Positions 1-64,000 of a stretch of 64,000 nt of DNA are shown piece by piece (position 1 is the stretch's first letter; each line of letters begins with the position of its first letter). The stretch lies in the NCBI RefSeq assembly GCF_000214355.1, contig NC_015577.1, forward strand, positions 2,967,389-3,031,388, given 5' to 3'. The position numbers and the translations under genes are program-made. This DNA comes from Leadbettera azotonutricia ZAS-9. GTDB taxonomy: Bacteria; Spirochaetota; Spirochaetia; Treponematales; Breznakiellaceae. The notes beneath the pieces were generated by a model, which had not been told where the DNA came from, searched no databases, and saw nothing but the letters and a program-made list of their open reading frames with translations.

Positions 1-66
1 TACCGTATTCTGGGTAGTCGTGGACTTCCCAATACCTCCCTTTCCATAAATTGCGATTTTCCTCAT
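1..66 (-). CDS. nifH: Nitrogenase iron protein NifH, 5' end only
   Basis: The first 22 codons of nifH read leftward off the window edge. The visible protein starts MRKIAIYGKGGIGKSTTTQN, which is the NifH start followed by its P-loop (GKGGIGKST). NifH is the homodimeric Fe protein that passes electrons to the MoFe protein in an ATP-dependent way. The ATG is at 66-64 and has an AAGGAAG ribosome-binding site about 8 nt upstream. A sigma-54 promoter lies further upstream at 124-139. The rest of the gene, and presumably nifD and nifK, lies outside the window. The call rests on a short but very characteristic N-terminus. A paralogous Fe protein (for example an anf or vnf homologue, or a NifH-like protein) cannot be excluded from 22 residues. 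Confidence 0.9.
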   Translation of the reverse strand, partial: MRKIAIYGKGGIGKSTTTQNTV

Positions 67-123
67 AGTACACTTCCTTTTTTCCCTTCAATTTCCGTTT
101 TGCAAACGGCTCACCATTTATAT

Positions 124-139
124 AGCATAAAGCGTGCCA
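124..139 (-). promoter_or_regulatory. Sigma-54 (-24/-12) promoter of nifH
   Basis: On the minus strand the sequence is TGGCACGCTTTATGCT. The invariant GG and GC are separated by exactly 10 nt, as sigma-54 promoters require, and TGGCACG matches the -24 consensus. The predicted start of transcription is near position 112, about 45 nt before the nifH ATG. A divergent gene for a sigma-54 activator starts at 288, which supports the call. Confidence 0.85.
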
Positions 140-192
140 AGTCTTTAAAAAGCCCTTTTTTGCCCCTTTAATGCCCATAAAAGGCTGAATTA

Positions 193-210
193 TGTTAGCT
201 AAAAATAACA
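193..210. promoter_or_regulatory. Inverted repeat, possible activator site in the nif intergenic region
   Basis: TGTTA and TAACA form 5-bp arms around an 8-nt centre, about 55-70 bp upstream of the nifH sigma-54 promoter. The classical NifA site is TGT-N10-ACA; here TGT and ACA are 12 nt apart, so this is only a near match. It could be a NifA-type enhancer with altered spacing or a site for another regulator. Confidence 0.3.
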
Positions 211-287
211 AACGCTACATCCATGTGGATTCAACATACACAAAAGTAGGAAAATTCTCTTGAATTTTTCTCTTTGTTGAGTTACTC

Positions 288-1898
288 TTGGGTATGGCAT
301 TACGAATCGAAGAACCTAGACTGCTCACCTGTCCCATAACGGTGCAGCCCTGTTCCCTGAATATGTATCAGCGGTCGAGGGACGGGCTTCGTCTCCTCTT
401 TGAAATCTCAAGCCTCCTCTCCGAATCCGATCACATCGAAGCGATCCTCAAGCCCGTGCTGGATCAAATTGCCTCCTGCCTGGGCATACGAAGAGGCATG
501 ATTACCATCCTCAACCGTGAAACAAGAGAGATAGCCATTGCCGAAGCCTGGGGGCTGGACGAACACCAAAAACTCAAGGGCCGCTATTCTTTGGGAGAGG
601 GAATAACAGGCCAGGTCATAGAAACCGGAAACCCTGCGGTAATTAAGCGTATTGCTGACGATCCCCGTTTTCTCAACCGTACGGGGGCGCGGAAAAATGC
701 CGAAGCCATGGACACTTCTTTTGTCTGTATTCCCATCAAGCTGGGGCTTGAAGTGATTGGCGCCATTGGCATCGACCTCAATTACAGCTCTGAAAGTCTC
801 GATTACGAAGTCGGAGTGCTTACTGTTGCTGCGGCTTCCATCTCCCAGGTGGTGCGGCTCCAGCAGGTGCAAACCGAGGAGATGGCGGATCTTCAGGAGG
901 AGAATTCGAGGCTTTACGAGGAACTGCGGGTACGCTACAACCGGCCCAAGGCCATCATCGGCAATTCCAAAATCATGCGCCTCCTTTACAGCCAGATGGA
1001 GCAGGTAAGCGCTACAAATGCTACGGTACTGCTCCTGGGCGAGAGCGGAGTAGGCAAGGAGAGGGTGGCGCATACCATCCATTACGCTTCTCCCCGTTCG
1101 CTCAAGCCTTTCATCAAGCTGAACTGCGCCGCCATTCCCGAAAGCCTTATTGAGGATACCCTCTTCGGCCATGAGAAAGGCGCATTTACCGGCGCAGTTT
1201 CTCTGCGTAAAGGGTATTTTGAAGAAGCCGACTGCGGCACCATTTTTCTCGATGAAATCGGCGAGATGCCCCTTCAGGTGCAGACCAAATTCCTGCGAGT
1301 ACTGCAGGAAAGGGAATTTGAACGCATAGGCGGCACCCGTACCATCAAGGTAAACATCAGGGTTATTGCCGCCACAAACCGCGATCTTCCTGCCCTCATC
1401 CGGGAGGGAATCTTCCGCGAAGACCTTTACTACCGCCTTTCAGTTTTCCCCCTGGTGATCCCCCCCCTGCGCGAGCGCAAAACCGACATCATGCTTTTGG
1501 CCAATCATTTTCTGGAGCGCATTTCCGCCGAACACGGCAAAGAGATTCGCAGTATTTCTCCTGCCGCAGTATCGCTCATGACCGCCTATTCCTGGCCGGG
1601 GAACGTGCGGGAACTTGAGAACTGCATAGAACGCGCAGTTATACTGTCAACTGACGGAACCATTCACAGTTATCACCTGCCTCCCAATCTTCAAAAAAAA
1701 CAGGAGGCCCAGGGCGGAAGGAAACGCCCCTTAAAGGAAGTTTTGGAATCTGTGGAAAAAGAATTGATTACCGAAGAATACCGCTGGACCCGGGGCAGTA
1801 TCGCCCGGGCCGCCGCCAACCTGGGTATTTCCGAACGTATCATGGGACTCAGGGCTGCCAAATATGGGTTGAAGAAGGAAAACTATACCGGCGAATGA
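288..1898 (+). CDS. nifA: NifA-type sigma-54-dependent transcriptional activator
   Basis: Activator of sigma-54 RNA polymerase, expected to switch on nifH and other nif genes. Domains in order: a GAF sensor domain (about residues 35-175), a short coiled linker, an AAA+ domain (about 220-455) and a C-terminal Fis-type helix-turn-helix (about 500-530). The AAA+ domain has Walker A GESGVGKE near residue 251, the sigma-54-contacting GAFTGA loop near 298 and Walker B IFLDEIGEM. The linker between the AAA+ and HTH domains has no cysteines, so it lacks the Cys-rich oxygen- and metal-responsive motif of rhizobial NifA. Control probably acts through the GAF domain or a partner protein (inference). The start is uncertain: TTG at 288, ATG at 294 and ATG at 363 are all possible, and none has a strong ribosome-binding site. 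The gene is divergent from nifH, 221 bp away. Confidence 0.88.
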   Translation: MGMALRIEEPRLLTCPITVQPCSLNMYQRSRDGLRLLFEISSLLSESDHIEAILKPVLDQIASCLGIRRGMITILNRETREIAIAEAWGLDEHQKLKGRYSLGEGITGQVIETGNPAVIKRIADDPRFLNRTGARKNAEAMDTSFVCIPIKLGLEVIGAIGIDLNYSSESLDYEVGVLTVAAASISQVVRLQQVQTEEMADLQEENSRLYEELRVRYNRPKAIIGNSKIMRLLYSQMEQVSATNATVLLLGESGVGKERVAHTIHYASPRSLKPFIKLNCAAIPESLIEDTLFGHEKGAFTGAVSLRKGYFEEADCGTIFLDEIGEMPLQVQTKFLRVLQEREFERIGGTRTIKVNIRVIAATNRDLPALIREGIFREDLYYRLSVFPLVIPPLRERKTDIMLLANHFLERISAEHGKEIRSISPAAVSLMTAYSWPGNVRELENCIERAVILSTDGTIHSYHLPPNLQKKQEAQGGRKRPLKEVLESVEKELITEEYRWTRGSIARAAANLGISERIMGLRAAKYGLKKENYTGE

Positions 1899-1909
1899 CA
1901 CTTTGACCG

Positions 1910-3115
1910 CTAATGCGAAGAAGGATAATCAGGCAAAAAAGCGCCCGCTTCTACAACCATAAAGCCCGCAGACCCTACAGCTGAACCTTCCTGTTCTTCC
2001 CAGGCCGCCACAAGCACATCCCCTGCCAGCCCTACGCCGGTATACACATAAGCTTCGGGCAAGACCGGCAACTCGAATTGTGCAACAACACCTTCACCGC
2101 CCGAAATGCCTCTGCCATCAGGCAGTACGGCAAAAAAGAAGGGAGCGGGGCTTTCACGGTAAAAGCCATAAAGAGGGCTCATATTCTCATTATCCTGAAA
2201 AGCGGAGCTCCCTCCGCCGGCTGAAAAAAGGCGTTTCTCACCGTAAGAAGGGGAGACAAGCTCCAAGATCAGGTAGCCAAGGCCATCAGTAAAATCACGG
2301 GGCACATTATTGAAGAAAGCAACAACAAAGGGAGGGGCGGCAGAAATTGGCCCAGGTTGGGCAGCATGCCGGTAGGCATCAACAGAGATTTGATCGCCAT
2401 GCTCTGCAAGGCTGGAAGCCTTGAGATACCTGGACTGGGGCCTTTCTATGCCCGGCTGTGCCCATCTGGCATACCAAAAACCGTCAGCGGCCCTCGTCAG
2501 GGCATTAGGCTCCCAATTATCGCCCGCTATAGGGGATTGAAGGAAGGCTACATCAATAGGGATGGGCACGTTAAATTCCCAACCCAGGGACAGAGCCGGA
2601 GCTGCCAGGGGCGCTGCAGGGTCTGTAAAAAAATCATCCCTGTAGAGGAGGATCGAAGGTTTCTCTTCATAAATAAAGAAAGAAGCTATGGAATAAGCAT
2701 CCCAATAGGCTGGATCGGAAGAACGGTACAGTGTAGCGCCTGACTCAAACCGGGGGCTTAGGATGATAAAGCCCTCGCGGTTAGAGGCCAGCACGAGGCT
2801 GTCCTCCCAGCTAAGCATACCCGCAATGCGGCGCGAAAGGGGCCAGGGCTTGTAGTCGCCAAGGCCCGCCTCTTCAGGGGAGGGGATAAGCGCAGGCCCG
2901 GCTTCCCCAAGCTCGAACCAGAGCGGATTCTCCCCGGTTTTGAGGATGGCCAGGGCTTCCCAGGCAGGCACAGTCCCTGCTTCCTCTTGCAGCGCCTGGA
3001 CAGCATCCGGCGAAGAAGGCCGGGAACAGCTGCCAATGGCAATAAGGACGAGGGCTGCGGCAAGACTCAAAAAAACCACGAAAAGCTGTAAAAAGAAGCC
3101 AGGCCGCCTGTTCAT
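1910..3115 (-). CDS. Putative lipoprotein of unknown function
   Basis: A 401-residue exported protein. Residues 1-29 form a lipoprotein signal: basic start MNRR, a hydrophobic stretch, then IAIGSCS with the likely lipidated cysteine. The mature part is rich in aromatic residues, Gly and Pro, and recognised domains are not evident. It lies 17 nt downstream of another lipoprotein gene (3133-3930) on the same strand, so the two probably form an operon. It converges with nifA, with only 11 nt between the stop codons and no visible terminator. I do not recognise the family. It may be a periplasmic or outer-membrane-attached lipoprotein restricted to treponemes (inference). Confidence 0.7.
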   Translation of the reverse strand: MNRRPGFFLQLFVVFLSLAAALVLIAIGSCSRPSSPDAVQALQEEAGTVPAWEALAILKTGENPLWFELGEAGPALIPSPEEAGLGDYKPWPLSRRIAGMLSWEDSLVLASNREGFIILSPRFESGATLYRSSDPAYWDAYSIASFFIYEEKPSILLYRDDFFTDPAAPLAAPALSLGWEFNVPIPIDVAFLQSPIAGDNWEPNALTRAADGFWYARWAQPGIERPQSRYLKASSLAEHGDQISVDAYRHAAQPGPISAAPPFVVAFFNNVPRDFTDGLGYLILELVSPSYGEKRLFSAGGGSSAFQDNENMSPLYGFYRESPAPFFFAVLPDGRGISGGEGVVAQFELPVLPEAYVYTGVGLAGDVLVAAWEEQEGSAVGSAGFMVVEAGAFLPDYPSSH

Positions 3116-3132
3116 ACAGGAAGTCTAGTCAT

Positions 3133-3930
3133 TTACGGTACAAAGATCCACGCATCTTTATTGCCCTTAATTGTTCCCATAACTGAAACCCAGGCTTCAG
3201 CTTCATCAGAAACAGGAAGATGCAATGCCTCGCCCGGGGCTGCGGAGAGGGAAACAGCGAAGGGGCTTGCCCCTATCCAGGGGACACCCAGGCCAGGGAC
3301 AAGGATTTCTGCCCTTGGGCGAGGTACAATGCGTCGTTTATCAAAACCCGAAGCAAGGGTTTTCTTGGCTATGGAACTCCAGTCGGCTGTCCAGGGATCG
3401 TCGCGGATCAGATCCGGCACTTCCGGGCTTTGGAGGAGCTCCCTGAAGCGGGGCCAGTCAAAAAGCCAGGGCAGCCTGGGGGTTCCTGCTGTTTTAAGAA
3501 GCTCGGGAAGTCCGCACGAAGCAAGCTCCTGCCAGAAGTAGGCATCCACACCCCCTTGCCAGCTTACGGCAATGCTACCGCCGGAGGCATCCCATGGATA
3601 GATAGCGCCTGCGGGACGCATGCAGCCGGGGGCTAAGTCTTTCCCAGGCCAATAGGGCCAAGCCAGGACAGGAACAGCCCATTCTTCCAGGGGAGAAATC
3701 GGGGAAGCTCCGCTGTATGGGGGAAGGCGCCGGCTCTCCCAGGCCCCGTCCTCATTGACCCATTGGAGCAGCCAATGAGGGCTCCCGATAATTTCTGCCC
3801 AAGCTTGGGGAAGCTGAGGCAGAGCCACGCTGTATTCGGCCTTGAGAGGACCGTTGCAGGCTGTCAAAGCCAGGATCAGGCTGGCGGCAGCCGCCATCCT
3901 GAAGCCCTTCAAAAAAAGATGATTTCCCAT
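3133..3930 (-). CDS. Putative lipoprotein of unknown function
   Basis: A 265-residue lipoprotein starting MGNHLFLKGFRMAAAASL. The lipobox LALTAC puts the lipidated cysteine at about residue 25. The frame is open to an upstream ATG at 4002, but that would place 24 charged residues before the signal peptide and has no ribosome-binding site. The ATG at 3930, after AAGG, gives a normal signal. The mature part is rich in Trp and Pro and has no domain that I recognise. It is the first gene of a two-gene lipoprotein unit with the gene at 1910-3115. It diverges from the conserved protein at 4038; if it starts at 3930, about 107 bp separate the two. Confidence 0.65.
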   Translation of the reverse strand: MGNHLFLKGFRMAAAASLILALTACNGPLKAEYSVALPQLPQAWAEIIGSPHWLLQWVNEDGAWESRRLPPYSGASPISPLEEWAVPVLAWPYWPGKDLAPGCMRPAGAIYPWDASGGSIAVSWQGGVDAYFWQELASCGLPELLKTAGTPRLPWLFDWPRFRELLQSPEVPDLIRDDPWTADWSSIAKKTLASGFDKRRIVPRPRAEILVPGLGVPWIGASPFAVSLSAAPGEALHLPVSDEAEAWVSVMGTIKGNKDAWIFVP

Positions 3931-4037
3931 ATACCTTATATGGCATTGGAATGCCGGGCGCTTGGGAATTTGCTGCGTTTTTTTCTTTTCCTTCTGTAAC
4001 ATTGCTTAAAAGATAAAATTGTTGCATAATTTAACAA

Positions 4038-5441
4038 ATGGCTGAAAACACAGATTACAGGCAGGCCCTCTCGGTTGCGCTTAAGGCCCGTGCGGATTGG
4101 CTTGAAAAATCCGAACTCGGCAAACTAAAAGACGAACTCCGGCTTTATCACACAGGGTTTGCATCCCTCTATAACCTCTATCTAAAGAAAGGGCTCATCA
4201 ACGAAGATCCCTACAAACAGGAAGCCAAGATCGGGGAGCTGGAAGTGCCTGACACCAGTTCCTTTACCGACGCAACCCGTCTGGATCAACTCTCCATGCG
4301 CCTTTCAACCTACGATAACCAGCTGGACTTCCTGGTCAATTTTTACCAGTTCAGCGCCGACTTCCTCACCCTGGACAGGATTAAACGCATAGTGGGGCTT
4401 GTGAAGTACATCGACTGGGTGCACCTCACCCCGGATTCCCAGTCTGCCAACACTATGGCTGTGGCAGAGATGACCAACCAGATTAAAACCGGCGCCGAGC
4501 CCCTGACCATGAGTGTTATCAGCGAATCCCTCGCCCATCTCAATAGATCCTATACACCCATCATGGGGTACCTCAAGTCCCTGACGGACTACCAGCGGGA
4601 GCTTTACAAGCTTGAGCTGCGGAATTCAATAACCAGCGAAATGGGCCCTGCCGATGCTGCCCAGGTTCCCCCGATAAAGAGGAAGTGGGCTCAAATTAAC
4701 CCGGGGAAGCCCTTCTACCCCGACCTGGCTGAAGAAGTCATAAAAGAAGATACCACCAAGGAAGGCCCTGCCTTAAGGGAGAGGATACTGAAAAGCCTTG
4801 CGGTGGCTGAGGTTAAACCCAAGGCTGCAAAGCCCCAGGTGTCATTTAAATCCATACTCCTCGAAGGGGTGCAGTTAATCGGTACCACGGCCCAGGCTTT
4901 TCAGGATGTGGCAGGAAAGATGGACGAGAACCACATACTGCTGGAAAACAAAAAGCAAAGCTTCTGGCAGAAGGTAAAAAAGGCCATGGCCCAAATGCTC
5001 AACAAAGAGCCGGACCCCGTCATTTACGAAGTAGAATACATAGATCCGGTCAGGGGCGTGCCGGTACGGGACAAGATCAATTTTGTTTCCTTCAGGACCG
5101 ACCTTGACAAGAAGGTTCGCACTCTTTCTACTATCAGCGTCCGCGGTACAGGGCTTGCCAAACTGGAAGCCATGCAGGAAGAGCAGATCATATCCTTCCT
5201 CGAAAAAAACATCAGGGAGATTCAATCCCTCCATAAAATCCTTGCAGCCCTGGACGAATTTTTTAAGGCAGCCACTGACCGCGCTGATCGGGAAAAAGTA
5301 AAGGGCATCAAGCCGGAGCTGGCAACCATCAAAAATGCCATAATCCGGGCCAATGCCAAACGCCACGAGTACAGTGCCCAGAAAGAAGAAGAAGAGCAGC
5401 TCAAGCGTCTTGGGGTCAACCCCAGCGCCCAAGGCGCGTAA
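4038..5441 (+). CDS. Conserved treponemal protein of unknown function
   Basis: A 467-residue soluble protein starting MAENTDYRQALSVAL. It has no signal peptide or membrane segment. It is largely helical, with short charged coiled-coil-like stretches near the C-terminus (an EKKRHEY-type region followed by a run of Glu). I do not recognise a catalytic motif. It ends 9 nt before an OppA-like lipoprotein gene on the same strand, so the two are probably co-transcribed. The even amino-acid composition and the good fit to the window's codon use support a real gene. Its function is unknown to me. Confidence 0.7.
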   Translation: MAENTDYRQALSVALKARADWLEKSELGKLKDELRLYHTGFASLYNLYLKKGLINEDPYKQEAKIGELEVPDTSSFTDATRLDQLSMRLSTYDNQLDFLVNFYQFSADFLTLDRIKRIVGLVKYIDWVHLTPDSQSANTMAVAEMTNQIKTGAEPLTMSVISESLAHLNRSYTPIMGYLKSLTDYQRELYKLELRNSITSEMGPADAAQVPPIKRKWAQINPGKPFYPDLAEEVIKEDTTKEGPALRERILKSLAVAEVKPKAAKPQVSFKSILLEGVQLIGTTAQAFQDVAGKMDENHILLENKKQSFWQKVKKAMAQMLNKEPDPVIYEVEYIDPVRGVPVRDKINFVSFRTDLDKKVRTLSTISVRGTGLAKLEAMQEEQIISFLEKNIREIQSLHKILAALDEFFKAATDRADREKVKGIKPELATIKNAIIRANAKRHEYSAQKEEEEQLKRLGVNPSAQGA

Positions 5442-5450
5442 GAGGTACGC

Positions 5451-7148
5451 ATGAAAAAGTTATTTTCCCCCTTTTGGATAGCCTTAGGGCTTATTGCTAT
5501 AATAGGAAGCGGATGCGGATCGAAGCCCGCAATTATTGAAGACACGCCGCCTGAAATTGCCCAGGAGGCCCTTCCCCCGGATCAAAGCAGCCCCGATGAA
5601 AGCCCGTCCAGGCTTGGGCCCGATTATGCCGAGACAAGGCCCCGCCCTTCCGCGAGGGACGAACTTGCCGCAGTGTTCTCCAAAAGCGAAGTGGAACTGG
5701 ATTTCCGCAAATCATACCTCGCAAGCGAGGCCCAATTATACACCGCCCTCTACGAAGGACTTTTTACCTATCATCCTTTTACCATGGAGCCCGTGCCCGG
5801 AGCCGCTGCCAGGTACGCTCTTTCAGAGGACAAAAAAGTCTGGACTTTTACCATCAGGGATACTGCGAAATACTGGAACGGCGATCCTGTAAAGGCAGGG
5901 GATTTTAAAGCCGCCTGGATTTCGCTTTTGGATCCGGGAGAGGATTCCCCCTATTCTTCCCTCTTCGATATAATCAAAGGGGCAAAGGAATACCGCCTTG
6001 GCCAGGTTGGTGCGGATCAGGTGGGCATTAACGCCAAAGATGACAAAACACTGATAGTAACCCTCAACGATCCCGCAGCCTTTTTCCCCAGCATGCTCTG
6101 CCATCATTCCTTCAGCCCCATCCATCCTTCAATGATGCGCGAAAGCGCCTGGGCAAGCCACAAGCCTGTATCCAACGGCCCTTTCTATATAGAAGAATTT
6201 GACGAGGACCACATACTGTTCCTCAAAAACAAAAACTACTGGGCCGCCGACCAGGTAGCGCTGAACAAAATCAACATCAGGTATACCGACGATGGCGACG
6301 AAGCAGCAGCCCTCTGGAATTCAGGCGAAAGCCGCTGGATCACCGGGGATGTGAACATCGACGCCCTGACCGACCGGAGCGGCATCCAGGTAAACGCCAT
6401 GTTTGCCACCCACTATTACTACATACGCGCTTCCAAAAAACCCTGGGACGATAGCAAGGTGCGCCGGGCTCTGTCTATTTCCCTCCCCTGGGAAGAACTG
6501 CGGGAAGGCCACTACCTCCCCGCCAAGACCCTGATATACCCCATACCGGGCTATCCTGAAATCGAGGGCCTTGCAAACACCAATATAGAAGAAGCCCAAA
6601 AACTCCTTGAAGAGGCAGGCTACGCAAAAGGCGTGGGCCTGCCGGAGCTGGTGATACGCATCACCCCCTCCCCGGAAGCAGCCCGCATAGCGGGCCTTAT
6701 GGCAAGCACCTGGATGGAAAAGCTCGGAGTACCCGCAAAGATAGATGTAGTCCCTTATAGCCGCTACTTCCAGTCCCTCAAGCAGGATGACTACGAAGTG
6801 GGCTCCACCACCTGGATAGGCGACTTTGCAGATCCCTATACCTTCCTCCAAATGTGGCGCAGGGATTCCAACCTCAACGACGCCAAATACAGCGACACAG
6901 ACTACGAGAACCTGCTGGACAAGTCCATGACCGAAGACGGTTCAGCCCGCTGGGGCACCCTGGCCGAGGCCGAGAAGCTGCTCCTTTCCAGGGGCGCAGT
7001 GCTTCCCATATCCTATAGCCCGGCCATCAATATAGTGGACACCGACATCATTGACGGCTGGTACCCAAATGTGCTGGACATACACCCCTTTAAGTACCTT
7101 TCGTTCAAGGCCCTGAAGCCTCTGCCCGGGGTTGCCATGGCCCGGTAA
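5451..7148 (+). CDS. Oligopeptide ABC transporter substrate-binding lipoprotein (OppA family)
   Basis: A 565-residue family-5 extracellular solute-binding protein. It has a lipoprotein signal with lipobox IGSGC (Cys near residue 24), a Pro/Glu-rich linker to about residue 75, and then the SBP_bac_5 fold. Typical landmarks are YTALYEGLFTYHP, the FTIRDTAKYWNGDPVKAGDF segment and NGPFYIEEF. Members capture peptides outside the inner membrane and deliver them to an Opp/Dpp permease. No permease or ATPase genes are next to it, so it is an orphan receptor here. The gene follows the conserved protein at 4038-5441 by 9 nt, with a GAGG-like ribosome-binding site inside that gap. Confidence 0.9.
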   Translation: MKKLFSPFWIALGLIAIIGSGCGSKPAIIEDTPPEIAQEALPPDQSSPDESPSRLGPDYAETRPRPSARDELAAVFSKSEVELDFRKSYLASEAQLYTALYEGLFTYHPFTMEPVPGAAARYALSEDKKVWTFTIRDTAKYWNGDPVKAGDFKAAWISLLDPGEDSPYSSLFDIIKGAKEYRLGQVGADQVGINAKDDKTLIVTLNDPAAFFPSMLCHHSFSPIHPSMMRESAWASHKPVSNGPFYIEEFDEDHILFLKNKNYWAADQVALNKINIRYTDDGDEAAALWNSGESRWITGDVNIDALTDRSGIQVNAMFATHYYYIRASKKPWDDSKVRRALSISLPWEELREGHYLPAKTLIYPIPGYPEIEGLANTNIEEAQKLLEEAGYAKGVGLPELVIRITPSPEAARIAGLMASTWMEKLGVPAKIDVVPYSRYFQSLKQDDYEVGSTTWIGDFADPYTFLQMWRRDSNLNDAKYSDTDYENLLDKSMTEDGSARWGTLAEAEKLLLSRGAVLPISYSPAINIVDTDIIDGWYPNVLDIHPFKYLSFKALKPLPGVAMAR

Positions 7149-7201
7149 AAGGCGTTAAAAAGGCATTCACATTTTGCTTTTTTTGTGGTATATTATAGCC
7201 A

Positions 7202-7699
7202 ATGAGCAAATCCAAAAATTTTCAGGTGGATCAAAAGGTAGTGTACCCCAGCCAGGGCGTGGGGATTGTAAGATCTATCGAAGAAAAACCCTTTAAAGAG
7301 AACAAAGTCCTTTACTATGTGATCTATTTGGAAGTATCCGACATGACCATCATGGTTCCCATGAACAACGCCGAAACATTGGGAATCAGGCCAATAGTAG
7401 CAAAAGACGAAGCCCTTAAAGCCCTGGAACTCCTTAGCGAAGCCTACGAACCCATACCTTCGGACTGGAAGCTTAGGTACCAGATGAACCTTGACCTCCT
7501 TAAAAAGGGGAGCATCATGGACATAGCCACCATCGTGCGCTCCCTCTATCACCGCCAAAAAATAAAGGAGCTCCCTATATTGGAGCGCAAGCTCTACGAT
7601 TCGGCACAGAAGCTATTGTTGGATGAGGTGTCCTACTCCCTCCGCAAACCCAAGGAAGAAGTGGAGAACCTGATCCAGGCCCGCCTCGAAGCCGAGTAA
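7202..7699 (+). CDS. carD: CarD-family transcriptional regulator
   Basis: A 165-residue protein with an N-terminal RNA-polymerase-interacting domain (about 1-60, including the VVYPSQGVGIV motif typical of CarD/CdnL and Mfd RID domains) and a helical C-terminal DNA-contacting domain. CarD proteins stabilise open promoter complexes through the RNA polymerase beta subunit. The gene is followed 6 nt later by ispD. From memory, a carD-ispD neighbourhood is also found in other treponemes, so this is likely a conserved unit rather than chance. The ATG at 7202 follows an AT-rich stretch with no strong Shine-Dalgarno motif. Confidence 0.92.
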   Translation: MSKSKNFQVDQKVVYPSQGVGIVRSIEEKPFKENKVLYYVIYLEVSDMTIMVPMNNAETLGIRPIVAKDEALKALELLSEAYEPIPSDWKLRYQMNLDLLKKGSIMDIATIVRSLYHRQKIKELPILERKLYDSAQKLLLDEVSYSLRKPKEEVENLIQARLEAE

Positions 7700-7705
7700 G
7701 CCCTC

Positions 7706-8452
7706 ATGGCCCCCTCCATTGCCGCTATAATTATGTCGGCTGGTTCATCCACCCGAATGGGGGGAGTCAAAAAAGAATACCAGGCCCTGGGTCCTTCCTG
7801 TCTTGACGACAAAGGCAAGCCCCTGACCGTCCTCGGCAGTGCCATTCAAGCCTTTTCAGCCTGTCCCCGCATAGGCCCCATAGTCGTCGCCATCCCGCCA
7901 GGCGAGTCGTCAGAAAAGGCAGCCAAGGCGAGCCTGCCTTCGTCCCTCCTGGACAGGCTCCTTGCCGAAAACCGCATCCATTTCGTCCCCGGAGGAGTGA
8001 CCCGCCGGGCATCAGTGCACAAAGCCCTTAGCTTCCTCGAGAGCCTGCACCCCCAATACGTGCTCATCCACGACGGCGCAAGGCCCTGGATTTCCGGCAG
8101 CCTTATCGAGCAGATCATCGATGCGGCAATCCAATACAAGGCGGTTGTTCCGGCGCTGCCCATAGTGGAAACCCCCAAGGAATTGGAGGCGGCAGGGTTG
8201 AATGAGGCGGCTTTTATCAAACGCCATTTGCGGCGTTCCACTATTGTTGCAGCCCAGACGCCCCAGGCTTTCGCATTCCCCGCAATACTGCGGGCCCACG
8301 AAAAAGCCGCTGAGCGCGGAGCCCGCGAGGACTTCGACTATACCGACGATGCCGAAGTCTGGGCAGAATTCGAAGGGAAGGTGGTGGCGATAACCGGAGA
8401 ACCGGAGAACCGGAAGATAACGTTTCCGGGGGATATTCAAAATAGTAGGTGA
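7706..8452 (+). CDS. ispD: 2-C-methyl-D-erythritol 4-phosphate cytidylyltransferase
   Basis: The third enzyme of the MEP isoprenoid pathway. It joins CTP to methylerythritol phosphate. The nucleotide-binding loop [15 protein letters not shown] lies at residues 6-20, and HDGARPWIS and PIVETPKE are further IspD landmarks. Its 248 residues make it slightly longer than usual because of an insert near residues 28-40. The gene starts 6 nt after carD and is followed by glpK. The next-step enzyme, ispF, is in this window but about 22 kb away on the other strand, so the two are not linked in an operon or fused as an IspDF enzyme. Confidence 0.93.
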
Positions 8453-8468
8453 GAATGGAGGCAGGCTT

Positions 8469-9953
8469 ATGGGAAAATACATTTTGGCTCTTGATCAGGG
8501 AACCACCAGTTCCCGGGCCATACTCTTTGACCGGGATCAGAACATCGCCGGCGTGGAGCAGAAGGAATTTGTTCAGATTTATCCCCGCGAGGGCTGGGTG
8601 GAGCATGATCCCATGGAGATCTATTCGTCCCAGTACGCGGTGATGATGGAACTCCTTACGAGGAAAGATGTTTCTCCCAAGGACATAGCTGCCATAGGCA
8701 TCACCAACCAGAGGGAAACTACCATCGTCTGGGATAAAAAAACAGGCAGGCCCATTTACAATGCCATCGTATGGCAATGCCGCCGTACCTCCGATATTGT
8801 AGACGCCCTCGTAAAAGACGGCCTCGGGGATCATATCAAAAATACCACGGGCCTCGTGGCTGACGCGTATTTTTCGGGAACCAAGATCAAATGGATACTC
8901 GATCATGTGGAAGGCTCCCGGGAGAGGGCAAGGAAGGGGGAGCTGCTCTTCGGCACTGTGGATACCTGGCTTGTCTGGAAATTTACCAATGGCGCGGTAC
9001 ACGCCACGGACTACACCAACGCCAGCCGTACCATGCTCTACGACATACGCAAGCTCGGCTGGGACGACAAACTCCTCAAGGCCCTGGACATACCCAGGGA
9101 GATGCTGCCGGAGGTTTATCCTTCAGGCAGGGTTTTCGGCACAGCAAATATCCAGGGCGAAGAAATCCCCATAGCAGGGATTGCTGGGGATCAGCAGGCG
9201 GCCCTTTTCGGCCAATGCTGTTTTGAAAAAGGGGAAGCCAAGAACACTTACGGTACAGGATGCTTCCTCCTCATGAACACCGGGGACATACCCTACGAAA
9301 GCGAAAACGGGCTTCTTACCACTATTGCTGCGAGCCTGGACACCAGGGTTCAGTACGTGCTCGAAGGATCTGTCTTTGTGGGAGGGGCGGTGATCCAGTG
9401 GCTCAGGGATGAGATGCGCTTCATCACCGAGAGCGCCGATTCCGAATACTATGCCAATAAAGTCCCCGACACAGGGGGCGTCTACCTGGTGCCGGCCTTC
9501 ACGGGCTTGGGCGCGCCGTACTGGGACATGTACGCCCGGGGCTGCATCATGGGCCTCACCAGGGGAACCAAACGCTACCACATCATCAGGGCAGCCGAAG
9601 AATCCATTGCCTACCAGAGCCTCGATCTGGTACGGGCCATGGAGAAAGACACAGGAACGCAATTAACCGAATTGAAAGTTGACGGCGGCGCCAGCAGGGA
9701 CGCCTTCCTCATGCAGTTCCAGGCGGATATCATGGGCGGAGAAATCAAACGCCCTGTTGTCCGGGAAACCACCGCCCTGGGCGCAGCCTGCCTTGCGGGC
9801 ATTGCGACAGGCTTTTGGAAGGACAAGGATGAAGTGCGCGCCAAATGGCGCTGCGATGTTGCCTTTGCCCCAAAAATGGAAAAAGCCCGGCAAGAGGAAC
9901 TGCTCGAAGGCTGGCACAAAGCCGTAGGCCGCAGCAGGGGCTGGGCGAACTAG
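8469..9953 (+). CDS. glpK: Glycerol kinase
   Basis: A FGGY-family kinase that phosphorylates glycerol to glycerol 3-phosphate. Its 494 residues are close to the family's 498. Landmarks are the N-terminal phosphate loop [15 protein letters not shown], the [11 protein letters not shown] segment, [11 protein letters not shown], and the C-terminal [17 protein letters not shown] with the ATP-binding region. The ATG has a GGAGG ribosome-binding site. Its stop codon overlaps the stop codon of metI on the opposite strand (both use the CTAG at 9950-9953), which leaves no room for a separate terminator. A glycerol facilitator or glycerol-3-phosphate dehydrogenase gene is not adjacent. Confidence 0.95.
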
Positions 9954-10630
9954 TGGACCATTTTTTTGCTGATTATATTCCCCAGGGTTTGTATGACGGT
10001 GACAATTGCAATCAATATAAGAACGGTGACAATGGTGATGTCCGTCTGGTAGCGGTTGTAGCCATAGCGGATGGCAAAATCCCCGAGGCCGCCGCCGCCC
10101 ACTGCTCCGGCCATTGCAATGAGGCCGATCATGCTGATGAGGGTTATGGTAACACCCCGAATGATCCCCGGGACGCTTTCTTTTAGATATACCCGGAAGA
10201 TGATGCCCACAGGGCTTGTGCCCATGGACAGGGCGGCTTCTATAGCGCCCCGGTCGATTTCGGAAAGGGCGTTTTCCATCTGCCGGATAAAGAACGGAAT
10301 TGTGCCGAACACCAGAGGCACTATGGCGCCCCTAACGCCGATAGCCGTACCGACCAGGGCCCTGGTTACGGGAATGATGAGGGCGATAAGGATTATAAAC
10401 GGGATAGAACGGAAGAAGTTTATCACCTTGTCCAGTATGGTCCAGATAAAGATATTTTCGAGAATGTCGCCTTTCCGGGTAACGACGATCACAAAAGCCA
10501 GGACTATGCCTATACAAAATGAAATGGATCCGGTAATGGCCAGCATCTGCATGGTCTGGATCAGGGATTTAAGAAGCTCCGCCCGTTTTCCGATGACGTT
10601 CGGAATTATTTTCAATATAAAATCATCCAT
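9950..10630 (-). CDS. metI: Methionine ABC transporter permease MetI
   Basis: A 226-residue inner-membrane permease with about five hydrophobic helices and the EAA-type loop ([19 protein letters not shown]) that docks on MetN. The start chosen is ATG at 10630 (MDDFILK). It has GAGGAG 8 nt upstream and overlaps the last codons of metN, which indicates translational coupling. An upstream in-frame Met at 10699 would add 23 residues inside metN and is unlikely. It is the last gene of the metQ-msrAB-metN-metI unit. Confidence 0.93.
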
Positions 10631-11660
10631 GGGAAATCTCCTCGATTTTGACACCTTGTTCCCGGAACCAGGCAAAAGCGTTTTTAATGGCTTCTGCATC
10701 GCCGTCTATAATATTGACAAGGGCGCCGATGGGCGTGTCCTGGATAATGTCCAGATCCGCAAAGATTATGTTGATCTCCAGGCCAAACCTGATTGAAGCC
10801 GTGGAAATAAGGGCCTTTACCGTGTTCTTTCCCACATAGCTGAACTTGGCCAGGATCTGGCCGTCTTTTAAGCGGACCACCGGAGAGTTTGTGCGTACCA
10901 GATCGTACACCTTACCCAGAGTAGAAGTGGTGGCGATAAAATCCCGGGTAATGGGCAGCTGGGGGTTTGAAAAAAGCTCAAAAACTGATCCCCGTTCTAC
11001 AATCTCCCCGGAATCCATAACTACTGCAGAAGTACAGATGGATTTTACCACATTCATCTCGTGGGTGATAATGACAATGGTGAGCCCCAGCTGCCGGTTC
11101 AAATCCCGAAGCAGGGCAAGGATGGACTGGGTTGTCTGGGGATCCAGGGCACTGGTAGCCTCGTCGCAGAGAAGTACCTCGGGTTTTGAAGCCAGGGCCC
11201 GGGCGATACCGACCCGCTGCTTCTGTCCACCTGAAAGCTGGGAAGGATATACATTTTTTTTGTCCATTATCCCTACAAGGTCAAGGAGTTCGTCAACACG
11301 CTTTTCAATATCCTCTTTTGACATTCCCGTATATTTAAGAGAATACCCGATATTTTCCGCCACAGTCCGGGAAGAGAACAGGTTAAAGAGCTGGAATATT
11401 ATGCCTATCTTTTTGCGGGCATGGCGCAGATCGCGCTGATCCAGGTTCATCAAATTGCGGCCTGAAACCCAAACTTCTCCTGCATCGGGCCGTTCCAGAA
11501 GGTTGATACAGCGCACCAGGGTGCTCTTGCCGGCGCCGGAATAACCGATTACACCGAAAATTTCACCGTCCGCCACGGTGAAGGAGGCGTTCTTGACAGC
11601 CCGTACTTCGGTATTGGTGTTTTTACCGAAGGTGCGGCTGACGTTTTTAAGCTCGATCAT
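10623..11660 (-). CDS. metN: Methionine ABC transporter ATP-binding protein MetN
   Basis: A 345-residue ATPase of the MetNIQ importer. Walker [10 protein letters not shown] is at residues 39-47, the ABC signature [15 protein letters not shown] near 143-157 and Walker [12 protein letters not shown] follows. The C-terminal part (about 265-345) is the NIL domain, which in other MetN proteins binds methionine and inhibits transport when the cell has enough. The start ATG overlaps the stop codon of msrAB (ATGA), and the 3' end overlaps metI. The transporter is therefore translated as a coupled set. Confidence 0.95.
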
Positions 11661-12649
11661 GAATCCGCGCCTTTGTCCCGGAACAGTTTGAGGTATTCGC
11701 CGTAGCCTTCGGCGGCGAGATTTTGAACCGGGATAAAACGCAGCGCAGCCGAATTGATACAGTAGCGGAGCCCTCCGAGTTCAGCGGGGCCGTCATTAAA
11801 CACATGGCCCAGGTGGCTGTCCCCATTTAGGCTTCTGACTTCGGTACGCTTTCTGCCCAGAGAGCTGTCTGCTTTTTCAGTGATTTGGCTTTCATTTATA
11901 GGCCGGGAAAAAGCCGGCCAGCCGCAACCTGAATTGTATTTGTCCTTTGATGAAAAAAGCGGCTCCCCGCTTACCACATCAGCATAGATGCCTTCTTCAA
12001 AAAAATTATCGTATTCTCCGGTAAAAGGCGCTTCAGTTGCGGCGTTCTGGGTAACATCGTATTGGAGGGGCAGCAATTTTTTAAGCCGCTCCTGCTTTTC
12101 AGCGCCGGAAATCCCGCCACTCCGGGAAGCTTCTTTGGGCCTATAGTCCGCCGCCTTTTTGAAAAGATACGAATCAATGTGACAATACCCGCCGGGATTT
12201 TTATCGAGATATTTTTGGTGATATTCTTCGGCGGGGTAAAAATTTTCAAGTTTCTTCGTTTCGACGACCACGGGCTTTCCCAGGGGAGTGTATTTCTTTT
12301 TCAAGTCCGAGATGGACTCTTCAACAATCCCTTTGTCGGCCTCTTCGGTATAATAGATGCCTGTCCGGTATTGAATACCCGCATCATGGCCCTGACGGTT
12401 AAGGGAAGTAGGGTCGATGGCCTCAAAAAAGAGCGCCAGCAGTTCTTTAAGGCCCAACTTTTCATCATCATATTCAACCCGCACTGTTTCGGCATAGCCG
12501 GATTCCTGGGACTTTACATCTTTATACGCGGGGTTGACAGTCCGCCCATTGGCATAACCCACTGATGTGGCTGACACCCCGCTGATAAGGGAAAGAAATT
12601 TCTCTGTTCCCCAAAAGCAGCCGCCGGCAAGGTAAATTTCTTTTTTCAT
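11657..12649 (-). CDS. msrAB: Bifunctional methionine sulfoxide reductase MsrA-MsrB
   Basis: A fusion of the two stereospecific methionine sulfoxide reductases. The N-terminal MsrA domain (about 1-165) has catalytic GGCFWG with Cys11. The C-terminal MsrB domain (about 200-320) has [11 protein letters not shown] and the catalytic [12 protein letters not shown] see no pair of CxxC motifs in the MsrB part, so it looks like the zinc-free type. The start at 12649 ([14 protein letters not shown]) is chosen because the upstream extension to 12757 would run into metQ and has no MsrA homology. It sits between metQ and metN in the methionine-import operon, which couples repair of oxidised methionine to its uptake. 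Confidence 0.93.
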
Positions 12650-12677
12650 GCCGTACGGCGCCTCAATAAGGAAATTC

Positions 12678-13514
12678 TTACCATGCCGGAGTAAACGCAC
12701 CCTTATATACGGTCTGGAGTACTTCTTTGACCGCATCGGTACGGTATTCATTGACAATGCGCTTAAACACAGGATCGTCTTTCCTGTCTGTCCTGGCGGC
12801 GATCACGTTGATATAGGGGTTCTGACCGCCTCCGTCCTGCTTCTCCAGGGCGATGGAATCCCGCTCGGGGTTCAGCCCTGCGTTTACCGCATGGCCGCCG
12901 TTGATAAACGCTGCGGTCACATCCGGTAGTACCCGCGGGGTCTGGGCTGCTTCAACTTCAACAAACTCCAGGTTAAGGGGATTTTCCGTTATATCAAGTT
13001 TGCTGGGCGTAGGTCCTGCGGATTCGGGAATTTTTATGAGCCCTGCTTTTTCGAGAACCCGGAAGCTGCGGCCGCCGTTTACCACGTCATTGGGAAGGGC
13101 TATTTTGTCCCCTGCCTTGATTTCGCCGACAGACTTGATCTTCTGGGAATACAGGCCCAAGGGCGCCAGCAAGGTTTCTCCGATGGCAGTCAAGGAGTAG
13201 CCCTTGGTTTTGATCTCGTTGTTCAGGTATGCGTAATGCTGAAACGAATTGAGATCGATTTCACCGTCCTGGAGAGCCCGGTTTGGCTGGACATATTCAG
13301 TAAATTCCACCAACTCGATTTTAATACCCTCAGCGGCAAGTTTGGCGATAACAGGTTTCCACTGATCTGCCGCATCCCCGACGATGCCGATCTTCACCAC
13401 CCTTTCAGCGGCTGCTTCTTTTTTCCCGCTGGCGAATACGCTAAATGATCCAAATGATACGGTAATTGAAAACCAAAGTATCAAGCCGATTGCGATCTTC
13501 TTTTTTGCGAACAT
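12678..13514 (-). CDS. metQ: Methionine-binding protein MetQ (NlpA family)
   Basis: A 278-residue periplasmic receptor of the MetNIQ importer. It has a signal peptide of about 28 residues ending FSVFASG, then GKKEAAA. There is no lipobox cysteine, so it is predicted to be released as a soluble protein or held by its signal anchor, unlike most MetQ lipoproteins. The NlpA fold is seen in [37 protein letters not shown] and [15 protein letters not shown]. It is the first gene of a four-gene unit with a strong promoter upstream (13563-13590) and a GGAGG ribosome-binding site. Confidence 0.93.
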
Positions 13515-13535
13515 AGTTTCGCCTCCATAGTTTAA

Positions 13536-13551
13536 TATTCCTATAAGAATA
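13536..13551. promoter_or_regulatory. Dyad just downstream of the metQ start site, possible operator
   Basis: The + strand reads TATTCCTATAAGAATA: perfect TATTC/GAATA arms around a 6-nt centre. It lies at about +5 to +20 of the predicted transcript, a normal position for a repressor site. A related CCTATAA-containing dyad lies upstream of the other sulfur operon at 18156. The regulator is unknown. Confidence 0.45.
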
Positions 13552-13562
13552 CTAATTTATTA

Positions 13563-13590
13563 AATATATAGATTTACTAAGTTATGTCAA
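13563..13590 (-). promoter_or_regulatory. Housekeeping promoter of the metQ operon
   Basis: On the minus strand, TTGACA (13590-13585), a 16-nt spacer and TATATT (13568-13563) form a near-consensus sigma-70 promoter. Transcription should start near 13556. An inverted repeat (13536-13551) begins a few bases downstream of that start. Confidence 0.75.
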
Positions 13591-13682
13591 GAGGAAATAA
13601 TCTGTTTTTTAACTTTTATTCGTGCTGAGGGGTTTAATACCTCGAATGCAATACCTTATGAGAACAACATACCTCGTCCGCT

Positions 13683-14822
13683 CTACGGCGAGGTTGTTGA
13701 TTCTGATACTGCCAGGGCGGCGAGCAGGGCTGCTGCCCGGGACAAACCCAAGGGATCGGCGGCGAAGAAAGGACTGTGCAGGAATTTTTCAGCCGTGCCG
13801 CCTCCTGTGCCAAAATTGAAAAAAAAGCCGGGGATGCGTTGTTGGTAAAAAGCAAAGTCCTCACCCCCCATGGTCGGAAGCGGTTCCTTCACCGCAAAAC
13901 CCAGGTTACGGGCCAAAACAGCAGCTTTTTCGCTCAAGGCTGGGTCATTATTTACCGCTGCGGTATTGCAAACCCAGGAAAAATCCGGCTCAACATGGTA
14001 TGCCAAGGCTGTCCCCTTGCAGATCTCATCCAGGCGGTTCATGGCCTTTTCAAGGGCATCGTTCGTCATGGCCCGGATAGTACCTTCCAGAACCGCTTCC
14101 GGGGGGATAACGTTCCAGGTGGAACCGGCCTGGCAGCGGGTAAAACTCACGACCCTGTTATCAAAAGGATCGGTAAAACGGCTCACTATGGTCTGGGCAG
14201 AATTTATGATGGCAGCTACTGCCACAATGGGGTCAGCGCAGAGATGTGGTTTTGCGGCGTGCCCCCCCTTGCCGATCAGCCTTATGAGGAAGCGACCGAC
14301 TGCAGCCCAAGCCGCTCCGGCCCTGATTCCGACTGAGCCTCTTTCCAGGGAGGGGTCCACATGGAGACCGTAGATCCGGGAAACCCCATCCAGAACACCG
14401 GCTTCCAGAACCTGCAAGGCCCCGTCGCCGCCTTCTTCAGCAGGCTGGAACAGGATCAGAACACTTCCCCTTTCTGGAGGATTTTCCCGCAGCAGCGAGG
14501 CTGCGCCTATCAGGGCTGTGGTATGGAAGTCGTGTCCGCACGCGTGGGAGACGCCCACATTCTCCGATGCCCATTCAACGCCCGACGCTTCCTGCACCGG
14601 CAAAGCGTCGATATCCGCCCTGAGGGCAGTTATGGGCCCTTCGGTTTTGCCCCTGATTAACGCCACAAGCCCCGTTTTAAGATCCGTTTTCAGAACCTCA
14701 ATACCCAGGCTTTCGAGAGTTTCTTTTATTTTCTTGGTAGTACCATATTCCTGGTTGCTAAGTTCCGGATGCCGGTGAAACCATTTAAAATAATTTTCCA
14801 GCTGATTCTGTAAATCTTCCAT
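13683..14822 (-). CDS. M20D-family amidohydrolase (N-acyl amino acid / hippurate hydrolase type)
   Basis: A 379-residue zinc-type amidohydrolase that removes acyl groups from N-acyl amino acids or related amides. It has the metal-binding motif HACGHDFHTTAL near residues 95-106, catalytic FQPAEEGGDGA, and the HVDP and GGEDFAFY motifs of the M20D family. The central dimerisation domain spans about residues 180-295. It is the third gene of a tight operon (QueG-like/MetY fusion, cystathionine enzyme, amidohydrolase) with gaps of 12-15 nt. That context suggests a sulfur-containing N-acyl amino acid as substrate (inference only). Metal-dependent dipeptidases of the same fold are the main alternative. 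Confidence 0.85.
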   Translation of the reverse strand: MEDLQNQLENYFKWFHRHPELSNQEYGTTKKIKETLESLGIEVLKTDLKTGLVALIRGKTEGPITALRADIDALPVQEASGVEWASENVGVSHACGHDFHTTALIGAASLLRENPPERGSVLILFQPAEEGGDGALQVLEAGVLDGVSRIYGLHVDPSLERGSVGIRAGAAWAAVGRFLIRLIGKGGHAAKPHLCADPIVAVAAIINSAQTIVSRFTDPFDNRVVSFTRCQAGSTWNVIPPEAVLEGTIRAMTNDALEKAMNRLDEICKGTALAYHVEPDFSWVCNTAAVNNDPALSEKAAVLARNLGFAVKEPLPTMGGEDFAFYQQRIPGFFFNFGTGGGTAEKFLHSPFFAADPLGLSRAAALLAALAVSESTTSP

Positions 14823-14837
14823 AATATCATTCCTGCA

Positions 14838-15986
14838 TTATTCTTCTCTTAATGCCTGATCAAAATCCCCGATTAGATCCTCCGGATCCTCCAGTCCGAA
14901 GGCGATGCGTATAAGCGTACTGGTAACTCCCAGGCGTTCCCGCTTTTCTGCGGACATGGCAACATGGCTCATGGTCACCGGGCGGGAGGCAATGGTCTCC
15001 ACGCCGCCAAGGCTGGGCGCTGCGGCAGCCAAGCGGACCCGTTTATAGAAAGCCAAGGCCTGTTCCTCAGTTTGGGTTTTAAAAGCGAGCATGGCCCCGG
15101 GGCCCGAAGCCTGGGCCTCGTGAATGGCTCTGCCGGGATGGTTCGGCAGGCCGGGGTAATAAACATCCGTCACCTTGGGATGTTTGACCAACCAGTCAGC
15201 CAGGATTTTCGCCGTGTTCTGGGCTGCTTCGAGACGCACTTTTAAGGTCTTTATGCCGCGTATCACCAGCCACTCATCCCAGGGGCCGGGGATAGCGCCG
15301 TAGCTGTTCTGCACGGGATAGAGCTTTTTCCCCAGTTCCTCCGTCCGGGTAACGGCCAGGCCGAGAATTACGTCGCTGTGGCCGCCCAGAAATTTTGTAG
15401 CCGAATGGACCACGATATCTGCTCCCAGATCCAGGGGCCGCTGGAGATAGGGGGTCATAAAGGTATTGTCCACGATGGCCAGAAGACCGGCTTCCCGGGC
15501 GATCTTTATGCAAGCTTTGAGGTCTGTAATTTTAAGCAGGGGGTTCGAAGGCGTCTCAAGGTAGACCGCCTTGGTGTTCGGCTTTATGGCCTTCCTCACC
15601 TGGTCAGGGTCGGCGGCATCCACCAGGCTTACTTCCAGGCCCCAGCGTTTGTAAAAATTTTCCAGCACGAACACACTGCCGCCGTAAATATCCTCAGATG
15701 CGATGATGTGATCGCCCGTCGAGAGCATGCCGATAACCGAAGATATGGCCCCCATGCCGCTTCCGAAGGCGAAACCCCGCGCCCCGTTTTCCAGGGCGGC
15801 GATGACATCTTCCAGAGCTTTTCTTGTGGGGTTGCCCCCCCGGGAATAGTCGTACTCCTGGCTGTCAGGCCCTTTGGACATATCCCGGCGCAAAAACGTA
15901 GATGTCTGATAAACCGGAACCCCCAGAGCCCCGGTTCCGGCATCGGTTTCGTGCCCGTTATGGATCAGCAGCGTGCCAAATTTCAT
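14838..15986 (-). CDS. Cystathionine gamma-synthase / beta-lyase family PLP enzyme
   Basis: A 382-residue PLP enzyme of the Cys/Met metabolism family. The PLP lysine is in HSATKFLGGHSD, and YDYSRGGNPTR near residue 47 and ETPSNPLLKITD are family landmarks. Sequence alone does not separate cystathionine gamma-synthase, beta-lyase and gamma-lyase. The neighbour encodes an O-acetylhomoserine sulfhydrylase-type enzyme, so both direct sulfhydrylation and a cystathionine route may be present. The ATG follows GGGGAG and lies 12 nt after the upstream gene. Confidence 0.88.
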   Translation of the reverse strand: MKFGTLLIHNGHETDAGTGALGVPVYQTSTFLRRDMSKGPDSQEYDYSRGGNPTRKALEDVIAALENGARGFAFGSGMGAISSVIGMLSTGDHIIASEDIYGGSVFVLENFYKRWGLEVSLVDAADPDQVRKAIKPNTKAVYLETPSNPLLKITDLKACIKIAREAGLLAIVDNTFMTPYLQRPLDLGADIVVHSATKFLGGHSDVILGLAVTRTEELGKKLYPVQNSYGAIPGPWDEWLVIRGIKTLKVRLEAAQNTAKILADWLVKHPKVTDVYYPGLPNHPGRAIHEAQASGPGAMLAFKTQTEEQALAFYKRVRLAAAAPSLGGVETIASRPVTMSHVAMSAEKRERLGVTSTLIRIAFGLEDPEDLIGDFDQALREE

Positions 15987-15998
15987 TTCTTGCTCCCC

Positions 15999-18137
15999 TT
16001 ATTTTATAGCGTCAAACCCGATTTTTAGATCATCAATTATATCATCAATATGTTCAACGCCGATAGAAAAGCGTATAGTATTGAACTTGATCCCTGATTC
16101 CAGAAGTTCCGCCTCGCTCATCTGGGAATGGGTGGTAGATGCCGGATGGATAACCAGGGACTTTACATCCGCTACATTGGCAAGCAGGGAAAAGAGGCGC
16201 AGCTCTTCAGCAAAAAGCTGCGCTTTTTTTGCATTCCCTTTAATCTCGAAGGTGAAAATCGATCCTGCCCCCCGGGGGAAGTACTTTTTATACAGACCGT
16301 GATCCCTGTGACCTTCCAGCATGGGATGGTTCACCTGCTCGACCTGGGGATGACCCTTGAGGAATTCCACCACCTTCCCGGCGTTCGAAACATGGCGCTC
16401 CACCCGGAATGAAAGGGTCTCAAGCCCCTGAAGAAAGAGGAATGCGTTAAACGGCGAGAGGGATGCGCCGGTATCCCGAAGCAAGGTTGTCCGGGCCTTT
16501 ACGATATAGGCGGCATTTTTCACGGCATCGGTAAAAACGACACCGTGGTAGCTGGGGTTGGGTTTTGAGAGGCCCGGGAACTTGTCGTTCTGGGCCCAGT
16601 CAAAGCGGCCGGCATCCACGATGACGCCGCCTATGGAGGTACCGTGTCCGCCTATGAATTTCGTGGCCGAATGGACCACCACATCCACACCCCAGTCAAT
16701 GGGCGTGAGAAGATACGGCGTGGCAAAGGTGTTGTCCGCAATAACGGGAATACCGTGCCGATGAGCGATAGCAACGATTTTTTCAATATCCACGATGCTC
16801 GAATTGGGGTTGCCCAGGGTTTCGAAAAAGATAGCTTTGGTATTTTCTTTTATGGATTTTTCAAAATTGGCCGGATCGCTTCCATCCACAAAAGTCGTTT
16901 CGATTCCTGTATCCTTAAGGGTGTTGGCAAAAAGATTATATGTGCCACCATAAATCTGATTGTCCGAAATAATGTGATCCCCCGCCCTGGCGATATTCTG
17001 CACTGCGTAGGTAGTGGCGGCAGCGCCCGATGCAGTGGCCAGGGCAGCAATGCCTTTTTCAAGCGCAGCGATACGCCGCTCGAACACATCCCAGGTGGGG
17101 TTCATGATACGGGTATAGATATTCCCGTTTTCCGTAAGGGCAAAGCGCCCCGCCGCGCTTTCGGATGTGGGAAACACATAAGATGAGGTCTGGTAAATGG
17201 GGACTGCCCGGGCATCGGTGGCGGAATCAGGACTTTCCTGGCCCGCATGGACCTGCACAGTCTCGAAACGGTAACTTTTGTTGCTCACAATAAAATCTCT
17301 CCTTCGTCTGTAAAAAGCGCTGGCCTTGCCGGATCCGAAATCCTGCATATGCCGGACCCCCTTAGAGTTCGCATCAGGGGACGCTCCGTAAATTTTCCGA
17401 TCTTCCCCGACAGGGCAGGCCAGGGTACAGATCCCGCAGGGATAGCGGAGTTCTTTTTTTAAGAACTGGTGATATTTTGCACAGGCATATTTGTCCATCT
17501 CGGGTACAGGATATTTTTCCACCGCAGCCCCGGGCAGGGGGTTAAACACCCCCATTGGGCAGTTCTCGCGGCAGAGCCCGCAATGATTGCAGAGAGCTTT
17601 TTTCTGCATCGGGTCCGGCGGAATCGCCGCATCCGTGATGATTGTTACAAGCCGCTGCCGGGGGCCGAATTCGGGGGTCAAAAGGCAATGGTTGTCGCCT
17701 ATGGTCCCAATCCCCGCAAGGCGCGCTGCGATTACCTGGGAAAATGACGCCTCAGGCTTTTCCACCAGGGCGGAAATATCCCCATAGCCATCCCGGGGAT
17801 AGAAGAAGGCCCGGTACCCCAGGCCGTTGAGCAGGGCGCCCAGGCGGTAACCAATTTCGTCCAAAAGCCGGTTCGTCGTATTGTAGGCTTCGGAATACAC
17901 CACCGAGGGTGTGGACTCCAGCATGGGCAGAAAAATTTGAACTGCCCCGGAGATCACGGTCCGTGCCCAGGGCCAGATAGTCTGCGGGTAAAAGGCGCCT
18001 TCCGGCAAGCTGTCGTAGCCCTTGGGCGGCAAAGGCCTTTCAGTCTCCCATCGTTCCACATTGGAAAAGCCTATAAGCCGTAAGCCGAATCCTTTCCCTT
18101 CTTTGATGATTTTTTCACGAAGTTCCAAATCTGCCAT
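15999..18137 (-). CDS. Fusion: QueG-like 4Fe-4S protein joined to O-acetylhomoserine sulfhydrylase (MetY)
   Basis: One uninterrupted frame of 712 residues. Residues 1 to about 275 form a QueG-like domain with two ferredoxin motifs, CNHCGLCRENCPMG near 181-194 and CGICTLACPVG near 234-244. Residues 284-712 form a full-length MetY-type PLP enzyme starting VSNKSYRFETVQVHAGQE, with the PLP lysine in HSATKFIGGHG. MetY makes homocysteine from O-acetylhomoserine and sulfide. The junction is unusual: GAAGGAG at 17305-17299, 10 nt before a GTG at 17288, would start a normal 429-residue MetY. The locus may therefore yield both a fusion and a free MetY, or may be two genes whose separating stop was lost. 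It is the first gene of the operon. The ATG at 18137 follows AAGGAAAG. Confidence 0.88.
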   Translation of the reverse strand: MADLELREKIIKEGKGFGLRLIGFSNVERWETERPLPPKGYDSLPEGAFYPQTIWPWARTVISGAVQIFLPMLESTPSVVYSEAYNTTNRLLDEIGYRLGALLNGLGYRAFFYPRDGYGDISALVEKPEASFSQVIAARLAGIGTIGDNHCLLTPEFGPRQRLVTIITDAAIPPDPMQKKALCNHCGLCRENCPMGVFNPLPGAAVEKYPVPEMDKYACAKYHQFLKKELRYPCGICTLACPVGEDRKIYGASPDANSKGVRHMQDFGSGKASAFYRRRRDFIVSNKSYRFETVQVHAGQESPDSATDARAVPIYQTSSYVFPTSESAAGRFALTENGNIYTRIMNPTWDVFERRIAALEKGIAALATASGAAATTYAVQNIARAGDHIISDNQIYGGTYNLFANTLKDTGIETTFVDGSDPANFEKSIKENTKAIFFETLGNPNSSIVDIEKIVAIAHRHGIPVIADNTFATPYLLTPIDWGVDVVVHSATKFIGGHGTSIGGVIVDAGRFDWAQNDKFPGLSKPNPSYHGVVFTDAVKNAAYIVKARTTLLRDTGASLSPFNAFLFLQGLETLSFRVERHVSNAGKVVEFLKGHPQVEQVNHPMLEGHRDHGLYKKYFPRGAGSIFTFEIKGNAKKAQLFAEELRLFSLLANVADVKSLVIHPASTTHSQMSEAELLESGIKFNTIRFSIGVEHIDDIIDDLKIGFDAIK
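17286..17305 (-). promoter_or_regulatory. Internal ribosome-binding site and GTG start for MetY
   Basis: Inside the fused frame, GAAGGAG is followed after 10 nt by GTG (17288-17286), the codon at which MetY homology begins. It looks like the normal start of a stand-alone metY and would allow separate translation of the sulfhydrylase. Confidence 0.6.
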
Positions 18138-18155
18138 GCCCTTTCCTTGTTATTG

Positions 18156-18191
18156 CCTATAAAGTCAATAGGTTAAATAGCGTTTTGTCAA
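18156..18191 (-). promoter_or_regulatory. Promoter region and dyad of the sulfur operon
   Basis: On the minus strand a perfect -35 box TTGACA lies at 18191-18186; the -10 is weak (TATTGA after a 15-nt spacer). CCTAT/ATAGG arms around 7 nt (18156-18172) overlap the -10 region, as a repressor site would. The + strand contains CCTATAA, as does the metQ dyad at 13536. Confidence 0.4.
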
Positions 18192-18277
18192 GTTGATATG
18201 CATACAAAACAGCCGAGCCGGTGTGGATGAAGCACTCCTCGGTATCAGGCGCCCCAGATCGAATATCTAAATACTCT

Positions 18278-18450
18278 GCTTTATAAGGCACTGGACAAAT
18301 TTTAGGTCAGAACCGCTCTATTTTAACGGAGCGTTGCTGCATTTTATGAGAGGGTCGCCGTATTTTTGGGGATGGCCCCTATTTCTTATATGGATGCCTC
18401 CATGTTTTGGAGGACAGCCGACATTTTTTAAGAGAAGGTCCGCTGGAGGA
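18278..18450. repeat. Decayed tandem repeat with an exact 21-nt period
   Basis: About eight degenerate units follow each other with exactly 21-nt spacing. The trinucleotide TTA (or a one-base variant) stands at 18281, 18302, 18323, 18344, 18365 (TTT), 18386, 18407 (TTG) and 18428. A typical unit is ATTTTAACGGAGCGTTGCTG plus one base. A multiple of three suggests a coding origin. On the minus strand the frame reads heptads such as ATLS-stop-NA and ATLR-stop-NR. On the plus strand it runs in frame into the protease tail at 18440. This fills the middle of the 521-bp stretch between 18138 and 18658, which has no intact gene. Confidence 0.6.
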
Positions 18451-18529
18451 CATGGATCTCATGGTGGACCCCACTAAACAGAAGCTGGTCGGCGCCCACG
18501 GCGATCAAGCTTTGGGGCTTATCTACTAA
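18440..18529 (+). pseudogene. C-terminal remnant of a clan AA aspartic protease-like gene
   Basis: The frame reads PLEDMDLMVDPTKQKLVGAHGD and a few more residues before TAA at 18527-18529. From memory this resembles the C-terminus of retropepsin-like clan AA aspartic proteases found in many bacteria. The catalytic D-[ST]-G part and the rest of the N-terminus are missing and replaced by the 21-nt-period repeat, which is in frame but interrupted by TGA at 18347. No ribosome-binding site precedes the only ATG (18452). It is best read as a gene remnant. Confidence 0.45.
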
Positions 18530-18562
18530 TGGGCGCCCTTGGGCTTTCCCCTTGTTAAGAAC

Positions 18563-18603
18563 CCGCTATCCTGGGGGAGTTTTAACAGCCCCATGGATAG
18601 CGG
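18563..18603. other. Strong hairpin downstream of the BspA-like lipoprotein gene
   Basis: Arms CCGCTATCC and GGATAGCGG (9 bp) enclose an inner TGGGG/CCCCA stem with one bulged T, giving about 14 bp of stem. No U-run follows on either strand, so it is not a classical intrinsic terminator. It may stabilise the 3' end of the transcript from 18659-19615 or be a dispersed hairpin element. Confidence 0.45.
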
Positions 18604-18658
18604 TTGGCACTATGCGCCAGGTTCTGCGTTGCCCCCGGCATTTCTGCGTTAGTTCCGG

Positions 18659-19615
18659 TTATTGCGTTATGGCCACAATCTTAGTTGCGTAGCTGCTCCA
18701 TCCGTCCGCCGCTTTATAGGCAGCCAGGATGCTTTCGGGCACCTGGATTGCCAGATCGGCATGGGTACCGTAAAACGCCACAACACCCAGTGTTGCCAAA
18801 GGCGTTGTGTCCCGTAGTATCGTCATGTTTTTCAGGCTGCTGCAGCCATAGAACGCACCGACGCCGATAGAAGTAACACCGTTGGGAATGGTAGCCGAGG
18901 TCAGGCTGTAGCAGTTAACGAACGCCAATTCGCCAATAGCGGTCAGCGTATCCGGCAGGATGATGGACACAAGCCGGTCATAATTCGTTCTGGCATATGT
19001 GGCGCTTTCGGATATATCTTCAATACTGGTGAGGGTGCAGCCGCTCAGATCATAGGTAACATATTTATCATTTGGAATCGCGGCAAAAAGTTTGTGCAGG
19101 GGGTCGGCGCCTTCGCTGTTGCTTCCCGAAAGGTTCACAGCACCGGAAATGGCGACAACAAGGGGAGCATAGCTCGTGGTTCCGCCGCTTGCCGCTGCGA
19201 TAAGGGTTTTCATATCGCCTATATTATCTGGAGTAATAACCACATTTGTGTCTTCCTTTTGCAGTGTCAGGTCTTTGCCTATAACATTGCCGCCGGTTAC
19301 CGCGAACTCCGCACTGGTATTGGTTTTGTAGCCGCTCTTGGACGCTTCGATGGTGTATGTCCCTGCGCCCGCGCCGGTAATGGTATAGGTTCCGTCCACC
19401 GCGGTGCTTACCGCAACCCCTTGGGCTGCAGCGCCGTTCTTAAGCTGCACTGATGCGCCGCTTAGGCCGCCTGAGGCATCGCTGCCTCTAATCGTTCCGC
19501 TGATCTGGTATGTGACTACATCATCGCCTGCGCCAAGGCCGCAGCTCGAAAACACAAGGCCGAATGCGAGCAAGGCCGCCGCTATTCCCCTTAGTAAAAC
19601 TTTGTTTTTCTTCAT
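18659..19615 (-). CDS. BspA-like leucine-rich-repeat lipoprotein with a carboxypeptidase-regulatory-like domain
   Basis: A 318-residue surface or periplasmic lipoprotein. The signal peptide ends at lipobox VFSSC (Cys near residue 25). Residues about 36-120 form a CarboxypepD_reg-like beta domain (ISGTIRGSDASGGLSGASV, DGTYTITGAGAGTYTI). Residues about 210-290 hold LRR_5 (BspA-type) repeats such as IILPDTLTAIGELAFVNC and TIPNGVTSIGVGAFYGC. BspA-like proteins in oral and gut treponemes take part in adhesion to host proteins and other bacteria. The ATG has GGAAG upstream. It is a short member of the family with only two or three LRR units, and it stands alone. Confidence 0.85.
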   Translation of the reverse strand: MKKNKVLLRGIAAALLAFGLVFSSCGLGAGDDVVTYQISGTIRGSDASGGLSGASVQLKNGAAAQGVAVSTAVDGTYTITGAGAGTYTIEASKSGYKTNTSAEFAVTGGNVIGKDLTLQKEDTNVVITPDNIGDMKTLIAAASGGTTSYAPLVVAISGAVNLSGSNSEGADPLHKLFAAIPNDKYVTYDLSGCTLTSIEDISESATYARTNYDRLVSIILPDTLTAIGELAFVNCYSLTSATIPNGVTSIGVGAFYGCSSLKNMTILRDTTPLATLGVVAFYGTHADLAIQVPESILAAYKAADGWSSYATKIVAITQ

Positions 19616-19783
19616 TGGATACTTCCTTTGCGGTTTTTATGTCCCGCCGACTTACGGTATCAGTGCAGATACCAGCGGCCCCCAGGGGCCTTTATTTGTA
19701 CGGCGAAATTGCTAACGGTTGAAGCGTATTTGCCTCCGAATGGGGCAGTTTTGCCTGAAAAGGGGGATGTAACTATTGGGTAC

Positions 19784-19814
19784 TTGACACTTTGTATTTT
19801 AGCTAAAGTATAAT
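19784..19814 (+). promoter_or_regulatory. Promoter-like element with perfect hexamers but a 19-nt spacer
   Basis: TTGACA at 19784-19789 and TATAAT at 19809-19814 are both perfect, but the 19-nt spacer is longer than the optimal 17. It points toward the DUF433/DUF5615 pair about 245 bp away. It may serve that pair or an unseen small RNA. Confidence 0.4.
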
Positions 19815-19937
19815 GTGAGCCGTCGCGGGAAATCTGCTTTTATGTTTACCGTTTCCTGAAACATGGGGATAGTGTACTACTTACGGGGAATTTGTCAATA
19901 ATCCGATGGATTTTCCGACAAAATCCGGATACCGGTT

Positions 19938-19963
19938 ATTAAGGTAAAGAGCGGAAAGTGTAT
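19938..19963. repeat. 26-bp direct repeat, left copy
   Basis: Identical over 26 bp to 20689-20714. It begins ATTAAGGTAAAGAGC and ends GGAAAGTGTAT. The two copies bracket the DUF433/DUF5615 toxin-antitoxin pair in the same orientation, 751 bp apart start to start. Sequence similarity stops abruptly on both sides. Confidence 0.85.
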
Positions 19964-20012
19964 CTATCAAACTATAGGCTTCCGCCCAGAGCTGGTTTGC
20001 GGCTATTTAACA

Positions 20013-20041
20013 TTGCATTTTCTGGTTGTTTACCCCATACT
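20013..20041 (+). promoter_or_regulatory. Likely promoter of the DUF433/DUF5615 pair
   Basis: TTGCAT (20013-20018), a 17-nt spacer and CATACT (20036-20041) lie just before the AGAGG ribosome-binding site and ATG at 20059. The 5' leader would be about 10 nt. Confidence 0.5.
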
Positions 20042-20058
20042 AGTAACAGAGGTTGGCT

Positions 20059-20310
20059 ATGAATGAACCAAGTGATTATATCTCCATCGACCCCGCAATC
20101 CGTTTTGGGAAGCCCTGCATCAAGGGAACCCGGATCGCGGTTGGCGACATACTCGGCTGGCTTTCCTCCGGCATGAACCATGCGGAAATAATTGAGGACT
20201 ACCCTGAATTGCAGGAAGTTCATATCCTCTCTGCCCTTGCCTTCGCTGCCCAACGTGACGCCATGACCAAACTGGTTGTCCATTCCACCCAAGCTGTAAA
20301 GTCAGCGTGA
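20059..20310 (+). CDS. DUF433 protein, predicted antitoxin
   Basis: An 83-residue protein of the DUF433 family (ISIDPAIRFGKPCIKGTRIAVGDIL), a small winged-helix-like DNA-binding fold. DUF433 proteins are usually paired with a DUF5615 PIN-like protein and are read as its antitoxin. The ATG at 20059 has AGAGG 6 nt upstream; a TTG at 20053 is a less likely start. The stop codon overlaps the GTG start of the next gene (GTGA), so the two are translationally coupled. The pair lies between 26-bp direct repeats, which suggests a mobile cassette. Confidence 0.88.
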   Translation: MNEPSDYISIDPAIRFGKPCIKGTRIAVGDILGWLSSGMNHAEIIEDYPELQEVHILSALAFAAQRDAMTKLVVHSTQAVKSA

Positions 20311-20639
20311 AATTGTTGCTTGACGCCAATATCTCCTGGCGTCTTTGCTCAGTCCTTGCTCCCCGTTTTGGCGAGTGTGCCCATGTGAACAAGACGATCC
20401 TTCCATTCCCGGCTACAGATACCCAAATATGGAATCATGCCAAAGAGAACAACTATATTATTGTCACCCAGGATGCTGATTTTCTCAATTTCCTCCAGAC
20501 AAAAGGCTATCCTCCCAAGATCATCCTTCTTCATACCGGGAACATCAGTACTAAAGAGGCTGAAAAGATACTATTACAGGCCAAGCCCTCTATTGAAGAA
20601 CTGGACAGCAAAGACTTGGGGTTGTTGGAAATTTGGTAA
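20307..20639 (+). CDS. DUF5615 PIN-like protein, predicted toxin
   Basis: A 110-residue PIN-like (Mut7-C related) protein starting with GTG. It has the acidic residues expected of a metal-dependent RNase: LLLDANIS near the N-terminus and VTQDADFLNF near residue 54. The pattern is typical of DUF5615 partners of DUF433. RNase activity is inferred from the fold; activity of DUF5615 proteins is less well shown than that of VapC. A short GC hairpin (GGGGC/GCCCC) follows the gene near 20667-20678, and then the right copy of the direct repeat. Confidence 0.85.
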   Translation: MKLLLDANISWRLCSVLAPRFGECAHVNKTILPFPATDTQIWNHAKENNYIIVTQDADFLNFLQTKGYPPKIILLHTGNISTKEAEKILLQAKPSIEELDSKDLGLLEIW

Positions 20640-20688
20640 ATTGGCTATAAACTGCCAGCTCCACTCGGGGCTTGCCCCAGGGTTGTTG

Positions 20689-20714
20689 ATTAAGGTAAAG
20701 AGCGGAAAGTGTAT
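20689..20714. repeat. 26-bp direct repeat, right copy
   Basis: The perfect second copy of 19938-19963. Its last base is the first base of the minus-strand TAA (20716-20714) of the small open frame at 20714-20869, so on that strand the repeat begins at the gene's stop codon. This fits insertion of a cassette just downstream of a gene, with target duplication or site-specific recombination at the repeat. Confidence 0.85.
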
Positions 20715-20869
20715 TACTCCCCTAATGCGAGGAGCGTCTCTTGTAACTTGGCCCGTAACAAGGGGTCTGATAGCTTCCGGGGCTCCACCTTCCCGTGTGG
20801 GTTCGGTATGACCCGATAGGCGCCGTTTCCCAAAGCAGTATATACATCAGCGACGAGCTTGTCCGCCAC
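20714..20869 (-). CDS. Possible small protein downstream of htrA
   Basis: A 51-residue frame starting with GTG at 20869 and reading VADKLVADVYTALGNGAYRV at its start. It ends at TAA next to the 26-bp repeat. The composition looks like real protein (mixed hydrophobic and charged, no runs), and the frame is the same as htrA, 12 nt beyond htrA's amber stop. No good ribosome-binding site is seen. It could be a short gene, the end of an older longer HtrA, or a C-terminal remnant of another gene cut by the cassette. I do not recognise it. Confidence 0.4.
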   Translation of the reverse strand: MADKLVADVYTALGNGAYRVIPNPHGKVEPRKLSDPLLRAKLQETLLALGE

Positions 20870-20881
20870 TTCAACAGAACC

Positions 20882-22141
20882 CTAGCGGGTCAGCACCTCT
20901 TCCCTGTCCGAAAGTATCACATCCAGGGTTTGGGCTTTCCCTGCCCTGAGAATTTCCACTTTGATGATTTCGCCGGGCTTGTTGTCTTCCAGGGCAGAGT
21001 ACAGATCCTTCAGGCTGTTGGTTTTCATGCCATCCACGGAAGTGATGATGTCGCCCCCAAGGTAGATGACGCTGCGGCCGTACTGGACCGGTTCTGTGCC
21101 CTGGCGCAGACCTGCCCTTTCGGCAAAGCCGCTGTGCCTGGTCCGCGAAACCAGAAGGCCCGAGCTGACCGGAAGCTTGGCATAGCTCACCAGGGAGGGG
21201 AAGATTTGCACTACTGTGGCATCTATCCAGCCCCGCTTCACCTTGCCGTATTCGATGATTTCGGCTACCACCCGTTTGGCTGTGTTGATGGGCACCGCAA
21301 AGCCTATGCCCACGGAACCGCCGGAAGGCGAGTAGATCATGGTATTGATGCCTATCATCTTTCCCTTGGTGTCGAGAAGGGGGCCCCCCGAGTTGCCGGG
21401 GTTGATGGACGCATCGGTCTGGATCATGTCCCTGATGATGTTGTTGGCGGAGATTTGTATGGGCCGCCCGAGACCTGAGACTATGCCCACCGTGAGGGTT
21501 CTTTCCAGGGCAAAGGGGTTGCCTATGGCAAGCACCTTTTGGCCCACCTTGAGGCCGTCGGAACTGCCAAAGGGTATGGTCCTGAGATCCGTCCCCCTGG
21601 GGGGTTCGAATTTCAGGACCGCGATATCGTTTTCAGGGTCAGTCCCGACAATAGTGCCTTCGAACTGGCTGCCGTCGGACAGGTTGATGAAAACCTTGTA
21701 GGCGTTCTGGATAACGTGGTTGTTGGTGAGCACAAAGCCCCTGGTGTCTATGATGGAGCCGGAGCCGGAGCCGCCTTCCTGAGGGACAGGCTCGAGGAAC
21801 CAGTTGATGGCCACGGTTTCGGTGGTGATGTTCACTACGCCGGGGTTGAGCTGTTCATAAATGTTGATATTCTCCCATTCATCCTTGGTGTAGAGATCCT
21901 GATCCGCGGTGTTGATTTTGAGGGGGCTGGCGGACTGGAGGAGCTCCGGTACATTGGCGGCGGCTTTTTCTGCCTGCCCCGCCTGCGAGACCCCGGCGGC
22001 CCCGTCGCCCCCTGCCCCGCTGCCAAAGCCCGGGAATTTAAAAAGCCCCAGCCCCAGGGCAAGCATCACCCCTATAAGGCCGGTAAGAACCGAAAAAAAG
22101 ACCACCTGCCTGCGGCTGTATAATTTCATTCTGTCCCCCAT
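20882..22141 (-). CDS. htrA: HtrA/DegP-like serine protease with one PDZ domain
   Basis: A 419-residue membrane-anchored periplasmic protease for damaged proteins. It has an N-terminal membrane helix (about 12-34), a Gly/Ala-rich linker and a trypsin-like domain with catalytic His142 (TNNHVI), Asp172 (ENDIAVLK) and Ser251 (NPGNSGGPL). A single C-terminal PDZ domain (about 315-410) contains the DIITSVDGMKTNSLKDL segment. The single PDZ and the anchor make it DegS-like in architecture. It ends with TAG. It diverges from the exported protein starting near 22192, leaving about 50 bp for promoters. Confidence 0.92.
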   Translation of the reverse strand: MGDRMKLYSRRQVVFFSVLTGLIGVMLALGLGLFKFPGFGSGAGGDGAAGVSQAGQAEKAAANVPELLQSASPLKINTADQDLYTKDEWENINIYEQLNPGVVNITTETVAINWFLEPVPQEGGSGSGSIIDTRGFVLTNNHVIQNAYKVFINLSDGSQFEGTIVGTDPENDIAVLKFEPPRGTDLRTIPFGSSDGLKVGQKVLAIGNPFALERTLTVGIVSGLGRPIQISANNIIRDMIQTDASINPGNSGGPLLDTKGKMIGINTMIYSPSGGSVGIGFAVPINTAKRVVAEIIEYGKVKRGWIDATVVQIFPSLVSYAKLPVSSGLLVSRTRHSGFAERAGLRQGTEPVQYGRSVIYLGGDIITSVDGMKTNSLKDLYSALEDNKPGEIIKVEILRAGKAQTLDVILSDREEVLTR

Positions 22142-22191
22142 ATCTTATCGTGCCCATCTTAATATATATTGAAAGAACTGTCGATAAGATA

Positions 22192-23577
22192 ATGGAAATG
22201 GATAAATTTCTCTTGCATTATTTTTCATTAACTCTCCTTCTGCTGCTTCCGGCCTCCCTCTTTGCCCTGGACACGCCTACAGGCAAGATCGAGGACGATT
22301 CGTCCCTGCGCATAAGCCTGACCGATTCATGGTTCCACGAAACCCCCGGCAGGGTACTCAACAAAAAGGCCGAGTACCACACCCTCAAGGGCGGCGGAAG
22401 GATACAGGTGAGGGTCGAAGCCAGCAAAGACGAATTCATGATCGTCCTTGCCCGGGAACTCCAGGGAAGCAATTCCTACCCCGGCTGGGCCCAGGGCTCA
22501 TGGGTACTCACCCGCAGCCGCAGCGATGGCGCACCAACCCGCATACGCATCTTCCCGAGGAGCGACCCTTACGTATACATACAATTCCGCCCCTTCAGCC
22601 TTGACAAGTGCCAGATGGATGTTGTGCTTTACGACGGCTATATAGTCCGATCTCTCCCCTTGCCCATCTCCTTCGAGCGTCTCTACACGCTGCCCGTGGA
22701 AGAGGCGCTGGCATCGGCGGGCGACAAATTCCCCCGCAAATATTTTGAAGCCGACCCCGATATGTACCGGGATCAGCGGGCCTTCGTTTCGGCAGTCCGC
22801 GCCCGGCTCCCCAGCCTCGATTTCCGTGACGATGGCGCCATCGACAGCCGGGGGGACTATGTTTTCATCAACACCCTGGAAAGCCAGATTTCAAGGATCG
22901 AGAAAGGACAGCCCCCGGAGGGCCTCAACTGTTCGGGCTTTGCCAAATGGGTGGTGGACGGCATCTTAAAACCCCTCACCGGCGAACTCCTCCCCATACC
23001 CCCGTTAAAAGAACCTTTCGGCAATCGGGGCGATTCATTCACCGAACCCTGGGAGCGCGCCAGGGACCCCTTCTTCGGGCTTGACTGGTGCCGCAACCTG
23101 GCCTCCCGCGCAGGCGCTGTCCTGCGTTCCCCCGCCTTTGCCGCGCTCGAAGAAATCGAAGTGCGCCGTTGGCCATTCTCCCAGGTCATGACCCGCAGCC
23201 CCGACGGGAACAGGATTGTCTCCTACCCGGGCTTCCTCGAAAACGCGGGCTTCGGCATAGAGGGCCTCCACCCCCTGCTCTACACCCTTGCCATAGACGA
23301 GCCCAACCGCATCTACCTCGCCGCAGTAAACACCGAAACCGGCGACCCCACCACTGCCCGGAATCCGCGGGGTTTGCCCCGGCTGCGCCAATACTTCCAT
23401 ATAGCAGTGCTGGTTCCCTACTTCAACGAATACGGCAACTTTCAGGTCACGGTTTTTGAAAGCGCGGCAGAAACATCGTTCACTGGGGAAACAGCATTCA
23501 CGGGGTTCAAGTCCCGGTATCCGGGGCATTTTGTCAATCTTTCGCGGGTGCCTGTGGACGGGAAATTCGAGCCCTAA
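22192..23577 (+). CDS. Exported protein with an NlpC/P60-like cysteine motif
   Basis: A protein of about 461 residues with a signal peptide (MEMDKFLLHYFSLTLLLLLPASLFA). The start is ATG at 22192 or 22198; an upstream ATG at 22150 would precede an unlikely leader. The mature part is beta-rich at first. Then comes LNCSGFAKWVVDG, which matches the catalytic D/N-C-S-G-F motif of NlpC/P60 and related papain-fold peptidases. A candidate histidine follows far downstream in YFHIAVLVPYF. That suggests a cell-wall or peptide hydrolase, but the spacing is long and the assignment is inference. It diverges from htrA. Confidence 0.7.
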   Translation: MEMDKFLLHYFSLTLLLLLPASLFALDTPTGKIEDDSSLRISLTDSWFHETPGRVLNKKAEYHTLKGGGRIQVRVEASKDEFMIVLARELQGSNSYPGWAQGSWVLTRSRSDGAPTRIRIFPRSDPYVYIQFRPFSLDKCQMDVVLYDGYIVRSLPLPISFERLYTLPVEEALASAGDKFPRKYFEADPDMYRDQRAFVSAVRARLPSLDFRDDGAIDSRGDYVFINTLESQISRIEKGQPPEGLNCSGFAKWVVDGILKPLTGELLPIPPLKEPFGNRGDSFTEPWERARDPFFGLDWCRNLASRAGAVLRSPAFAALEEIEVRRWPFSQVMTRSPDGNRIVSYPGFLENAGFGIEGLHPLLYTLAIDEPNRIYLAAVNTETGDPTTARNPRGLPRLRQYFHIAVLVPYFNEYGNFQVTVFESAAETSFTGETAFTGFKSRYPGHFVNLSRVPVDGKFEP

Positions 23578-23580
23578 AAA

Positions 23581-23597
23581 TCGGCGCCTTGCGCCGA
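23581..23597. other. GC-rich hairpin between the NlpC-like gene and the SDR gene
   Basis: TCGGCGC/GCGCCGA arms (7 bp) with loop CTT lie 3 nt after the upstream stop codon. On the minus strand it is followed by TTTTT, like a terminator; on the plus strand the following bases are AAAAGG, which form the next gene's ribosome-binding site. It may partly separate the two plus-strand genes. Confidence 0.4.
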
Positions 23598-23610
23598 AAA
23601 GGATTTTGCC

Positions 23611-24459
23611 ATGCGTGTTTTTGTAACAGGAGCGACAGGTTATATCGGTTCCGATGTTGTCCGGGAACTCGTCAATGCCGGACATAAAGTCATTGGCCTG
23701 GCCCGCTCGGACAAGGGCGTCGCAAAACTAAAGGAAGCCGGGGCCGAAGCGCACCAAGGTTCGCTTGACGACCTGGACAGCCTTCGCAGCGGGGCCGCGC
23801 GTGCGGACGGCGTCATTCACCTGGCATTCAAGCACGATTTCTCGAACTTTGCCGCTTCCCTCGCTACGGATTTGCACGCGATAGAGGCGATAGGCGAAAC
23901 GCTTGCGGGTTCCGGCAAGCCCTTTGTGACGACTGCCCATGCAAACGGAACAGCTTCAGACAACGCGGTGATGGCATTGGCAACCCGTGGCGTGAGAGCG
24001 TCAATCGTGTCCCTCGCGCCATCCGTGCATGGCGATGGCGACAAGGGTTTCGTTCCAGTAATAATAAGCACCGCCCGCGAAAAAGGCTTCTCCGCTTATA
24101 TCGGCGACGGGTCCAACCGTTGGCCAGCTGTGCATCGACTTGACGCGGCGCATCTTTTCCGGCTGGCGCTGGAATCCGCTCCGGCAGGTTCAAAACTGGA
24201 CGGGGTTGGGGACGAGGGTATACCATTCCGCGACATCGCCGATGCAATAGGCCGCCGCCTGAACCTGCCCGTAGTCAGCATTTCGCGCGGGGAGGCGGAC
24301 GCCCACTTCGGCTTTCTCGGCGCCATTGCAGCGCTTGACTTCCCAAGGTCGAGCATACGGACCCAGGAACTCCTGAACTGGAAACCGGCGCATCCCGGTC
24401 TGCTCACAGACCTCGAACAGGGCGACTACTTTGACAAGATAACACACAGGCGCATTTGA
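23611..24459 (+). CDS. NAD(P)-dependent epimerase/dehydratase family protein (extended SDR)
   Basis: A 282-residue extended short-chain dehydrogenase fold. The N-terminal GATGYIG at residues 7-13 binds the dinucleotide, and LARSDKG follows beta-2. The usual YxxxK catalytic pair is not clear. This fits the atypical SDR group near NmrA-like or nucleoside-diphosphate-sugar epimerase-like oxidoreductases with unknown substrates. It has an AAAGG ribosome-binding site and a downstream hairpin terminator at 24470-24499. Codon use is similar to its neighbours, with a slightly different amino-acid style (Ala/Asp rich), so transfer is possible but not shown. Confidence 0.85.
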   Translation: MRVFVTGATGYIGSDVVRELVNAGHKVIGLARSDKGVAKLKEAGAEAHQGSLDDLDSLRSGAARADGVIHLAFKHDFSNFAASLATDLHAIEAIGETLAGSGKPFVTTAHANGTASDNAVMALATRGVRASIVSLAPSVHGDGDKGFVPVIISTAREKGFSAYIGDGSNRWPAVHRLDAAHLFRLALESAPAGSKLDGVGDEGIPFRDIADAIGRRLNLPVVSISRGEADAHFGFLGAIAALDFPRSSIRTQELLNWKPAHPGLLTDLEQGDYFDKITHRRI

Positions 24460-24469
24460 CAATAGTTGC

Positions 24470-24499
24470 ATGACCGCATTCGGTCATTAAGATCTTTTT
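24470..24499 (+). terminator. Intrinsic terminator of the SDR gene
   Basis: Stem ATGACCG/CGGTCAT (24470-24476 and 24481-24487) with loop CATT, followed shortly by TTTTT (24495-24499). It lies between convergent genes and overlaps the stop codon of the minus-strand gene at 24487. Confidence 0.6.
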
Positions 24500-24696
24500 A
24501 TATCCATGACTTCGCCTAAAACATTTCTGAGATCCGTCATAATCTTGTACAACCGCTCCCGGTCAGCCAGGGCTTCTGTATGTTCTGTCCGGGCGACTTC
24601 AAAACGACGCAGCAACGCTTTGTTCTCTGCCTTTAACGCAGATATCTCAAGCCTTGCCTTGTCCAGCTCTTCTTCCAAAACTTCGGATTTAGTCAC
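24487..24696 (-). CDS. Small coiled-coil protein
   Basis: A 69-residue protein with a GTG start (GTG ACT AAA) preceded by GGGGA. Residues 5-55 show a clear heptad pattern with Leu at regular intervals (LEEELDKARLEISALKAENKAL), so it should form a coiled coil. It lies 37 nt after the small partner gene of the PIN protein on the same strand and may be a third gene of that unit. The function is unknown. It could be a regulatory or scaffold protein of the toxin locus or an independent small protein. Confidence 0.6.
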   Translation of the reverse strand: MTKSEVLEEELDKARLEISALKAENKALLRRFEVARTEHTEALADRERLYKIMTDLRNVLGEVMDIKRS

Positions 24697-24733
24697 AGTT
24701 TCCCCATTCGAATATACCTACATTCAATGCAAT

Positions 24734-24943
24734 CTACCTTATAGATGCGTTTTGGGCCTCGAAGGCTTTGATTTCCGCATAGAGGTCCTTAAGGGGCATT
24801 TCACCGTACAACGTTCGCTGCCATTCGGTGTAATTAAAAGGTTCACGCAACATAAGGGTGATAAAACGCTCGGCTTCCACGATTCCAAGGGTGTCCGCCA
24901 GAATCCGCATTCCGTCGCTTTTTAGCAATGCGTCACTTTTCAT
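24734..24943 (-). CDS. Small partner protein of the PIN-domain toxin, predicted antitoxin
   Basis: A 69-residue protein starting MKSDALLKSDGMRILADTLG, with ATG at 24943 preceded by GGAGGAG. Its 5' end overlaps the last 11 nt of the PIN gene in another frame. It contains EAERFITLMLREPFNYTEWQ, and a similar small gene next to this type of PIN protein is, as far as I recall, common in gut anaerobes. No DNA-binding motif is obvious. The role as antitoxin is inferred from the pairing. The order toxin then antitoxin is the reverse of the usual vapBC order. Confidence 0.7.
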   Translation of the reverse strand: MKSDALLKSDGMRILADTLGIVEAERFITLMLREPFNYTEWQRTLYGEMPLKDLYAEIKAFEAQNASIR

Positions 24944-25367
24944 TGGTATACTCCTCCACAAAAGTTATTGGATTCACCACCGCAATACCGCGTATGTTTT
25001 TATTGAGAATTTTTTTATCGGTAGTGATGAAATAATCACAAGCGGCATAGATTGATGAAGCGATATGTAATGCGTCTTTGGAGCGCAGCTTCTGTTCCAT
25101 TAGTTCACCGGCGTTGAGTAAGATTGTCTCATTCAGGGTACAGTGAACCGTTGCCAAATCTTTCCAGGCTTTGATCCGCTCGCGCTTTTCGGGAAAGGGA
25201 TTGTCATTATTTTCATACTCATTCACCGAGGACCATACCAAATCAAGTTGTTTCTCTTTGACCAGTTCCTGTATATACAGTTTTGCCTCGGCTTCTAATC
25301 GGACTATAATGGCAAGCTGTTCATCAAAAGGCCGATTATAGCTGCAATTATCCAGATATATTCTCAT
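24933..25367 (-). CDS. PIN-domain protein, predicted VapC-like RNase toxin
   Basis: A 144-residue PIN-domain protein starting MRIYLDNCSYNRPFDEQL. Expected acidic metal-binding residues are visible: Asp6 (YLDNC), a Glu in NEYENN, Asp in SKDALHIASS and Asp in DYFITTDKKIL. PIN toxins cut tRNA, rRNA or mRNA. The ATG at 25367 follows AGGGG; a longer frame to 25403 has no ribosome-binding site. A promoter-like TTGGCT-N18-TATAGT overlaps the start so closely that the message could be leaderless, or the true promoter is further upstream. Its small partner follows, overlapping by 11 nt. Confidence 0.85.
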   Translation of the reverse strand: MRIYLDNCSYNRPFDEQLAIIVRLEAEAKLYIQELVKEKQLDLVWSSVNEYENNDNPFPEKRERIKAWKDLATVHCTLNETILLNAGELMEQKLRSKDALHIASSIYAACDYFITTDKKILNKNIRGIAVVNPITFVEEYTNEK

Positions 25368-25374
25368 ACCCCTA

Positions 25375-25560
25375 CTATACTGTAAAAATGGGGATATAGC
25401 CAACAGTACAATTACAGTAAGTGCCAGGTTGCCCCCTCGTGCCGCACTCGCCGTCTATCATGCGTTTTTCCACATTGACAATCCTGTTTGCCTTGAGGAA
25501 TTTGTTTAATTCGTCGCATACTGTTGCCAAATCGAGTTGTTTCTCTATAACCAGTTCCAT
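25375..25560 (-). pseudogene. Probable remnant of a second PIN-type gene
   Basis: A 61-codon open frame just upstream of the PIN gene. Its first bases (25527-25558) match 25238-25269 inside the PIN gene at 29 of 32 positions and encode ELVIEKQLDLA, against ELVKEKQLDLV in the intact gene. The rest (VCDELNKFLKANRIVNVEKR) does not match the PIN fold. It looks like a partial duplication joined to other sequence. It could instead be a short functional protein, but I see no ribosome-binding site. Confidence 0.45.
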
Positions 25561-25609
25561 AATTAAGCGGATTTTGGAACTGAATCAATTTGCTTTCATT
25601 GAAAACGCA

Positions 25610-25661
25610 ACTGCGCCCATCTCTGCAGTTTTGAATTAAAAAAAGCAGAGATAAGCGCAGT
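25610..25661. repeat. Dispersed hairpin repeat, copy 1 (loop orientation A)
   Basis: Arms of 17 nt, ACTGCGCCCATCTCTGC (25610-25626) and GCAGAGATAAGCGCAGT (25645-25661), enclose the 18-nt loop AGTTTTGAATTAAAAAAA. The arms pair except for two central positions, which become G-U pairs in a minus-strand RNA. The same arms recur at 59981-60032, where the loop is the exact reverse complement although arms and outer flanks keep the same orientation. It lies in the 436-bp stretch between the PIN gene and the HAD gene, upstream of both. Confidence 0.85.
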
Positions 25662-25803
25662 CAGATTAATCCTGTCATGGAGGATCAACACCCTCCGGCA
25701 GTGGTTGCGGGCCTGTGATTTTTCATTTTCTTTGCCGCGCCCTTGCCCCTGACAAATCCTCATTTTTCTGCTATACTCGCTATACTTATATGTGGATAAA
25801 AAA

Positions 25804-26571
25804 ATGAAATTTCCTGCTGTGGCTTTTGATCTGGATGGCACTCTTTACCCGAACTACAGTTTCTATGCAAGGCTCGTTCCTTTTTTATTGAAGGAACAGC
25901 GTTACCTGAGGGCCTTCGGGAAGGCCAGGGACAGGCTCAGGGCCGAGGAATGCAATTTGGCTGCGCCGAATTGCTTGGAAGTTTCGTCAGGCGAAACTCC
26001 AGGCCGCCTTTCCGAAAGGAACTTGTCATTCTATGAGCGGCAGGCTGCCTACATGGGGGAGATTCTCCATGCGAAGCCGGAGCTGCTCCTTCAAAAAACC
26101 GAAAAAATCATTTACCGGGGCTGGGAGCCTATCTTCAAAAAGGTCAGGCTTTTTCCCCATGTGATAGAGACCCTCAGGGCGCTTAAGGAAGCGGGGGTCA
26201 GGCTGGGGCTCCTTTCCGATTTCCCCCCGGAGGCCAAGCTTGAAAACCTGGGGCTGGGCGGGCTTTGGGATGCGGTGCTCTGCTCCGAGGCTATAGGCTG
26301 CCTCAAGCCCGGGCCCCTGCCCTTCGCGGAACTGGCGAAAACCATGGGCTGCACCCCCGGGGAGATGCTCTACGTGGGGAACAGTTTCCGCTACGATGTG
26401 CTGGGCGCGCAAGGGGCGGGCATGAAGGCTGCCTGGGTGGTTTCCCGGTCCAAGGCCAAAAAACAGGCTCGGGGCCTGAAAAACGCGCCTGCGGCGGAAC
26501 TGCCAGCGAAGCCCGCAGCGGATTTTGTCTTTTCCGACTATCGCAAATTGCGCGATTATGTGTTAACCTAG
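25804..26571 (+). CDS. HAD-superfamily hydrolase
   Basis: A 255-residue phosphatase-like protein. Motif I is FDLDGTLYP (residues 8-16), motif II LLSDFP, motif III a Lys in CLKPGPLPF, and motif IV GNSFRYDVLGAQGAGM, so the catalytic set is complete. It looks like a subfamily I phosphatase with an alpha-helical cap. The substrate cannot be told. The start at ATG 25804 (MKFPAVAFDLDG) is preferred; a GTG at 25792 adds four residues. A TATACT box lies about 20 nt upstream. The SpiroCoCo-type gene follows 7 nt after the stop, so the two may be co-transcribed. Confidence 0.88.
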   Translation: MKFPAVAFDLDGTLYPNYSFYARLVPFLLKEQRYLRAFGKARDRLRAEECNLAAPNCLEVSSGETPGRLSERNLSFYERQAAYMGEILHAKPELLLQKTEKIIYRGWEPIFKKVRLFPHVIETLRALKEAGVRLGLLSDFPPEAKLENLGLGGLWDAVLCSEAIGCLKPGPLPFAELAKTMGCTPGEMLYVGNSFRYDVLGAQGAGMKAAWVVSRSKAKKQARGLKNAPAAELPAKPAADFVFSDYRKLRDYVLT

Positions 26572-26578
26572 AAGGCAA

Positions 26579-29443
26579 ATGGGCTTTTTTACCGTAGGAA
26601 ACCTCTTAACCCTGGGCATTGTAGCCTTGGTTCTCATTCTGTACCGCCAATTGGACAGGCGGGGCCGTTCCCTGGACAAGCTGAGCAAATTCGCCGAAAA
26701 AATCAAAACCGAATTCAGGGCCTTTACGGACGAACAGGGGGAAGCGGTAAGCGGTTACCGCGCGGAACTCAAGGTGGAGCAGGAAGCTGCCAAGGTCCTG
26801 ATGGATCGGATTAAAACCACCAACGAAGAACTGGCCGAAAAGTCCGCCGCTGTCGCGCGACTGGAAGAACGGCTCAAAACCTACGAAAGCTCCATGGAAG
26901 AGTTGTCGGGCATGACCGGCAGGGTACAGGAAAACCTCAACAGGATACGGGACGAGTCCGCTTTTGTGGAAGGGGCTGCCCGGCGCGTTACCGAGGCCAA
27001 GTCCGGCCTTGAGGATCTGGAGAACGGCCTTCAGAGCCTTGAGATCCGCTTTGAGCGGGACAATGCCGAATCCCTGGAGAAGACTGCCGAGTCCGTCATA
27101 GCGGCGGTGAGGTCCGCGGTTTCCGATCTCGAAGCCAATGCGGAAACCATAGAGCGACAGGTGGACGAGCACCGCGATGCGGTGAACAAGATAGAACAGG
27201 AACGGGCCGCAAGCCTGGCTCGGGACATGGACATAGTGAACAGGACCCTCAAGACTGCTGTCGAGCAGGCGGGACTCAGGGCGGACCGCATGGAAGAAGC
27301 AGCCCTGGTCAAGCTCAAGGAGCAGGCCCAGGAACGCATCAGGCGGCTTCAGGCGGCGGAGGAAGAGCGGCTCAAGACCTACCAGGAAAGCGCCAAAAAC
27401 CGGGTGGCGGAGAGCCAGGGGCTGGTAAAAACGTTCCGCGAGGAATGGCGCACAGAACGCCAGGAATGGGAAACCAGGGATAAAGCCCTCAGGGATGAAT
27501 GGAAAAAAGATCTTCAGGAGATGAAGAATGCTGTGGCGGATCAGGAAGCCCAGCTGGTAAAAGTTTCGGAAGAGATGAAACGCAAAGCCCTGGAAGTTAC
27601 AGGCGCGAGGCTCGAAGAATACCGCCAGGCCCAGGACGGGGAATTCAGGCGCCTCGAAGCCCTCACCGAAGACAGCCGCAAGCTGGACGCGGAGCTCCGC
27701 AGGAGCATGCAGGAAGTCACAGCGAAAGTCCGTGACGAGTTTATCCTTTTCGAAACCGAGTCCGACAATGCCCGCAAGGCCGCGGCTGAAGAATTCAGTT
27801 CCGCTGCTGCTGCACTCAGGCAGGATATGGAAGGTGTAGAAAAAGAATTAAACAGCCTCAAGAACCAGGCTTATCAAAATGTGTCGGAAAAACTGCAAGT
27901 CTTCGAAGACGATTTCTTTGCGGACCTGGCCCGCCGTTCAGGGGACATAGAGCGCCGCCTTTCGGAATGGCAGGACAACCTCGAAACCAAACTCAAAGCC
28001 CTGGGCGAAGACGCGGAAACCAGGCGGCAGGATCTTGAAACGAAGCTCAGCGAAGACATGAAAAAAACCCTTGACGCCCAGACCGGCAAGCTCCTTTCGG
28101 ATCTTGAACGGCTTAAGATCGAGTCCGGCGCTTTTGAAGAAAGCATACGAGGCAGGATGAATGCTGCCGACGATTCCCTTGCATCCTACAAGGCTGAGCT
28201 CGACCATAACCTTGAAGACGCCCGGGAAAGCGCCGAGCTTACCATCAAGGCCGAAATCGGGAACTACGCCCTCACCACTGCGGAAACCATCAAACAGAAC
28301 CAGCGGGAGCTTGAGGGAAAATTCCGCGATATTTCCGGGTATGTCGAAAACCGCAATACTGAACTCAGCGGGATTATCGATGCATCAAGGCAGAGCATCT
28401 CCGGCCTTGACAGCCGCATAGCAGCGGTACGGTCTTCCATTGAGGAGGCTTACCAGGACGCGGATTCCAGGCGCAGCGAAATTGTCGCCCGCGCCGAGGA
28501 GCAGGCCAAAACCCTTGACGCCGAGGTCAAAGACGCCGAACGGCACATCAAAGAATTCTTTGACCAGACCAAACTCATCGATCAGGCCAACGAGCTCAAA
28601 ATCGACATGGAACGGCGTATCGAAGATCTCCGGGGCGACATCAACCGCCTGGATCAGCGCCGTTCCGAAGCTGCCCAGCTTGAAAGCCAGTTCGTCAAGA
28701 TACGCCGCCTTGAAGACGAGGTCAACGCCAAGATGACCCGCTTCCTTTCGGAAAAGCACCGTATCGAGCAAATGGACGCGGATTTCTCGCGGCTGATTCA
28801 GATTTCCCGGGCGGTGGAAGAAAAACTCACCCAGGTTACCGCCTCGGACGATATACTCCAGCAGATGCAGGTGCAGATACGCAAGCTCGAAGAATCCCTG
28901 GAAGACGCGGAAGAAAAGTACCAGCGCATTGAAAAGAAAAACCAGACCCTGGACATGACTGCCGACGGCATAGCCAGCAACTTCAAGGCCCTCCAGGAAT
29001 CCGAAAAGGCCATCGAAAAAATCCAATCCGATCTTTCCCGTCTCGGTTCCGATCACGAATCCCTTAAAAATTCCATCGAAGCCCTTGCAGGGGAAAGCGA
29101 AAAAGCCCGTGAAACAGCAGACGAGATCTCGGTCCTCGATGAAGCCCTTGCGGAAATCAGGGAAAAGACCAACGCATTGCAAAAAGCCAGGGAATGGATA
29201 GCCCAATCCGAAACCCGCCTTGAAGTTCTCAACAAGCAGGTTCAAACCAATTTGAAGATCATGGAAGGCGTTATAAACGGGAAGGGCGGCGACCCCCTGG
29301 GCACCGGCGCGCCCTCAATCGGCAAGAGGGAAAGCATCATAGCCCTGGCGCGCCAGAGCTGGACTGTAGAACAGATAGCCAAAACCCTTAAAATTTCCCA
29401 GGGCGAAGTCGAGCTCACCCTCGAAACCTTCAACAAAGAATAA
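26579..29443 (+). CDS. Giant membrane-anchored coiled-coil protein (SpiroCoCo family)
   Basis: A 954-residue protein with one N-terminal membrane helix (about 4-22) followed by nearly continuous charged coiled coil to about residue 900. Near the C-terminus, ALARQSWTVEQIAKTLKISQGEVELTLE resembles a helix-turn-helix of the sigma-70 region 4 or phage-terminase type. The architecture fits the SpiroCoCo coiled-coil family of spirochaetes. Proteins of this shape are thought to be cytoskeletal or envelope-organising, but function is not established. The combination of a membrane anchor, a filament about 130 nm long if fully extended, and a DNA-binding-like tip could link membrane and nucleoid (inference). 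A 9-bp hairpin follows at 29455. Confidence 0.85.
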   Translation: MGFFTVGNLLTLGIVALVLILYRQLDRRGRSLDKLSKFAEKIKTEFRAFTDEQGEAVSGYRAELKVEQEAAKVLMDRIKTTNEELAEKSAAVARLEERLKTYESSMEELSGMTGRVQENLNRIRDESAFVEGAARRVTEAKSGLEDLENGLQSLEIRFERDNAESLEKTAESVIAAVRSAVSDLEANAETIERQVDEHRDAVNKIEQERAASLARDMDIVNRTLKTAVEQAGLRADRMEEAALVKLKEQAQERIRRLQAAEEERLKTYQESAKNRVAESQGLVKTFREEWRTERQEWETRDKALRDEWKKDLQEMKNAVADQEAQLVKVSEEMKRKALEVTGARLEEYRQAQDGEFRRLEALTEDSRKLDAELRRSMQEVTAKVRDEFILFETESDNARKAAAEEFSSAAAALRQDMEGVEKELNSLKNQAYQNVSEKLQVFEDDFFADLARRSGDIERRLSEWQDNLETKLKALGEDAETRRQDLETKLSEDMKKTLDAQTGKLLSDLERLKIESGAFEESIRGRMNAADDSLASYKAELDHNLEDARESAELTIKAEIGNYALTTAETIKQNQRELEGKFRDISGYVENRNTELSGIIDASRQSISGLDSRIAAVRSSIEEAYQDADSRRSEIVARAEEQAKTLDAEVKDAERHIKEFFDQTKLIDQANELKIDMERRIEDLRGDINRLDQRRSEAAQLESQFVKIRRLEDEVNAKMTRFLSEKHRIEQMDADFSRLIQISRAVEEKLTQVTASDDILQQMQVQIRKLEESLEDAEEKYQRIEKKNQTLDMTADGIASNFKALQESEKAIEKIQSDLSRLGSDHESLKNSIEALAGESEKARETADEISVLDEALAEIREKTNALQKAREWIAQSETRLEVLNKQVQTNLKIMEGVINGKGGDPLGTGAPSIGKRESIIALARQSWTVEQIAKTLKISQGEVELTLETFNKE

Positions 29444-29454
29444 GATCCGAGGCA

Positions 29455-29479
29455 GTTCCAAAACATCGGATTTTGGAAC
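29455..29479. terminator. Hairpin between convergent genes
   Basis: GTTCCAAAA/TTTTGGAAC arms (9 bp, perfect) with loop CATCGGA lie between the stop codons of the coiled-coil gene and nth. No U-run follows, but the position between convergent genes makes a bidirectional terminator or 3' stabiliser likely. Confidence 0.5.
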
Positions 29480-29487
29480 CAGCTCAT

Positions 29488-30231
29488 CTACCTCGCCTTT
29501 CCGACTCCCCGCCTCTTGCAGTGTTTCGCGAGGGGGCAGCGTGAGCAGAAGGGGCTCACGGGCCTGCAAACATTCTGTCCGTACAGCACCAAAAGCGCAT
29601 TGATGCGTTTCCAGTAACGCTTGGGCAAAATTTCCCGGAGTTCCGCCTCGGTTTTATCCGGCACCTCCGTTTCGACCCAGCCCATGCGGTTTGAAATACG
29701 GTGCACATGAATATCAACACAGATGCCATCCATATCAAAGGCTTCGGTCAGGACAAGATTCGCGGTTTTTCTGCCGACTCCCGGAAGGCTGAGCAGCGCA
29801 TCCATATCGGCAGGGACTTTCCCCCCGTATTGCGTTAACAGTATTACTGCGATTTTCTGCAAATTGGCTGCTTTAGTGCGATAAAAACCAGCAGGGTAAG
29901 CGAGTTTCGCGGTCTTTTCTTCCCCCAGCCCAATAAGCTCTTTTGGCCCGGGCGCCTTTTCCAAAAGCGATTTGGAAGTTTTCAGGGTTACGGCATCTTT
30001 GGTGCGGAGGCTCAGGATAGTTGACACCAATACTGCCCAAGCCTTGTCCGGAGGGGAACCTCGCTCCTTGAGCTCTTCCCTGTCCGAAAGGACAGTTCTT
30101 GGGGTTCCAGGTTCTTTTTTGTATTCTTCGGCTAGCGCAGTTACGGAAGGATCGCTTCCCTCGCTTGCGGCCAAATGCTCCCTGCGCCATTTTTCCAATA
30201 TTCTGAAAACAGCGCCCCACTCCGGCTTCAT
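29488..30231 (-). CDS. nth: Endonuclease III (DNA glycosylase/AP lyase)
   Basis: Base-excision repair enzyme for oxidised pyrimidines. The helix-hairpin-helix LPGVGRKTANLVL carries the catalytic lysine, and VDIHVHRISNRMGW the catalytic aspartate. The C-terminal 4Fe-4S loop is present as C-x6-C-x2-C-x5-C (CRPVSPFCSRCPLAKHC). At 247 residues it is about 30 longer than E. coli Nth because of an N-terminal extension. The ATG overlaps the stop codon of ispF (ATGA), so translation is coupled to ispF. Confidence 0.93.
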   Translation of the reverse strand: MKPEWGAVFRILEKWRREHLAASEGSDPSVTALAEEYKKEPGTPRTVLSDREELKERGSPPDKAWAVLVSTILSLRTKDAVTLKTSKSLLEKAPGPKELIGLGEEKTAKLAYPAGFYRTKAANLQKIAVILLTQYGGKVPADMDALLSLPGVGRKTANLVLTEAFDMDGICVDIHVHRISNRMGWVETEVPDKTEAELREILPKRYWKRINALLVLYGQNVCRPVSPFCSRCPLAKHCKRRGVGKAR

Positions 30232-30710
30232 GTATCATCCCTCTCAAGGAGGCACACAACCAGGGCTTCTACAGCCTCACTGTGCCCCAATTCGCCAAGA
30301 CCCTCATTGGTCTTGGCTTTAACAAAGACAGCGCTTTTGTCAACGCCCAACGTGCCAGCCAGGGATGCGCAAATTTTATCCCTAAAAGGGAGTATCCTGG
30401 GTTTCTCGCAGGTAATCACGCAGTCAATATTGACGATCCTCCAGCCCGCCTCCCTGGCCTTGTTCCATGAGATGCCAAGCAGTTTCATGGAATCCGCATC
30501 TTTCCAGGCTGGGTCAGCGGGTGGAAACAATTCCCCAATGTCGGCAAGCCCTGCCGCCCCCAGCAAGGCATCCGCAAGGGCATGGGCAAGCACATCCCCG
30601 TCGGAGTGGCCTGCCTCCCCTTTCTCAAAGGGAAGCTCCACGCCCCCCAAAAGGAATTTTCGCCCTGTAGCGAGCTTATGCAAATCTTTGCCTAAACCAA
30701 TCCGAAACAT
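30228..30710 (-). CDS. ispF: 2-C-methyl-D-erythritol 2,4-cyclodiphosphate synthase
   Basis: A MEP-pathway enzyme that forms the cyclic diphosphate. It has 160 residues, normal for the family. Metal-binding Asp and His are in GLGKDLHKL (the usual G-x-D-x-H) and GHSDGDVLAHALADALLGAAGL. The ATG at 30710 is preferred because GGAAGG lies 4-5 nt upstream; an in-frame TTG at 30722 would overlap the ribosome-binding site. It is followed by nth with overlapping stop and start, and a methyltransferase gene precedes it by 20 nt. Confidence 0.94.
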   Translation of the reverse strand: MFRIGLGKDLHKLATGRKFLLGGVELPFEKGEAGHSDGDVLAHALADALLGAAGLADIGELFPPADPAWKDADSMKLLGISWNKAREAGWRIVNIDCVITCEKPRILPFRDKICASLAGTLGVDKSAVFVKAKTNEGLGELGHSEAVEALVVCLLERDDT

Positions 30711-30730
30711 ATAACCTTCCAATATCCGCC

Positions 30731-31510
30731 TTAAGCTTTTCTCCCCGCAACGATGAGCATTTGCGCCGCCTCGTCGTAGGGGTCCTCGTCCCAGCTGCCG
30801 TAAATATCCACCGAAGCAAAACCCGCATTAAGCATGAGGCTGCGGAGTTCGGAGGCCGCGTAGAGGCGCTGGATAAAAACTTTTTCCTGCCTCTCCCCGT
30901 CTTTAATAATGATCCACCGGTTCCACATGCTGCCCCAGGAATCTACCGGTGCGCTCTCGGTAAGCACAGTTAATCCTCCCCTCTCGAACCATTCAGCCTC
31001 GACAAAATCCCTTACTGCTATCTCCTTTCCCAAAACTTCGATGATAAAGACCCCGCCGCTTTTAAGCGAGTAAAGGGCGTTTTTTAAAAAGAGGAGATCG
31101 TCCAGGGGATCTTCAAAATAACCGAAGGAATTATAGAGGTTCAACGCGGCGTCAAAGGCTTCTTTTCTTTTAAAGGAGCGCACATCTTTTTGAATGAATT
31201 CCACATCAAGCTTATCGTAGGCTGCATCTTCTTTTGCGGAGCTCAGGTAGCTTTCGGTAATGTCCACCCCCGCAGCCCTGAAGCCCCTGCGGGCAAGCTC
31301 CAGGGTAATACGGCCAAAACCGCAGCAGAGGTCGAGGATGCGGGGCGCCTTCCTGCCCTTGATATCCAGATCGTACAGATTGAGACGGGCCATTCGGGTA
31401 ATGCCGTCAGCCACTGCGGGGACCTCTGCCCAGCGTGCCGCATCGAACATGACGGGAGCATAGCGCTCCCAAAATTCAGCATCCTCGAACCACTCTTTTT
31501 TTGAACTCAT
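30731..31510 (-). CDS. Class I SAM-dependent methyltransferase
   Basis: A 259-residue Rossmann-fold methyltransferase. Motif I is ILDLCCGFGRITLELARRG (about residues 78-96), followed by AAGVDITESYL, whose acidic residue binds the SAM ribose, and NLYNSFGYFED as motif IV. The substrate is unknown; small-molecule or lipid methyltransferases are typical for this group. It is probably the first gene of a methyltransferase-ispF-nth unit. It diverges from the lipoprotein starting at 31531, with only 20 bp between start codons, so the promoters overlap or lie inside the genes. Confidence 0.88.
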   Translation of the reverse strand: MSSKKEWFEDAEFWERYAPVMFDAARWAEVPAVADGITRMARLNLYDLDIKGRKAPRILDLCCGFGRITLELARRGFRAAGVDITESYLSSAKEDAAYDKLDVEFIQKDVRSFKRKEAFDAALNLYNSFGYFEDPLDDLLFLKNALYSLKSGGVFIIEVLGKEIAVRDFVEAEWFERGGLTVLTESAPVDSWGSMWNRWIIIKDGERQEKVFIQRLYAASELRSLMLNAGFASVDIYGSWDEDPYDEAAQMLIVAGRKA

Positions 31511-31530
31511 ATTTGTATTATATTATAAAA

Positions 31531-32112
31531 ATGAAAATAAATAAACTTGTTTTTGCATTGCTTGCGGCTCTGGTTCTTGGCGCCTGCAGCTCAAGCCCAA
31601 AAGTTTCTCCGGTTCCTTCTATTGAGGAAGATGCTGAACCGCCACAGGGCCCGAAATATCTGGAGTATTCCGAAAATTACGAGGTAACTATCTCTACACC
31701 CAGCCTTGTGGTATTCAACTGGCATAGGGACTATTATTCCGGCGGCGCCCACGGCATGCAGGAAAAAACCTGGTATGTCATCGATAAAAAAGCAAACGAA
31801 ACCATCAGGCGTTCCGATGTCTTTAAGCCAGGGAGCGAAGGCCAGCTTCAGGAACTCATAGAAAGCGCTTTGAGGAAACGGGATAAACTGGAAAGCTATG
31901 AAGCCCTCTCCTCCGGGGTTTATTTTGAGGATACTGTGGAAATCACGGATAATTATTTCTTTTCCAGGACAGGCGTGGGCTTCCACTGGGATCCTTATGA
32001 GATAGCCCCTTATTCCGAAGGGATAATTGAAATAATCCTCCCCTATGGCGATTTAAGGAGCCTCCTGAATCAAAAAGGCCTTGCCTTGGCAGAAGAAGTC
32101 CAAAAAGGCTGA
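31531..32112 (+). CDS. Lipoprotein with a DUF3298 (RsiV-like) domain
   Basis: A 193-residue lipoprotein starting MKINKLVFALLAALVLGAC (lipidated Cys at residue 19). The C-terminal half matches DUF3298: YSGGAHGMQ, then a helix, and GFHWDPYEIAPYSEGIIEIILPY. DUF3298 occurs in the anti-sigma factor RsiV and in PdaC-like proteins, often in periplasmic lysozyme or glycan-binding settings. There is no sigma factor gene nearby, so an anti-sigma role is not supported. A longer frame to 31501 lacks a ribosome-binding site. Confidence 0.82.
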   Translation: MKINKLVFALLAALVLGACSSSPKVSPVPSIEEDAEPPQGPKYLEYSENYEVTISTPSLVVFNWHRDYYSGGAHGMQEKTWYVIDKKANETIRRSDVFKPGSEGQLQELIESALRKRDKLESYEALSSGVYFEDTVEITDNYFFSRTGVGFHWDPYEIAPYSEGIIEIILPYGDLRSLLNQKGLALAEEVQKG

Positions 32113-32136
32113 GCCAAAAGCGGCGGCTTAATGTTC

Positions 32137-32172
32137 CTCCTCCAAATTCCGATATTGGAAGGGATGGAGGAG
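32137..32172 (+). promoter_or_regulatory. Hairpin that would mask the next gene's ribosome-binding site
   Basis: CTCCTCC (32137-32143) is complementary to the Shine-Dalgarno GGAGGAG (32166-32172), with an inner TTCC/GGAA stem. The folded RNA would hide the ribosome-binding site of the small gene at 32177. Confidence 0.5.
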
Positions 32173-32176
32173 CATA

Positions 32177-32386
32177 ATGAAACGCTATTGCATAAAATGC
32201 CGGGCCGGGCGCATAGAATACTTTGATGTGCTTGCGGAAAATGACGACGGCTTTAAGGTGAGGCTCACCAGGATCAGCGACGGGAACGAAAAAGTCATCG
32301 AAGAATTCATGTCCCGCCACCTCTTCGACATTTGCTATAAGACCGGGTATATCTTCGAGATGGAGAAGCAGGCTGCCACAGCCTGA
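32177..32386 (+). CDS. Small conserved-looking protein with a CxxC motif
   Basis: A 69-residue protein starting MKRYCIKCRAGRIEYFDVL, with a very strong GGAGGAG ribosome-binding site 4 nt before the ATG. Cys5 and Cys8 form a CxxC that could bind metal or be redox active. No second pair completes a zinc site inside the chain (one more Cys lies near residue 54). The function is unknown. Its ribosome-binding site is predicted to be folded into a hairpin with the upstream CTCCTCC. Confidence 0.65.
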   Translation: MKRYCIKCRAGRIEYFDVLAENDDGFKVRLTRISDGNEKVIEEFMSRHLFDICYKTGYIFEMEKQAATA

Positions 32387-32443
32387 TATCCGCGGTTTCA
32401 GGTGCTTGCGTAAAAAGGCTTCACTAACTAAACTTTCTCCATA

Positions 32444-34135
32444 ATGAAGATCCGTGTAAAAATCTTCCTGGTGGTTCTCCCTCTTATTATTGTTACCCTG
32501 CTTCTGTCGGAGGCATCTTCCTATTTCCATGCAGTGAACGGCATTACCCGCATTGCCCGGCAATTTTTGAGCTTTAAAGCCAATGAACTTGAAAAATACG
32601 CCGAAAACCAGTGGGATCTTCTCACAGAGAACAACTATGCGGGCAGGCCCGATATGGTTCAGGCTGCCAAAAACGCAGTGACAAACTACGCCCAAAGCAT
32701 CATTTTAAGCGACACCGAAATAATCCTGGCCCTGGATGAGTCAGGCAGCCTTGCCATGAGCACCGCGCCCCTGGATCTCAAGACAGGCGAAGCGGCCCTG
32801 CTCCTCAGTCTGCTTAAAGAAGAAAACGAAGGCATAAACAGCGCGGCTTTTGGCGGCAAAGCCCGGACCTTTGCTTCCTTCTATTTTACCCCCTTCCAAT
32901 GGTATGTGCTTCTCACTGAAGAAGATGCCGCTTTTTACAAGGATGCTGAATCCATACGTTTCCAAACCATAGTGGTTCTGGCAATCGCCCTTGGTCTTGC
33001 GGCCCTGCTCCTCATATTCTTTACCCGGCATCTCACCAATCCTTTGAGCCGGGTTATCAAAGCCATGAACGCTATCATCACCAGCGGTGACCTCGCATCC
33101 CGGGTAGAGGTTGAATACCGGGACGAAACCGGAAGGCTGGCATCCACCTTCAACATCATGATCGGGGATCTGGAAAAAGCTTATAGCCAGATTAAGCATT
33201 ATGCATTTGACGCCGTATTGGCAGGGAAAAAAGAAGAACGCATCAGGCAGATATTCCAGCACTATGTGCCCCAGGATGTCATCAATGAATCTTTCAAAAA
33301 CCCTGAACAGCTTCTGCCGGGAAAAGATATGCCAATGGCGATACTCTTTTCTGATATTCGCAATTTTACTACCATTTCAGAAGAAATCGGCGAGCCCCGG
33401 ATTCTTGTGGAATCTCTTAACCGTTATTTTGAAACCGAAGTTGACGCTATCTACAAGCGCAATGGCTGGGTAGACAAATACATAGGCGATGCCATCATGG
33501 CCCTCTGGGGCGCCCCGGTAAAACACGAGGACGATGTGATTAATTCGGTAATGGCAGGTCTTGACATGCTTAACGCTTTAAAAAAATTCAATGCGGAACA
33601 AAAAAAGAACAACAAGAAAGAATTCCCCATAGGCATTGGCATCAATTACGGTATTGTTACCGTAGGAAACATAGGCAGCACCCACAAGCGGGATTATACG
33701 GTCATAGGCGATAACGTAAACCTGGCTTCCCGCATGGAAGGGCTCACCAAAACCTATAAGTCGGAACTCCTCATAACCGAATCGGTTTATAAAAGCATAC
33801 AGCGGCCTTCCTCTCCCAACCTTAAGGGAGGACCCCAGCTTCCCTGCCGCCTTCTGGACAAGGTCGCGGTCAAGGGCAAAAAAGAAGGGGTCAGGATCTA
33901 TACGGTCAAACAGGGCTTGACTGCGGAAGAAGAAAAAGCCTGGGTCTATCATAACCAGGGCATGGAACTTTATTTTAACCGCGATTTTTCGGGGGCAGCA
34001 AAACGTTTCAAAGAAGTCCTTGCCCTGCTTGCAGGGGATTTCAATGCGGCAACATTGCTGGAGCGCTGCGAAATCTATACAGCAAATCCGCCGCCCGCAG
34101 ACTGGGACGGCGTAGAAGTAATGCATACGAAATAG
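32444..34135 (+). CDS. Membrane-bound class III adenylate/guanylate cyclase with HAMP domain
   Basis: A 563-residue signalling enzyme. It has an N-terminal membrane helix (about 5-25), a periplasmic sensor region (about 30-170), a second helix (about 175-195), a HAMP domain (about 196-250) and a class III cyclase domain (about 290-470). Metal-binding aspartates are in FSDIRNFT and YIGDAIMALWGAP, and the transition-state Asn and Arg are in DNVNLASRME. The RDYTVIGDNVN segment is more typical of adenylate cyclases. A C-terminal tail of about 60 residues looks like a TPR-type helical repeat (YHNQGMELYFNRDF). The signal sensed is unknown. Confidence 0.92.
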   Translation: MKIRVKIFLVVLPLIIVTLLLSEASSYFHAVNGITRIARQFLSFKANELEKYAENQWDLLTENNYAGRPDMVQAAKNAVTNYAQSIILSDTEIILALDESGSLAMSTAPLDLKTGEAALLLSLLKEENEGINSAAFGGKARTFASFYFTPFQWYVLLTEEDAAFYKDAESIRFQTIVVLAIALGLAALLLIFFTRHLTNPLSRVIKAMNAIITSGDLASRVEVEYRDETGRLASTFNIMIGDLEKAYSQIKHYAFDAVLAGKKEERIRQIFQHYVPQDVINESFKNPEQLLPGKDMPMAILFSDIRNFTTISEEIGEPRILVESLNRYFETEVDAIYKRNGWVDKYIGDAIMALWGAPVKHEDDVINSVMAGLDMLNALKKFNAEQKKNNKKEFPIGIGINYGIVTVGNIGSTHKRDYTVIGDNVNLASRMEGLTKTYKSELLITESVYKSIQRPSSPNLKGGPQLPCRLLDKVAVKGKKEGVRIYTVKQGLTAEEEKAWVYHNQGMELYFNRDFSGAAKRFKEVLALLAGDFNAATLLERCEIYTANPPPADWDGVEVMHTK

Positions 34136-34156
34136 CATTAGTGTTAATTAACAGTA

Positions 34157-35509
34157 TTACTGTTGATTCAATAAAAGCTGTCTTATCGCCTCTATCTGAA
34201 CCTTCTGATTTTCATTTTCCCTGGTCAAGGTTTCGTTTTGGCGCTGGAGTTCCGTTGCCCTCGCCTCTGTTGCTGCGGCTGTCTGGACTGCGGCCTGTAC
34301 CTGGCTTCGGGCCTCTGTAACTGCCTGGGACTGTTCAGCAATGCGCTGCTCCTGATCGGAAGTCCTCCCCATCAAGGTTTGTATGCTTTCGTCCTTTTGG
34401 TTCATGGACTGCTGCTGGTTTGCGATCTGGGTTTGAAGGGCCGCGATTCTGCTTTCATAGCTGGTCGCCAATGCGTTCTGGGCAGAATCCTGTGACGACA
34501 TGGCCGTAATAGTCCGTTCAAGCTCCGAAGCCCTTTGTTCAAGGGCCTCGTTCCTGGAGATAAGGGCTGAAAGCTCTTCACTGCTATCATCCGACGGAAG
34601 AAGTGAAACGTTTTGGGCCGCTGCTGCTTTCTGAGCCTTCGCTTCTGCGACAGCTGCCTCGATGGATGCAATGGCAGCCAGATGAGCCTGTCTGCGGTTT
34701 TCGATGGAACGTATGCCCTGCAAGGCGGGGGTATTGAGAAAACCTCTCATTGCCCCAAGGGTATTGGCAGCATCGTCAAGGCGGCCCGATTTGATCATGT
34801 CGTTTACCGAAACGTAATAGCCGCCCAGCTGGCTTTCGGCAGCCTGAGCCCTTTCCTGCTCATTGCCCAGGCGGCGGAGTTCTTCCATAGCCGCGCTGAG
34901 ATCTGCCTGACCCTGGCTGATCTGGGACGAAAGCTCCCTGGCCCTTTCCTCAGCCTGGGCGCGGAGGGTTGCCTCCCGGTTATGGGAATCTTCAAGTATT
35001 TTTGAACGCTCTTCCTGGAGGCCCGTTAAGGTGCTGCGGTAATCATTCTGCATTTGGAGGAGGTATTCTGCCCTCTGTTTCTGTTCTTCTGTGAGGGACT
35101 CAACAGAAAACTGAAGCTCCCGGTATTCAGCGTCCGCATCGGAAAGCTTGGAGAGTATGCCGTTTATCTCCTGTTCTTTTTCGCTTATCTGCCTGTTGGT
35201 TTCCTGGCGTATTTCCTGGATAAGCTTGCGCTCCGTGAGGCCCAGGGTAGCGCCGCCCTCATGTATATCCTGCTCATCACGGTCATGGGAGAACAAGAGA
35301 AAGGCAAAGCCCCCTGCCAATAGGAGTATCGCCGCTAAATTGACAAAAAGAGGAAAAAGGACACCCTTCTTTTTTGCCTGGATTTTAAGATCTCCAGCCT
35401 CCGGAGCAATGCGGTTTTCCGAAGAAAGGGTATTTATCTGGTTGAGTATTTCCTGTTGCTCTTCTGCGGAAAAACCTGCGGTACTGTCGAAAACTTCTTC
35501 TGACTCCAT
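34157..35509 (-). CDS. Membrane-anchored coiled-coil protein
   Basis: A 450-residue protein with a cytoplasmic N-terminus of about 50 residues, one membrane helix (about 51-72, VLFPLFVNLAAILLLAGGFAF) and then long Gln/Glu/Ala-rich coiled coil to the end. Gln-rich heptads such as ATELQRQNETLTRENENQK dominate the C-terminus. It follows parC by 14 nt on the same strand. Its function is unknown. The neighbour at 40842, also largely helical, flanks the other end of the topoisomerase IV block. Confidence 0.75.
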   Translation of the reverse strand: MESEEVFDSTAGFSAEEQQEILNQINTLSSENRIAPEAGDLKIQAKKKGVLFPLFVNLAAILLLAGGFAFLLFSHDRDEQDIHEGGATLGLTERKLIQEIRQETNRQISEKEQEINGILSKLSDADAEYRELQFSVESLTEEQKQRAEYLLQMQNDYRSTLTGLQEERSKILEDSHNREATLRAQAEERARELSSQISQGQADLSAAMEELRRLGNEQERAQAAESQLGGYYVSVNDMIKSGRLDDAANTLGAMRGFLNTPALQGIRSIENRRQAHLAAIASIEAAVAEAKAQKAAAAQNVSLLPSDDSSEELSALISRNEALEQRASELERTITAMSSQDSAQNALATSYESRIAALQTQIANQQQSMNQKDESIQTLMGRTSDQEQRIAEQSQAVTEARSQVQAAVQTAAATEARATELQRQNETLTRENENQKVQIEAIRQLLLNQQ

Positions 35510-35523
35510 GTTACACCTGCACT

Positions 35524-37443
35524 TTACTTGGCATCAATGCTTTTAATCTCTTTGGCAGCCAGGCGCACACCCCCTGCCTTGAGTCCCCGTACATTGTAAT
35601 CCTGGGCTTTGAATGTTTCTTTTAACACCTTAAGCCTGGGCTTGGGCGCATAATTCGCAGTAAAACTGAACTTGAGCCTCGTGTCCGTATGGAGCACCAC
35701 AGCCCCCTCGGGCACCAGGGAATAGTCCTTGTTCATGATCCAGCCCTCAATGACACAGCGTTTGATGCAGGGATAACCGGTCTCTGCCTCTTTGTAAATG
35801 AGGGTAAAGACTATATCGCTTAACGCATCCTTGTCTGCCACGCCTATCCACCAGGCGTCGGGGCCTATAAAGGCTTTTTCGGGCAGGTCGGTTACGGACC
35901 AGGAACCGTTGTTTCGCAGGGTGAGTATGCGGTCAAAAGAGGATACTTCAGCCACCACTTCCCCTGCAACCCCTGTCCCAAGGTAGCCTGTTTTACGGTC
36001 GTACTTGAGCTCGAGATCTTTTTTGACCACTTCCTTGACATCTATCTTTTCGAACTTTCCAACCCTGGTGCGGCGCTGACCCCTGCCGAGCTCTTCGTTG
36101 ACTTTGATCTTGGCAATGAACCCGTCCAGGCAGCTCACCGCATAAGCGGTGATGTTTTTGAGATGCCCATTGATCTCCTTGATCCTCGCAAGGATATCGT
36201 CCATCTCCTTTTTGGCCTTGTTGATATCGTAAAGCGAAATCCTGCGTATGGGAATTTTAAGGAGGTGTTCTACATCGTCATGGCTTACACCCCTGGGGCC
36301 TATCTCTTTCATAAAAGGCTTAAAGCCGTCGAGAACCGCCTTTTCTACGCCTTCAGCGGTCTTCATCTTTTCTATGCCCTTGTAAATTCTTTCTTCAATA
36401 AAGATGCGCTCCAGGGTGCGGAGGTGAACCTTGTCCTGGAGTTCTTTCTTTTCAAGTTCAAGCTCTTTGGTAAGAACCTTTACAAGCTGCCTTGCATTGT
36501 TCTTGATGACTTCGGTAACTGTCATCACTACGGGAAGGCCATCCTTGATCACCAGGAGATTTACCGAGATGGACTGTTCACATTCGGTAAAAGCAAAGAG
36601 GGCGTCTGCGGTTTCCTGGGCATACACGCCCCGGGCAAGCTTGATTTCTATTTCCACCTTGTCCGAGGTAAAGTTGGTGATACTCATTACCTTAAGCCTG
36701 CCTGACTTGGCCGCAGTTTCCACGCTATTCATGAGGCTTTCGGTAGTGGAGCCAAAGGGCAGCTCCCGGATGACTATGCGTTTGGGATCGGATGTATCAA
36801 GTTTGGCCCTGACCAGGACCTTGCCGTTCCCGTCCTGATAATCCGAAACATCCACGAGGCCCCCTGTGGGAAAGTCAGGGTAAAGCTCGAACTTTTTGCC
36901 TCCAAGGCAGGCTTTCTCGGCTTCCAAAACCTCAATTGCATTATGGGGCAGTATCTTGGTGGACATACCAACGGCAATGCCTTCGGCACCCATCACAAGG
37001 ACTACCGGTATTTTCGCAGGGAAGAGTACGGGCTCCTTATTGCGGCCGTCGTAAGAGTCCGCATAGGGGGTTAGTTTGGGATTATAGAAAACATCCTTGC
37101 CCAGAGAGTTGACCTTGCACTCAATATACCTGGGTGCTGCCGCACCGTCACCGGTATAGATATTCCCAAAATTGCCCTGCCTGTCTATAAAGAGTTCCTT
37201 ATTGGCAAGCACCACCAGGGCATCGCCTATGGAGGCATCCCCATGGGGATGGTACTTCATGCACTCCCCCACTATATTTGCGACCTTATGGAACTTTCCA
37301 TCGTCTTTCTCAAAAAGGGTGTGGAGTATGCGCCGCTGCACGGGCTTAAGGCCGTCTTCAAGGTCGGGTATGGCCCTGTCCTTGATTACATAGCTCGCGT
37401 ATTCCAGAAAATTTTTGTCGAACAGGTTTTTTATGTATGCCAT
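35524..37443 (-). CDS. parC: DNA topoisomerase IV subunit A
   Basis: A 639-residue type IIA topoisomerase DNA-cutting subunit. The catalytic tyrosine is Tyr106 in AAAPRYIECKV, and the winged-helix segment has DGLKPVQRRILHTLF and KYHPHGDASIGDALV. The C-terminal beta-pinwheel is short, which fits ParC rather than GyrA. At the main quinolone site the usual Ser is Ala70 (HGDAS instead of HGDSA), while Asp74 is kept. It lies downstream of parE with a MATE transporter gene between them. The ATG at 37443 follows GGAAGG. Confidence 0.92.
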   Translation of the reverse strand: MAYIKNLFDKNFLEYASYVIKDRAIPDLEDGLKPVQRRILHTLFEKDDGKFHKVANIVGECMKYHPHGDASIGDALVVLANKELFIDRQGNFGNIYTGDGAAAPRYIECKVNSLGKDVFYNPKLTPYADSYDGRNKEPVLFPAKIPVVLVMGAEGIAVGMSTKILPHNAIEVLEAEKACLGGKKFELYPDFPTGGLVDVSDYQDGNGKVLVRAKLDTSDPKRIVIRELPFGSTTESLMNSVETAAKSGRLKVMSITNFTSDKVEIEIKLARGVYAQETADALFAFTECEQSISVNLLVIKDGLPVVMTVTEVIKNNARQLVKVLTKELELEKKELQDKVHLRTLERIFIEERIYKGIEKMKTAEGVEKAVLDGFKPFMKEIGPRGVSHDDVEHLLKIPIRRISLYDINKAKKEMDDILARIKEINGHLKNITAYAVSCLDGFIAKIKVNEELGRGQRRTRVGKFEKIDVKEVVKKDLELKYDRKTGYLGTGVAGEVVAEVSSFDRILTLRNNGSWSVTDLPEKAFIGPDAWWIGVADKDALSDIVFTLIYKEAETGYPCIKRCVIEGWIMNKDYSLVPEGAVVLHTDTRLKFSFTANYAPKPRLKVLKETFKAQDYNVRGLKAGGVRLAAKEIKSIDAK

Positions 37444-37498
37444 ATAATTTCCTTCCCAATAGTATCATAAGAAGGGAGAAGATGTAATATCATTATTT

Positions 37499-38902
37499 TC
37501 ATAGCTTCCCCTTTACTATTTTTCTGAAAACCGGCAATTCAGCCTTGCCTGTTTCAGTGACAGGCTTAACCCACTTTCCGGAATTCATATACCAGAGCAG
37601 AATTCCGATTCGAAGGAATTCATCAAGATAGATCAGGCCAAAAACCACAAGAAAAGGCGCGTTAAGCTTAAGGCCAAAAAGGGCCACAGCAGGAATGGTA
37701 ATAATGAAAAGGCCGCATATCTCTATCACCGTGCCGAACACAGACTCTCCTGCAGCCCTGAAAATATTGTTATTAATGTAGTTGCAGGTTCTTATGGTTC
37801 CTGTAACCATATATATATAAAGCATACCCTGGGCATAAAAGTACGCATCTTCTCCAAGGCCGAATAAATGGAGTATAGGAGAACGCAGTAAAAGTACCAT
37901 CGACCATATAGTCAGAGTTACCAGGGGAACCAGCAAGACAAAACGCTTGGCGTCCCTGTACCCGTCAAGGTGTTCCCCGGCCCCGATTTGCTTTCCGACT
38001 ATTACGGAACTTGCATTGGCGAGGCCCCCAAAAAAGGCAAACACAAAACCTTCCAAAACCCTGAACACAGCCCAGGCCGCAATACCCGATTCAACCTGAC
38101 GGCCTATAATCATATTGAGGAGGAGCTGCCCCACCCCATAAAGAACCTCATTAAAAACTACAAAAATTATTTTGGAAAAAAAAGTTTTGACAAAACCTTT
38201 TTCCCATCCATAATGCTCCCTGACTCTGGTAATAAAAGAATATTTATCATTAAGACAATAGATGTAAAGCACCAATATATGCACTACATTGGCAATTACA
38301 GTACCTACTGCGGCGCCTCGTATTCCCATCTTCGGAAACCCAAACATACCAAAGATCAGGAGCCAGTTGAGGATAGTATTGGTAATAAGGGAAGCTATGG
38401 ACGCAAAAAGAGGTATTTTTACCTTTTCAATAGAACGAAGCAGGGAACCCATAGCCATGGCCAAGGTTTGCAAAGGATAACTCCAGCCTACTATACGCAG
38501 ATAAGGAATCCCCGCCTCTCTTATGCCTTCCTTGTCAGTATACATCCCCATGATTAATTCGGGAAAAAAGACAGCGAAGAAGCCGAAGACAAAACCTACA
38601 GTCATCATGGTTATCAGGGTAATGCCGTAAGCCTTGCAAATCCCTTTCTCATCTTTTGCGCCCCAATACTGGGCAAAAAAGATCGTGCCGCCGTTGCAAA
38701 AACCGAAATACCCTGCAAAAAGAAGCATGGAAAAAAGGGCGCAGATCCCCACGGCCGCTACGGCAGTTTCTCCCACGGTCCCTACCATGATGGTATCCAC
38801 CATGGAAGCCGAAGTTGTAAGAAGGTTTTGCAGAGCTACAGGAAGTCCTATGATAATGACATTTTCATAGAAACGCCGGTTACCCAGAAGAGGTGTTTTC
38901 AA
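37499..38902 (-). CDS. MATE-family efflux transporter
   Basis: A 467-residue inner-membrane protein with about 12 hydrophobic helices in two similar halves, typical of MATE (NorM/DinF-like) cation-coupled drug exporters. Landmarks are the N-terminal VIIIGLPVALQNLLTTSASMVDTIMVG and the corresponding second-half PLVTLTIWSM region. The substrate is unknown. It sits between parE and parC on the same strand, with gaps of 22 and 55 nt, so all three are probably co-transcribed. A multidrug exporter inside a topoisomerase operon is an unusual but plausible pairing, given that quinolones are classic MATE substrates (inference). Confidence 0.92.
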   Translation of the reverse strand: MKTPLLGNRRFYENVIIIGLPVALQNLLTTSASMVDTIMVGTVGETAVAAVGICALFSMLLFAGYFGFCNGGTIFFAQYWGAKDEKGICKAYGITLITMMTVGFVFGFFAVFFPELIMGMYTDKEGIREAGIPYLRIVGWSYPLQTLAMAMGSLLRSIEKVKIPLFASIASLITNTILNWLLIFGMFGFPKMGIRGAAVGTVIANVVHILVLYIYCLNDKYSFITRVREHYGWEKGFVKTFFSKIIFVVFNEVLYGVGQLLLNMIIGRQVESGIAAWAVFRVLEGFVFAFFGGLANASSVIVGKQIGAGEHLDGYRDAKRFVLLVPLVTLTIWSMVLLLRSPILHLFGLGEDAYFYAQGMLYIYMVTGTIRTCNYINNNIFRAAGESVFGTVIEICGLFIITIPAVALFGLKLNAPFLVVFGLIYLDEFLRIGILLWYMNSGKWVKPVTETGKAELPVFRKIVKGKL

Positions 38903-38924
38903 CTTATTACCAAGGCCATGCCAA

Positions 38925-40835
38925 TCAGCCGGCGTCCCCTATCAGGTTCTTCATTATGTATTCACGCCGCTCCGGGGTATTTTTGCCCATGTAGAAGTCC
39001 AGTACCTGCGGCACTGCCTTGAGAGTGTTTACCGACACCGGCACAAGGCGTATATCCTCGCCTATGAACTGGCCAAACTCCTTGGGGTTGATCTCCCCAA
39101 GCCCCTTAAAGCGGGTAACTTCAGCCTGGCTCCCCAAAGCAGCAATGCACTCGTCCCGTTCTTTTTCAGTGTAAGAGTAAAGGGTCTCTTTCTTGTTGCG
39201 CACCCTGAAGAGGGGGGTCTCGAGTATATAGATCCTTCCCCCTGTAACGAGCTCTTCAAAATATGAGAGAAAAAATGTGAGAAGAAGATTGCGTATGTGG
39301 AAGCCGTCAAAGTCGGCATCGGTGGCGATAACAATTTTTGCGTAGCGCAGGCCCGATACGTCGTTTTCAATGCCCAGGGCCATCATCAAGTTGTAAAGCT
39401 CTTCGTTTTTGTAGATGGAAGCCCGCTTTTTGCCATACATGTTTTCTACCTTGCCCCGGAGGCTAAAGATAGCCTGGTTCATCACGTCCCTGCTTGAAAC
39501 CATGGAGCCGGATGCTGAATCGCCCTCGGTAAGGAAGATAGTGGAATGCTCGCCCTGTTTTCCATCCTCAAGATGAAGCTTGCAATCCTTGAGTTTGGGA
39601 ATTTTAAGGGCTATCTTTTTGGCAGCTTCACGGGCTTCTTTTTTTACCGCATTGAGTTCGGTGCGGAGGCTTTCGTTGGAGAGTATCTTGAGTTCAAGTT
39701 TCTTGCCGGCCTCAACATTCTTGTGCAGCCAGTCTTCGACAGCGGCCTTTACTTCCTGCACCAGCCATGTCCGTATGTCCGAGTTGCCCAGCTTGTTTTT
39801 GGTTTGGCTTTCAAACACAGGGCTCTTTAGTTTTACTGCGACAGTAGCAATGGTGCCTTCCCGGATATCTTCGCTGCGGTAATCTTTTTTAAAGTATGCC
39901 TGAATCCCCTTTAAAAAACCTTCCTTGAAAGCAGAAAGATGAGTGCCGCCATCGCTGGTGAACTGCCCGTTCACAAAAGAGAAGTATTCTTCCCCATAGT
40001 TATTGGTATGGGTAAAGGCAAACTCCAAATGGTCGCCCTTGTAATACCCTATTGGGTAGAGCTGATCGTCTCCGGTCTCTTCAGTAAGCAGATCGTAGAG
40101 GCCCCGTTTTGACACATAGGACTTGCCATTAAACATGAGTGTGAGCCCCGTGTTGAGGTACGCATAGTTGAGTATGCGCCTTTCGATAAATTCAAAATTG
40201 AATTCGTAGTCCCCAAAGATTTCTTTATCCGGCGTAAACTCCACAAAGGTGCCGTTCTTCTGCTTGTCCTTGAGCTTGCCTTTGCGGTTGGACAGCAAAT
40301 CCCCCCGTGAAAAAACAGCCTCCGCAAATTCGCCGTCCCTGATGGCAACCACCCGGAAGTGCGAAGAAAGGGCGTTCACCGCCTTGGTGCCCACACCGTT
40401 GAGTCCCACGGAAAACTGGAACACGTCATCGTTGTACTTGGCGCCGGTGTTGATCACCGACACGCATTCCACAAGCTTGCCCAGGGGTATGCCCCGTCCG
40501 AAGTCGCGGATCTTTACCGTACCGTCTTTGACCACAACTTCGATGGTTTTGCCGTTCCCCATGATAAATTCGTCGATGCCGTTGTCTATCACTTCTTTGA
40601 GAAGCACATACATGCCATCGTCGGGGTTGGAGCCATCACCAAGGCGGCCTATGTACATGCCAGTGCGGAGGCGTATGTGCTCCAGGGAAGAAAGGGTCTT
40701 GATTTTGGATTCATCATAAACCCCGGATTTTGCGATAGGGGCAGCCTGGGATTTTTCGGAAGCCGCTGTTTTAGCGGACGCTTTTGCCTTTGCGGCTTTT
40801 GCTGTCTTTACATTCTTTGCCGTTTTCTTTGCCAT
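38925..40835 (-). CDS. parE: DNA topoisomerase IV subunit B
   Basis: A 636-residue ATPase subunit. It has a GHKL ATP-binding domain with KEVIDNGIDEF and FGRGIPLGKL, a transducer domain, and a TOPRIM domain with EGDSASGSM and the acidic IATDADFDGFHI. Residues 1-38 form a Lys/Ala-rich, histone-like tail (MAKKTAKNVKTAKAAKAKAS) not needed for the ATPase fold. It may add nonspecific DNA binding (inference). The 6-nt gap from the upstream helical gene at 40842 suggests co-transcription. Confidence 0.93.
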   Translation of the reverse strand: MAKKTAKNVKTAKAAKAKASAKTAASEKSQAAPIAKSGVYDESKIKTLSSLEHIRLRTGMYIGRLGDGSNPDDGMYVLLKEVIDNGIDEFIMGNGKTIEVVVKDGTVKIRDFGRGIPLGKLVECVSVINTGAKYNDDVFQFSVGLNGVGTKAVNALSSHFRVVAIRDGEFAEAVFSRGDLLSNRKGKLKDKQKNGTFVEFTPDKEIFGDYEFNFEFIERRILNYAYLNTGLTLMFNGKSYVSKRGLYDLLTEETGDDQLYPIGYYKGDHLEFAFTHTNNYGEEYFSFVNGQFTSDGGTHLSAFKEGFLKGIQAYFKKDYRSEDIREGTIATVAVKLKSPVFESQTKNKLGNSDIRTWLVQEVKAAVEDWLHKNVEAGKKLELKILSNESLRTELNAVKKEAREAAKKIALKIPKLKDCKLHLEDGKQGEHSTIFLTEGDSASGSMVSSRDVMNQAIFSLRGKVENMYGKKRASIYKNEELYNLMMALGIENDVSGLRYAKIVIATDADFDGFHIRNLLLTFFLSYFEELVTGGRIYILETPLFRVRNKKETLYSYTEKERDECIAALGSQAEVTRFKGLGEINPKEFGQFIGEDIRLVPVSVNTLKAVPQVLDFYMGKNTPERREYIMKNLIGDAG

Positions 40836-40841
40836 GTACCT

Positions 40842-41969
40842 TTATTCCTTATCAACAATTTTTTGCAGTTCTTCAATATGAAAGCTTGATTCGCCTATGC
40901 GTTTTTCCATGCCGGCAATGGATTCTTCGGCGGCTGCAATCTTGCGGCGCTGGACTTCGATGTCGGTTTTAAGCTTTTCAATCTCCGCCTTTTCTTCGTC
41001 TATGGCGATGGCAGCCTTGAGCTTCTCAATATGAACATCGGCTTCTTTAACGGCTTCCCTGAGAAGCTTAACCTTGTCTCCTTTGGATCTGTCCTCTTCG
41101 GTCAGGAGGGGATCGAAATAATCATTCCAGGCGGGGGCAATGGCGAAAGAGCCAAAACGGCGACAGGCTTCACTGGCAGAATCCCTGGCCCTGGCGATAT
41201 GCTTTTCTATGGTTTGGACACGCCGTGCCGGACTGCCCCCTGCAGCGATCATATCGGAGATCCTGCGGCGTTCTTCCTTGAGGGTGACAATTTCATCGCT
41301 TAAGGCCAGTGTCGCCTGGTAAAGATTCCCGGCTTTTTCAGCCAGTTCCTGCACATCCGCTTCGCCAGCCTCGTAACCCTCGCCGGTGGTTATGAATTTT
41401 TCGCCCGCAGCCCGGTAAATCTTGTGAAGCCCCGCCTGATTCTTCATCAGCATGGTCTTGACTGCCAGAATTTGGGCATTTTTCCCTATCCATGTGAAGA
41501 TATTGCCGGTTTTTTGCTCCAACTCATCCAGTTTGGCTTCCTGGTCATCGATTTTGAGGAGTAAATTGTCCAATTGGCTCTTGTAAGTGAGGGAAAAACT
41601 GTCAAACGCGGGATCTGCCAGCACATATTGGCCTAATTGAACAAAAAGAATGGAAACTTCCTTGGTTTTTTCAGAATATTCCAGCTCCTTATAGGAAATT
41701 TGCTCTTCCGCATCCTTCAATTTGCGGGTATCAGTCTCAATAGAAACGATTATTTCCCCGTTTTCCGCGATCTCCTTGAGGAGTTCCCGGTATTCCTTGC
41801 AGGCAAGATAGGGACTGTCGGCCAAACCTGGAGCTTCCGCCGGCTCATTCCCGCCTTCGATGCGGGAAAGAAGGGATTCACCCAGGGTTTCAAGGAGCTT
41901 GTCCACCCCTTCCTGATCTGTGCGCCGCTGGTCCTCAAGCTCCCGGATAGTCTTCTTTCTATCGTCCAT
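40842..41969 (-). CDS. Predicted coiled-coil protein of unknown function
   Basis: A 375-residue soluble, helical protein with heptad stretches at the N-terminus (KTIRELEDQRRTDQEGVDKL) and C-terminus (EIEKLKTDIEVQRRKIAAAEE). It has no signal peptide and no membrane helix. I do not recognise a family. It is the first gene of the run parE-MATE-parC-coiled coil on the minus strand. The gap to the divergent EF-G paralogue (106 bp) carries the promoter for that gene. Confidence 0.7.
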   Translation of the reverse strand: MDDRKKTIRELEDQRRTDQEGVDKLLETLGESLLSRIEGGNEPAEAPGLADSPYLACKEYRELLKEIAENGEIIVSIETDTRKLKDAEEQISYKELEYSEKTKEVSILFVQLGQYVLADPAFDSFSLTYKSQLDNLLLKIDDQEAKLDELEQKTGNIFTWIGKNAQILAVKTMLMKNQAGLHKIYRAAGEKFITTGEGYEAGEADVQELAEKAGNLYQATLALSDEIVTLKEERRRISDMIAAGGSPARRVQTIEKHIARARDSASEACRRFGSFAIAPAWNDYFDPLLTEEDRSKGDKVKLLREAVKEADVHIEKLKAAIAIDEEKAEIEKLKTDIEVQRRKIAAAEESIAGMEKRIGESSFHIEELQKIVDKE

Positions 41970-42021
41970 AAATTTTCCTTATAATTTCTTCACTATTTTA
42001 CTATAGATGAAGACATTTTTC

Positions 42022-42050
42022 TTGACAATCTGCCAAGACGGCTACATGAT
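42022..42050 (+). promoter_or_regulatory. Likely promoter of the EF-G paralogue
   Basis: A perfect TTGACA (42022-42027), a 17-nt spacer and CATGAT (42045-42050) precede an AGGAG ribosome-binding site and the ATG at 42076. Confidence 0.5.
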
Positions 42051-42075
42051 AGATATTTAGAGAATAGGAGTACTC

Positions 42076-44160
42076 ATGGCTTACACAACCGAATTTATTA
42101 AAAATGTTTCCATCGCCGGGCACGGAGGCACCGGCAAGACCACCTTGTTTGAGCGCCTGCTTTTTGCAGGCGGCGCTATTGGCAAGGCAGAAACAGTGGA
42201 GTCCGGCAAAACGGTCAGCGATTCCACCACAGAAGAAATCGAACGCAAGATTTCTATTCATGCTGCAATGGCCCATGTCGAGAGAGCAGGCAAAAAGCTG
42301 AATTTTTTCGACACCCCCGGGTCTTCGGACTTTACCGGGGACGTGATACTCACCTTTAGGGCATCTGAATTCGCCATACTCACGGTTGACGGGCATGTAG
42401 GGGTTCAGATTGAGACTATCAAGCTCTGGCGGAACCTGGACATGCGGAAAAAGCCCCGGGGCATCTTCATTACCCGCCTTGACTCCGAACGCGCCGATTT
42501 CAGCAAGACCCTGGCGGACATAAAAGAGAAATTTAAGACTGAACCTGTGGCAATCACCCTGTCCATGGGAAACGGCCCTGCCTATAAAGGCGTTATCGAT
42601 ATATTGAACGGCAAAGCGTACCTCGCCGGCGGTGACGGGGTAGAAAAAGAAAGCCCCATTCCCGATGAATTCAAGGCGGAATACGAAGCTGCCCGGGAAA
42701 AGCTTATTGAAGCCGCAGCCGAAGGTGACGACACCCTCATGGAACACTATATAGACAAGGGTTCCCTGGATGCCGAGGAAATGCACAAGGGCCTCATCGA
42801 AGCCCTGGCTGAAAACAAGATACTTCCCGTGTTCTGCGGCGCCGCCCTTAAAAATTCAGGCCTTATTCCGGTTCTGGACTTTATCGCCGATGTCGGCCCC
42901 GATCCCCACACTGCCGAAGATATAGCCCTGGATGCCGAAGGCAAGCAGGTCGCAGTTCCCTTAAGTCCCGAAAAGCCCCTGGCAGGGCTGGTCATCAAGA
43001 CTGCCTATGACCAGTTCTCAGGCAAACTATCATGGTTCAAGATCATCTGCGGAAAGCTCACGGCAGATGCTGAAGTTTACAATGTCTCTGAAAACAAAAA
43101 GGAGCGGGTGGGCAAACTCTACATCTCCCAGGGCAAAAAGCTTGAGGAAGTGAAGGAACTCTTCGCGGGGGATGTGGGCATTATCACCAAGACCGCCACC
43201 CTCAGAACCAACGACACGGTTACTGCCGGGGACTTGAGCCTCAAGTTCCTGCCCCTGCGCCTCCCCGAGCCTGTCCACTCAGTAGCAGTCAACGCGGTTG
43301 CCAAGAAGGACGACGATAAACTGGGCGAATACCTTGTCAGGGCTGCGGAAGAAGACAAAACCTTTAAGTACAACTTCAATGCCGAAACCAAGGAAACCGT
43401 TATCTCGGGCATGGGCGAACTCCAGATCAATATTATCCTGGATAAAATCAAACAGAACCAGAAAATCGAGGTCGAAACCCATGTGCCCCGGGTTGCCTAC
43501 CGTGAGACCATCACCAAGAAGGCCGGCGCCGAGTACACCCACAAAAAGCAAACCGGCGGCCACGGCCAATACGGCAAGGTTGTCATGGAGATAACCCCCC
43601 TAAAACGGGGCGAAAACTACCAGTTCGTCAACGCCATCTTCGGCGGCGCCATCCCCAAGAACTTCATACCCGGCATAGAGAAAGGCGTGATCGAAGGCAT
43701 GGCCCGTGGCACTATGGCCCAATACCCTGTAGTGGACGTGGAAGTGAAAATTGTGGACGGCAAGTACCACCCGGTGGACTCATCGGAGCTTTCCTTCAAA
43801 CTTGCAGCCCGTAACGCTTTCCGCGAATCCATGCGCCAGGCCGGCCCCACCCTTCTCGAACCCGTCATGAACCTGACGGTTTTTGTGGAAGACAAATACC
43901 TGGGCGACGTGATGAGCGATCTTTCAGGCAAGCGGGGCAAAATCCTGGGTCAGGACGAAATGGGCGGCGGCATAGCCGAGATCAAGGCCGAAGTGCCCCA
44001 GGCAGAGCTGCTGCGGTACTCCATTGATCTCCGATCGATTACTTCGGGAACAGGGTCATTTGGAGTTGCCTTTGACCACTACGCGCCCATTTCAGGCAGA
44101 ATCGCCGAGGATGTCATCAAAGCTGCCGAAGCGTTCAAGGTACAGGAATCGGACGAATAA
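42076..44160 (+). CDS. Elongation factor G-like translational GTPase (EF-G2 type)
   Basis: A 694-residue GTPase with all five EF-G domains. G1 is GHGGTGKTT (residues 15-23), G3 is DTPGSSDF, and the G4 base-specificity motif is TRLD where normal EF-G has NKxD. The domain IV loop region GGHGQYGKV is present. The diverged G4 and the substituted switch regions place it with the EF-G2-like paralogues found in spirochaetes and others rather than with the housekeeping fusA. Such paralogues may act in translocation, ribosome recycling or stress. It stands alone with its own promoter and is not in an str operon. Confidence 0.88.
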   Translation: MAYTTEFIKNVSIAGHGGTGKTTLFERLLFAGGAIGKAETVESGKTVSDSTTEEIERKISIHAAMAHVERAGKKLNFFDTPGSSDFTGDVILTFRASEFAILTVDGHVGVQIETIKLWRNLDMRKKPRGIFITRLDSERADFSKTLADIKEKFKTEPVAITLSMGNGPAYKGVIDILNGKAYLAGGDGVEKESPIPDEFKAEYEAAREKLIEAAAEGDDTLMEHYIDKGSLDAEEMHKGLIEALAENKILPVFCGAALKNSGLIPVLDFIADVGPDPHTAEDIALDAEGKQVAVPLSPEKPLAGLVIKTAYDQFSGKLSWFKIICGKLTADAEVYNVSENKKERVGKLYISQGKKLEEVKELFAGDVGIITKTATLRTNDTVTAGDLSLKFLPLRLPEPVHSVAVNAVAKKDDDKLGEYLVRAAEEDKTFKYNFNAETKETVISGMGELQINIILDKIKQNQKIEVETHVPRVAYRETITKKAGAEYTHKKQTGGHGQYGKVVMEITPLKRGENYQFVNAIFGGAIPKNFIPGIEKGVIEGMARGTMAQYPVVDVEVKIVDGKYHPVDSSELSFKLAARNAFRESMRQAGPTLLEPVMNLTVFVEDKYLGDVMSDLSGKRGKILGQDEMGGGIAEIKAEVPQAELLRYSIDLRSITSGTGSFGVAFDHYAPISGRIAEDVIKAAEAFKVQESDE

Positions 44161-44193
44161 AGCAGTGCAGCAGAAATTCTGGATGTGCATTTT

Positions 44194-44225
44194 ATGATAT
44201 TATACCCTATCGGGTATAATATCAT
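44194..44225. promoter_or_regulatory. hip operator O1, perfect 32-bp palindrome
   Basis: Perfect 14-nt arms around TATC, with core TATACCC-TATC-GGGTATA. It is the first of three related palindromes before hipB and the farthest from the promoter. Confidence 0.8.
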
Positions 44226-44233
44226 TTGAAGTA

Positions 44234-44265
44234 TATATTTTATACCTTATCAGGTATAAAATATA
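44234..44265. promoter_or_regulatory. hip operator O2, perfect 32-bp palindrome
   Basis: Core TATACCT-TATC-AGGTATA, with 14-nt perfect arms. Its centre is 40 bp from the centre of O1, close to four helical turns, which would put both on the same face of DNA. Confidence 0.8.
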
Positions 44266-44271
44266 AAAATA

Positions 44272-44302
44272 TTGACAAATTATACCCATTAGGGTATAAT
44301 TT
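44272..44302 (+). promoter_or_regulatory. hipB promoter with operator O3 in its spacer
   Basis: A perfect consensus promoter: TTGACA (44272-44277), 17-nt spacer, TATAAT (44295-44300). Operator O3 (core TATACCC-ATTA-GGGTATA, arms extending over 44277-44302) covers the spacer and the -10 box, so repressor binding would block RNA polymerase. Transcription should start at about 44307, two bases before the hipB ATG at 44309. The message is therefore probably leaderless. Confidence 0.85.
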
Positions 44303-44308
44303 TATATT

Positions 44309-44524
44309 ATGCAGAACCAAGTTGCACGTTTTACCAAAAGCCGGAGAAAAACTCTTGGCTTGACCCAAACCGAACTGGCGGAAAAGGCCGGAGTTGGGCT
44401 GCGTTTTGTGCGAGATCTGGAACAGGGGAAAACCACCCTCAGGATGGACAAGGTAAACGCGATTCTGGCCCTCTTTGGCCATGAGGCAGGACCTGTACCC
44501 ATGCCGCAGGAAACCTCACAATGA
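44309..44524 (+). CDS. hipB: HipB-type helix-turn-helix antitoxin/repressor
   Basis: A 71-residue Xre-family protein with a HTH in LGLTQTELAEKAGVGLRFV and EQGKTTLRMDKVN. HipB proteins bind palindromic operators as dimers and repress their own operon. Three long palindromes lie just upstream, one inside the promoter. There is no ribosome-binding site, and the predicted start of transcription is 2 nt before the ATG, so translation is probably leaderless. The stop codon overlaps the start of hipS (ATGA). Confidence 0.9.
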   Translation: MQNQVARFTKSRRKTLGLTQTELAEKAGVGLRFVRDLEQGKTTLRMDKVNAILALFGHEAGPVPMPQETSQ

Positions 44525-44850
44525 GCCTGCGGAGAGGGACAGTTTACTACCAAAACCTCAAAGCAGGCCTTATCGAGGAGGAAGAGGATCAGTATCGCTT
44601 TCAGTATCTTCCTGAATACCTTGCTGATCCCCATGCCAGGGCAGTAAGCCTGACCTTGCCTTTACGGGAAGAACTTTTTACAAGTGAAAGGCTTTTTTCC
44701 TTTTTTGACGGCCTTATCCCCGAAGGATGGCTCCTTGAAACTGCGGAAAAAAACTGGAAGCTTGATCCACGGGACAGAATGGGGCTGCTCCTTGCTTGCT
44801 GCAGGGACACTATAGGCGCGGTAACCGTAGAGAGGGCTGAAAATGAATAA
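44521..44850 (+). CDS. hipS: HipS-like protein (detached N-terminal domain of HipA)
   Basis: A 109-residue protein equal to the N-terminal subdomain of HipA (the couple-HipA domain): VSLTLPLREELFTSERLFSFFDGLIPEGW and RDRMGLLLACCRDTIGAV are its landmarks. In HipA this domain is fused to the kinase. In the three-gene HipBST system of E. coli O127 it is a separate protein, and HipS rather than HipB neutralises the kinase. The same arrangement is seen here. The start overlaps hipB by 4 nt and the end overlaps hipT by 8 nt. Confidence 0.88.
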   Translation: MSLRRGTVYYQNLKAGLIEEEEDQYRFQYLPEYLADPHARAVSLTLPLREELFTSERLFSFFDGLIPEGWLLETAEKNWKLDPRDRMGLLLACCRDTIGAVTVERAENE

Positions 44851-45793
44851 GTGCCTCTTTTGCTACGGGCCTTTGGAAGAGGGACAGTACCATTCAAAAT
44901 GTTCAAAAAAAATTTTCGGTACTGCAGAGCCGCCCCTCCTCCCCTACGGCGAAGATTCCATACGGGAATTGGCCAGGGAAATAATTCAGCGCAGTGTTTC
45001 AGTTCCCGGGGTGCAGGCAAAGCTTTCGCTTCATCTATCAAATGAAAAAGGGCAGATGCCGAGGTTCACCCTGGTGGGCCTTTGGGGCCATTACATCCTG
45101 AAACCGCCGGTTGACGCGTATCCCCATATAGCCGAGATCGAAGACTGCACCATGCATTTGGCGGAAATTTTCCGCATGCCCACGGTTCCCCATTCGCTCA
45201 TACTTATGGAAAACGGAAAGGGGAAACCCGCATACATCACAAGGAGGATCGACCGCGGCATCAAGGAAAAACGATCCCTTCACATGGAAGATTTTTGCCA
45301 GCTTTCGGGAAAACTGACAGAAGATAAATACCGGGGTTCCCTTGAAGGCTGTATCAAAATAATAAAGCGCTATTCATCCAATACCATGCTGGATACAATC
45401 GCGTTTTTTGAAATTGCCCTCTTCTCGTTTCTCACCGGTAACGGGGATATGCACCTCAAAAATTTTTCTCTTCTTTACAATGAGGATGGGACTATAAGTC
45501 TGGCTCCGGCCTACGATCTCCTTTCCACAAGGCTCCTCATTCCGGAAAAACTGGACAGCGAAGAATTCGCCCTGACCATGAACGGCAAGAAGAAAAAATT
45601 CACCTGCAACGATTTTCTAAAATTCGGCGCAGGCAGCGGACTTTCCCCACGGCAGATCGAAAACTGTTTCAAAAAGTTCAGCGCCTCTCTGGGAAAAGCC
45701 CTTGGCTTTATCCGCGCTTCGTTTCTCCCCGAAAAAATCCAGGATCGCTATTGCGGTCTTATAGAAAGCCGTGCCGAAAGGCTGGGGCTGTAA
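44843..45793 (+). CDS. hipT: HipT-like serine/threonine kinase toxin
   Basis: A 316-residue HipA-fold kinase lacking the HipA N-terminal subdomain. The Gly-rich-loop region reads RSVSVPGVQAK (Ser51 and Ser53, the position of the autophosphorylated Ser-x-Ser in E. coli HipT). The catalytic loop is GNGDMHLKN (Asp202, Asn207), and the metal-binding Asp224 is in APAYDLLST. An N-terminal C-x2-C...H-x2-C pattern (Cys4, Cys7, His17, Cys20) looks like a small zinc knuckle. HipA and HipT toxins phosphorylate aminoacyl-tRNA synthetases and stop translation; the target here is not known. The stop is 5 nt from the convergent citrate synthase gene. Confidence 0.9.
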   Translation: MNKCLFCYGPLEEGQYHSKCSKKIFGTAEPPLLPYGEDSIRELAREIIQRSVSVPGVQAKLSLHLSNEKGQMPRFTLVGLWGHYILKPPVDAYPHIAEIEDCTMHLAEIFRMPTVPHSLILMENGKGKPAYITRRIDRGIKEKRSLHMEDFCQLSGKLTEDKYRGSLEGCIKIIKRYSSNTMLDTIAFFEIALFSFLTGNGDMHLKNFSLLYNEDGTISLAPAYDLLSTRLLIPEKLDSEEFALTMNGKKKKFTCNDFLKFGAGSGLSPRQIENCFKKFSASLGKALGFIRASFLPEKIQDRYCGLIESRAERLGL

Positions 45794-45798
45794 ACGCT

Positions 45799-47139
45799 TC
45801 ACTTCCTGACGTTGAGCGGCGCATAGGGCAGACGCTGCTGGACGCACTTGTAGGCGGGGCGGATAATCCTGCCGCCGGAGATTATTTCTTCCATACGATG
45901 GGCGCACCAGCCTGCAACGCGGCTTATGGCGAAGAGGGATGTGTTCAGTTCTGCAGGTATGCCCAGCATTTTATAGACAAAGCCGGAATAGAAATCCACG
46001 TTGGTACAGATGCCCTTGGTGGAACTTTTTATTTTTTTGAAAACTTCCGGGGTAAGGCGCTCAATGAGGCGGTAGAGGTTGAACTCCTTTAGCAGGCCTT
46101 TTTCTTCGGCAAGGATGGCAGCCTTGTCCCGGAGCAGTTTGGCTCGGGGGTCGGACTTGGTGTAGACAGCATGGCCCTGGCCGTAGATGAGGCCCGAGCC
46201 GTCGAAGGCTTCGCCCCTCAGTATGGTCGCAAGGTAAGCGCCCACCTCGCCTTCGCTTTCCCAGTTTTTGACGTTCTTCTTGATATCCTCCATCATGCCC
46301 ATGACCTTGATATTGGCGCCGCCGTGCTTAAAGCCCTTGAGGGACTGAATACCGGCGGTGATGGCGGAAAAAGTATCGGTGTCTGCGGAAGAAACCAGAT
46401 GAACCGCAAAGGTTGAATTGTTGCCTCCCCCATGTTCGGCGTGGAGCACCAGGGCCAAATCGAGGATCTCTGCTTCAAGGCGGGTGAACTTTTGGTCGGG
46501 CCTGATGAGGGAAAGCATGGCTTCGGCAGTTGAACAGGCCGCTTCGGGGAGGTGGATGATGAGGCTCTCGTGATCGTAGTAATGCTTCTTTGCCATGTAG
46601 GAATAGGCCACTATCGTGGGGAACCGAGCGATGAGTTCGAGACACTGGCGGAGGACGTTTTCGGGCGACTGGTTCTCGGGGTCTTCGTCGTAGGAGTAGA
46701 GGGTCAGCACCGAACGGGCAAGCTTGTTCATCACATCCCGGGAAGGGGCCTTCATGATGGAATCTTCGGCAAAATTTTTGGGCAGAGCCCGGCTGTTGCC
46801 GATGAGGGCGGTGAAATCTTCGAGCTGTTTCCTGGTGGGGAGCTGGCCGAACATCAGGAGGTAGACGGCCTCCTCAAAACCGAAGCGGCCTTCTTTGGCG
46901 GCATTTGCTACGATATCTTCAACGTCTATGCCCCGGTAGAAAAGCTTGCCGTCTATGGGTACTTTTTCCCCTTCATCAATGATATAGCCATGAACATCGC
47001 CAATGCGGGTAAGGCCAACGAGCACACCAGTGCCGTCGGCATTGCGGAGACCGCGCTTGACGTTGAATTTTTCGAACAGATCGATATCTATATAGTCATT
47101 TTTTGAGATTTCCTGAACATAGTCCCTAACACTGCTCAT
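45799..47139 (-). CDS. gltA: Citrate synthase
   Basis: Condenses oxaloacetate and acetyl-CoA. It has 446 residues from the chosen start. Catalytic residues are in ALVLHAEHGGGNNST (His), GFKHGGANIKVM (His) and NVDFYSGFVYKML (Asp). It belongs to the longer citrate synthase type common in anaerobic Firmicutes and spirochaetes. Two adjacent ATGs (47142 and 47139) follow GGAGG; the second has the better spacing. In a fermentative treponeme it probably feeds glutamate synthesis (inference). The gene is convergent with hipT, with 5 nt between stops, and has its own promoter. Confidence 0.93.
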   Translation of the reverse strand: MSSVRDYVQEISKNDYIDIDLFEKFNVKRGLRNADGTGVLVGLTRIGDVHGYIIDEGEKVPIDGKLFYRGIDVEDIVANAAKEGRFGFEEAVYLLMFGQLPTRKQLEDFTALIGNSRALPKNFAEDSIMKAPSRDVMNKLARSVLTLYSYDEDPENQSPENVLRQCLELIARFPTIVAYSYMAKKHYYDHESLIIHLPEAACSTAEAMLSLIRPDQKFTRLEAEILDLALVLHAEHGGGNNSTFAVHLVSSADTDTFSAITAGIQSLKGFKHGGANIKVMGMMEDIKKNVKNWESEGEVGAYLATILRGEAFDGSGLIYGQGHAVYTKSDPRAKLLRDKAAILAEEKGLLKEFNLYRLIERLTPEVFKKIKSSTKGICTNVDFYSGFVYKMLGIPAELNTSLFAISRVAGWCAHRMEEIISGGRIIRPAYKCVQQRLPYAPLNVRK

Positions 47140-47168
47140 CATGAGCCTCCACGCATATTTATACAAAA

Positions 47169-47197
47169 AACATACCTTAAAATGAATATTTTTGCAA
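47169..47197 (-). promoter_or_regulatory. Promoter of the citrate synthase gene
   Basis: On the minus strand, TTGCAA (47197-47192), a 17-nt spacer and TATGTT (47174-47169) lie about 30 nt before the GGAGG ribosome-binding site of gltA. Confidence 0.5.
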
Positions 47198-47225
47198 TAT
47201 GCGTCAGGGATCTATCAGGGCATCC

Positions 47226-47399
47226 CTACCCTAAAACCTCCACTTTTTGCGTTACCTTGCCGTCCGCGCTTTTTACCTGGTGCAGCATGCCCCAGTGCTT
47301 CCCGTTGGAATAGAAACAGTGGAAATCGTCCTGGCACACCTGAGGGTTAAAAGTTTCTGTGTCCGAGGCAGGATCGTACTGAGCCCCGGACAAGGCGGG
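47226..47399 (-). pseudogene. C-terminal remnant of a GH116-like enzyme
   Basis: The minus-strand frame reads QDDFHCFYSNGKHWGMLHQ, then KSADGKVTQKVEVLG and a stop codon. This parallels the C-terminus of the gene on the other strand (QDNFKGFFCCASGWGIYHQ, then KNADGSFKGSIETLYG). It therefore looks like the tail of a related glycosidase whose body has been deleted. No start codon or ribosome-binding site is seen. Confidence 0.55.
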
Positions 47400-47433
47400 G
47401 ATAAGCCCCCAGCTTGCCAGGGAGCGGGAATAA

Positions 47434-48135
47434 AAGAAACCGCACTATGAGCAAGCCCTTGATAATATTGATGATTTTAAATACCAATACGGCAAGGGTT
47501 GTTTGGCGGATCAACTTCTGGGGCAACAGCTTGCACACGTAAGCGGGTTGGGATATTTATTGGACAAAAACCATATAAAAAGCGCAGTTCATAGTATCTT
47601 TAAATATGATTTCTTAAAAGACTTCAGTAATTTCAATAATATTCAGCGAACCTATGCGCTGAATAAAGATGGCGGTTTGCTGCTCTGCAGCTGGCCAATG
47701 GGCGGCAGACCGGCTATTCCCTTCGTGTATTGCGATGAGGTATGGTCCGGCATTGAATATCAGGTAGCTTCTCATTTAATCTATGAAGGATTTACTGCAG
47801 AAGGCCTGCAAATAGTCGAAGCCTGCCGAGCCCGTCATGATGGTTTTAAGCGGAGTCCCTGGAATGAAGTCGAATGCGGTCATCATTATGCCCGATCCCT
47901 GGCAAGCTATGGGGTGCTTTTGGCTCTAACCGGTTTCCGCTGCGATGCTGTAAACAAGAAGCTTTACTTTAAGCCTGCCATGAACCAGGATAACTTCAAA
48001 GGCTTTTTCTGCTGTGCCTCAGGCTGGGGTATTTATCATCAGACGAAGAATGCCGATGGCAGCTTTAAGGGCAGTATAGAAACCCTCTATGGAAATTTTG
48101 ATGGTTATAATCTTATAATAGGGCAGGAGATCTAA
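47434..48135 (+). pseudogene. 5'-truncated GH116 (glucosylceramidase/DUF608-type) glycosidase
   Basis: The open frame runs from a stop at 47431-47433 to TAA at 48135 and encodes only the C-terminal third of a GH116-type glycoside hydrolase: YQYGKGCLADQLLGQQLAHV, CDEVWSGIEYQVASHLIYEG and NEVECGHHYARSLASYG are family landmarks. Full-length members have about 800 residues and act on beta-glucosides or beta-xylosides. The domains before the (alpha/alpha)6 C-terminal part are missing. A TTG at 47503 is available but there is no ribosome-binding site. It is best read as a remnant, although the reading frame is still intact. Confidence 0.75.
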
Positions 48136-48136
48136 A

Positions 48137-48772
48137 ATGCACGTAAAACCAGTATCAGACAAATCTTTTAAGCCCTATGGGTATGTAGTGGAGGGATATG
48201 ATTTCTCCAAACTGCTCAAGACTCTGGAAGAAACCACGGAAAAACCGAATGAAGGGACCATCTATGTTCCCAGTGATCCAAAACTGGAAGCCCTCCCCAT
48301 CTTTGCCGAATTGCAGGATCGGGCTTTCGGCGGAATTCCTGTCCAGATTGGCTATTGCAACGGGTTCAACACCAAGCTGAACTGTCTGGAATACCACAGG
48401 GGCAGTGAAATATGCGTTGCAGCTGATGACATTATCATGCTCCTTGCAAAACTGCAGGACGTAGAGGGCGGCAAAATAGATACGTCCAGGGTGGAAGCCT
48501 TTTTACTGCCCAAGGGAACCGGCATTCTGTACTATGAAACCTCCATGCACTACGCCCCTGCCAAGGCCAAGGCGCCTTTCAGGAGCATCATTGTTCTGCC
48601 CAGACAGACAAACACCGACCTTCCCAATTTCACAGCCAAAAATGCCGAGGACAAGCTGCTCCGGGCCCGCAATAAATGGCTAATTGCCCACGCCGATGCC
48701 CCAGAGGCAAAGAGCGGCGCGGTGGTGGGAGTCACGGGCAAGAATATTGATGTGGAAAGGGATCTGAAGTAA
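48137..48772 (+). CDS. DUF4867 family protein (cupin-like)
   Basis: A 211-residue protein that matches the DUF4867 family as I recall it, with CLEYHRGSEICVAADDIIMLL and FLLPKGTGILYYETSMHYAP as its most typical parts. The fold resembles ureidoglycolate-lyase-type cupins. His/Glu in YHRGSE could bind metal. The enzymatic role is unknown; such genes often accompany sugar or sugar-acid metabolism. The ATG is 1 nt after the stop codon of the GH116 remnant, with AGGAGA upstream, so it was probably the next gene in the same operon and may now lack a promoter of its own. Confidence 0.82.
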   Translation: MHVKPVSDKSFKPYGYVVEGYDFSKLLKTLEETTEKPNEGTIYVPSDPKLEALPIFAELQDRAFGGIPVQIGYCNGFNTKLNCLEYHRGSEICVAADDIIMLLAKLQDVEGGKIDTSRVEAFLLPKGTGILYYETSMHYAPAKAKAPFRSIIVLPRQTNTDLPNFTAKNAEDKLLRARNKWLIAHADAPEAKSGAVVGVTGKNIDVERDLK

Positions 48773-48773
48773 T

Positions 48774-50573
48774 TTACTTCCCCTGATCTTCCTCCCGAAT
48801 CTGCACTCTTCGTATTTTGCCCGAAATGGTCTTGGGAAGTTCGGTAACGAATTCCACGATGCGGGGGTACTTGTAGGGGGCTGTGGTCTTCTTCACGTGG
48901 TTCTGGAGTTCTGTCTTGAGTTCCTCGGAGGCGACCCAGCCTTTGGCAAGGATGACAGTGGCCTTGACCACGGTGCCCCGATCCTCGTCGGGGACGCCAG
49001 TGATGGCGCATTCCAGCACAGCAGGATGCTCCAGAAGGGCGCTTTCGACTTCGAAAGGGCCTATGCGGTAGCCCGAGCTTTTGATGACATCGTCGGAACG
49101 GCCAACAAACCAGTAGTAACCATCCTCGTCGCGCCAGGCAACATCGCCTGTGTAATAGACATCATCATGCCAGACTGAGAGGGTGAGCTCATCGTCCCGG
49201 TAATAGCCGCCGAAAAGGCCAATGGGGCGTATTTTGTCGGTTCGCACCACAAGCTGGCCTTCCTCGCCCATGGCGCATGGAGTGCCGTCTTCGCGGAGCA
49301 GGTCGATGTCATAGCCCGGGGCAGGCTTGCCCATGGAACCGGGCCTGGGCTCTATCCAGGGGTAATAGGTGCACATGGTTACGGTTAATTCAGTCTGGCC
49401 GTAGCATTCGTGGAGGCGGAGGCCCGTGCCCGCGAGGAACTGTTCGTAAATCTCGGGGTTAAGGGGTTCGCCTGCAACCGTGCAGTGTTTGAGCGCGGAA
49501 AAATCGTACTTTGTAAGATCTTCTTTGATAAAGAAACGATAGATAGTCGGGGGGGCGCAGAAAGTGTTCACCTTGTATTTGGCGATAACCTCCAGCATGG
49601 CTGAAGGGACAAAACGATCGTAATCGTAAATAAAAAGCCCGGTGCCTGCAATCCACTGGCCATAGATCTTGCCCCAGGCTGCCTTGGCCCAGCCAGTATC
49701 GGCAACCGTGATGTGAAGACCACCGGGAACCACATTGTGCCAGTAGCGGGCTGTGGCGACATGCCCCAGGGGATAGGCATAATCATGGCGCACCATCTTG
49801 GGCATGCCCGTAGTGCCGGAAGTAAAATAAAGAAGCATGATGTCGTTATTGGTGTTCACATGAGGAGGCCGTTTGAAATCCGCAGAGGCTTCTTTCCAGG
49901 CTCCATTGAAGTCGAGCCACGGAACAAGACGCCCTGCGGGCGAAGAATCATCATCGTTTGAATAATTGGGTACCGTGCCTGCCCGTTCGGCAAAAAGTTT
50001 TGCTGCTTTTTCCGCAGGCTTGTCCTGGGGTGGAGTATGCACGGAACGCACAAAGGCCTTGTAGCGCAGATTGCTGTCTCCGGCAGAATCAGAATCCCGC
50101 TCCATCCTGGCTTCGGCTTCGTCGATGCGGTACATGAGTTCAGGATCATCAATGCAGATAATGCCTGCAATGTCGGCAGCGGTACAGCGGTAGACCAAAT
50201 CCTTGGATGTGAGGAGATGGGTTGCGGGTATGGCGATGACTCCCATCTTGTGAAGGGCAAGGAGTATGGGCCAATATTCATAACGCCGTTTGAGAATGAT
50301 CATCACGGTGTCGCCTTTTTTTATGCCCCCGGCAGCGAGCACATTGGCAGCCTGATCCGAAAGGCGCTTGATGTCGGCATAGGTGAACTCGGCCTCGGCG
50401 CCAAGCTCATCGCACCAGAGCATGGCTCGCTCCCCGCCCTTTTCGGCCGCAAGAATATCCATCACATCCCAGGCAAAATTGAAATTTTCCGGGATGTCTA
50501 CCTTAAAGTTGCTATAGAAATCCTCGTAGGATTCGAACTCCGTACGGGGCAGGAATTTATCTATCAATGCCAC
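48774..50573 (-). CDS. AMP-forming acyl-CoA synthetase
   Basis: A 599-residue adenylate-forming enzyme of the acetyl/medium-chain acyl-CoA synthetase group. It has the P-loop-like YFTSGTTGMPKMVRHDY, the motif YGQTELTVTMCTYYPW, the hinge GRSDDVIKSSGYRIGPFEVE, and the catalytic lysine in PKTISGKIRRVQIR. Residues about 160-215 form a polar, Asp/Pro-rich insert that is absent from most members. The preferred acid is unknown. It lies 11 nt after a HTH-cupin regulator gene on the same strand, so that protein probably controls it in response to a related acyl compound (inference). Confidence 0.92.
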   Translation of the reverse strand: MALIDKFLPRTEFESYEDFYSNFKVDIPENFNFAWDVMDILAAEKGGERAMLWCDELGAEAEFTYADIKRLSDQAANVLAAGGIKKGDTVMIILKRRYEYWPILLALHKMGVIAIPATHLLTSKDLVYRCTAADIAGIICIDDPELMYRIDEAEARMERDSDSAGDSNLRYKAFVRSVHTPPQDKPAEKAAKLFAERAGTVPNYSNDDDSSPAGRLVPWLDFNGAWKEASADFKRPPHVNTNNDIMLLYFTSGTTGMPKMVRHDYAYPLGHVATARYWHNVVPGGLHITVADTGWAKAAWGKIYGQWIAGTGLFIYDYDRFVPSAMLEVIAKYKVNTFCAPPTIYRFFIKEDLTKYDFSALKHCTVAGEPLNPEIYEQFLAGTGLRLHECYGQTELTVTMCTYYPWIEPRPGSMGKPAPGYDIDLLREDGTPCAMGEEGQLVVRTDKIRPIGLFGGYYRDDELTLSVWHDDVYYTGDVAWRDEDGYYWFVGRSDDVIKSSGYRIGPFEVESALLEHPAVLECAITGVPDEDRGTVVKATVILAKGWVASEELKTELQNHVKKTTAPYKYPRIVEFVTELPKTISGKIRRVQIREEDQGK

Positions 50574-50584
50574 AATCAGCTCCT

Positions 50585-51139
50585 TTACATTACCACAGCG
50601 ATAAACCGGGCGCGCTTGCCCCCAAGGGCTTTCATGCCATGGGGTTCATTGGAATCATAATAAATGCAATCCCCGGGATTGAGTTCCATCTCGTGGCCCC
50701 CAACGGAAATAAGGAGTTTGCCCTCGAGAAGATAATCGAATTCCTGGCCCGGGTGGGTATTGATGCTCAGAGGCTTCTGCCCGGTATCCGCACTGGCTTC
50801 AACCAGGAAGGGTTCGGCCTTTTTAAGATGAAAATTGTAAGCCAGGTTCCAATAACCGTACATGGGCCTCCGGCTCACTTCAGGGGCTTCCGCAGCCCTG
50901 GTGAGGCAAAACGTTTTAAGCTTGGAAGTATTCCCTGTGACGAGTTCCGAAAGATCCACCTTGAAGCGGGCCGCTATCTCTACAAGGGCGCCAATAGAAA
51001 AATCTTTTTCCCCCGACTCCCACTGGTTGTACTCGGCCTGATCGAACCCCAGCTCTTTGGCCAAAGTTTCAGCGGAAATTTCTTCAATCTCCCGCAGGAC
51101 CTTCACCCTCTGGATAATTTCCTTTGTTGTTTCGGACAT
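50585..51139 (-). CDS. Transcriptional regulator with XRE HTH and cupin domain
   Basis: A 184-residue regulator. It has an N-terminal Xre-type HTH (about 15-65, including AETLAKELGFDQAEYNQWE) and a C-terminal cupin_2 sensor domain (about 105-180, with FDYLLEGKLLISVGGHE and NPGDCIYYDSNEPHGMKA). Such proteins bind a small ligand in the cupin barrel and usually control a neighbouring metabolic gene. Here the neighbour is the acyl-CoA synthetase just downstream. The ATG at 51139 has GGAGG; an upstream in-frame Met at 51190 lacks a site. Confidence 0.9.
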   Translation of the reverse strand: MSETTKEIIQRVKVLREIEEISAETLAKELGFDQAEYNQWESGEKDFSIGALVEIAARFKVDLSELVTGNTSKLKTFCLTRAAEAPEVSRRPMYGYWNLAYNFHLKKAEPFLVEASADTGQKPLSINTHPGQEFDYLLEGKLLISVGGHEMELNPGDCIYYDSNEPHGMKALGGKRARFIAVVM

Positions 51140-51190
51140 AGGGCCTCCTTCTAAGCAGAGAATTCTACAATAACAGGAGGAAAAATTCAA

Positions 51191-53032
51191 TTATATCCCG
51201 GGATGATCCCTCAGCACTTCTTCCTCGGCTTCTTCCTCAAACTGGCGTGTATAAAGATCGTGGTAATGGCCCTTTGCGCGCATAAGTTCCTTATGGGTCC
51301 CCCGTTCTATGATTTTGCCATTGTGCACTACAAGGATGATATCGGCGCCTCTAATAGTAGAGAGGCGGTGGGCAATGACGAAACTTGTACGGCCCTCAAG
51401 GAGATGGTGAATGGCATTCTGGAGGAGCATTTCCATCTCCGTATCCACTGAGCTTGTAGCTTCGTCCAGGATGAAAATCCTGGGGTCAGCCAGGACTGCC
51501 CTGGCAAAGGAGATGAGTTGCTTCTCGCCTGTGGAGAGCCTGTCGCCCCCCTCGCCTACTTCTGTGTCAAAGCCGTTTTCCAGTTTTGCAATTACCGAAT
51601 CAGCATGGACAATTTTGGCAGCCACTTCCACTTCCGCATCAGAGGACTCAAGCCTGCCGTATCGTATATTGTCCCTGATAGTGCCTGTAAAGAGATGGGG
51701 GCTTTGAAGCACATAGCCCAAGGCACTATGAAGCCAGATCTGGCTCCGTTCGCGGTAGTCCCGGCCATCCACAAGTATGGCGCCTGTGGTAGGCTCGAAG
51801 AAGCGGCAAACCAGGTTCACCAGTGTGGATTTTCCTGCGCCGGTTTCACCTACTATGGCGACATAGGTTCCGGCCTTCACCTGGAGGTCAAAGTGTTCAA
51901 GGACATTTTCCGTGCCGTCAGGATAGCGGAAGGTAACATCCCTGAATTCCACATCCCCCGAAACAGGCTCCCAATTTTCCTTTTTAGGGTTAAAGGTATC
52001 GCCGTATTTTTCTATTACTTCGGGCGTATCGATGATGCCTGGCACCTGTTCCAAAAGGCCGCTCACCCTTTCCACGTTGGCCTGGGTAGAGACAAAGTCG
52101 GTGAGTATATTGGCAATGTTCTGTATGGGGTCGAAGAAGCCCCCCGCGTATTGAAGGAAAATTGCCAGTATGCTCAAGTCAGCCCCAAGAAAGACAATCT
52201 CATAGCCGCCGTACCCCAGCACTATTGCAGTTGCAAGAGAACCAATGAAAAGCACCAATGGTATAAAGATGGAACGCAGTGAAGCCAGATGGTTGGCATG
52301 GCGGCGGTAATCGCCTGTTATACCCATGTATTCGCCAAGGCTCTGCTTTTCTGTTACCAGCACTTTTACTGTCCTTGCCCCGGTGATACCCTCGTTCATG
52401 GCCCCTGTCATTTTGGAATTGAGTTTGCGAACGATGCGGTTTACCTTAAGGATTTTTTTTTGAAAAATAGCAGTGAGGAGAGCCAAGGGCGGGATGGTGG
52501 CGCAGACTATGAGTGCAAGCTGCCAGTGCACCATAAACATGGAGATAACAACCCCGACACAATAAAAAGCAGACCACGAAAAATCAATGAGACCCCAGGC
52601 AACAAGATCGCCTATGCGCCCTGTGTCGGAATTGGTACGGGCCATCATGTAGCCTACAGGGGTCTTGTTGTAATAGGAAAGGCTCAGCTTCTGAAGATGA
52701 AAGAAAACCGAATTCCTCAATGCCCTGCTTATGCCAACCTCCGCCCTAATGCCGAAAGCCACAAAGAAGCGCACAATAAAGCCCTGGACCAGAGGCAGAA
52801 TTATTGCTACAGCAATAAGCTTCCATGCCCCTTGGGCACTGCGGGGTTCTATATTATGCTTAATTGCATAACCCAAAAGCAAAGGCAGCACTACGTCTAT
52901 TGCTGCAGCGCAGAGCATAAGAGACGCACAGCGCACAAGATATTTTTTTTGGGGCAAAATGAAGGGGAGCATTTTTTTCCAAATGCTCAATGACATGGGC
53001 TTATTATAATCAAAATCTTCGTAATCGGCCAT
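51191..53032 (-). CDS. ABC exporter subunit with canonical Walker B and degenerate signature
   Basis: A 613-residue half-transporter with six membrane helices (about residues 25-325) followed by an ABC ATPase domain. Walker A is GETGAGKST and Walker B with catalytic Glu is FILDEATSS. The signature is LSTGEKQ instead of LSGGQ. Its partner (53032-54843) has the opposite set: a normal LSGGQ and a Walker B ending in Asp-Asp. The two therefore form one active and one degenerate ATP site, as in heterodimeric exporters such as TM287/288, BmrCD and LmrCD. Start and stop codons of the two genes share a base. The substrate is unknown (drug or lipid). Confidence 0.92.
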   Translation of the reverse strand: MADYEDFDYNKPMSLSIWKKMLPFILPQKKYLVRCASLMLCAAAIDVVLPLLLGYAIKHNIEPRSAQGAWKLIAVAIILPLVQGFIVRFFVAFGIRAEVGISRALRNSVFFHLQKLSLSYYNKTPVGYMMARTNSDTGRIGDLVAWGLIDFSWSAFYCVGVVISMFMVHWQLALIVCATIPPLALLTAIFQKKILKVNRIVRKLNSKMTGAMNEGITGARTVKVLVTEKQSLGEYMGITGDYRRHANHLASLRSIFIPLVLFIGSLATAIVLGYGGYEIVFLGADLSILAIFLQYAGGFFDPIQNIANILTDFVSTQANVERVSGLLEQVPGIIDTPEVIEKYGDTFNPKKENWEPVSGDVEFRDVTFRYPDGTENVLEHFDLQVKAGTYVAIVGETGAGKSTLVNLVCRFFEPTTGAILVDGRDYRERSQIWLHSALGYVLQSPHLFTGTIRDNIRYGRLESSDAEVEVAAKIVHADSVIAKLENGFDTEVGEGGDRLSTGEKQLISFARAVLADPRIFILDEATSSVDTEMEMLLQNAIHHLLEGRTSFVIAHRLSTIRGADIILVVHNGKIIERGTHKELMRAKGHYHDLYTRQFEEEAEEEVLRDHPGI

Positions 53033-54843
53033 TAAAAATCCTCTCTATTGCCGCTTTGAATATCGAAGATACGGCGGTAACTTCCCTGGCGGGCCAAAAG
53101 CTCCTGATGGGAGCCAATCTCCTCCACTGTCCCATCCTTGAGAACCAGGATCTCATCGGCCTGCATGAGGCTTGAAATACGGTGGGAAATGATTATCACT
53201 GCGGCCTCTTTTACACGTTTTCGCAATGCAGAGCGTATTTTTGCGTCAGTTTCAGTATCCACTGCGGAAAGACTGTCGTCGAATATCATCACCGGGGGAT
53301 TGGATGCCAGCATGCGCGCAATGGCAACCCGCTGTTTCTGCCCCCCCGACAAGGTCACGCCCCTCTCGCCGATTACCGTTTCATAGCCCTCCGCGAATTC
53401 TTCAATAGTGTCGTCCACATGGGCCACCGCAGCAGCGCTTTTGATTTCCCCGATATCCATTTCAGGTTTTATCGAAGCAATATTTTCCCTAATGGTTTTG
53501 GAAAAGAGGAAAGGCTCCTGAAGACAGAGGCCTATATTTCTTCGCAAGCTGCTCCTTGAAATACGGCGTATATCAATGCCGTCAATGGTAATGCTGCCTG
53601 ACCCATCAGGCACATCGTAGAGCCTCGAAATAAGATGCACCAATGTCGATTTGCCCGAGCCGGTGCTTCCCAAAATAGCAAGGGTCTTTCCGGGCTTCAC
53701 AGTAAAGCTGATGTTCTTCAATACCGGCTCGCCTTTTCCATAGGCAAACGTAACATTGTTAAAGCTGATTTCGCCTTTTATCCCGGGGTTAAGCGCATCA
53801 GGGGGATCGGTTTCGCTTTCGTTCTGCAAAACATCCCGAACCCTTCCTGCCGAAACCAGGGTCTTGGAAAATTCAGAAAGTATGCGCCCCAGCTGGCGCA
53901 CTGGCCAGATCATCCAGTTACAATAGGTATAAAAAGCAAGGAATGTGCCAGGGGTAAGATCCCCTTTAACGCTGCGGTAAATACCGGCACTTACAATAAT
54001 TGCCAGCTGGAAGCCGCTCATCATGTCTCCCGCACCCCAGAACACCCCAAGGAGTTTTCCGATATGCGACCAGATATCGGCATAAGTCCTGGTCCGTTCC
54101 GAAAAGCGGTCCATCTCGTAAGCTTCCCTGCCAAAAGCCCGTACAACCCTGACGCCGGTGTAGTTTTCCTGCGCGCAAGACTGCATGACGCCTTCCGCCG
54201 CATCGGCCTTGGCAAATTGTTTTTCTACTCCCTTAAAAAAGATGACAGAAAAAAGCAATATGAAAGGGATGAGAATGAGGGCAACCAGGGACATGAAGAC
54301 ATCCATGGAGAACATCATAATCAGGGCAAGTACAAATACGCAAAAAGTGCGCATCAACTCGCTTAAATGGTTCTGGATAAAGTTGCGTATAGTATCCACA
54401 TCCGAGGTACAGCGCTGAATGATGTCGCCTGTGTGGCAGCTTACATGCCAGTCATAGGGCAGCTTTTGTATATGGCCATAGAGGCTGTTCCGGAGCCGCC
54501 AGGCAATGGTTTCGCCCAATTCGATGCTGGTATAACGCCTTACCACATTGGAAAGCCCTGACAGCAAGGCCGCCCCAAGGGTAAGCACCGCACAGATCCA
54601 GATATTTTGCTTTAAGAAGGCGGTACCGCCGAGGCTGTCCACAAGCTGCAGCACAAAGGCAGGAGCTTGAAGCGGGGAGGATCCAATCACCGAATCGATT
54701 GTGTAGCGTATAATCTGGGGGGACACAAAAGAGAAGGCTACAGTTGTAAAAGTTGTAAGGCAGCAGAGAAAAAAGCTAAAACGCCTGTCTTCCGCCGCCG
54801 CCGCTATCATGGCGGGGCGGCTTTTTTTCCAGGGCAATTCCAT
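53032..54843 (-). CDS. ABC exporter subunit with canonical signature and degenerate Walker B
   Basis: A 603-residue half-transporter: six membrane helices (about 20-310), then the ATPase domain with Walker A GSTGSGKST, signature [15 protein letters not shown] and Walker B MIFDDSLSAVD, where Asp replaces the catalytic Glu. It is the upstream partner of the gene at 51191-53032. It begins next to the end of the DUF6062 gene (54844). It may belong to a long minus-strand unit from the protein at 58211 down to this exporter. Confidence 0.92.
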   Translation of the reverse strand: MELPWKKSRPAMIAAAAEDRRFSFFLCCLTTFTTVAFSFVSPQIIRYTIDSVIGSSPLQAPAFVLQLVDSLGGTAFLKQNIWICAVLTLGAALLSGLSNVVRRYTSIELGETIAWRLRNSLYGHIQKLPYDWHVSCHTGDIIQRCTSDVDTIRNFIQNHLSELMRTFCVFVLALIMMFSMDVFMSLVALILIPFILLFSVIFFKGVEKQFAKADAAEGVMQSCAQENYTGVRVVRAFGREAYEMDRFSERTRTYADIWSHIGKLLGVFWGAGDMMSGFQLAIIVSAGIYRSVKGDLTPGTFLAFYTYCNWMIWPVRQLGRILSEFSKTLVSAGRVRDVLQNESETDPPDALNPGIKGEISFNNVTFAYGKGEPVLKNISFTVKPGKTLAILGSTGSGKSTLVHLISRLYDVPDGSGSITIDGIDIRRISRSSLRRNIGLCLQEPFLFSKTIRENIASIKPEMDIGEIKSAAAVAHVDDTIEEFAEGYETVIGERGVTLSGGQKQRVAIARMLASNPPVMIFDDSLSAVDTETDAKIRSALRKRVKEAAVIIISHRISSLMQADEILVLKDGTVEEIGSHQELLARQGSYRRIFDIQSGNREDF

Positions 54844-55500
54844 TTAATCCGCCGTTCCCCGAAGGGTTAGAGCCAGCTCCTTCCATACAAGCTGATCCTT
54901 TTCTGATAATTTGGCAAATTCCTCCTGCCTTCCATAGGCAGAAAATTCTATAAACTGGCTGGTCCTTCTTAAGAGTTCATTGAATTTTTTTTCATGGAAG
55001 TCTTTGAGCCAACGGGGTATATTCCGGGCTTTTTCTTTGGGGGTGAAACACAGCCCCGCATAGTGGGGGGCACAAAGGCCTTCCGATTTTTCAAAAGCTG
55101 CCTGGAGTTCCAATTCCTCGGAACTGCCGCCCCCCGCATTGGAAAGGAAACTCAAATACTCTTCTTCAATTCTATCCCGTTCAACGCAGATAGGGCATTG
55201 CCCCTTGGGCTTCCAGGGCCTGTGTTTTTCAAAAGCGACAATACGATCCTCCAAAATATCCCGGCCCATGATTGCAACTGCAAGGCCGTCCCTGAATGCG
55301 GCAAGGTTGCGGGAATGAAAATCGCAAAAACCCCCCGCCGCCCGGTGATTGGCCCTGAAAACCCGATCCGACACGTGCTCAAAAAGCATATTGTCGATAT
55401 ACCGTTCAGCCCTGTCGGCAACAATCCTGCAAAGGGGACAGCCGGGTTTTTCCGCGGCCTTTTGAAGTTCAAAAAAATTGATGTGTTTATCCACTGGCAT
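54844..55500 (-). CDS. DUF6062 family protein with Cys-rich motifs
   Basis: A 218-residue soluble protein with repeated cysteine-containing motifs: CPLCRIV near residue 21, FCDFH near 59, CPICVERD near 103 and LCAPHY near 142. The pattern CPxC plus C-x2-H suggests two metal-binding units, probably zinc. I recognise it as the DUF6062 type, whose function is unknown. It is 3 nt downstream of rpiA and directly upstream of the ABC exporter genes, and probably shares their transcript. Confidence 0.8.
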   Translation of the reverse strand: MPVDKHINFFELQKAAEKPGCPLCRIVADRAERYIDNMLFEHVSDRVFRANHRAAGGFCDFHSRNLAAFRDGLAVAIMGRDILEDRIVAFEKHRPWKPKGQCPICVERDRIEEEYLSFLSNAGGGSSEELELQAAFEKSEGLCAPHYAGLCFTPKEKARNIPRWLKDFHEKKFNELLRRTSQFIEFSAYGRQEEFAKLSEKDQLVWKELALTLRGTAD

Positions 55501-55503
55501 TTT

Positions 55504-56220
55504 TTATTTTCTAATCTCCAATTTACCATCGCTGCGGCCCACAAAAACCTGCGGCCTTAATTCACGCCCTGACGGGCCGGTGAAAAAACCATTCTCTACA
55601 ACCCCGGGTATCCTGTTAAGCTCTGCTTCCAGTTTTTTCGGATCCACAGGATCTTTGAACAGGATATCCAGAAGCAGGTGGCCATGTTCGGTAATCACAG
55701 GCCCTGCTTTACGCAGTGCTTCCCGCAGTGTTGCTTCCGCCCCCAGCTTCTCAAGGGAGCGGGTAACAGGGATGCGGGCTTCGGCTATCACTTCGATTGG
55801 CACAGGGAATTTGAGGCCCAGGTTATTTACAAGCTTTCCTTCATCCACCACAATGCAGTAAGCCCGGGAGGCGTAAGCAACGATTTTTTCCACCAGCAAT
55901 GCACCGCCTCCACCCTTGACGCAGTAATTCTGCGGATCTACCTCGTCAGCGCCGTCAATGGTCAAATCGAGTTCGCCGCCTATATCCTTTGAATTGAGGG
56001 TGTAAAGGGGTATGCCCCATTTTTCGCATTCTATGCTGGTCTGAAAGCTCGTAGGCACTGCCAATATGTTTTTCAGCTTCCCCTGCTGCATAAGGCTCCC
56101 TATGTGGCGGACTGCAGGAATGGCAGTGGAACCTGTCCCCAGGCCGAGCTTCATGCCGCTTCTTACCAGGGCTTCTACCGCTGCTTTCCCTACCATCTCT
56201 TTTATCTCTTTCTGATCCAT
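55504..56220 (-). CDS. rpiA: Ribose-5-phosphate isomerase A
   Basis: Interconverts ribose 5-phosphate and ribulose 5-phosphate in the pentose phosphate pathway. It has 238 residues. Landmarks are the phosphate-binding GLGTGSTAIPAVRHI, DLTIDGADEVDPQ and KGGGGALLVEKIVAYASR, with the catalytic Glu in the last. The ATG at 56220 follows AGGA, 14 nt after the aroD-aroE fusion gene. The neighbours place it in a central-metabolism unit with shikimate biosynthesis, for which the pentose pathway supplies erythrose 4-phosphate. Confidence 0.95.
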   Translation of the reverse strand: MDQKEIKEMVGKAAVEALVRSGMKLGLGTGSTAIPAVRHIGSLMQQGKLKNILAVPTSFQTSIECEKWGIPLYTLNSKDIGGELDLTIDGADEVDPQNYCVKGGGGALLVEKIVAYASRAYCIVVDEGKLVNNLGLKFPVPIEVIAEARIPVTRSLEKLGAEATLREALRKAGPVITEHGHLLLDILFKDPVDPKKLEAELNRIPGVVENGFFTGPSGRELRPQVFVGRSDGKLEIRK

Positions 56221-56234
56221 TTTTATATCCTGAT

Positions 56235-57749
56235 TTATTCCTGGAGTTTGACCCTGCTGATGAGGGAGGGAGGAAATTCCTTCCCCATGAAGTAGGTGTA
56301 CTGATAACGAGCCTGTCTTATGAGCATATCATAGCCATTCAATATGCGGCAGCCCGAAGCTTCTGCCCTGACAAGGCATCGGGTTTTGGCCGGTTTATAG
56401 ATTAAGTCCATGACTAATTCTTTTCCTGTGAAATGGTAAAATTCTATAGGGTCTGCATCAGGCAAGGGCTCCATTCCTACCGAGGTAGTCTGAATGATAA
56501 TATCCGCATATTTCTCCATCATCTCAATGCCTTTGTTGTCCAGGCTTGCCCAGGCAAATTTATAGGGAAGGGCTACATCCCTTGCCCTCACTGCAGTACG
56601 GTTCAGGATAAGAGCCTTGCCCTTGAGCCTGTAAACCTCGGCCGCTACTGCCCGTGAAACTCCCCCTGCTCCGACTATGGTGACCCTCTTCCCCCTAAGA
56701 TCCTTGCGGCCGGAAAATTCAAGAAGGGAATCAGTGAAACCCTGGGCGTCAGTATTGTAACCCATCCAGCCATCGGCGCTTGAGACAATCGTGTTGCAGG
56801 CGCCAATGGATTGCACCAGATCCGATTTACAGAAAAGGAAGGGCAGCACTGATTCTTTGTAGGGAACAGTAACAGAAACACCGGAAATGCGTATTTCCTC
56901 AGCTAAACGTATTAGTGAGTGGATAGAATCTGCAGGAAAAGGTATATATACTGCGTCTGTCTTTTCTATGTCGAATACGGTATTGAAAAAATGGGGGCTG
57001 GCAGAGACTTTGAGGGGAAAACCGGTAACGCCAAAAATTTTCGTTTTGCCGGTAATCTCCCTAAAGTGGAATTGCTCTGCAAGCTCCCTGGGGTCAAGCT
57101 GGCCCGAAGCGCCGGCGGGCATATCAGGCTCGCCTTTCACTGTGGTATAGCTCAGATAGGATCCCATAGGCTCTGCAAGGATGCGGGTTGAAACGCCGTA
57201 ATCGCCCATACAGAGGAGTATTTTTTCCAAATCCGAAGTTTCTTTTGCAGCCTGATAGACCCTGATGGTATCATCCAGGGACTGGGGCATCACCGCGGCT
57301 TTTACAAGCTCATCCCCTACCCGCCTCAGTTCACGCAGTTTTGCTGCCAGATCATGATCCACGCCATTCATGTTATGGTAAGACCGTATGATCCTGGTGC
57401 CGTAGGTCCGGGCTGCTTCCTCGAGGCTGGGGACATAAAGGTCATCCTCAAGATCCACATAGGCAAAATTGCGCCGCCTGTCGGCTTCGGCAAAAGCAAG
57501 ACCCTTGGAAAGAAGGGTGATGCGCGCACCCTCGCCGCCCACGTATTTACCGCCATCCAGGCTCCGCCTTATGGTAAGGATAACAGGAAGACCCGCCATT
57601 TCGGGGAAGCGCCGTATGAGGAACCTTTCGTCAGGATCAAGGCAATCCGCACGAAGTTCCGCAATGTCCACGTACTTCTGGTATTTTTGGAGCACCTCGA
57701 TATCCCTTGCAAGGGTTTTTCCGGTTAAACAAAGACAAATTTTCGCCAA
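56235..57749 (-). CDS. aroDE: Bifunctional 3-dehydroquinate dehydratase (type I) / shikimate dehydrogenase
   Basis: A 504-residue fusion that performs two consecutive shikimate-pathway steps. The N-terminal AroD domain (about 1-220) has catalytic His in IIRSYHNMNG and the Schiff-base Lys in DELVKAAVMPQ. The C-terminal AroE domain (about 235-500) binds shikimate through SASPHFFNTVF, has catalytic Lys in VTVPYKESV and Asp in NTDAQGF, and NADP-binding VGAGGVSRAVAAE. The same fusion is known in plants and several bacteria. The start is a TTG at 57749 with GGGAG upstream, 15 nt after the preceding gene. Confidence 0.94.
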   Translation of the reverse strand: MAKICLCLTGKTLARDIEVLQKYQKYVDIAELRADCLDPDERFLIRRFPEMAGLPVILTIRRSLDGGKYVGGEGARITLLSKGLAFAEADRRRNFAYVDLEDDLYVPSLEEAARTYGTRIIRSYHNMNGVDHDLAAKLRELRRVGDELVKAAVMPQSLDDTIRVYQAAKETSDLEKILLCMGDYGVSTRILAEPMGSYLSYTTVKGEPDMPAGASGQLDPRELAEQFHFREITGKTKIFGVTGFPLKVSASPHFFNTVFDIEKTDAVYIPFPADSIHSLIRLAEEIRISGVSVTVPYKESVLPFLFCKSDLVQSIGACNTIVSSADGWMGYNTDAQGFTDSLLEFSGRKDLRGKRVTIVGAGGVSRAVAAEVYRLKGKALILNRTAVRARDVALPYKFAWASLDNKGIEMMEKYADIIIQTTSVGMEPLPDADPIEFYHFTGKELVMDLIYKPAKTRCLVRAEASGCRILNGYDMLIRQARYQYTYFMGKEFPPSLISRVKLQE

Positions 57750-57764
57750 GGCTTTCTCCCGAAT

Positions 57765-58211
57765 TTATAAATCAGAACGGTATATAAAGATTGCCGTTGT
57801 TTTTCCGGAGCTGTCAAAATTGCAGCGCAAGGTCAACGGCCAGCTCCTGCCAGCTATGGGATAAAGCAGATGATCCCCCCTGTCCTCTACCCCCTCCCCC
57901 AGTGCCAGCAATGCTGCAGCCTTGGGATCGCCTGCCCTTATCCTGAAGGCTGCCTTGATGCCTACCTGCCACACCCGATCTTTAAAAACATAGAAGTCCC
58001 CATCGCTATAGACAAAGACCACATCATCCTGCCATTCTTCTATTCCCCGCACCGCATACACCGATTGGGGGGCGCCAAACCGGCCTGTCAGTTCCCGGAG
58101 GGTAAGGCCTATGAAGGAGACGGGATCTTCCCCGGCTATTTGAGCAGGCAAAAAAGCAGGCAAACCTGCCAGGAGTAGAGCCGTCAAAAAACCTGAAAAC
58201 CGAAGACGCAT
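57765..58211 (-). CDS. Small exported protein of unknown function
   Basis: A 148-residue protein with a cleavable signal peptide (MRLRFSGFLTALLLAGLPAFLPAQ, likely cut near residue 24). The mature part has alternating short beta-strand patterns (EWQDDVVFVYSDGDFYVFKDRVWQVGI), as in small beta-barrel or SmpA/OmlA-like folds, including a LTLRELTGRFGAPQSVY segment reminiscent of those outer-membrane assembly lipoproteins. There is no lipobox. It is the first gene of the minus-strand run with aroDE and rpiA. Confidence 0.7.
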   Translation of the reverse strand: MRLRFSGFLTALLLAGLPAFLPAQIAGEDPVSFIGLTLRELTGRFGAPQSVYAVRGIEEWQDDVVFVYSDGDFYVFKDRVWQVGIKAAFRIRAGDPKAAALLALGEGVEDRGDHLLYPIAGRSWPLTLRCNFDSSGKTTAIFIYRSDL

Positions 58212-58299
58212 CTTTTTATTCTACAGGAGCTTGGATGCAAACACAAGAGAAGAAAGCGCAACCTTTTCTATATAATAGGGTCAATATTACAGGAGGACT

Positions 58300-59880
58300 A
58301 TGATCTTTCTTGAAAAACGCTGCCTTGGGGAACTTGCCCTAAAGGCGGCTTCAAAATACCAAGGCAAAACCTGTTTCCAGATCTACCGCGACGGCGGGGT
58401 CTACGACAAGATGAGCTATGCCGAGTTTGGCATCAAAACCAGGCAAATTGCAGGGCTCCTCATGGACAAGGGTGTCAAAGCCGGAGACAGGGTGATGATA
58501 CTTGCCGAGAACCGCCCCGAATGGCCCATTGCCTATTTCGGCATTACCCTGATTGGGGCAGTCGCCGTCCCGGTGCTTACGGACTTCATCGGGGAACAGA
58601 TCAGCACCATCGCCAGGCATGCGGAAATTTCGGCCCTCTGCCATACCGAAAGGACAGTCCAAAAAATTGCCGAAGGCGGAATCGATGGCGCCATTGCGCT
58701 AATCCCCCTGGATGATCCGAATCTCTTTTCGAATTTGAGAATCCCTGAAGAAACCGAATTCCCCACCCTTACAGAGCATAATCCTGCCGCCATCATCTAT
58801 ACATCGGGAACTACCGGCTCCAGCAAAGGCGTTGTCCTTTCCCATGGCAACCTCATCTTTACCGCCCAAGCCTCAAGGACATTGATGAAGATATTTTCCC
58901 GGGACAGGCTCCTCTCGGTGATACCCCTGGCGCACACCTACGAGTGTGTGCTCGGCCTCTTTACGGCTGTTATGGGCGGGGCTTCGGTTACGTACCTTGA
59001 CAAACCCCCTTCCCCCGCGGTGCTGCTCCCGGCCATGCAGACCCTGCGGCCAACAGCCATAGTCTCAGTCCCTCTCTTTATAGAAAAGATTTGCCGTAAC
59101 AGCATCTTCCCGGGGATGAAAAAAAGCCCTCTGTATAAATTCCCCCTGACCCGCGTACTGGCAATCAAGGCAGCAGGGGCACGTCTCATGACAGCCCTGG
59201 GATCTTCGGTGCGCTTCTTCGGCATAGGGGGCGCCCCCCTGGACGAAGATGTGGAACGCTTCCTCAGGAAGGCAGGCTTCCCCTATGCGCCCGGCTACGG
59301 CCTCACTGAAACCGCCCCCCTGGTAGCCGGCACAGATCCCTACAAATTCGCCTTCCGTTCGGCCGGCTCTGTGGTAAAAGGCGTGGAAACCAGAATCAGC
59401 CCCGAAGGCGAGATACAGGTGCGGGGCCCTAACGTGATGCTGGGATATTACCGGGATGAGGAGCGGACCAGGAAAGCCTTTACCGAAGACGGCTGGTTTA
59501 AAACAGGCGATCTTGGCTATATAGACAAAAAAGGCAATCTCTTTATGAAGGGCCGCATCAAAGCCCTCATACTCGGCCCATCGGGAGAAAACATCTACCC
59601 CGAAGAAATCGAGAGCATACTCCACAATTCCCTTTTGGTCGAAGACGCCCTGGTGGTTCCCGGGGAGAGGGGCGAACTGGTAGCCCTCATCGTGTTGAGC
59701 GAAAAAGCCAAGACCGCCCTGGCAGCCATGGGCGACAGCCTCGAAGAATTAAAGAACAGCGTGAACAAAAAGCTTGCCGCTTTTTCCAGGCTCAACCGTA
59801 TCGAGATCCGGAGCGAACCTTTTGAAAAGACGCCTACCCTGAAAATCAAGCGCTTTCTGTATGCCAGGGAGAAATCCTGA
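58300..59880 (+). CDS. Long-chain acyl-CoA synthetase-like AMP-forming ligase
   Basis: A 526-residue adenylate-forming enzyme of the long-chain fatty acid-CoA ligase type. It has IIYTSGTTGSSKGVVLSHGNL, the motif GYGLTETAPLVAG, the hinge FMKGRIKALILGPSGENIYPEEIE and the catalytic Lys near the end (KTPTLKIKRFLYA). The chain is shorter than E. coli FadD and close to treponemal homologues. The ATG has a strong AGGAGGA ribosome-binding site, and a TATAAT box lies at 58271-58276. The downstream region holds a copy of the dispersed hairpin repeat before the convergent tetR gene. Confidence 0.9.
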   Translation: MIFLEKRCLGELALKAASKYQGKTCFQIYRDGGVYDKMSYAEFGIKTRQIAGLLMDKGVKAGDRVMILAENRPEWPIAYFGITLIGAVAVPVLTDFIGEQISTIARHAEISALCHTERTVQKIAEGGIDGAIALIPLDDPNLFSNLRIPEETEFPTLTEHNPAAIIYTSGTTGSSKGVVLSHGNLIFTAQASRTLMKIFSRDRLLSVIPLAHTYECVLGLFTAVMGGASVTYLDKPPSPAVLLPAMQTLRPTAIVSVPLFIEKICRNSIFPGMKKSPLYKFPLTRVLAIKAAGARLMTALGSSVRFFGIGGAPLDEDVERFLRKAGFPYAPGYGLTETAPLVAGTDPYKFAFRSAGSVVKGVETRISPEGEIQVRGPNVMLGYYRDEERTRKAFTEDGWFKTGDLGYIDKKGNLFMKGRIKALILGPSGENIYPEEIESILHNSLLVEDALVVPGERGELVALIVLSEKAKTALAAMGDSLEELKNSVNKKLAAFSRLNRIEIRSEPFEKTPTLKIKRFLYAREKS

Positions 59881-59980
59881 AAGAGGGCACCCCCTTAAAT
59901 CATTAGACCTTTACCACGCCCTGGTGATATTAAAAGTCTCGCCGGAAGGCTCAATTGCATAAAATCCCTTGAAAAACGAA

Positions 59981-60032
59981 ACTGCGCCCATCTCTGCTTT
60001 TTTTAATTCAAAACTGCAGAGATAAGCGCAGT
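59981..60032. repeat. Dispersed hairpin repeat, copy 2 (loop orientation B)
   Basis: The same 17-nt arms as at 25610-25661 (59981-59997 and 60016-60032, including the CC/AA mismatch in the same places) enclose an 18-nt loop TTTTTTTAATTCAAAACT, the exact reverse complement of the copy 1 loop. Left flank TTGAAAAACGAA and right flank CATTAAT also match copy 1 in the same orientation. It sits between convergent genes. Confidence 0.85.
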
Positions 60033-60047
60033 CATTAATTTAGCGGC

Positions 60048-60638
60048 TTATCTTGAGATCTCCCGGCAGCACAGTTCTATCATTCTGTCGGTAAACAGTA
60101 TCCCCTTGCCCCAATATTCCGGCAGGGTTCGATTGAGCAATACGCTTTCTATAGCGCCCCAGAGGGCGGCAATAATGAGGCTGGAATCCAAAAGCGTATC
60201 CCTGGATTTGCATTTACCCGCTTTGACTGCGGCGTCAAGAAGTGTTTTGCCTAAATAGTTGCTTTGGTAGTATATTTGCAATTGTTCTTTATTCGCTTCT
60301 TTATTGGGTTTAAGGCGGCCCATGAATAAAATTGCAATTCGGGGATTTTTGAACGTCCAATCCCTGAATGCTGAAAGCCCGGCCTTAAGAGCTTTCATTG
60401 GCTCTTTTATCCCTTCCAGCTTTTTTTTGATAAAATTATTCATTTCGGCAATGCTTTCCAGTTTCACTTCCTCGAATAATGCATCTTTGTCGCTGTAGTA
60501 ATAATAAAGCGTCGTCGCAGTTACTCCGCATTCTTTTGCTATATCCCTCATGGTTATTTCTTCCGGTTCTTTTTCCATAAGCATTTCCACAGCTTTCTTT
60601 TTGATATCTTCAATCAATTTCGGGTTTGCATTCCTCAT
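60048..60638 (-). CDS. TetR/AcrR-family transcriptional regulator
   Basis: A 196-residue repressor with an N-terminal HTH (about 25-65: TMRDIAKECGVTATTLYYYYSDKDALFEEV) and a helical ligand-binding domain. It is the third gene of an operon (outer-membrane protein, DUF2271 lipoprotein, TetR). A 13-bp palindrome inside the operon promoter (62302-62314) is its likely binding site, giving autoregulation (inference). The inducer is unknown. The start ATG follows GGGAGG. Confidence 0.92.
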   Translation of the reverse strand: MRNANPKLIEDIKKKAVEMLMEKEPEEITMRDIAKECGVTATTLYYYYSDKDALFEEVKLESIAEMNNFIKKKLEGIKEPMKALKAGLSAFRDWTFKNPRIAILFMGRLKPNKEANKEQLQIYYQSNYLGKTLLDAAVKAGKCKSRDTLLDSSLIIAALWGAIESVLLNRTLPEYWGKGILFTDRMIELCCREISR

Positions 60639-60662
60639 AAATTTCCCTCCCGATTACCAGTG

Positions 60663-61316
60663 CTATTTATTCGCCAAAAAAGCGTCTTTAATTATTGATA
60701 AGGCAGTGGTCATTCCTTCTGTATCAACAATAATATCTCCATGAGAACCATCTACGGCGCCGTGTCCGGCAAGGGAAAGCTGTACCCTGTCAAATGGCTC
60801 GCCATAAATAAACCCGGCGGAATAAACAAGCGATGGCTGCCCATTCACACCGGCAGCCGGCAGATTATTGCCTGCCTTTTTTGGCCACCGATCATTATAA
60901 TCGAAACTTTGATTCACCTCAAGGAAAATGTGATATTCGCCGCCAATGACCAGAATATGATTATCAAATGCTGTCTGTACTACTCCTTTCGGTGTAGCCG
61001 AAGTAACCGAATCTATCTCATCGGTATACATGGATTTACTGCGGCTATGCTCCCATACCGGCAGCGCTTCCGGCCTGCCAGCCTTGGGCGCCATACGCCA
61101 GCTTTTGTTTCCGCTCCGGTTGCTGACCAGAATCGTCGATACATAGCTGCCGTCAATATCGGTAAGCCATGCTGCAAATTGCGGTTTTTTCCATTCTTCT
61201 CCCGGATTGATGATAAATTCCATACCGTCACTTACAGCCAAAACCCTGGCAGACGGAGCGGAACATGAAATGCAAAGCAAGGCCGGTAAAACAAAATATA
61301 AATAATTAATCCGCAT
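60663..61316 (-). CDS. DUF2271 lipoprotein
   Basis: A 217-residue lipoprotein with a lipobox ending LLCISCS (Cys near residue 18). The mature domain matches DUF2271: KKPQFAAWLTDIDGSYVSTI, LPVWEHSRSK, VTSATPKG and EYHIFLEVNQSFDYND are its landmarks. DUF2271 proteins are periplasmic and often occur near flavin-linked or membrane redox genes; the activity is unknown. It lies between the outer-membrane protein and the TetR gene with gaps of 17 and 24 nt, so all three form one operon. Confidence 0.88.
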   Translation of the reverse strand: MRINYLYFVLPALLCISCSAPSARVLAVSDGMEFIINPGEEWKKPQFAAWLTDIDGSYVSTILVSNRSGNKSWRMAPKAGRPEALPVWEHSRSKSMYTDEIDSVTSATPKGVVQTAFDNHILVIGGEYHIFLEVNQSFDYNDRWPKKAGNNLPAAGVNGQPSLVYSAGFIYGEPFDRVQLSLAGHGAVDGSHGDIIVDTEGMTTALSIIKDAFLANK

Positions 61317-61333
61317 ATATCATTTCTCCCTGA

Positions 61334-62257
61334 TTATCGTAATTTAAATTTCATGGTTGCAGCAACCCGGAAAAACTCAAGCCGTCTTTGTGATGAATCG
61401 ACTATTTGCCTGTCCTGGTAAAATTCATTGTCTTTGGTTGATGGTGTGAAATTCCGCATGGTCCGCGATTGTACAAGCAGGGTAATGCCCATCCGGTCGG
61501 TAATTTTAAAGTTAAGCAATGCGGAAAGAGTCCAGCGGGAAAGGTCATCTCCCCAGAATTCACCGCCCGCGGCATTGTAGATATTTTGATTTTCTTCTGC
61601 AAGAATACCAACCATATCAAGAAAAAGGGGCATCTGATAACCCAACAAATAGTTGCCGTAATAATTAAACCCATTCCGGTTTTCGCCTGAATCGTTTTCA
61701 AAATACCATGAATCATTATTCTTCGCCGCAGTGTACGCAGCATAGTTTATTTCATGATAAGAATGAAACACAATATGATGCCAGTCGCCGGGCCACAGCG
61801 CGGCAGTATCAAACTGCAAAACCGCGCCGCCCTTTACATTCCACAAAAGCCCGCCGAATGCGGAGCCTTCTACACGGGTCGTTCCGTCGGCATTATATAC
61901 GTTTTTCCCAATCCCTATGATTTCATCCCCCAGGGTTATATTCCACCCTGAGCCAATCCGCCCCCCGGTAACCAATTGAAAAAACGCCACCGGTGTCCAG
62001 ACGATTTCCGCAACGCCATTGAGCGATATCGGAGATAGTTCGGCAGTCAAGGTTGCGCTGATATTATTACCCTGAGTCAGCATTCCCTCCCCCCGAAGGA
62101 ATGGGAAAGCGAAATTCCGGGAAAGCCCGATTTTGGCCTCCGGGATACTCGTAATGGTAACACTGAGATCGGTCGAGGAAGTATACCCCCCATCATCACC
62201 CCACAATGGCGCCCAGAGTACCAAAAGGACAGCCGCGAAAAACAACAAACGTTTCAT
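61334..62257 (-). CDS. Predicted outer-membrane beta-barrel protein
   Basis: A 307-residue protein with a signal peptide (MKRLLFFAAVLLVLWAPLWG, cut near residue 20). The mature part consists of alternating amphipathic strands rich in aromatic residues, such as SVTITSIPEAKIGLSRNFAF and SALLNFKITDRMGITLLVQS. It ends in VAATMKFKLR, a typical last barrel strand with a nearly terminal hydrophobic residue. It is the first gene of a TetR-controlled operon with a DUF2271 lipoprotein. Together they look like an inducible envelope module, possibly for uptake or efflux (inference). Confidence 0.78.
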   Translation of the reverse strand: MKRLLFFAAVLLVLWAPLWGDDGGYTSSTDLSVTITSIPEAKIGLSRNFAFPFLRGEGMLTQGNNISATLTAELSPISLNGVAEIVWTPVAFFQLVTGGRIGSGWNITLGDEIIGIGKNVYNADGTTRVEGSAFGGLLWNVKGGAVLQFDTAALWPGDWHHIVFHSYHEINYAAYTAAKNNDSWYFENDSGENRNGFNYYGNYLLGYQMPLFLDMVGILAEENQNIYNAAGGEFWGDDLSRWTLSALLNFKITDRMGITLLVQSRTMRNFTPSTKDNEFYQDRQIVDSSQRRLEFFRVAATMKFKLR

Positions 62258-62299
62258 TCTGTTACACTCCTATATAACCATATTAAGATTATGATGTAA

Positions 62300-62341
62300 A
62301 GATAACATTGTTATGTTAACTTTGTCAAGTATCTTTGTCAA
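62300..62341 (-). promoter_or_regulatory. Promoter with palindromic operator of the OMP-DUF2271-TetR operon
   Basis: On the minus strand, TTGACA (62328-62323), a 17-nt spacer and TTATCT (62305-62300) form the promoter. A second TTGACA (62341-62336) lies just upstream. The palindrome ATAACATTGTTAT (62302-62314; 6-bp arms around one base) overlaps the spacer and -10 box, as a TetR-family operator would. Confidence 0.65.
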
Positions 62342-62435
62342 ATTTTCATCAATTTAGCGGCTTTTATATACTACTGATGTGGGGGTTAGGAGTAGACTGC
62401 TCTTATGCCATACAGCAAATGCCCTGGAGGATACC

Positions 62436-63482
62436 CTACAGCTGATCCAGCGACAGCAGATCCACCGGCGGTATCACTGTTTCGCGGTGTATCTCCCTGT
62501 TCAGCATGGAAAGTATGAGCACCGTGCCGACCGGCAAATGATAGGGAACCGTGAGGGCGCCTCCTGCGTATTCTGCTGCAAGAAGCCGGCGGCGTTCGCC
62601 ATTGGGAAGCTGGGCTTCGAGTCTCAGCGCCAGGGGATAGGGGTTCTTCGCCATGCTGTACTTGAAAAGACCGAAGACCTCGCCCACCGGAACTTCCGCA
62701 GGGGAGAAAAGGGTGATAGCCACCCTGGTATTGGATTGAACCATGGTGTCCCCCGCTGGGTTCTGGGCCGCAACGGTTTCAGGTATGTCCCCTTCTCCCG
62801 CAGGTTTCAGGGTAAAAGTAAAGTCAATGCCCGAATACCCAACCTGTTCCAAAGCGTCGTTTAGGGGAAGGCCCGTAAGGTTCGGTACACGGAGAAGAGA
62901 ATCCTCGGGTCCCCGGCTTACAACAAACTCCAGAACCGTGGGGCCTGAAATGCCGGAACCGGGCTCGGGCTTCTGCTGCAGGATAGTTCCCGGATCTTCG
63001 GCGGAGTATTCGTACATGAGGGGTTCTTTAAGGGTTACCAGCGGAATTGCGCTGCCTTCCGATGCAAAGAGAGTCTGGAGATCCATACGCACTTCATCAA
63101 TATTCCGGCCCAGGTAATTTTCGACCGTGTTGACCATGACGCCCTGGCTTACCACGAGGCGTATGCGGCGGCCGGCCTTGACTATGATTCCCGGGCGGGG
63201 ATCCTGCTCCAGGATGAGGCCCTTGTCGGCTGAGCTTTGGGAATAGCGGAGCTGTATGCGGGGATAGAGCTCCTTGACCTGGAGTTCCAAAAGGGCTGCG
63301 GTCAGATCCTGGCCCACTATGTCGGGGACCATGGTCTGTTCGGCCCCTCTTACGGAGATAAAAAAAACCGAGACCGCAATGATCCCCACAAAGACCAGAA
63401 GGCCCACAGCCATGGAGATAAAGAGCCGCAAATGGTTGGCTACATAGCCTTCTATTGCGTCAAGGTCAAAATTGATAGCCAT
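62436..63482 (-). CDS. PASTA-domain membrane protein
   Basis: A 348-residue protein with a short cytoplasmic N-terminus, one membrane helix (about 20-43) and three extracytoplasmic PASTA domains (about 50-115, 116-190 and 194-258), seen in VPDIVGQDLTAALLELQVKEL, QDPRPGIIVKAGRRIRLVVSQG and VPNLTGLPLNDALEQVGYSGI. PASTA domains bind peptidoglycan or beta-lactams, usually on PBPs or Ser/Thr kinases. Here there is no kinase or transpeptidase domain, so it is a stand-alone sensor or wall anchor. It lies 36 nt downstream of fmt on the same strand, so the two are probably co-transcribed. Confidence 0.88.
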   Translation of the reverse strand: MAINFDLDAIEGYVANHLRLFISMAVGLLVFVGIIAVSVFFISVRGAEQTMVPDIVGQDLTAALLELQVKELYPRIQLRYSQSSADKGLILEQDPRPGIIVKAGRRIRLVVSQGVMVNTVENYLGRNIDEVRMDLQTLFASEGSAIPLVTLKEPLMYEYSAEDPGTILQQKPEPGSGISGPTVLEFVVSRGPEDSLLRVPNLTGLPLNDALEQVGYSGIDFTFTLKPAGEGDIPETVAAQNPAGDTMVQSNTRVAITLFSPAEVPVGEVFGLFKYSMAKNPYPLALRLEAQLPNGERRRLLAAEYAGGALTVPYHLPVGTVLILSMLNREIHRETVIPPVDLLSLDQL

Positions 63483-63518
63483 TAACCAAAAACCTCCGAT
63501 ATCATCCGGGGACAGACC

Positions 63519-64000
63519 TTATCCTAAAAGAGTCCCCACAAAATCCCTGGCCCCATTCATAAAAGACTTCCAGTCCAGGGCCTTTTTTGCCTGCCACTGA
63601 AGCCGGGAAACCGCGTATACCCCGTCTCCTGTTTGTACCAGTATTCCCTTGCCCCTGTCTATGCCCAGCACTATACCCGGGGCTGCTTTTGTTTCGGTCT
63701 GCCCCCCACTGCCCGGGCCTTCAAAGGGCTGGCCTTCAAGTATATAGAGGGTTTGCCCCTCCTGTGCGGTAAAGCAAAGCGGCCAGGGCGTAAAAGCCCG
63801 AACCCTGGCGTCGATTTCCAGGGCGCTCAATTTCCAATCAATGTGACCGTCTTCCTTGCGGATAAGGGAGCAGCAGCTTGGCTCGCCTTCCTGGCTCTTG
63901 CCCTGAAACAGTGCGCTTTTTGACAAAGCCTCTTTCGGCAGGGCGGCAAATTCCCTCGTCAGCGAAGCAAGCAGCTCCGCGCTTCTTTGCGCAGCGTCTT
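63519..64000 (-). CDS. fmt: Methionyl-tRNA formyltransferase, C-terminal part
   Basis: The 3' part of fmt; its start lies beyond the right edge. The visible 160 residues include the end of the catalytic domain (AELLASLTREFAALPKEALS, then IRKEDGHIDWKLSALEIDARVRAF) and the C-terminal OB-like domain that binds the initiator tRNA (APGIVLGIDRGKGILVQTGDG). Fmt formylates Met-tRNA for initiation. The frame is open to position 64000, so an apparent TTG start at 63926 is not real. The gene is followed by the PASTA protein gene. Confidence 0.88.
   Translation of the reverse strand, partial: DAAQRSAELLASLTREFAALPKEALSKSALFQGKSQEGEPSCCSLIRKEDGHIDWKLSALEIDARVRAFTPWPLCFTAQEGQTLYILEGQPFEGPGSGGQTETKAAPGIVLGIDRGKGILVQTGDGVYAVSRLQWQAKKALDWKSFMNGARDFVGTLLG

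Follow-up and report, generated by a model that had tools for sequence, protein, structure and literature searches.

The degenerate 21-nt repeat described here is a decayed fragment of an array that belongs, elsewhere in the same genome, to a gene we call X. It lies in the window, by which we mean the whole 64,000-nt stretch of DNA analysed (C1:2967389-3031388, in a single-contig genome of 3,855,671 bases), and it was either copied from the array behind the X gene at C1:2667180-2667665 or originated together with it. In many bacteria a tandem array of 21-nt units, mostly palindromes, lies behind the X gene, and one residue of the protein covaries with the bases of the array. The window array is a remnant of such an X-linked array; on balance we favour a reading in which X recognises its own array by binding DNA in a sequence-specific manner.

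The window array and its sister array

The features concerned are as follows.

18274..18437, + strand: orphan 21-nt array fragment of about eight degenerate units (autocorrelation z 6.9; colinear 80% match to C1:2667757-2667920).
18240..18273, + strand: uncertain, weakly matching upstream extension of the array (aligns poorly, though without gaps, to the sister-array locus L002).
18437..18529, + strand: last 30 codons and stop codon of a retropepsin-like (Asp_protease_2) gene, with the catalytic part missing (23/29 identity to an intact relative).

Autocorrelation over positions 18278-18460, set against 1000 dinucleotide shuffles, gave an identity of 0.475 at lag 21 (z 6.9) and of 0.496 at lag 42 (z 6.6), and none of the 1000 shuffles attained the lag-21 value when lags 3 to 63 were all counted. 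The array of eight drifted units that the original prediction proposed from the letters alone is thus real; its units start at 18277, 18298, 18319, 18340, 18361, 18382, 18403 and 18424. Tandem Repeats Finder reported no row over it at a minimum score of 30, and Rfam gave no match at gathering score for either the window array or the sister-array locus L002. The RNA folding predicted for the window array carries little weight (plus strand z -2.4, minus strand z -0.9). A profile search with X found no trace of the gene in the window; the array, with X absent beside it, is an orphan relic, and this copy is probably inert.

The array sequence recurs once in the genome, at C1:2667757-2667920, where 80% identity extends over 164 bases and the two copies are colinear unit by unit. 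This sister array is longer than the window fragment and begins directly 3' of the stop codon of a 162-aa ORF, which is X (L002:924-1412; C1:2667180-2667665). A single-unit pattern matched the genome 97 times in forward and 64 times in reverse orientation, against 79 and 86 times for a reversed control, and given such similar counts we rejected a dispersed family of single units. With a three-unit sequence model, only the two known arrays fell below E 0.01, the next matches lying at E 0.19 and weaker; inspection by eye of a weak model match at C1:1094648 led to a third array, built of units of other sequence and standing behind a homologue of the 162-aa ORF, and thereby to gene X. The genome-wide unit search suggested at the outset therefore yielded a second copy with the same units but no scattered single ones. 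The accompanying idea that absence of the unit from related genomes would refute the array turned out to be misleading, since the arrays of relatives share the period and not the units, and the window units recur once, in the same genome.

A scan of 464 kb of this genome, made up of 20 stretches of which four were deliberately placed on X loci, returned six 21-nt and two 22-nt periodic signals. Five of these eight (three of 21 nt and both of 22 nt) coincide with X genes; of the other three, two fall within long open frames and one is the window array, the only orphan seen in the scan. The array behind the X copy at C1:2822446 (L074) has a 22-nt instead of a 21-nt period, and the 21-nt repeats at C1:2206541 and C1:3520072, within long open frames, are probably coding and unrelated to X. 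Dyad symmetry was significant in none of the five X-linked arrays of this genome that were tested (p 0.08 to 0.49), and these arrays may have decayed too.

The window fragment is cut on both sides and adjoins a truncated protease gene. The match to the sister array stops where the protease tail begins, which places the junction at about 18437. Positions 18440-18526 align with residues 109-137 of an intact 137-aa retropepsin-like protease (locus L003; Pfam PF13650, E 2e-8), with 23 of 29 residues identical, and the predicted clan AA protease C terminus is thereby confirmed. The catalytic Asp-Thr-Gly motif stands upstream in the intact relative and is absent from the window, which keeps only the last 30 codons. 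No further protease pieces were found in the genome beyond the window tail; among the other 38 relatives searched with the window sequence, matches were to the tail part only and occurred in four genomes; L004, L005 and L006 come from further relatives with stretches resembling the tail. The claim that one plus-strand frame runs through the array into the protease fared less well: the frame entering the tail is not open throughout the array, whose first units contain stops, and it does not match the frame in which X would continue into the sister array, so that the in-frame join is most likely a matter of chance.

Two observations concern the surroundings. A BspA-type leucine-rich-repeat lipoprotein gene lies near both array copies (window 18659-19615, minus strand; L002 from 2052, plus strand) and is perhaps tied to recombination. 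In an unusual fusion, the 712-aa ORF at window 15999-18137 (minus strand) begins with a 4Fe-4S part that looked QueG-like on inspection and continues as a Cys/Met-metabolism PLP enzyme (PF01053, E 5e-135).

Distribution of X and its linkage to arrays

Carriers of X made up 12 of the 58 relatives' genomes searched, 47 of 195 at family level and 17 of 392 at phylum level; the genome studied here has six copies, all on one 3.86-Mb contig. A scan of species genomes found 241 X relatives, and the 79 loci kept for analysis come from spirochaetes, Fibrimonas, Planctomycetaceae, several Bacteroidota, Myxococcales and Azoarcus, that is, from five phyla besides the spirochaetes. We take the genomes of these 79 loci to be largely termite-gut MAGs. 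X was not found in the plasmid, phage and viral-contig collections searched. A literature search, made in a library with few subscription journals and aimed in part at other systems, returned no described combination of a gene with a 21-bp array.

An array was called among the 79 loci where the best period among 10-40 was 21 with a score above 0.4, near-duplicates being counted. By this measure a 21-nt array lies downstream of X in 55 of the 68 loci with enough sequence behind the gene, and upstream in only 4 of 73. In 52 further loci, which lie outside the 48 pairs used for the covariation analysis and were selected for enough downstream sequence after near-identical X had been removed, a stricter cut of 0.5 found an array in 28, none in 21 and too few units in 3. 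Distant X homologues from other spirochaete families are likewise followed by 21-nt arrays in some cases (L163, L164, L167, L170, L171, L179 and L180) and not in others. A terminator-like site separates X from the array in 11 of 52 loci, against 5.7 expected.

X is a protein of about 150-160 residues, acidic (median pI 5.3), and its better AlphaFold model is all-helical with a pLDDT of 94.4 (84.5 for the other model). Pfam, NCBIfam, PADLOC and PHROGs gave chance-level matches only, and the X profile found nothing better than E 0.018 among PDB sequences; weak family matches, among them Cas11 type IV (E 0.019) and TPR_6 (E 0.006), were not accepted as relatives. Foldseek returned no PDB match with E<=0.001 for two X models, and no viral match for the second, which does not exclude known folds. 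The best VIA-align match, a designed helical protein (Z 6.5, 4.1 A over 67 residues), says little. The conserved stretch of X reads LTPxER-x-xxLPKMG, and residue 40 comes directly after its invariant Glu-Arg.

The first ORFs downstream of the arrays are co-directional with X in 33 of 41 cases, and these 33 fall into frames 0, 1 and 2 relative to X in 16, 7 and 10 cases, a distribution that is not decisive. Among the first ORFs are genes for AlwI-type restriction enzymes, DNA methylases, GmrSD, Abi_alpha and a KAP ATPase, as well as glycyl-tRNA synthetase, elongation factor and transporter genes; as housekeeping genes stand among these neighbours too, we do not claim a defence role. At five loci (L053, L054, L064, L078 and L121), the array end is followed within about 40 nt by the start of a restriction-modification or GmrSD gene, mostly in the X frame. 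The families listed for genes upstream of X are mostly housekeeping.

Palindromic units on a fixed step

The step of the arrays is strikingly constant: successive units are spaced by exactly 21 nt in 576 of 605 cases, while copy number ranges from about 5 to 35 and unit sequence varies from locus to locus. The description of the window repeat as conserved in length and not in sequence was thus correct and holds for the whole class of arrays; its reading as a non-coding repeat growing in fixed units came close to the mark. Tested against permuted columns, 40 of the 55 arrays have palindromic units at p<=0.05 and 27 have them at p<=0.01. Averaging 41 arrays with a significant dyad, centred on that dyad, gives the shared profile ATYGRNKYTC-N-GARMNYCRAA. 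The arms diverge between arrays yet remain complementary. Periodicity gives each palindrome another dyad 10.5 bases from the first, so that half-sites alternate once per helical turn.

Covariation of residue 40 with the array arms

Among 48 X-array pairs, columns of X were compared with half-site positions in 939 tests. The strongest associations link column 40 with -4 (z 10.3), column 40 with -5 (8.6), column 123 with -8 (8.4) and column 40 with -3 (7.6), the signal of column 123 resting on four Gln carriers. In 955 comparisons of X proteins sharing less than 65% identity, the arms have a similarity of 0.566 when residue 40 agrees and of 0.295 when it differs, and the next best of 117 X columns gives a difference of 0.112. 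With 29 representatives kept at 75% identity, column 40 remained associated with -5 (p 0.0002) and -4 (p 0.0026) but not with -3 (p 0.076); its summed z was 11.6, against 4.8 for the next of 106 columns. Within these representatives the base at -5 is A in all 8 Arg carriers with a called base and C in 8 of 12 His carriers.

Unit similarity also tracks X identity (Mantel r 0.29, p 0.0005). On the X tree the labels of the pair -4,-3 switch 15 times or more (mean after shuffling 22.6), and one shared ancestor therefore fails to explain them. In a small and mixed check set of 18 new arrays with dyad p<=0.05, the rule for -5 (His C, Arg A, Gln A), worded after the counts had been seen, agreed with 7 of 9 called cases; at -3, 3 of 3 Arg carriers had C, against the trend of the training pairs, and the rule makes no prediction for carriers of Lys, Asn, Ser or Met. 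Given this link between residue 40 and the bases at -5 to -3, X is probably a DNA binder of its own array.

Discussion

Judging from sequence, the array is probably a DNA target of the X encoded beside it. A 21-bp unit spans two helical turns and would then offer two inverted half-sites around the TC-N-GA core, and bound copies of X would be aligned on one face of the DNA, where they could build a cooperative nucleoprotein row. Residue 40 would determine which bases are favoured at -5 to -3 of the half-site, with residue and array changing together, and in our reading it may contact the major groove directly. The acidity of X, unusual for proteins of this kind, and its lack of a fold or family tie to any known DNA-binding protein count against such a role. 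The mixed outcome of the small check set, the non-significant dyad symmetry of the X-linked arrays tested in this genome and the 21 of 52 further loci without an array weigh on the same side. The task of the complex is a matter of guesswork, our guesses being a chromosomal tether, a silencer or a self-regulating cluster of sites.

The array might instead act as RNA, its tandem-hairpin transcript binding X as an antitoxin, sponge or guide. We regard this as unlikely, while giving it more credit than the remaining alternatives. The array sits directly behind X in many loci, fold-back of the X strand is strong (z<-2 in 43 of 50), and covariation with residue 40 cannot by itself tell RNA from DNA. 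The opposite strand, however, folds equally well (42 of 50), the X strand being better in only 30 of 50, and G-U pairs are in little excess (544, against 435 A-C pairs; share 0.556 against 0.524 expected). The missing strand bias and the small G-U excess favour DNA over RNA. Strong terminator hairpins, moreover, stand between the X stop codon and the array in several Bacteroidota loci, and the conserved TC-N-GA core is self-complementary, which a loop would not need.

If another host protein bound the array, X would be a passenger or partner only. An acidic protein without a recognisable DNA-binding domain would suit that role, but the covariation is concentrated on a single residue, in the most conserved stretch of X, and we consider the idea improbable.

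The notion that the array is the relic of a heptad-repeat protein, here extending the frame of X, takes its appeal from the fact that 21 nt make seven codons, from the depletion of stops in the X frame of the arrays (128 observed, 269 expected) and from a dyad register that is mostly fixed relative to that frame, with the dyad at the second codon position in 30 of 41 arrays. The codon-position signal of a coding region is absent: column variability in 48 arrays is 0.695, 0.713 and 0.688 bits at the three positions of the X frame, the third being no more variable than the others. A stop codon closes the X frame in 54 of 54 loci (TAA 31, TAG 11, TGA 12), and some arrays stand behind strong terminator hairpins. 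The shared palindrome skeleton is nearly stop-free by itself in the usual register and possibly accounts for the depletion. This part of the original prediction is not supported, and we give it very little credence. Equally improbable is a neutral minisatellite near X by chance, which the degenerate units and non-significant dyads of this genome would suit, but which is at odds with the linkage to X across phyla, the one exact period, the palindromes and the covariation with X, and is contradicted by the preference for the downstream side (55/68 against 4/73).

DNA binding by X, our preferred reading, has its best mechanical analogues in iteron-Rep and ParR-parC, neither of which defines membership. 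Iterons are tandem sites of about 17-22 bp bound by one Rep protein; their cooperative binding depends on helical phase, and cooperativity is lost once half a helical turn is inserted between two sites (PMC4980987). X arrays, if bound as we propose, would likewise be tandem sites for one protein, and a similar need for helical phase would explain the fixed 21-bp step. In contrast to an autonomous iteron replicon, the six X genes lie on one 3.86-Mb chromosomal contig, most of them with arrays, and none was found in the plasmid collection; the arrays have 5-35 mostly palindromic units of locus-specific sequence. Rep has a winged-helix fold; X has no Pfam match and no Foldseek match at E<=0.001, a result that does not exclude that fold. 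ParR and parC also pair a small protein with a cognate repeat cluster and show paralogue-specific recognition (PMC9426499). The X array, by comparison, lies behind its gene, the X model is helical without a ribbon-helix-helix family match, and no ParMRC-type motor ATPase turned up among the first 25 entries of the family lists for its neighbours (38 downstream, 45 upstream).

Two RNA-based systems bear a looser resemblance. ToxIN, a type III toxin-antitoxin system, likewise places a small protein gene next to tandem repeats and a terminator, with the repeats preceding the toxin gene and the terminator between them (PMC8860590); X arrays are overwhelmingly downstream of the gene, and X, all-helical in its model, has no convincing match in Pfam, NCBIfam, PADLOC or PHROGs to a ToxN-like endoribonuclease or any other known toxin family. 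TIGR-Tas also sets an array beside a single protein gene, with unit sequences fixed within a locus and differing between loci, and its units consist of two alternating repeats with 9-nt variable spacers (PMC12045711). Many X arrays are instead near-identical over all 21 nt (L098, L113, L124, L144 and L151) and show no variable 9-nt spacers. None of 18 X members had a Pfam hit to the Nop domain of TIGR-Tas, although a fold search without matches cannot exclude that domain.

More tentatively, and with less confidence than we place in DNA binding by X, we suggest that X and its array may together constitute a chromosomal module, as yet undescribed, that spreads horizontally and lets a protein mark the locus encoding it. 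Residue 40 and the palindrome arms would co-diversify, so that where one cell has several X copies, each would recognise its own array and not those of the others. If this is right, a drifted repeat in the window leads to a widespread gene-and-array module, spread across several bacterial phyla in gut communities, that lacks a described family, fold or function in the libraries searched and whose protein and array sequences co-vary. Because the covariation pinpoints one residue and three bases, the central claim is open to a simple binding assay. Such a module would also explain how a repeat can keep its exact length while its sequence is lost. The interest of the window array lies in this larger system, of which it is a decayed orphan.
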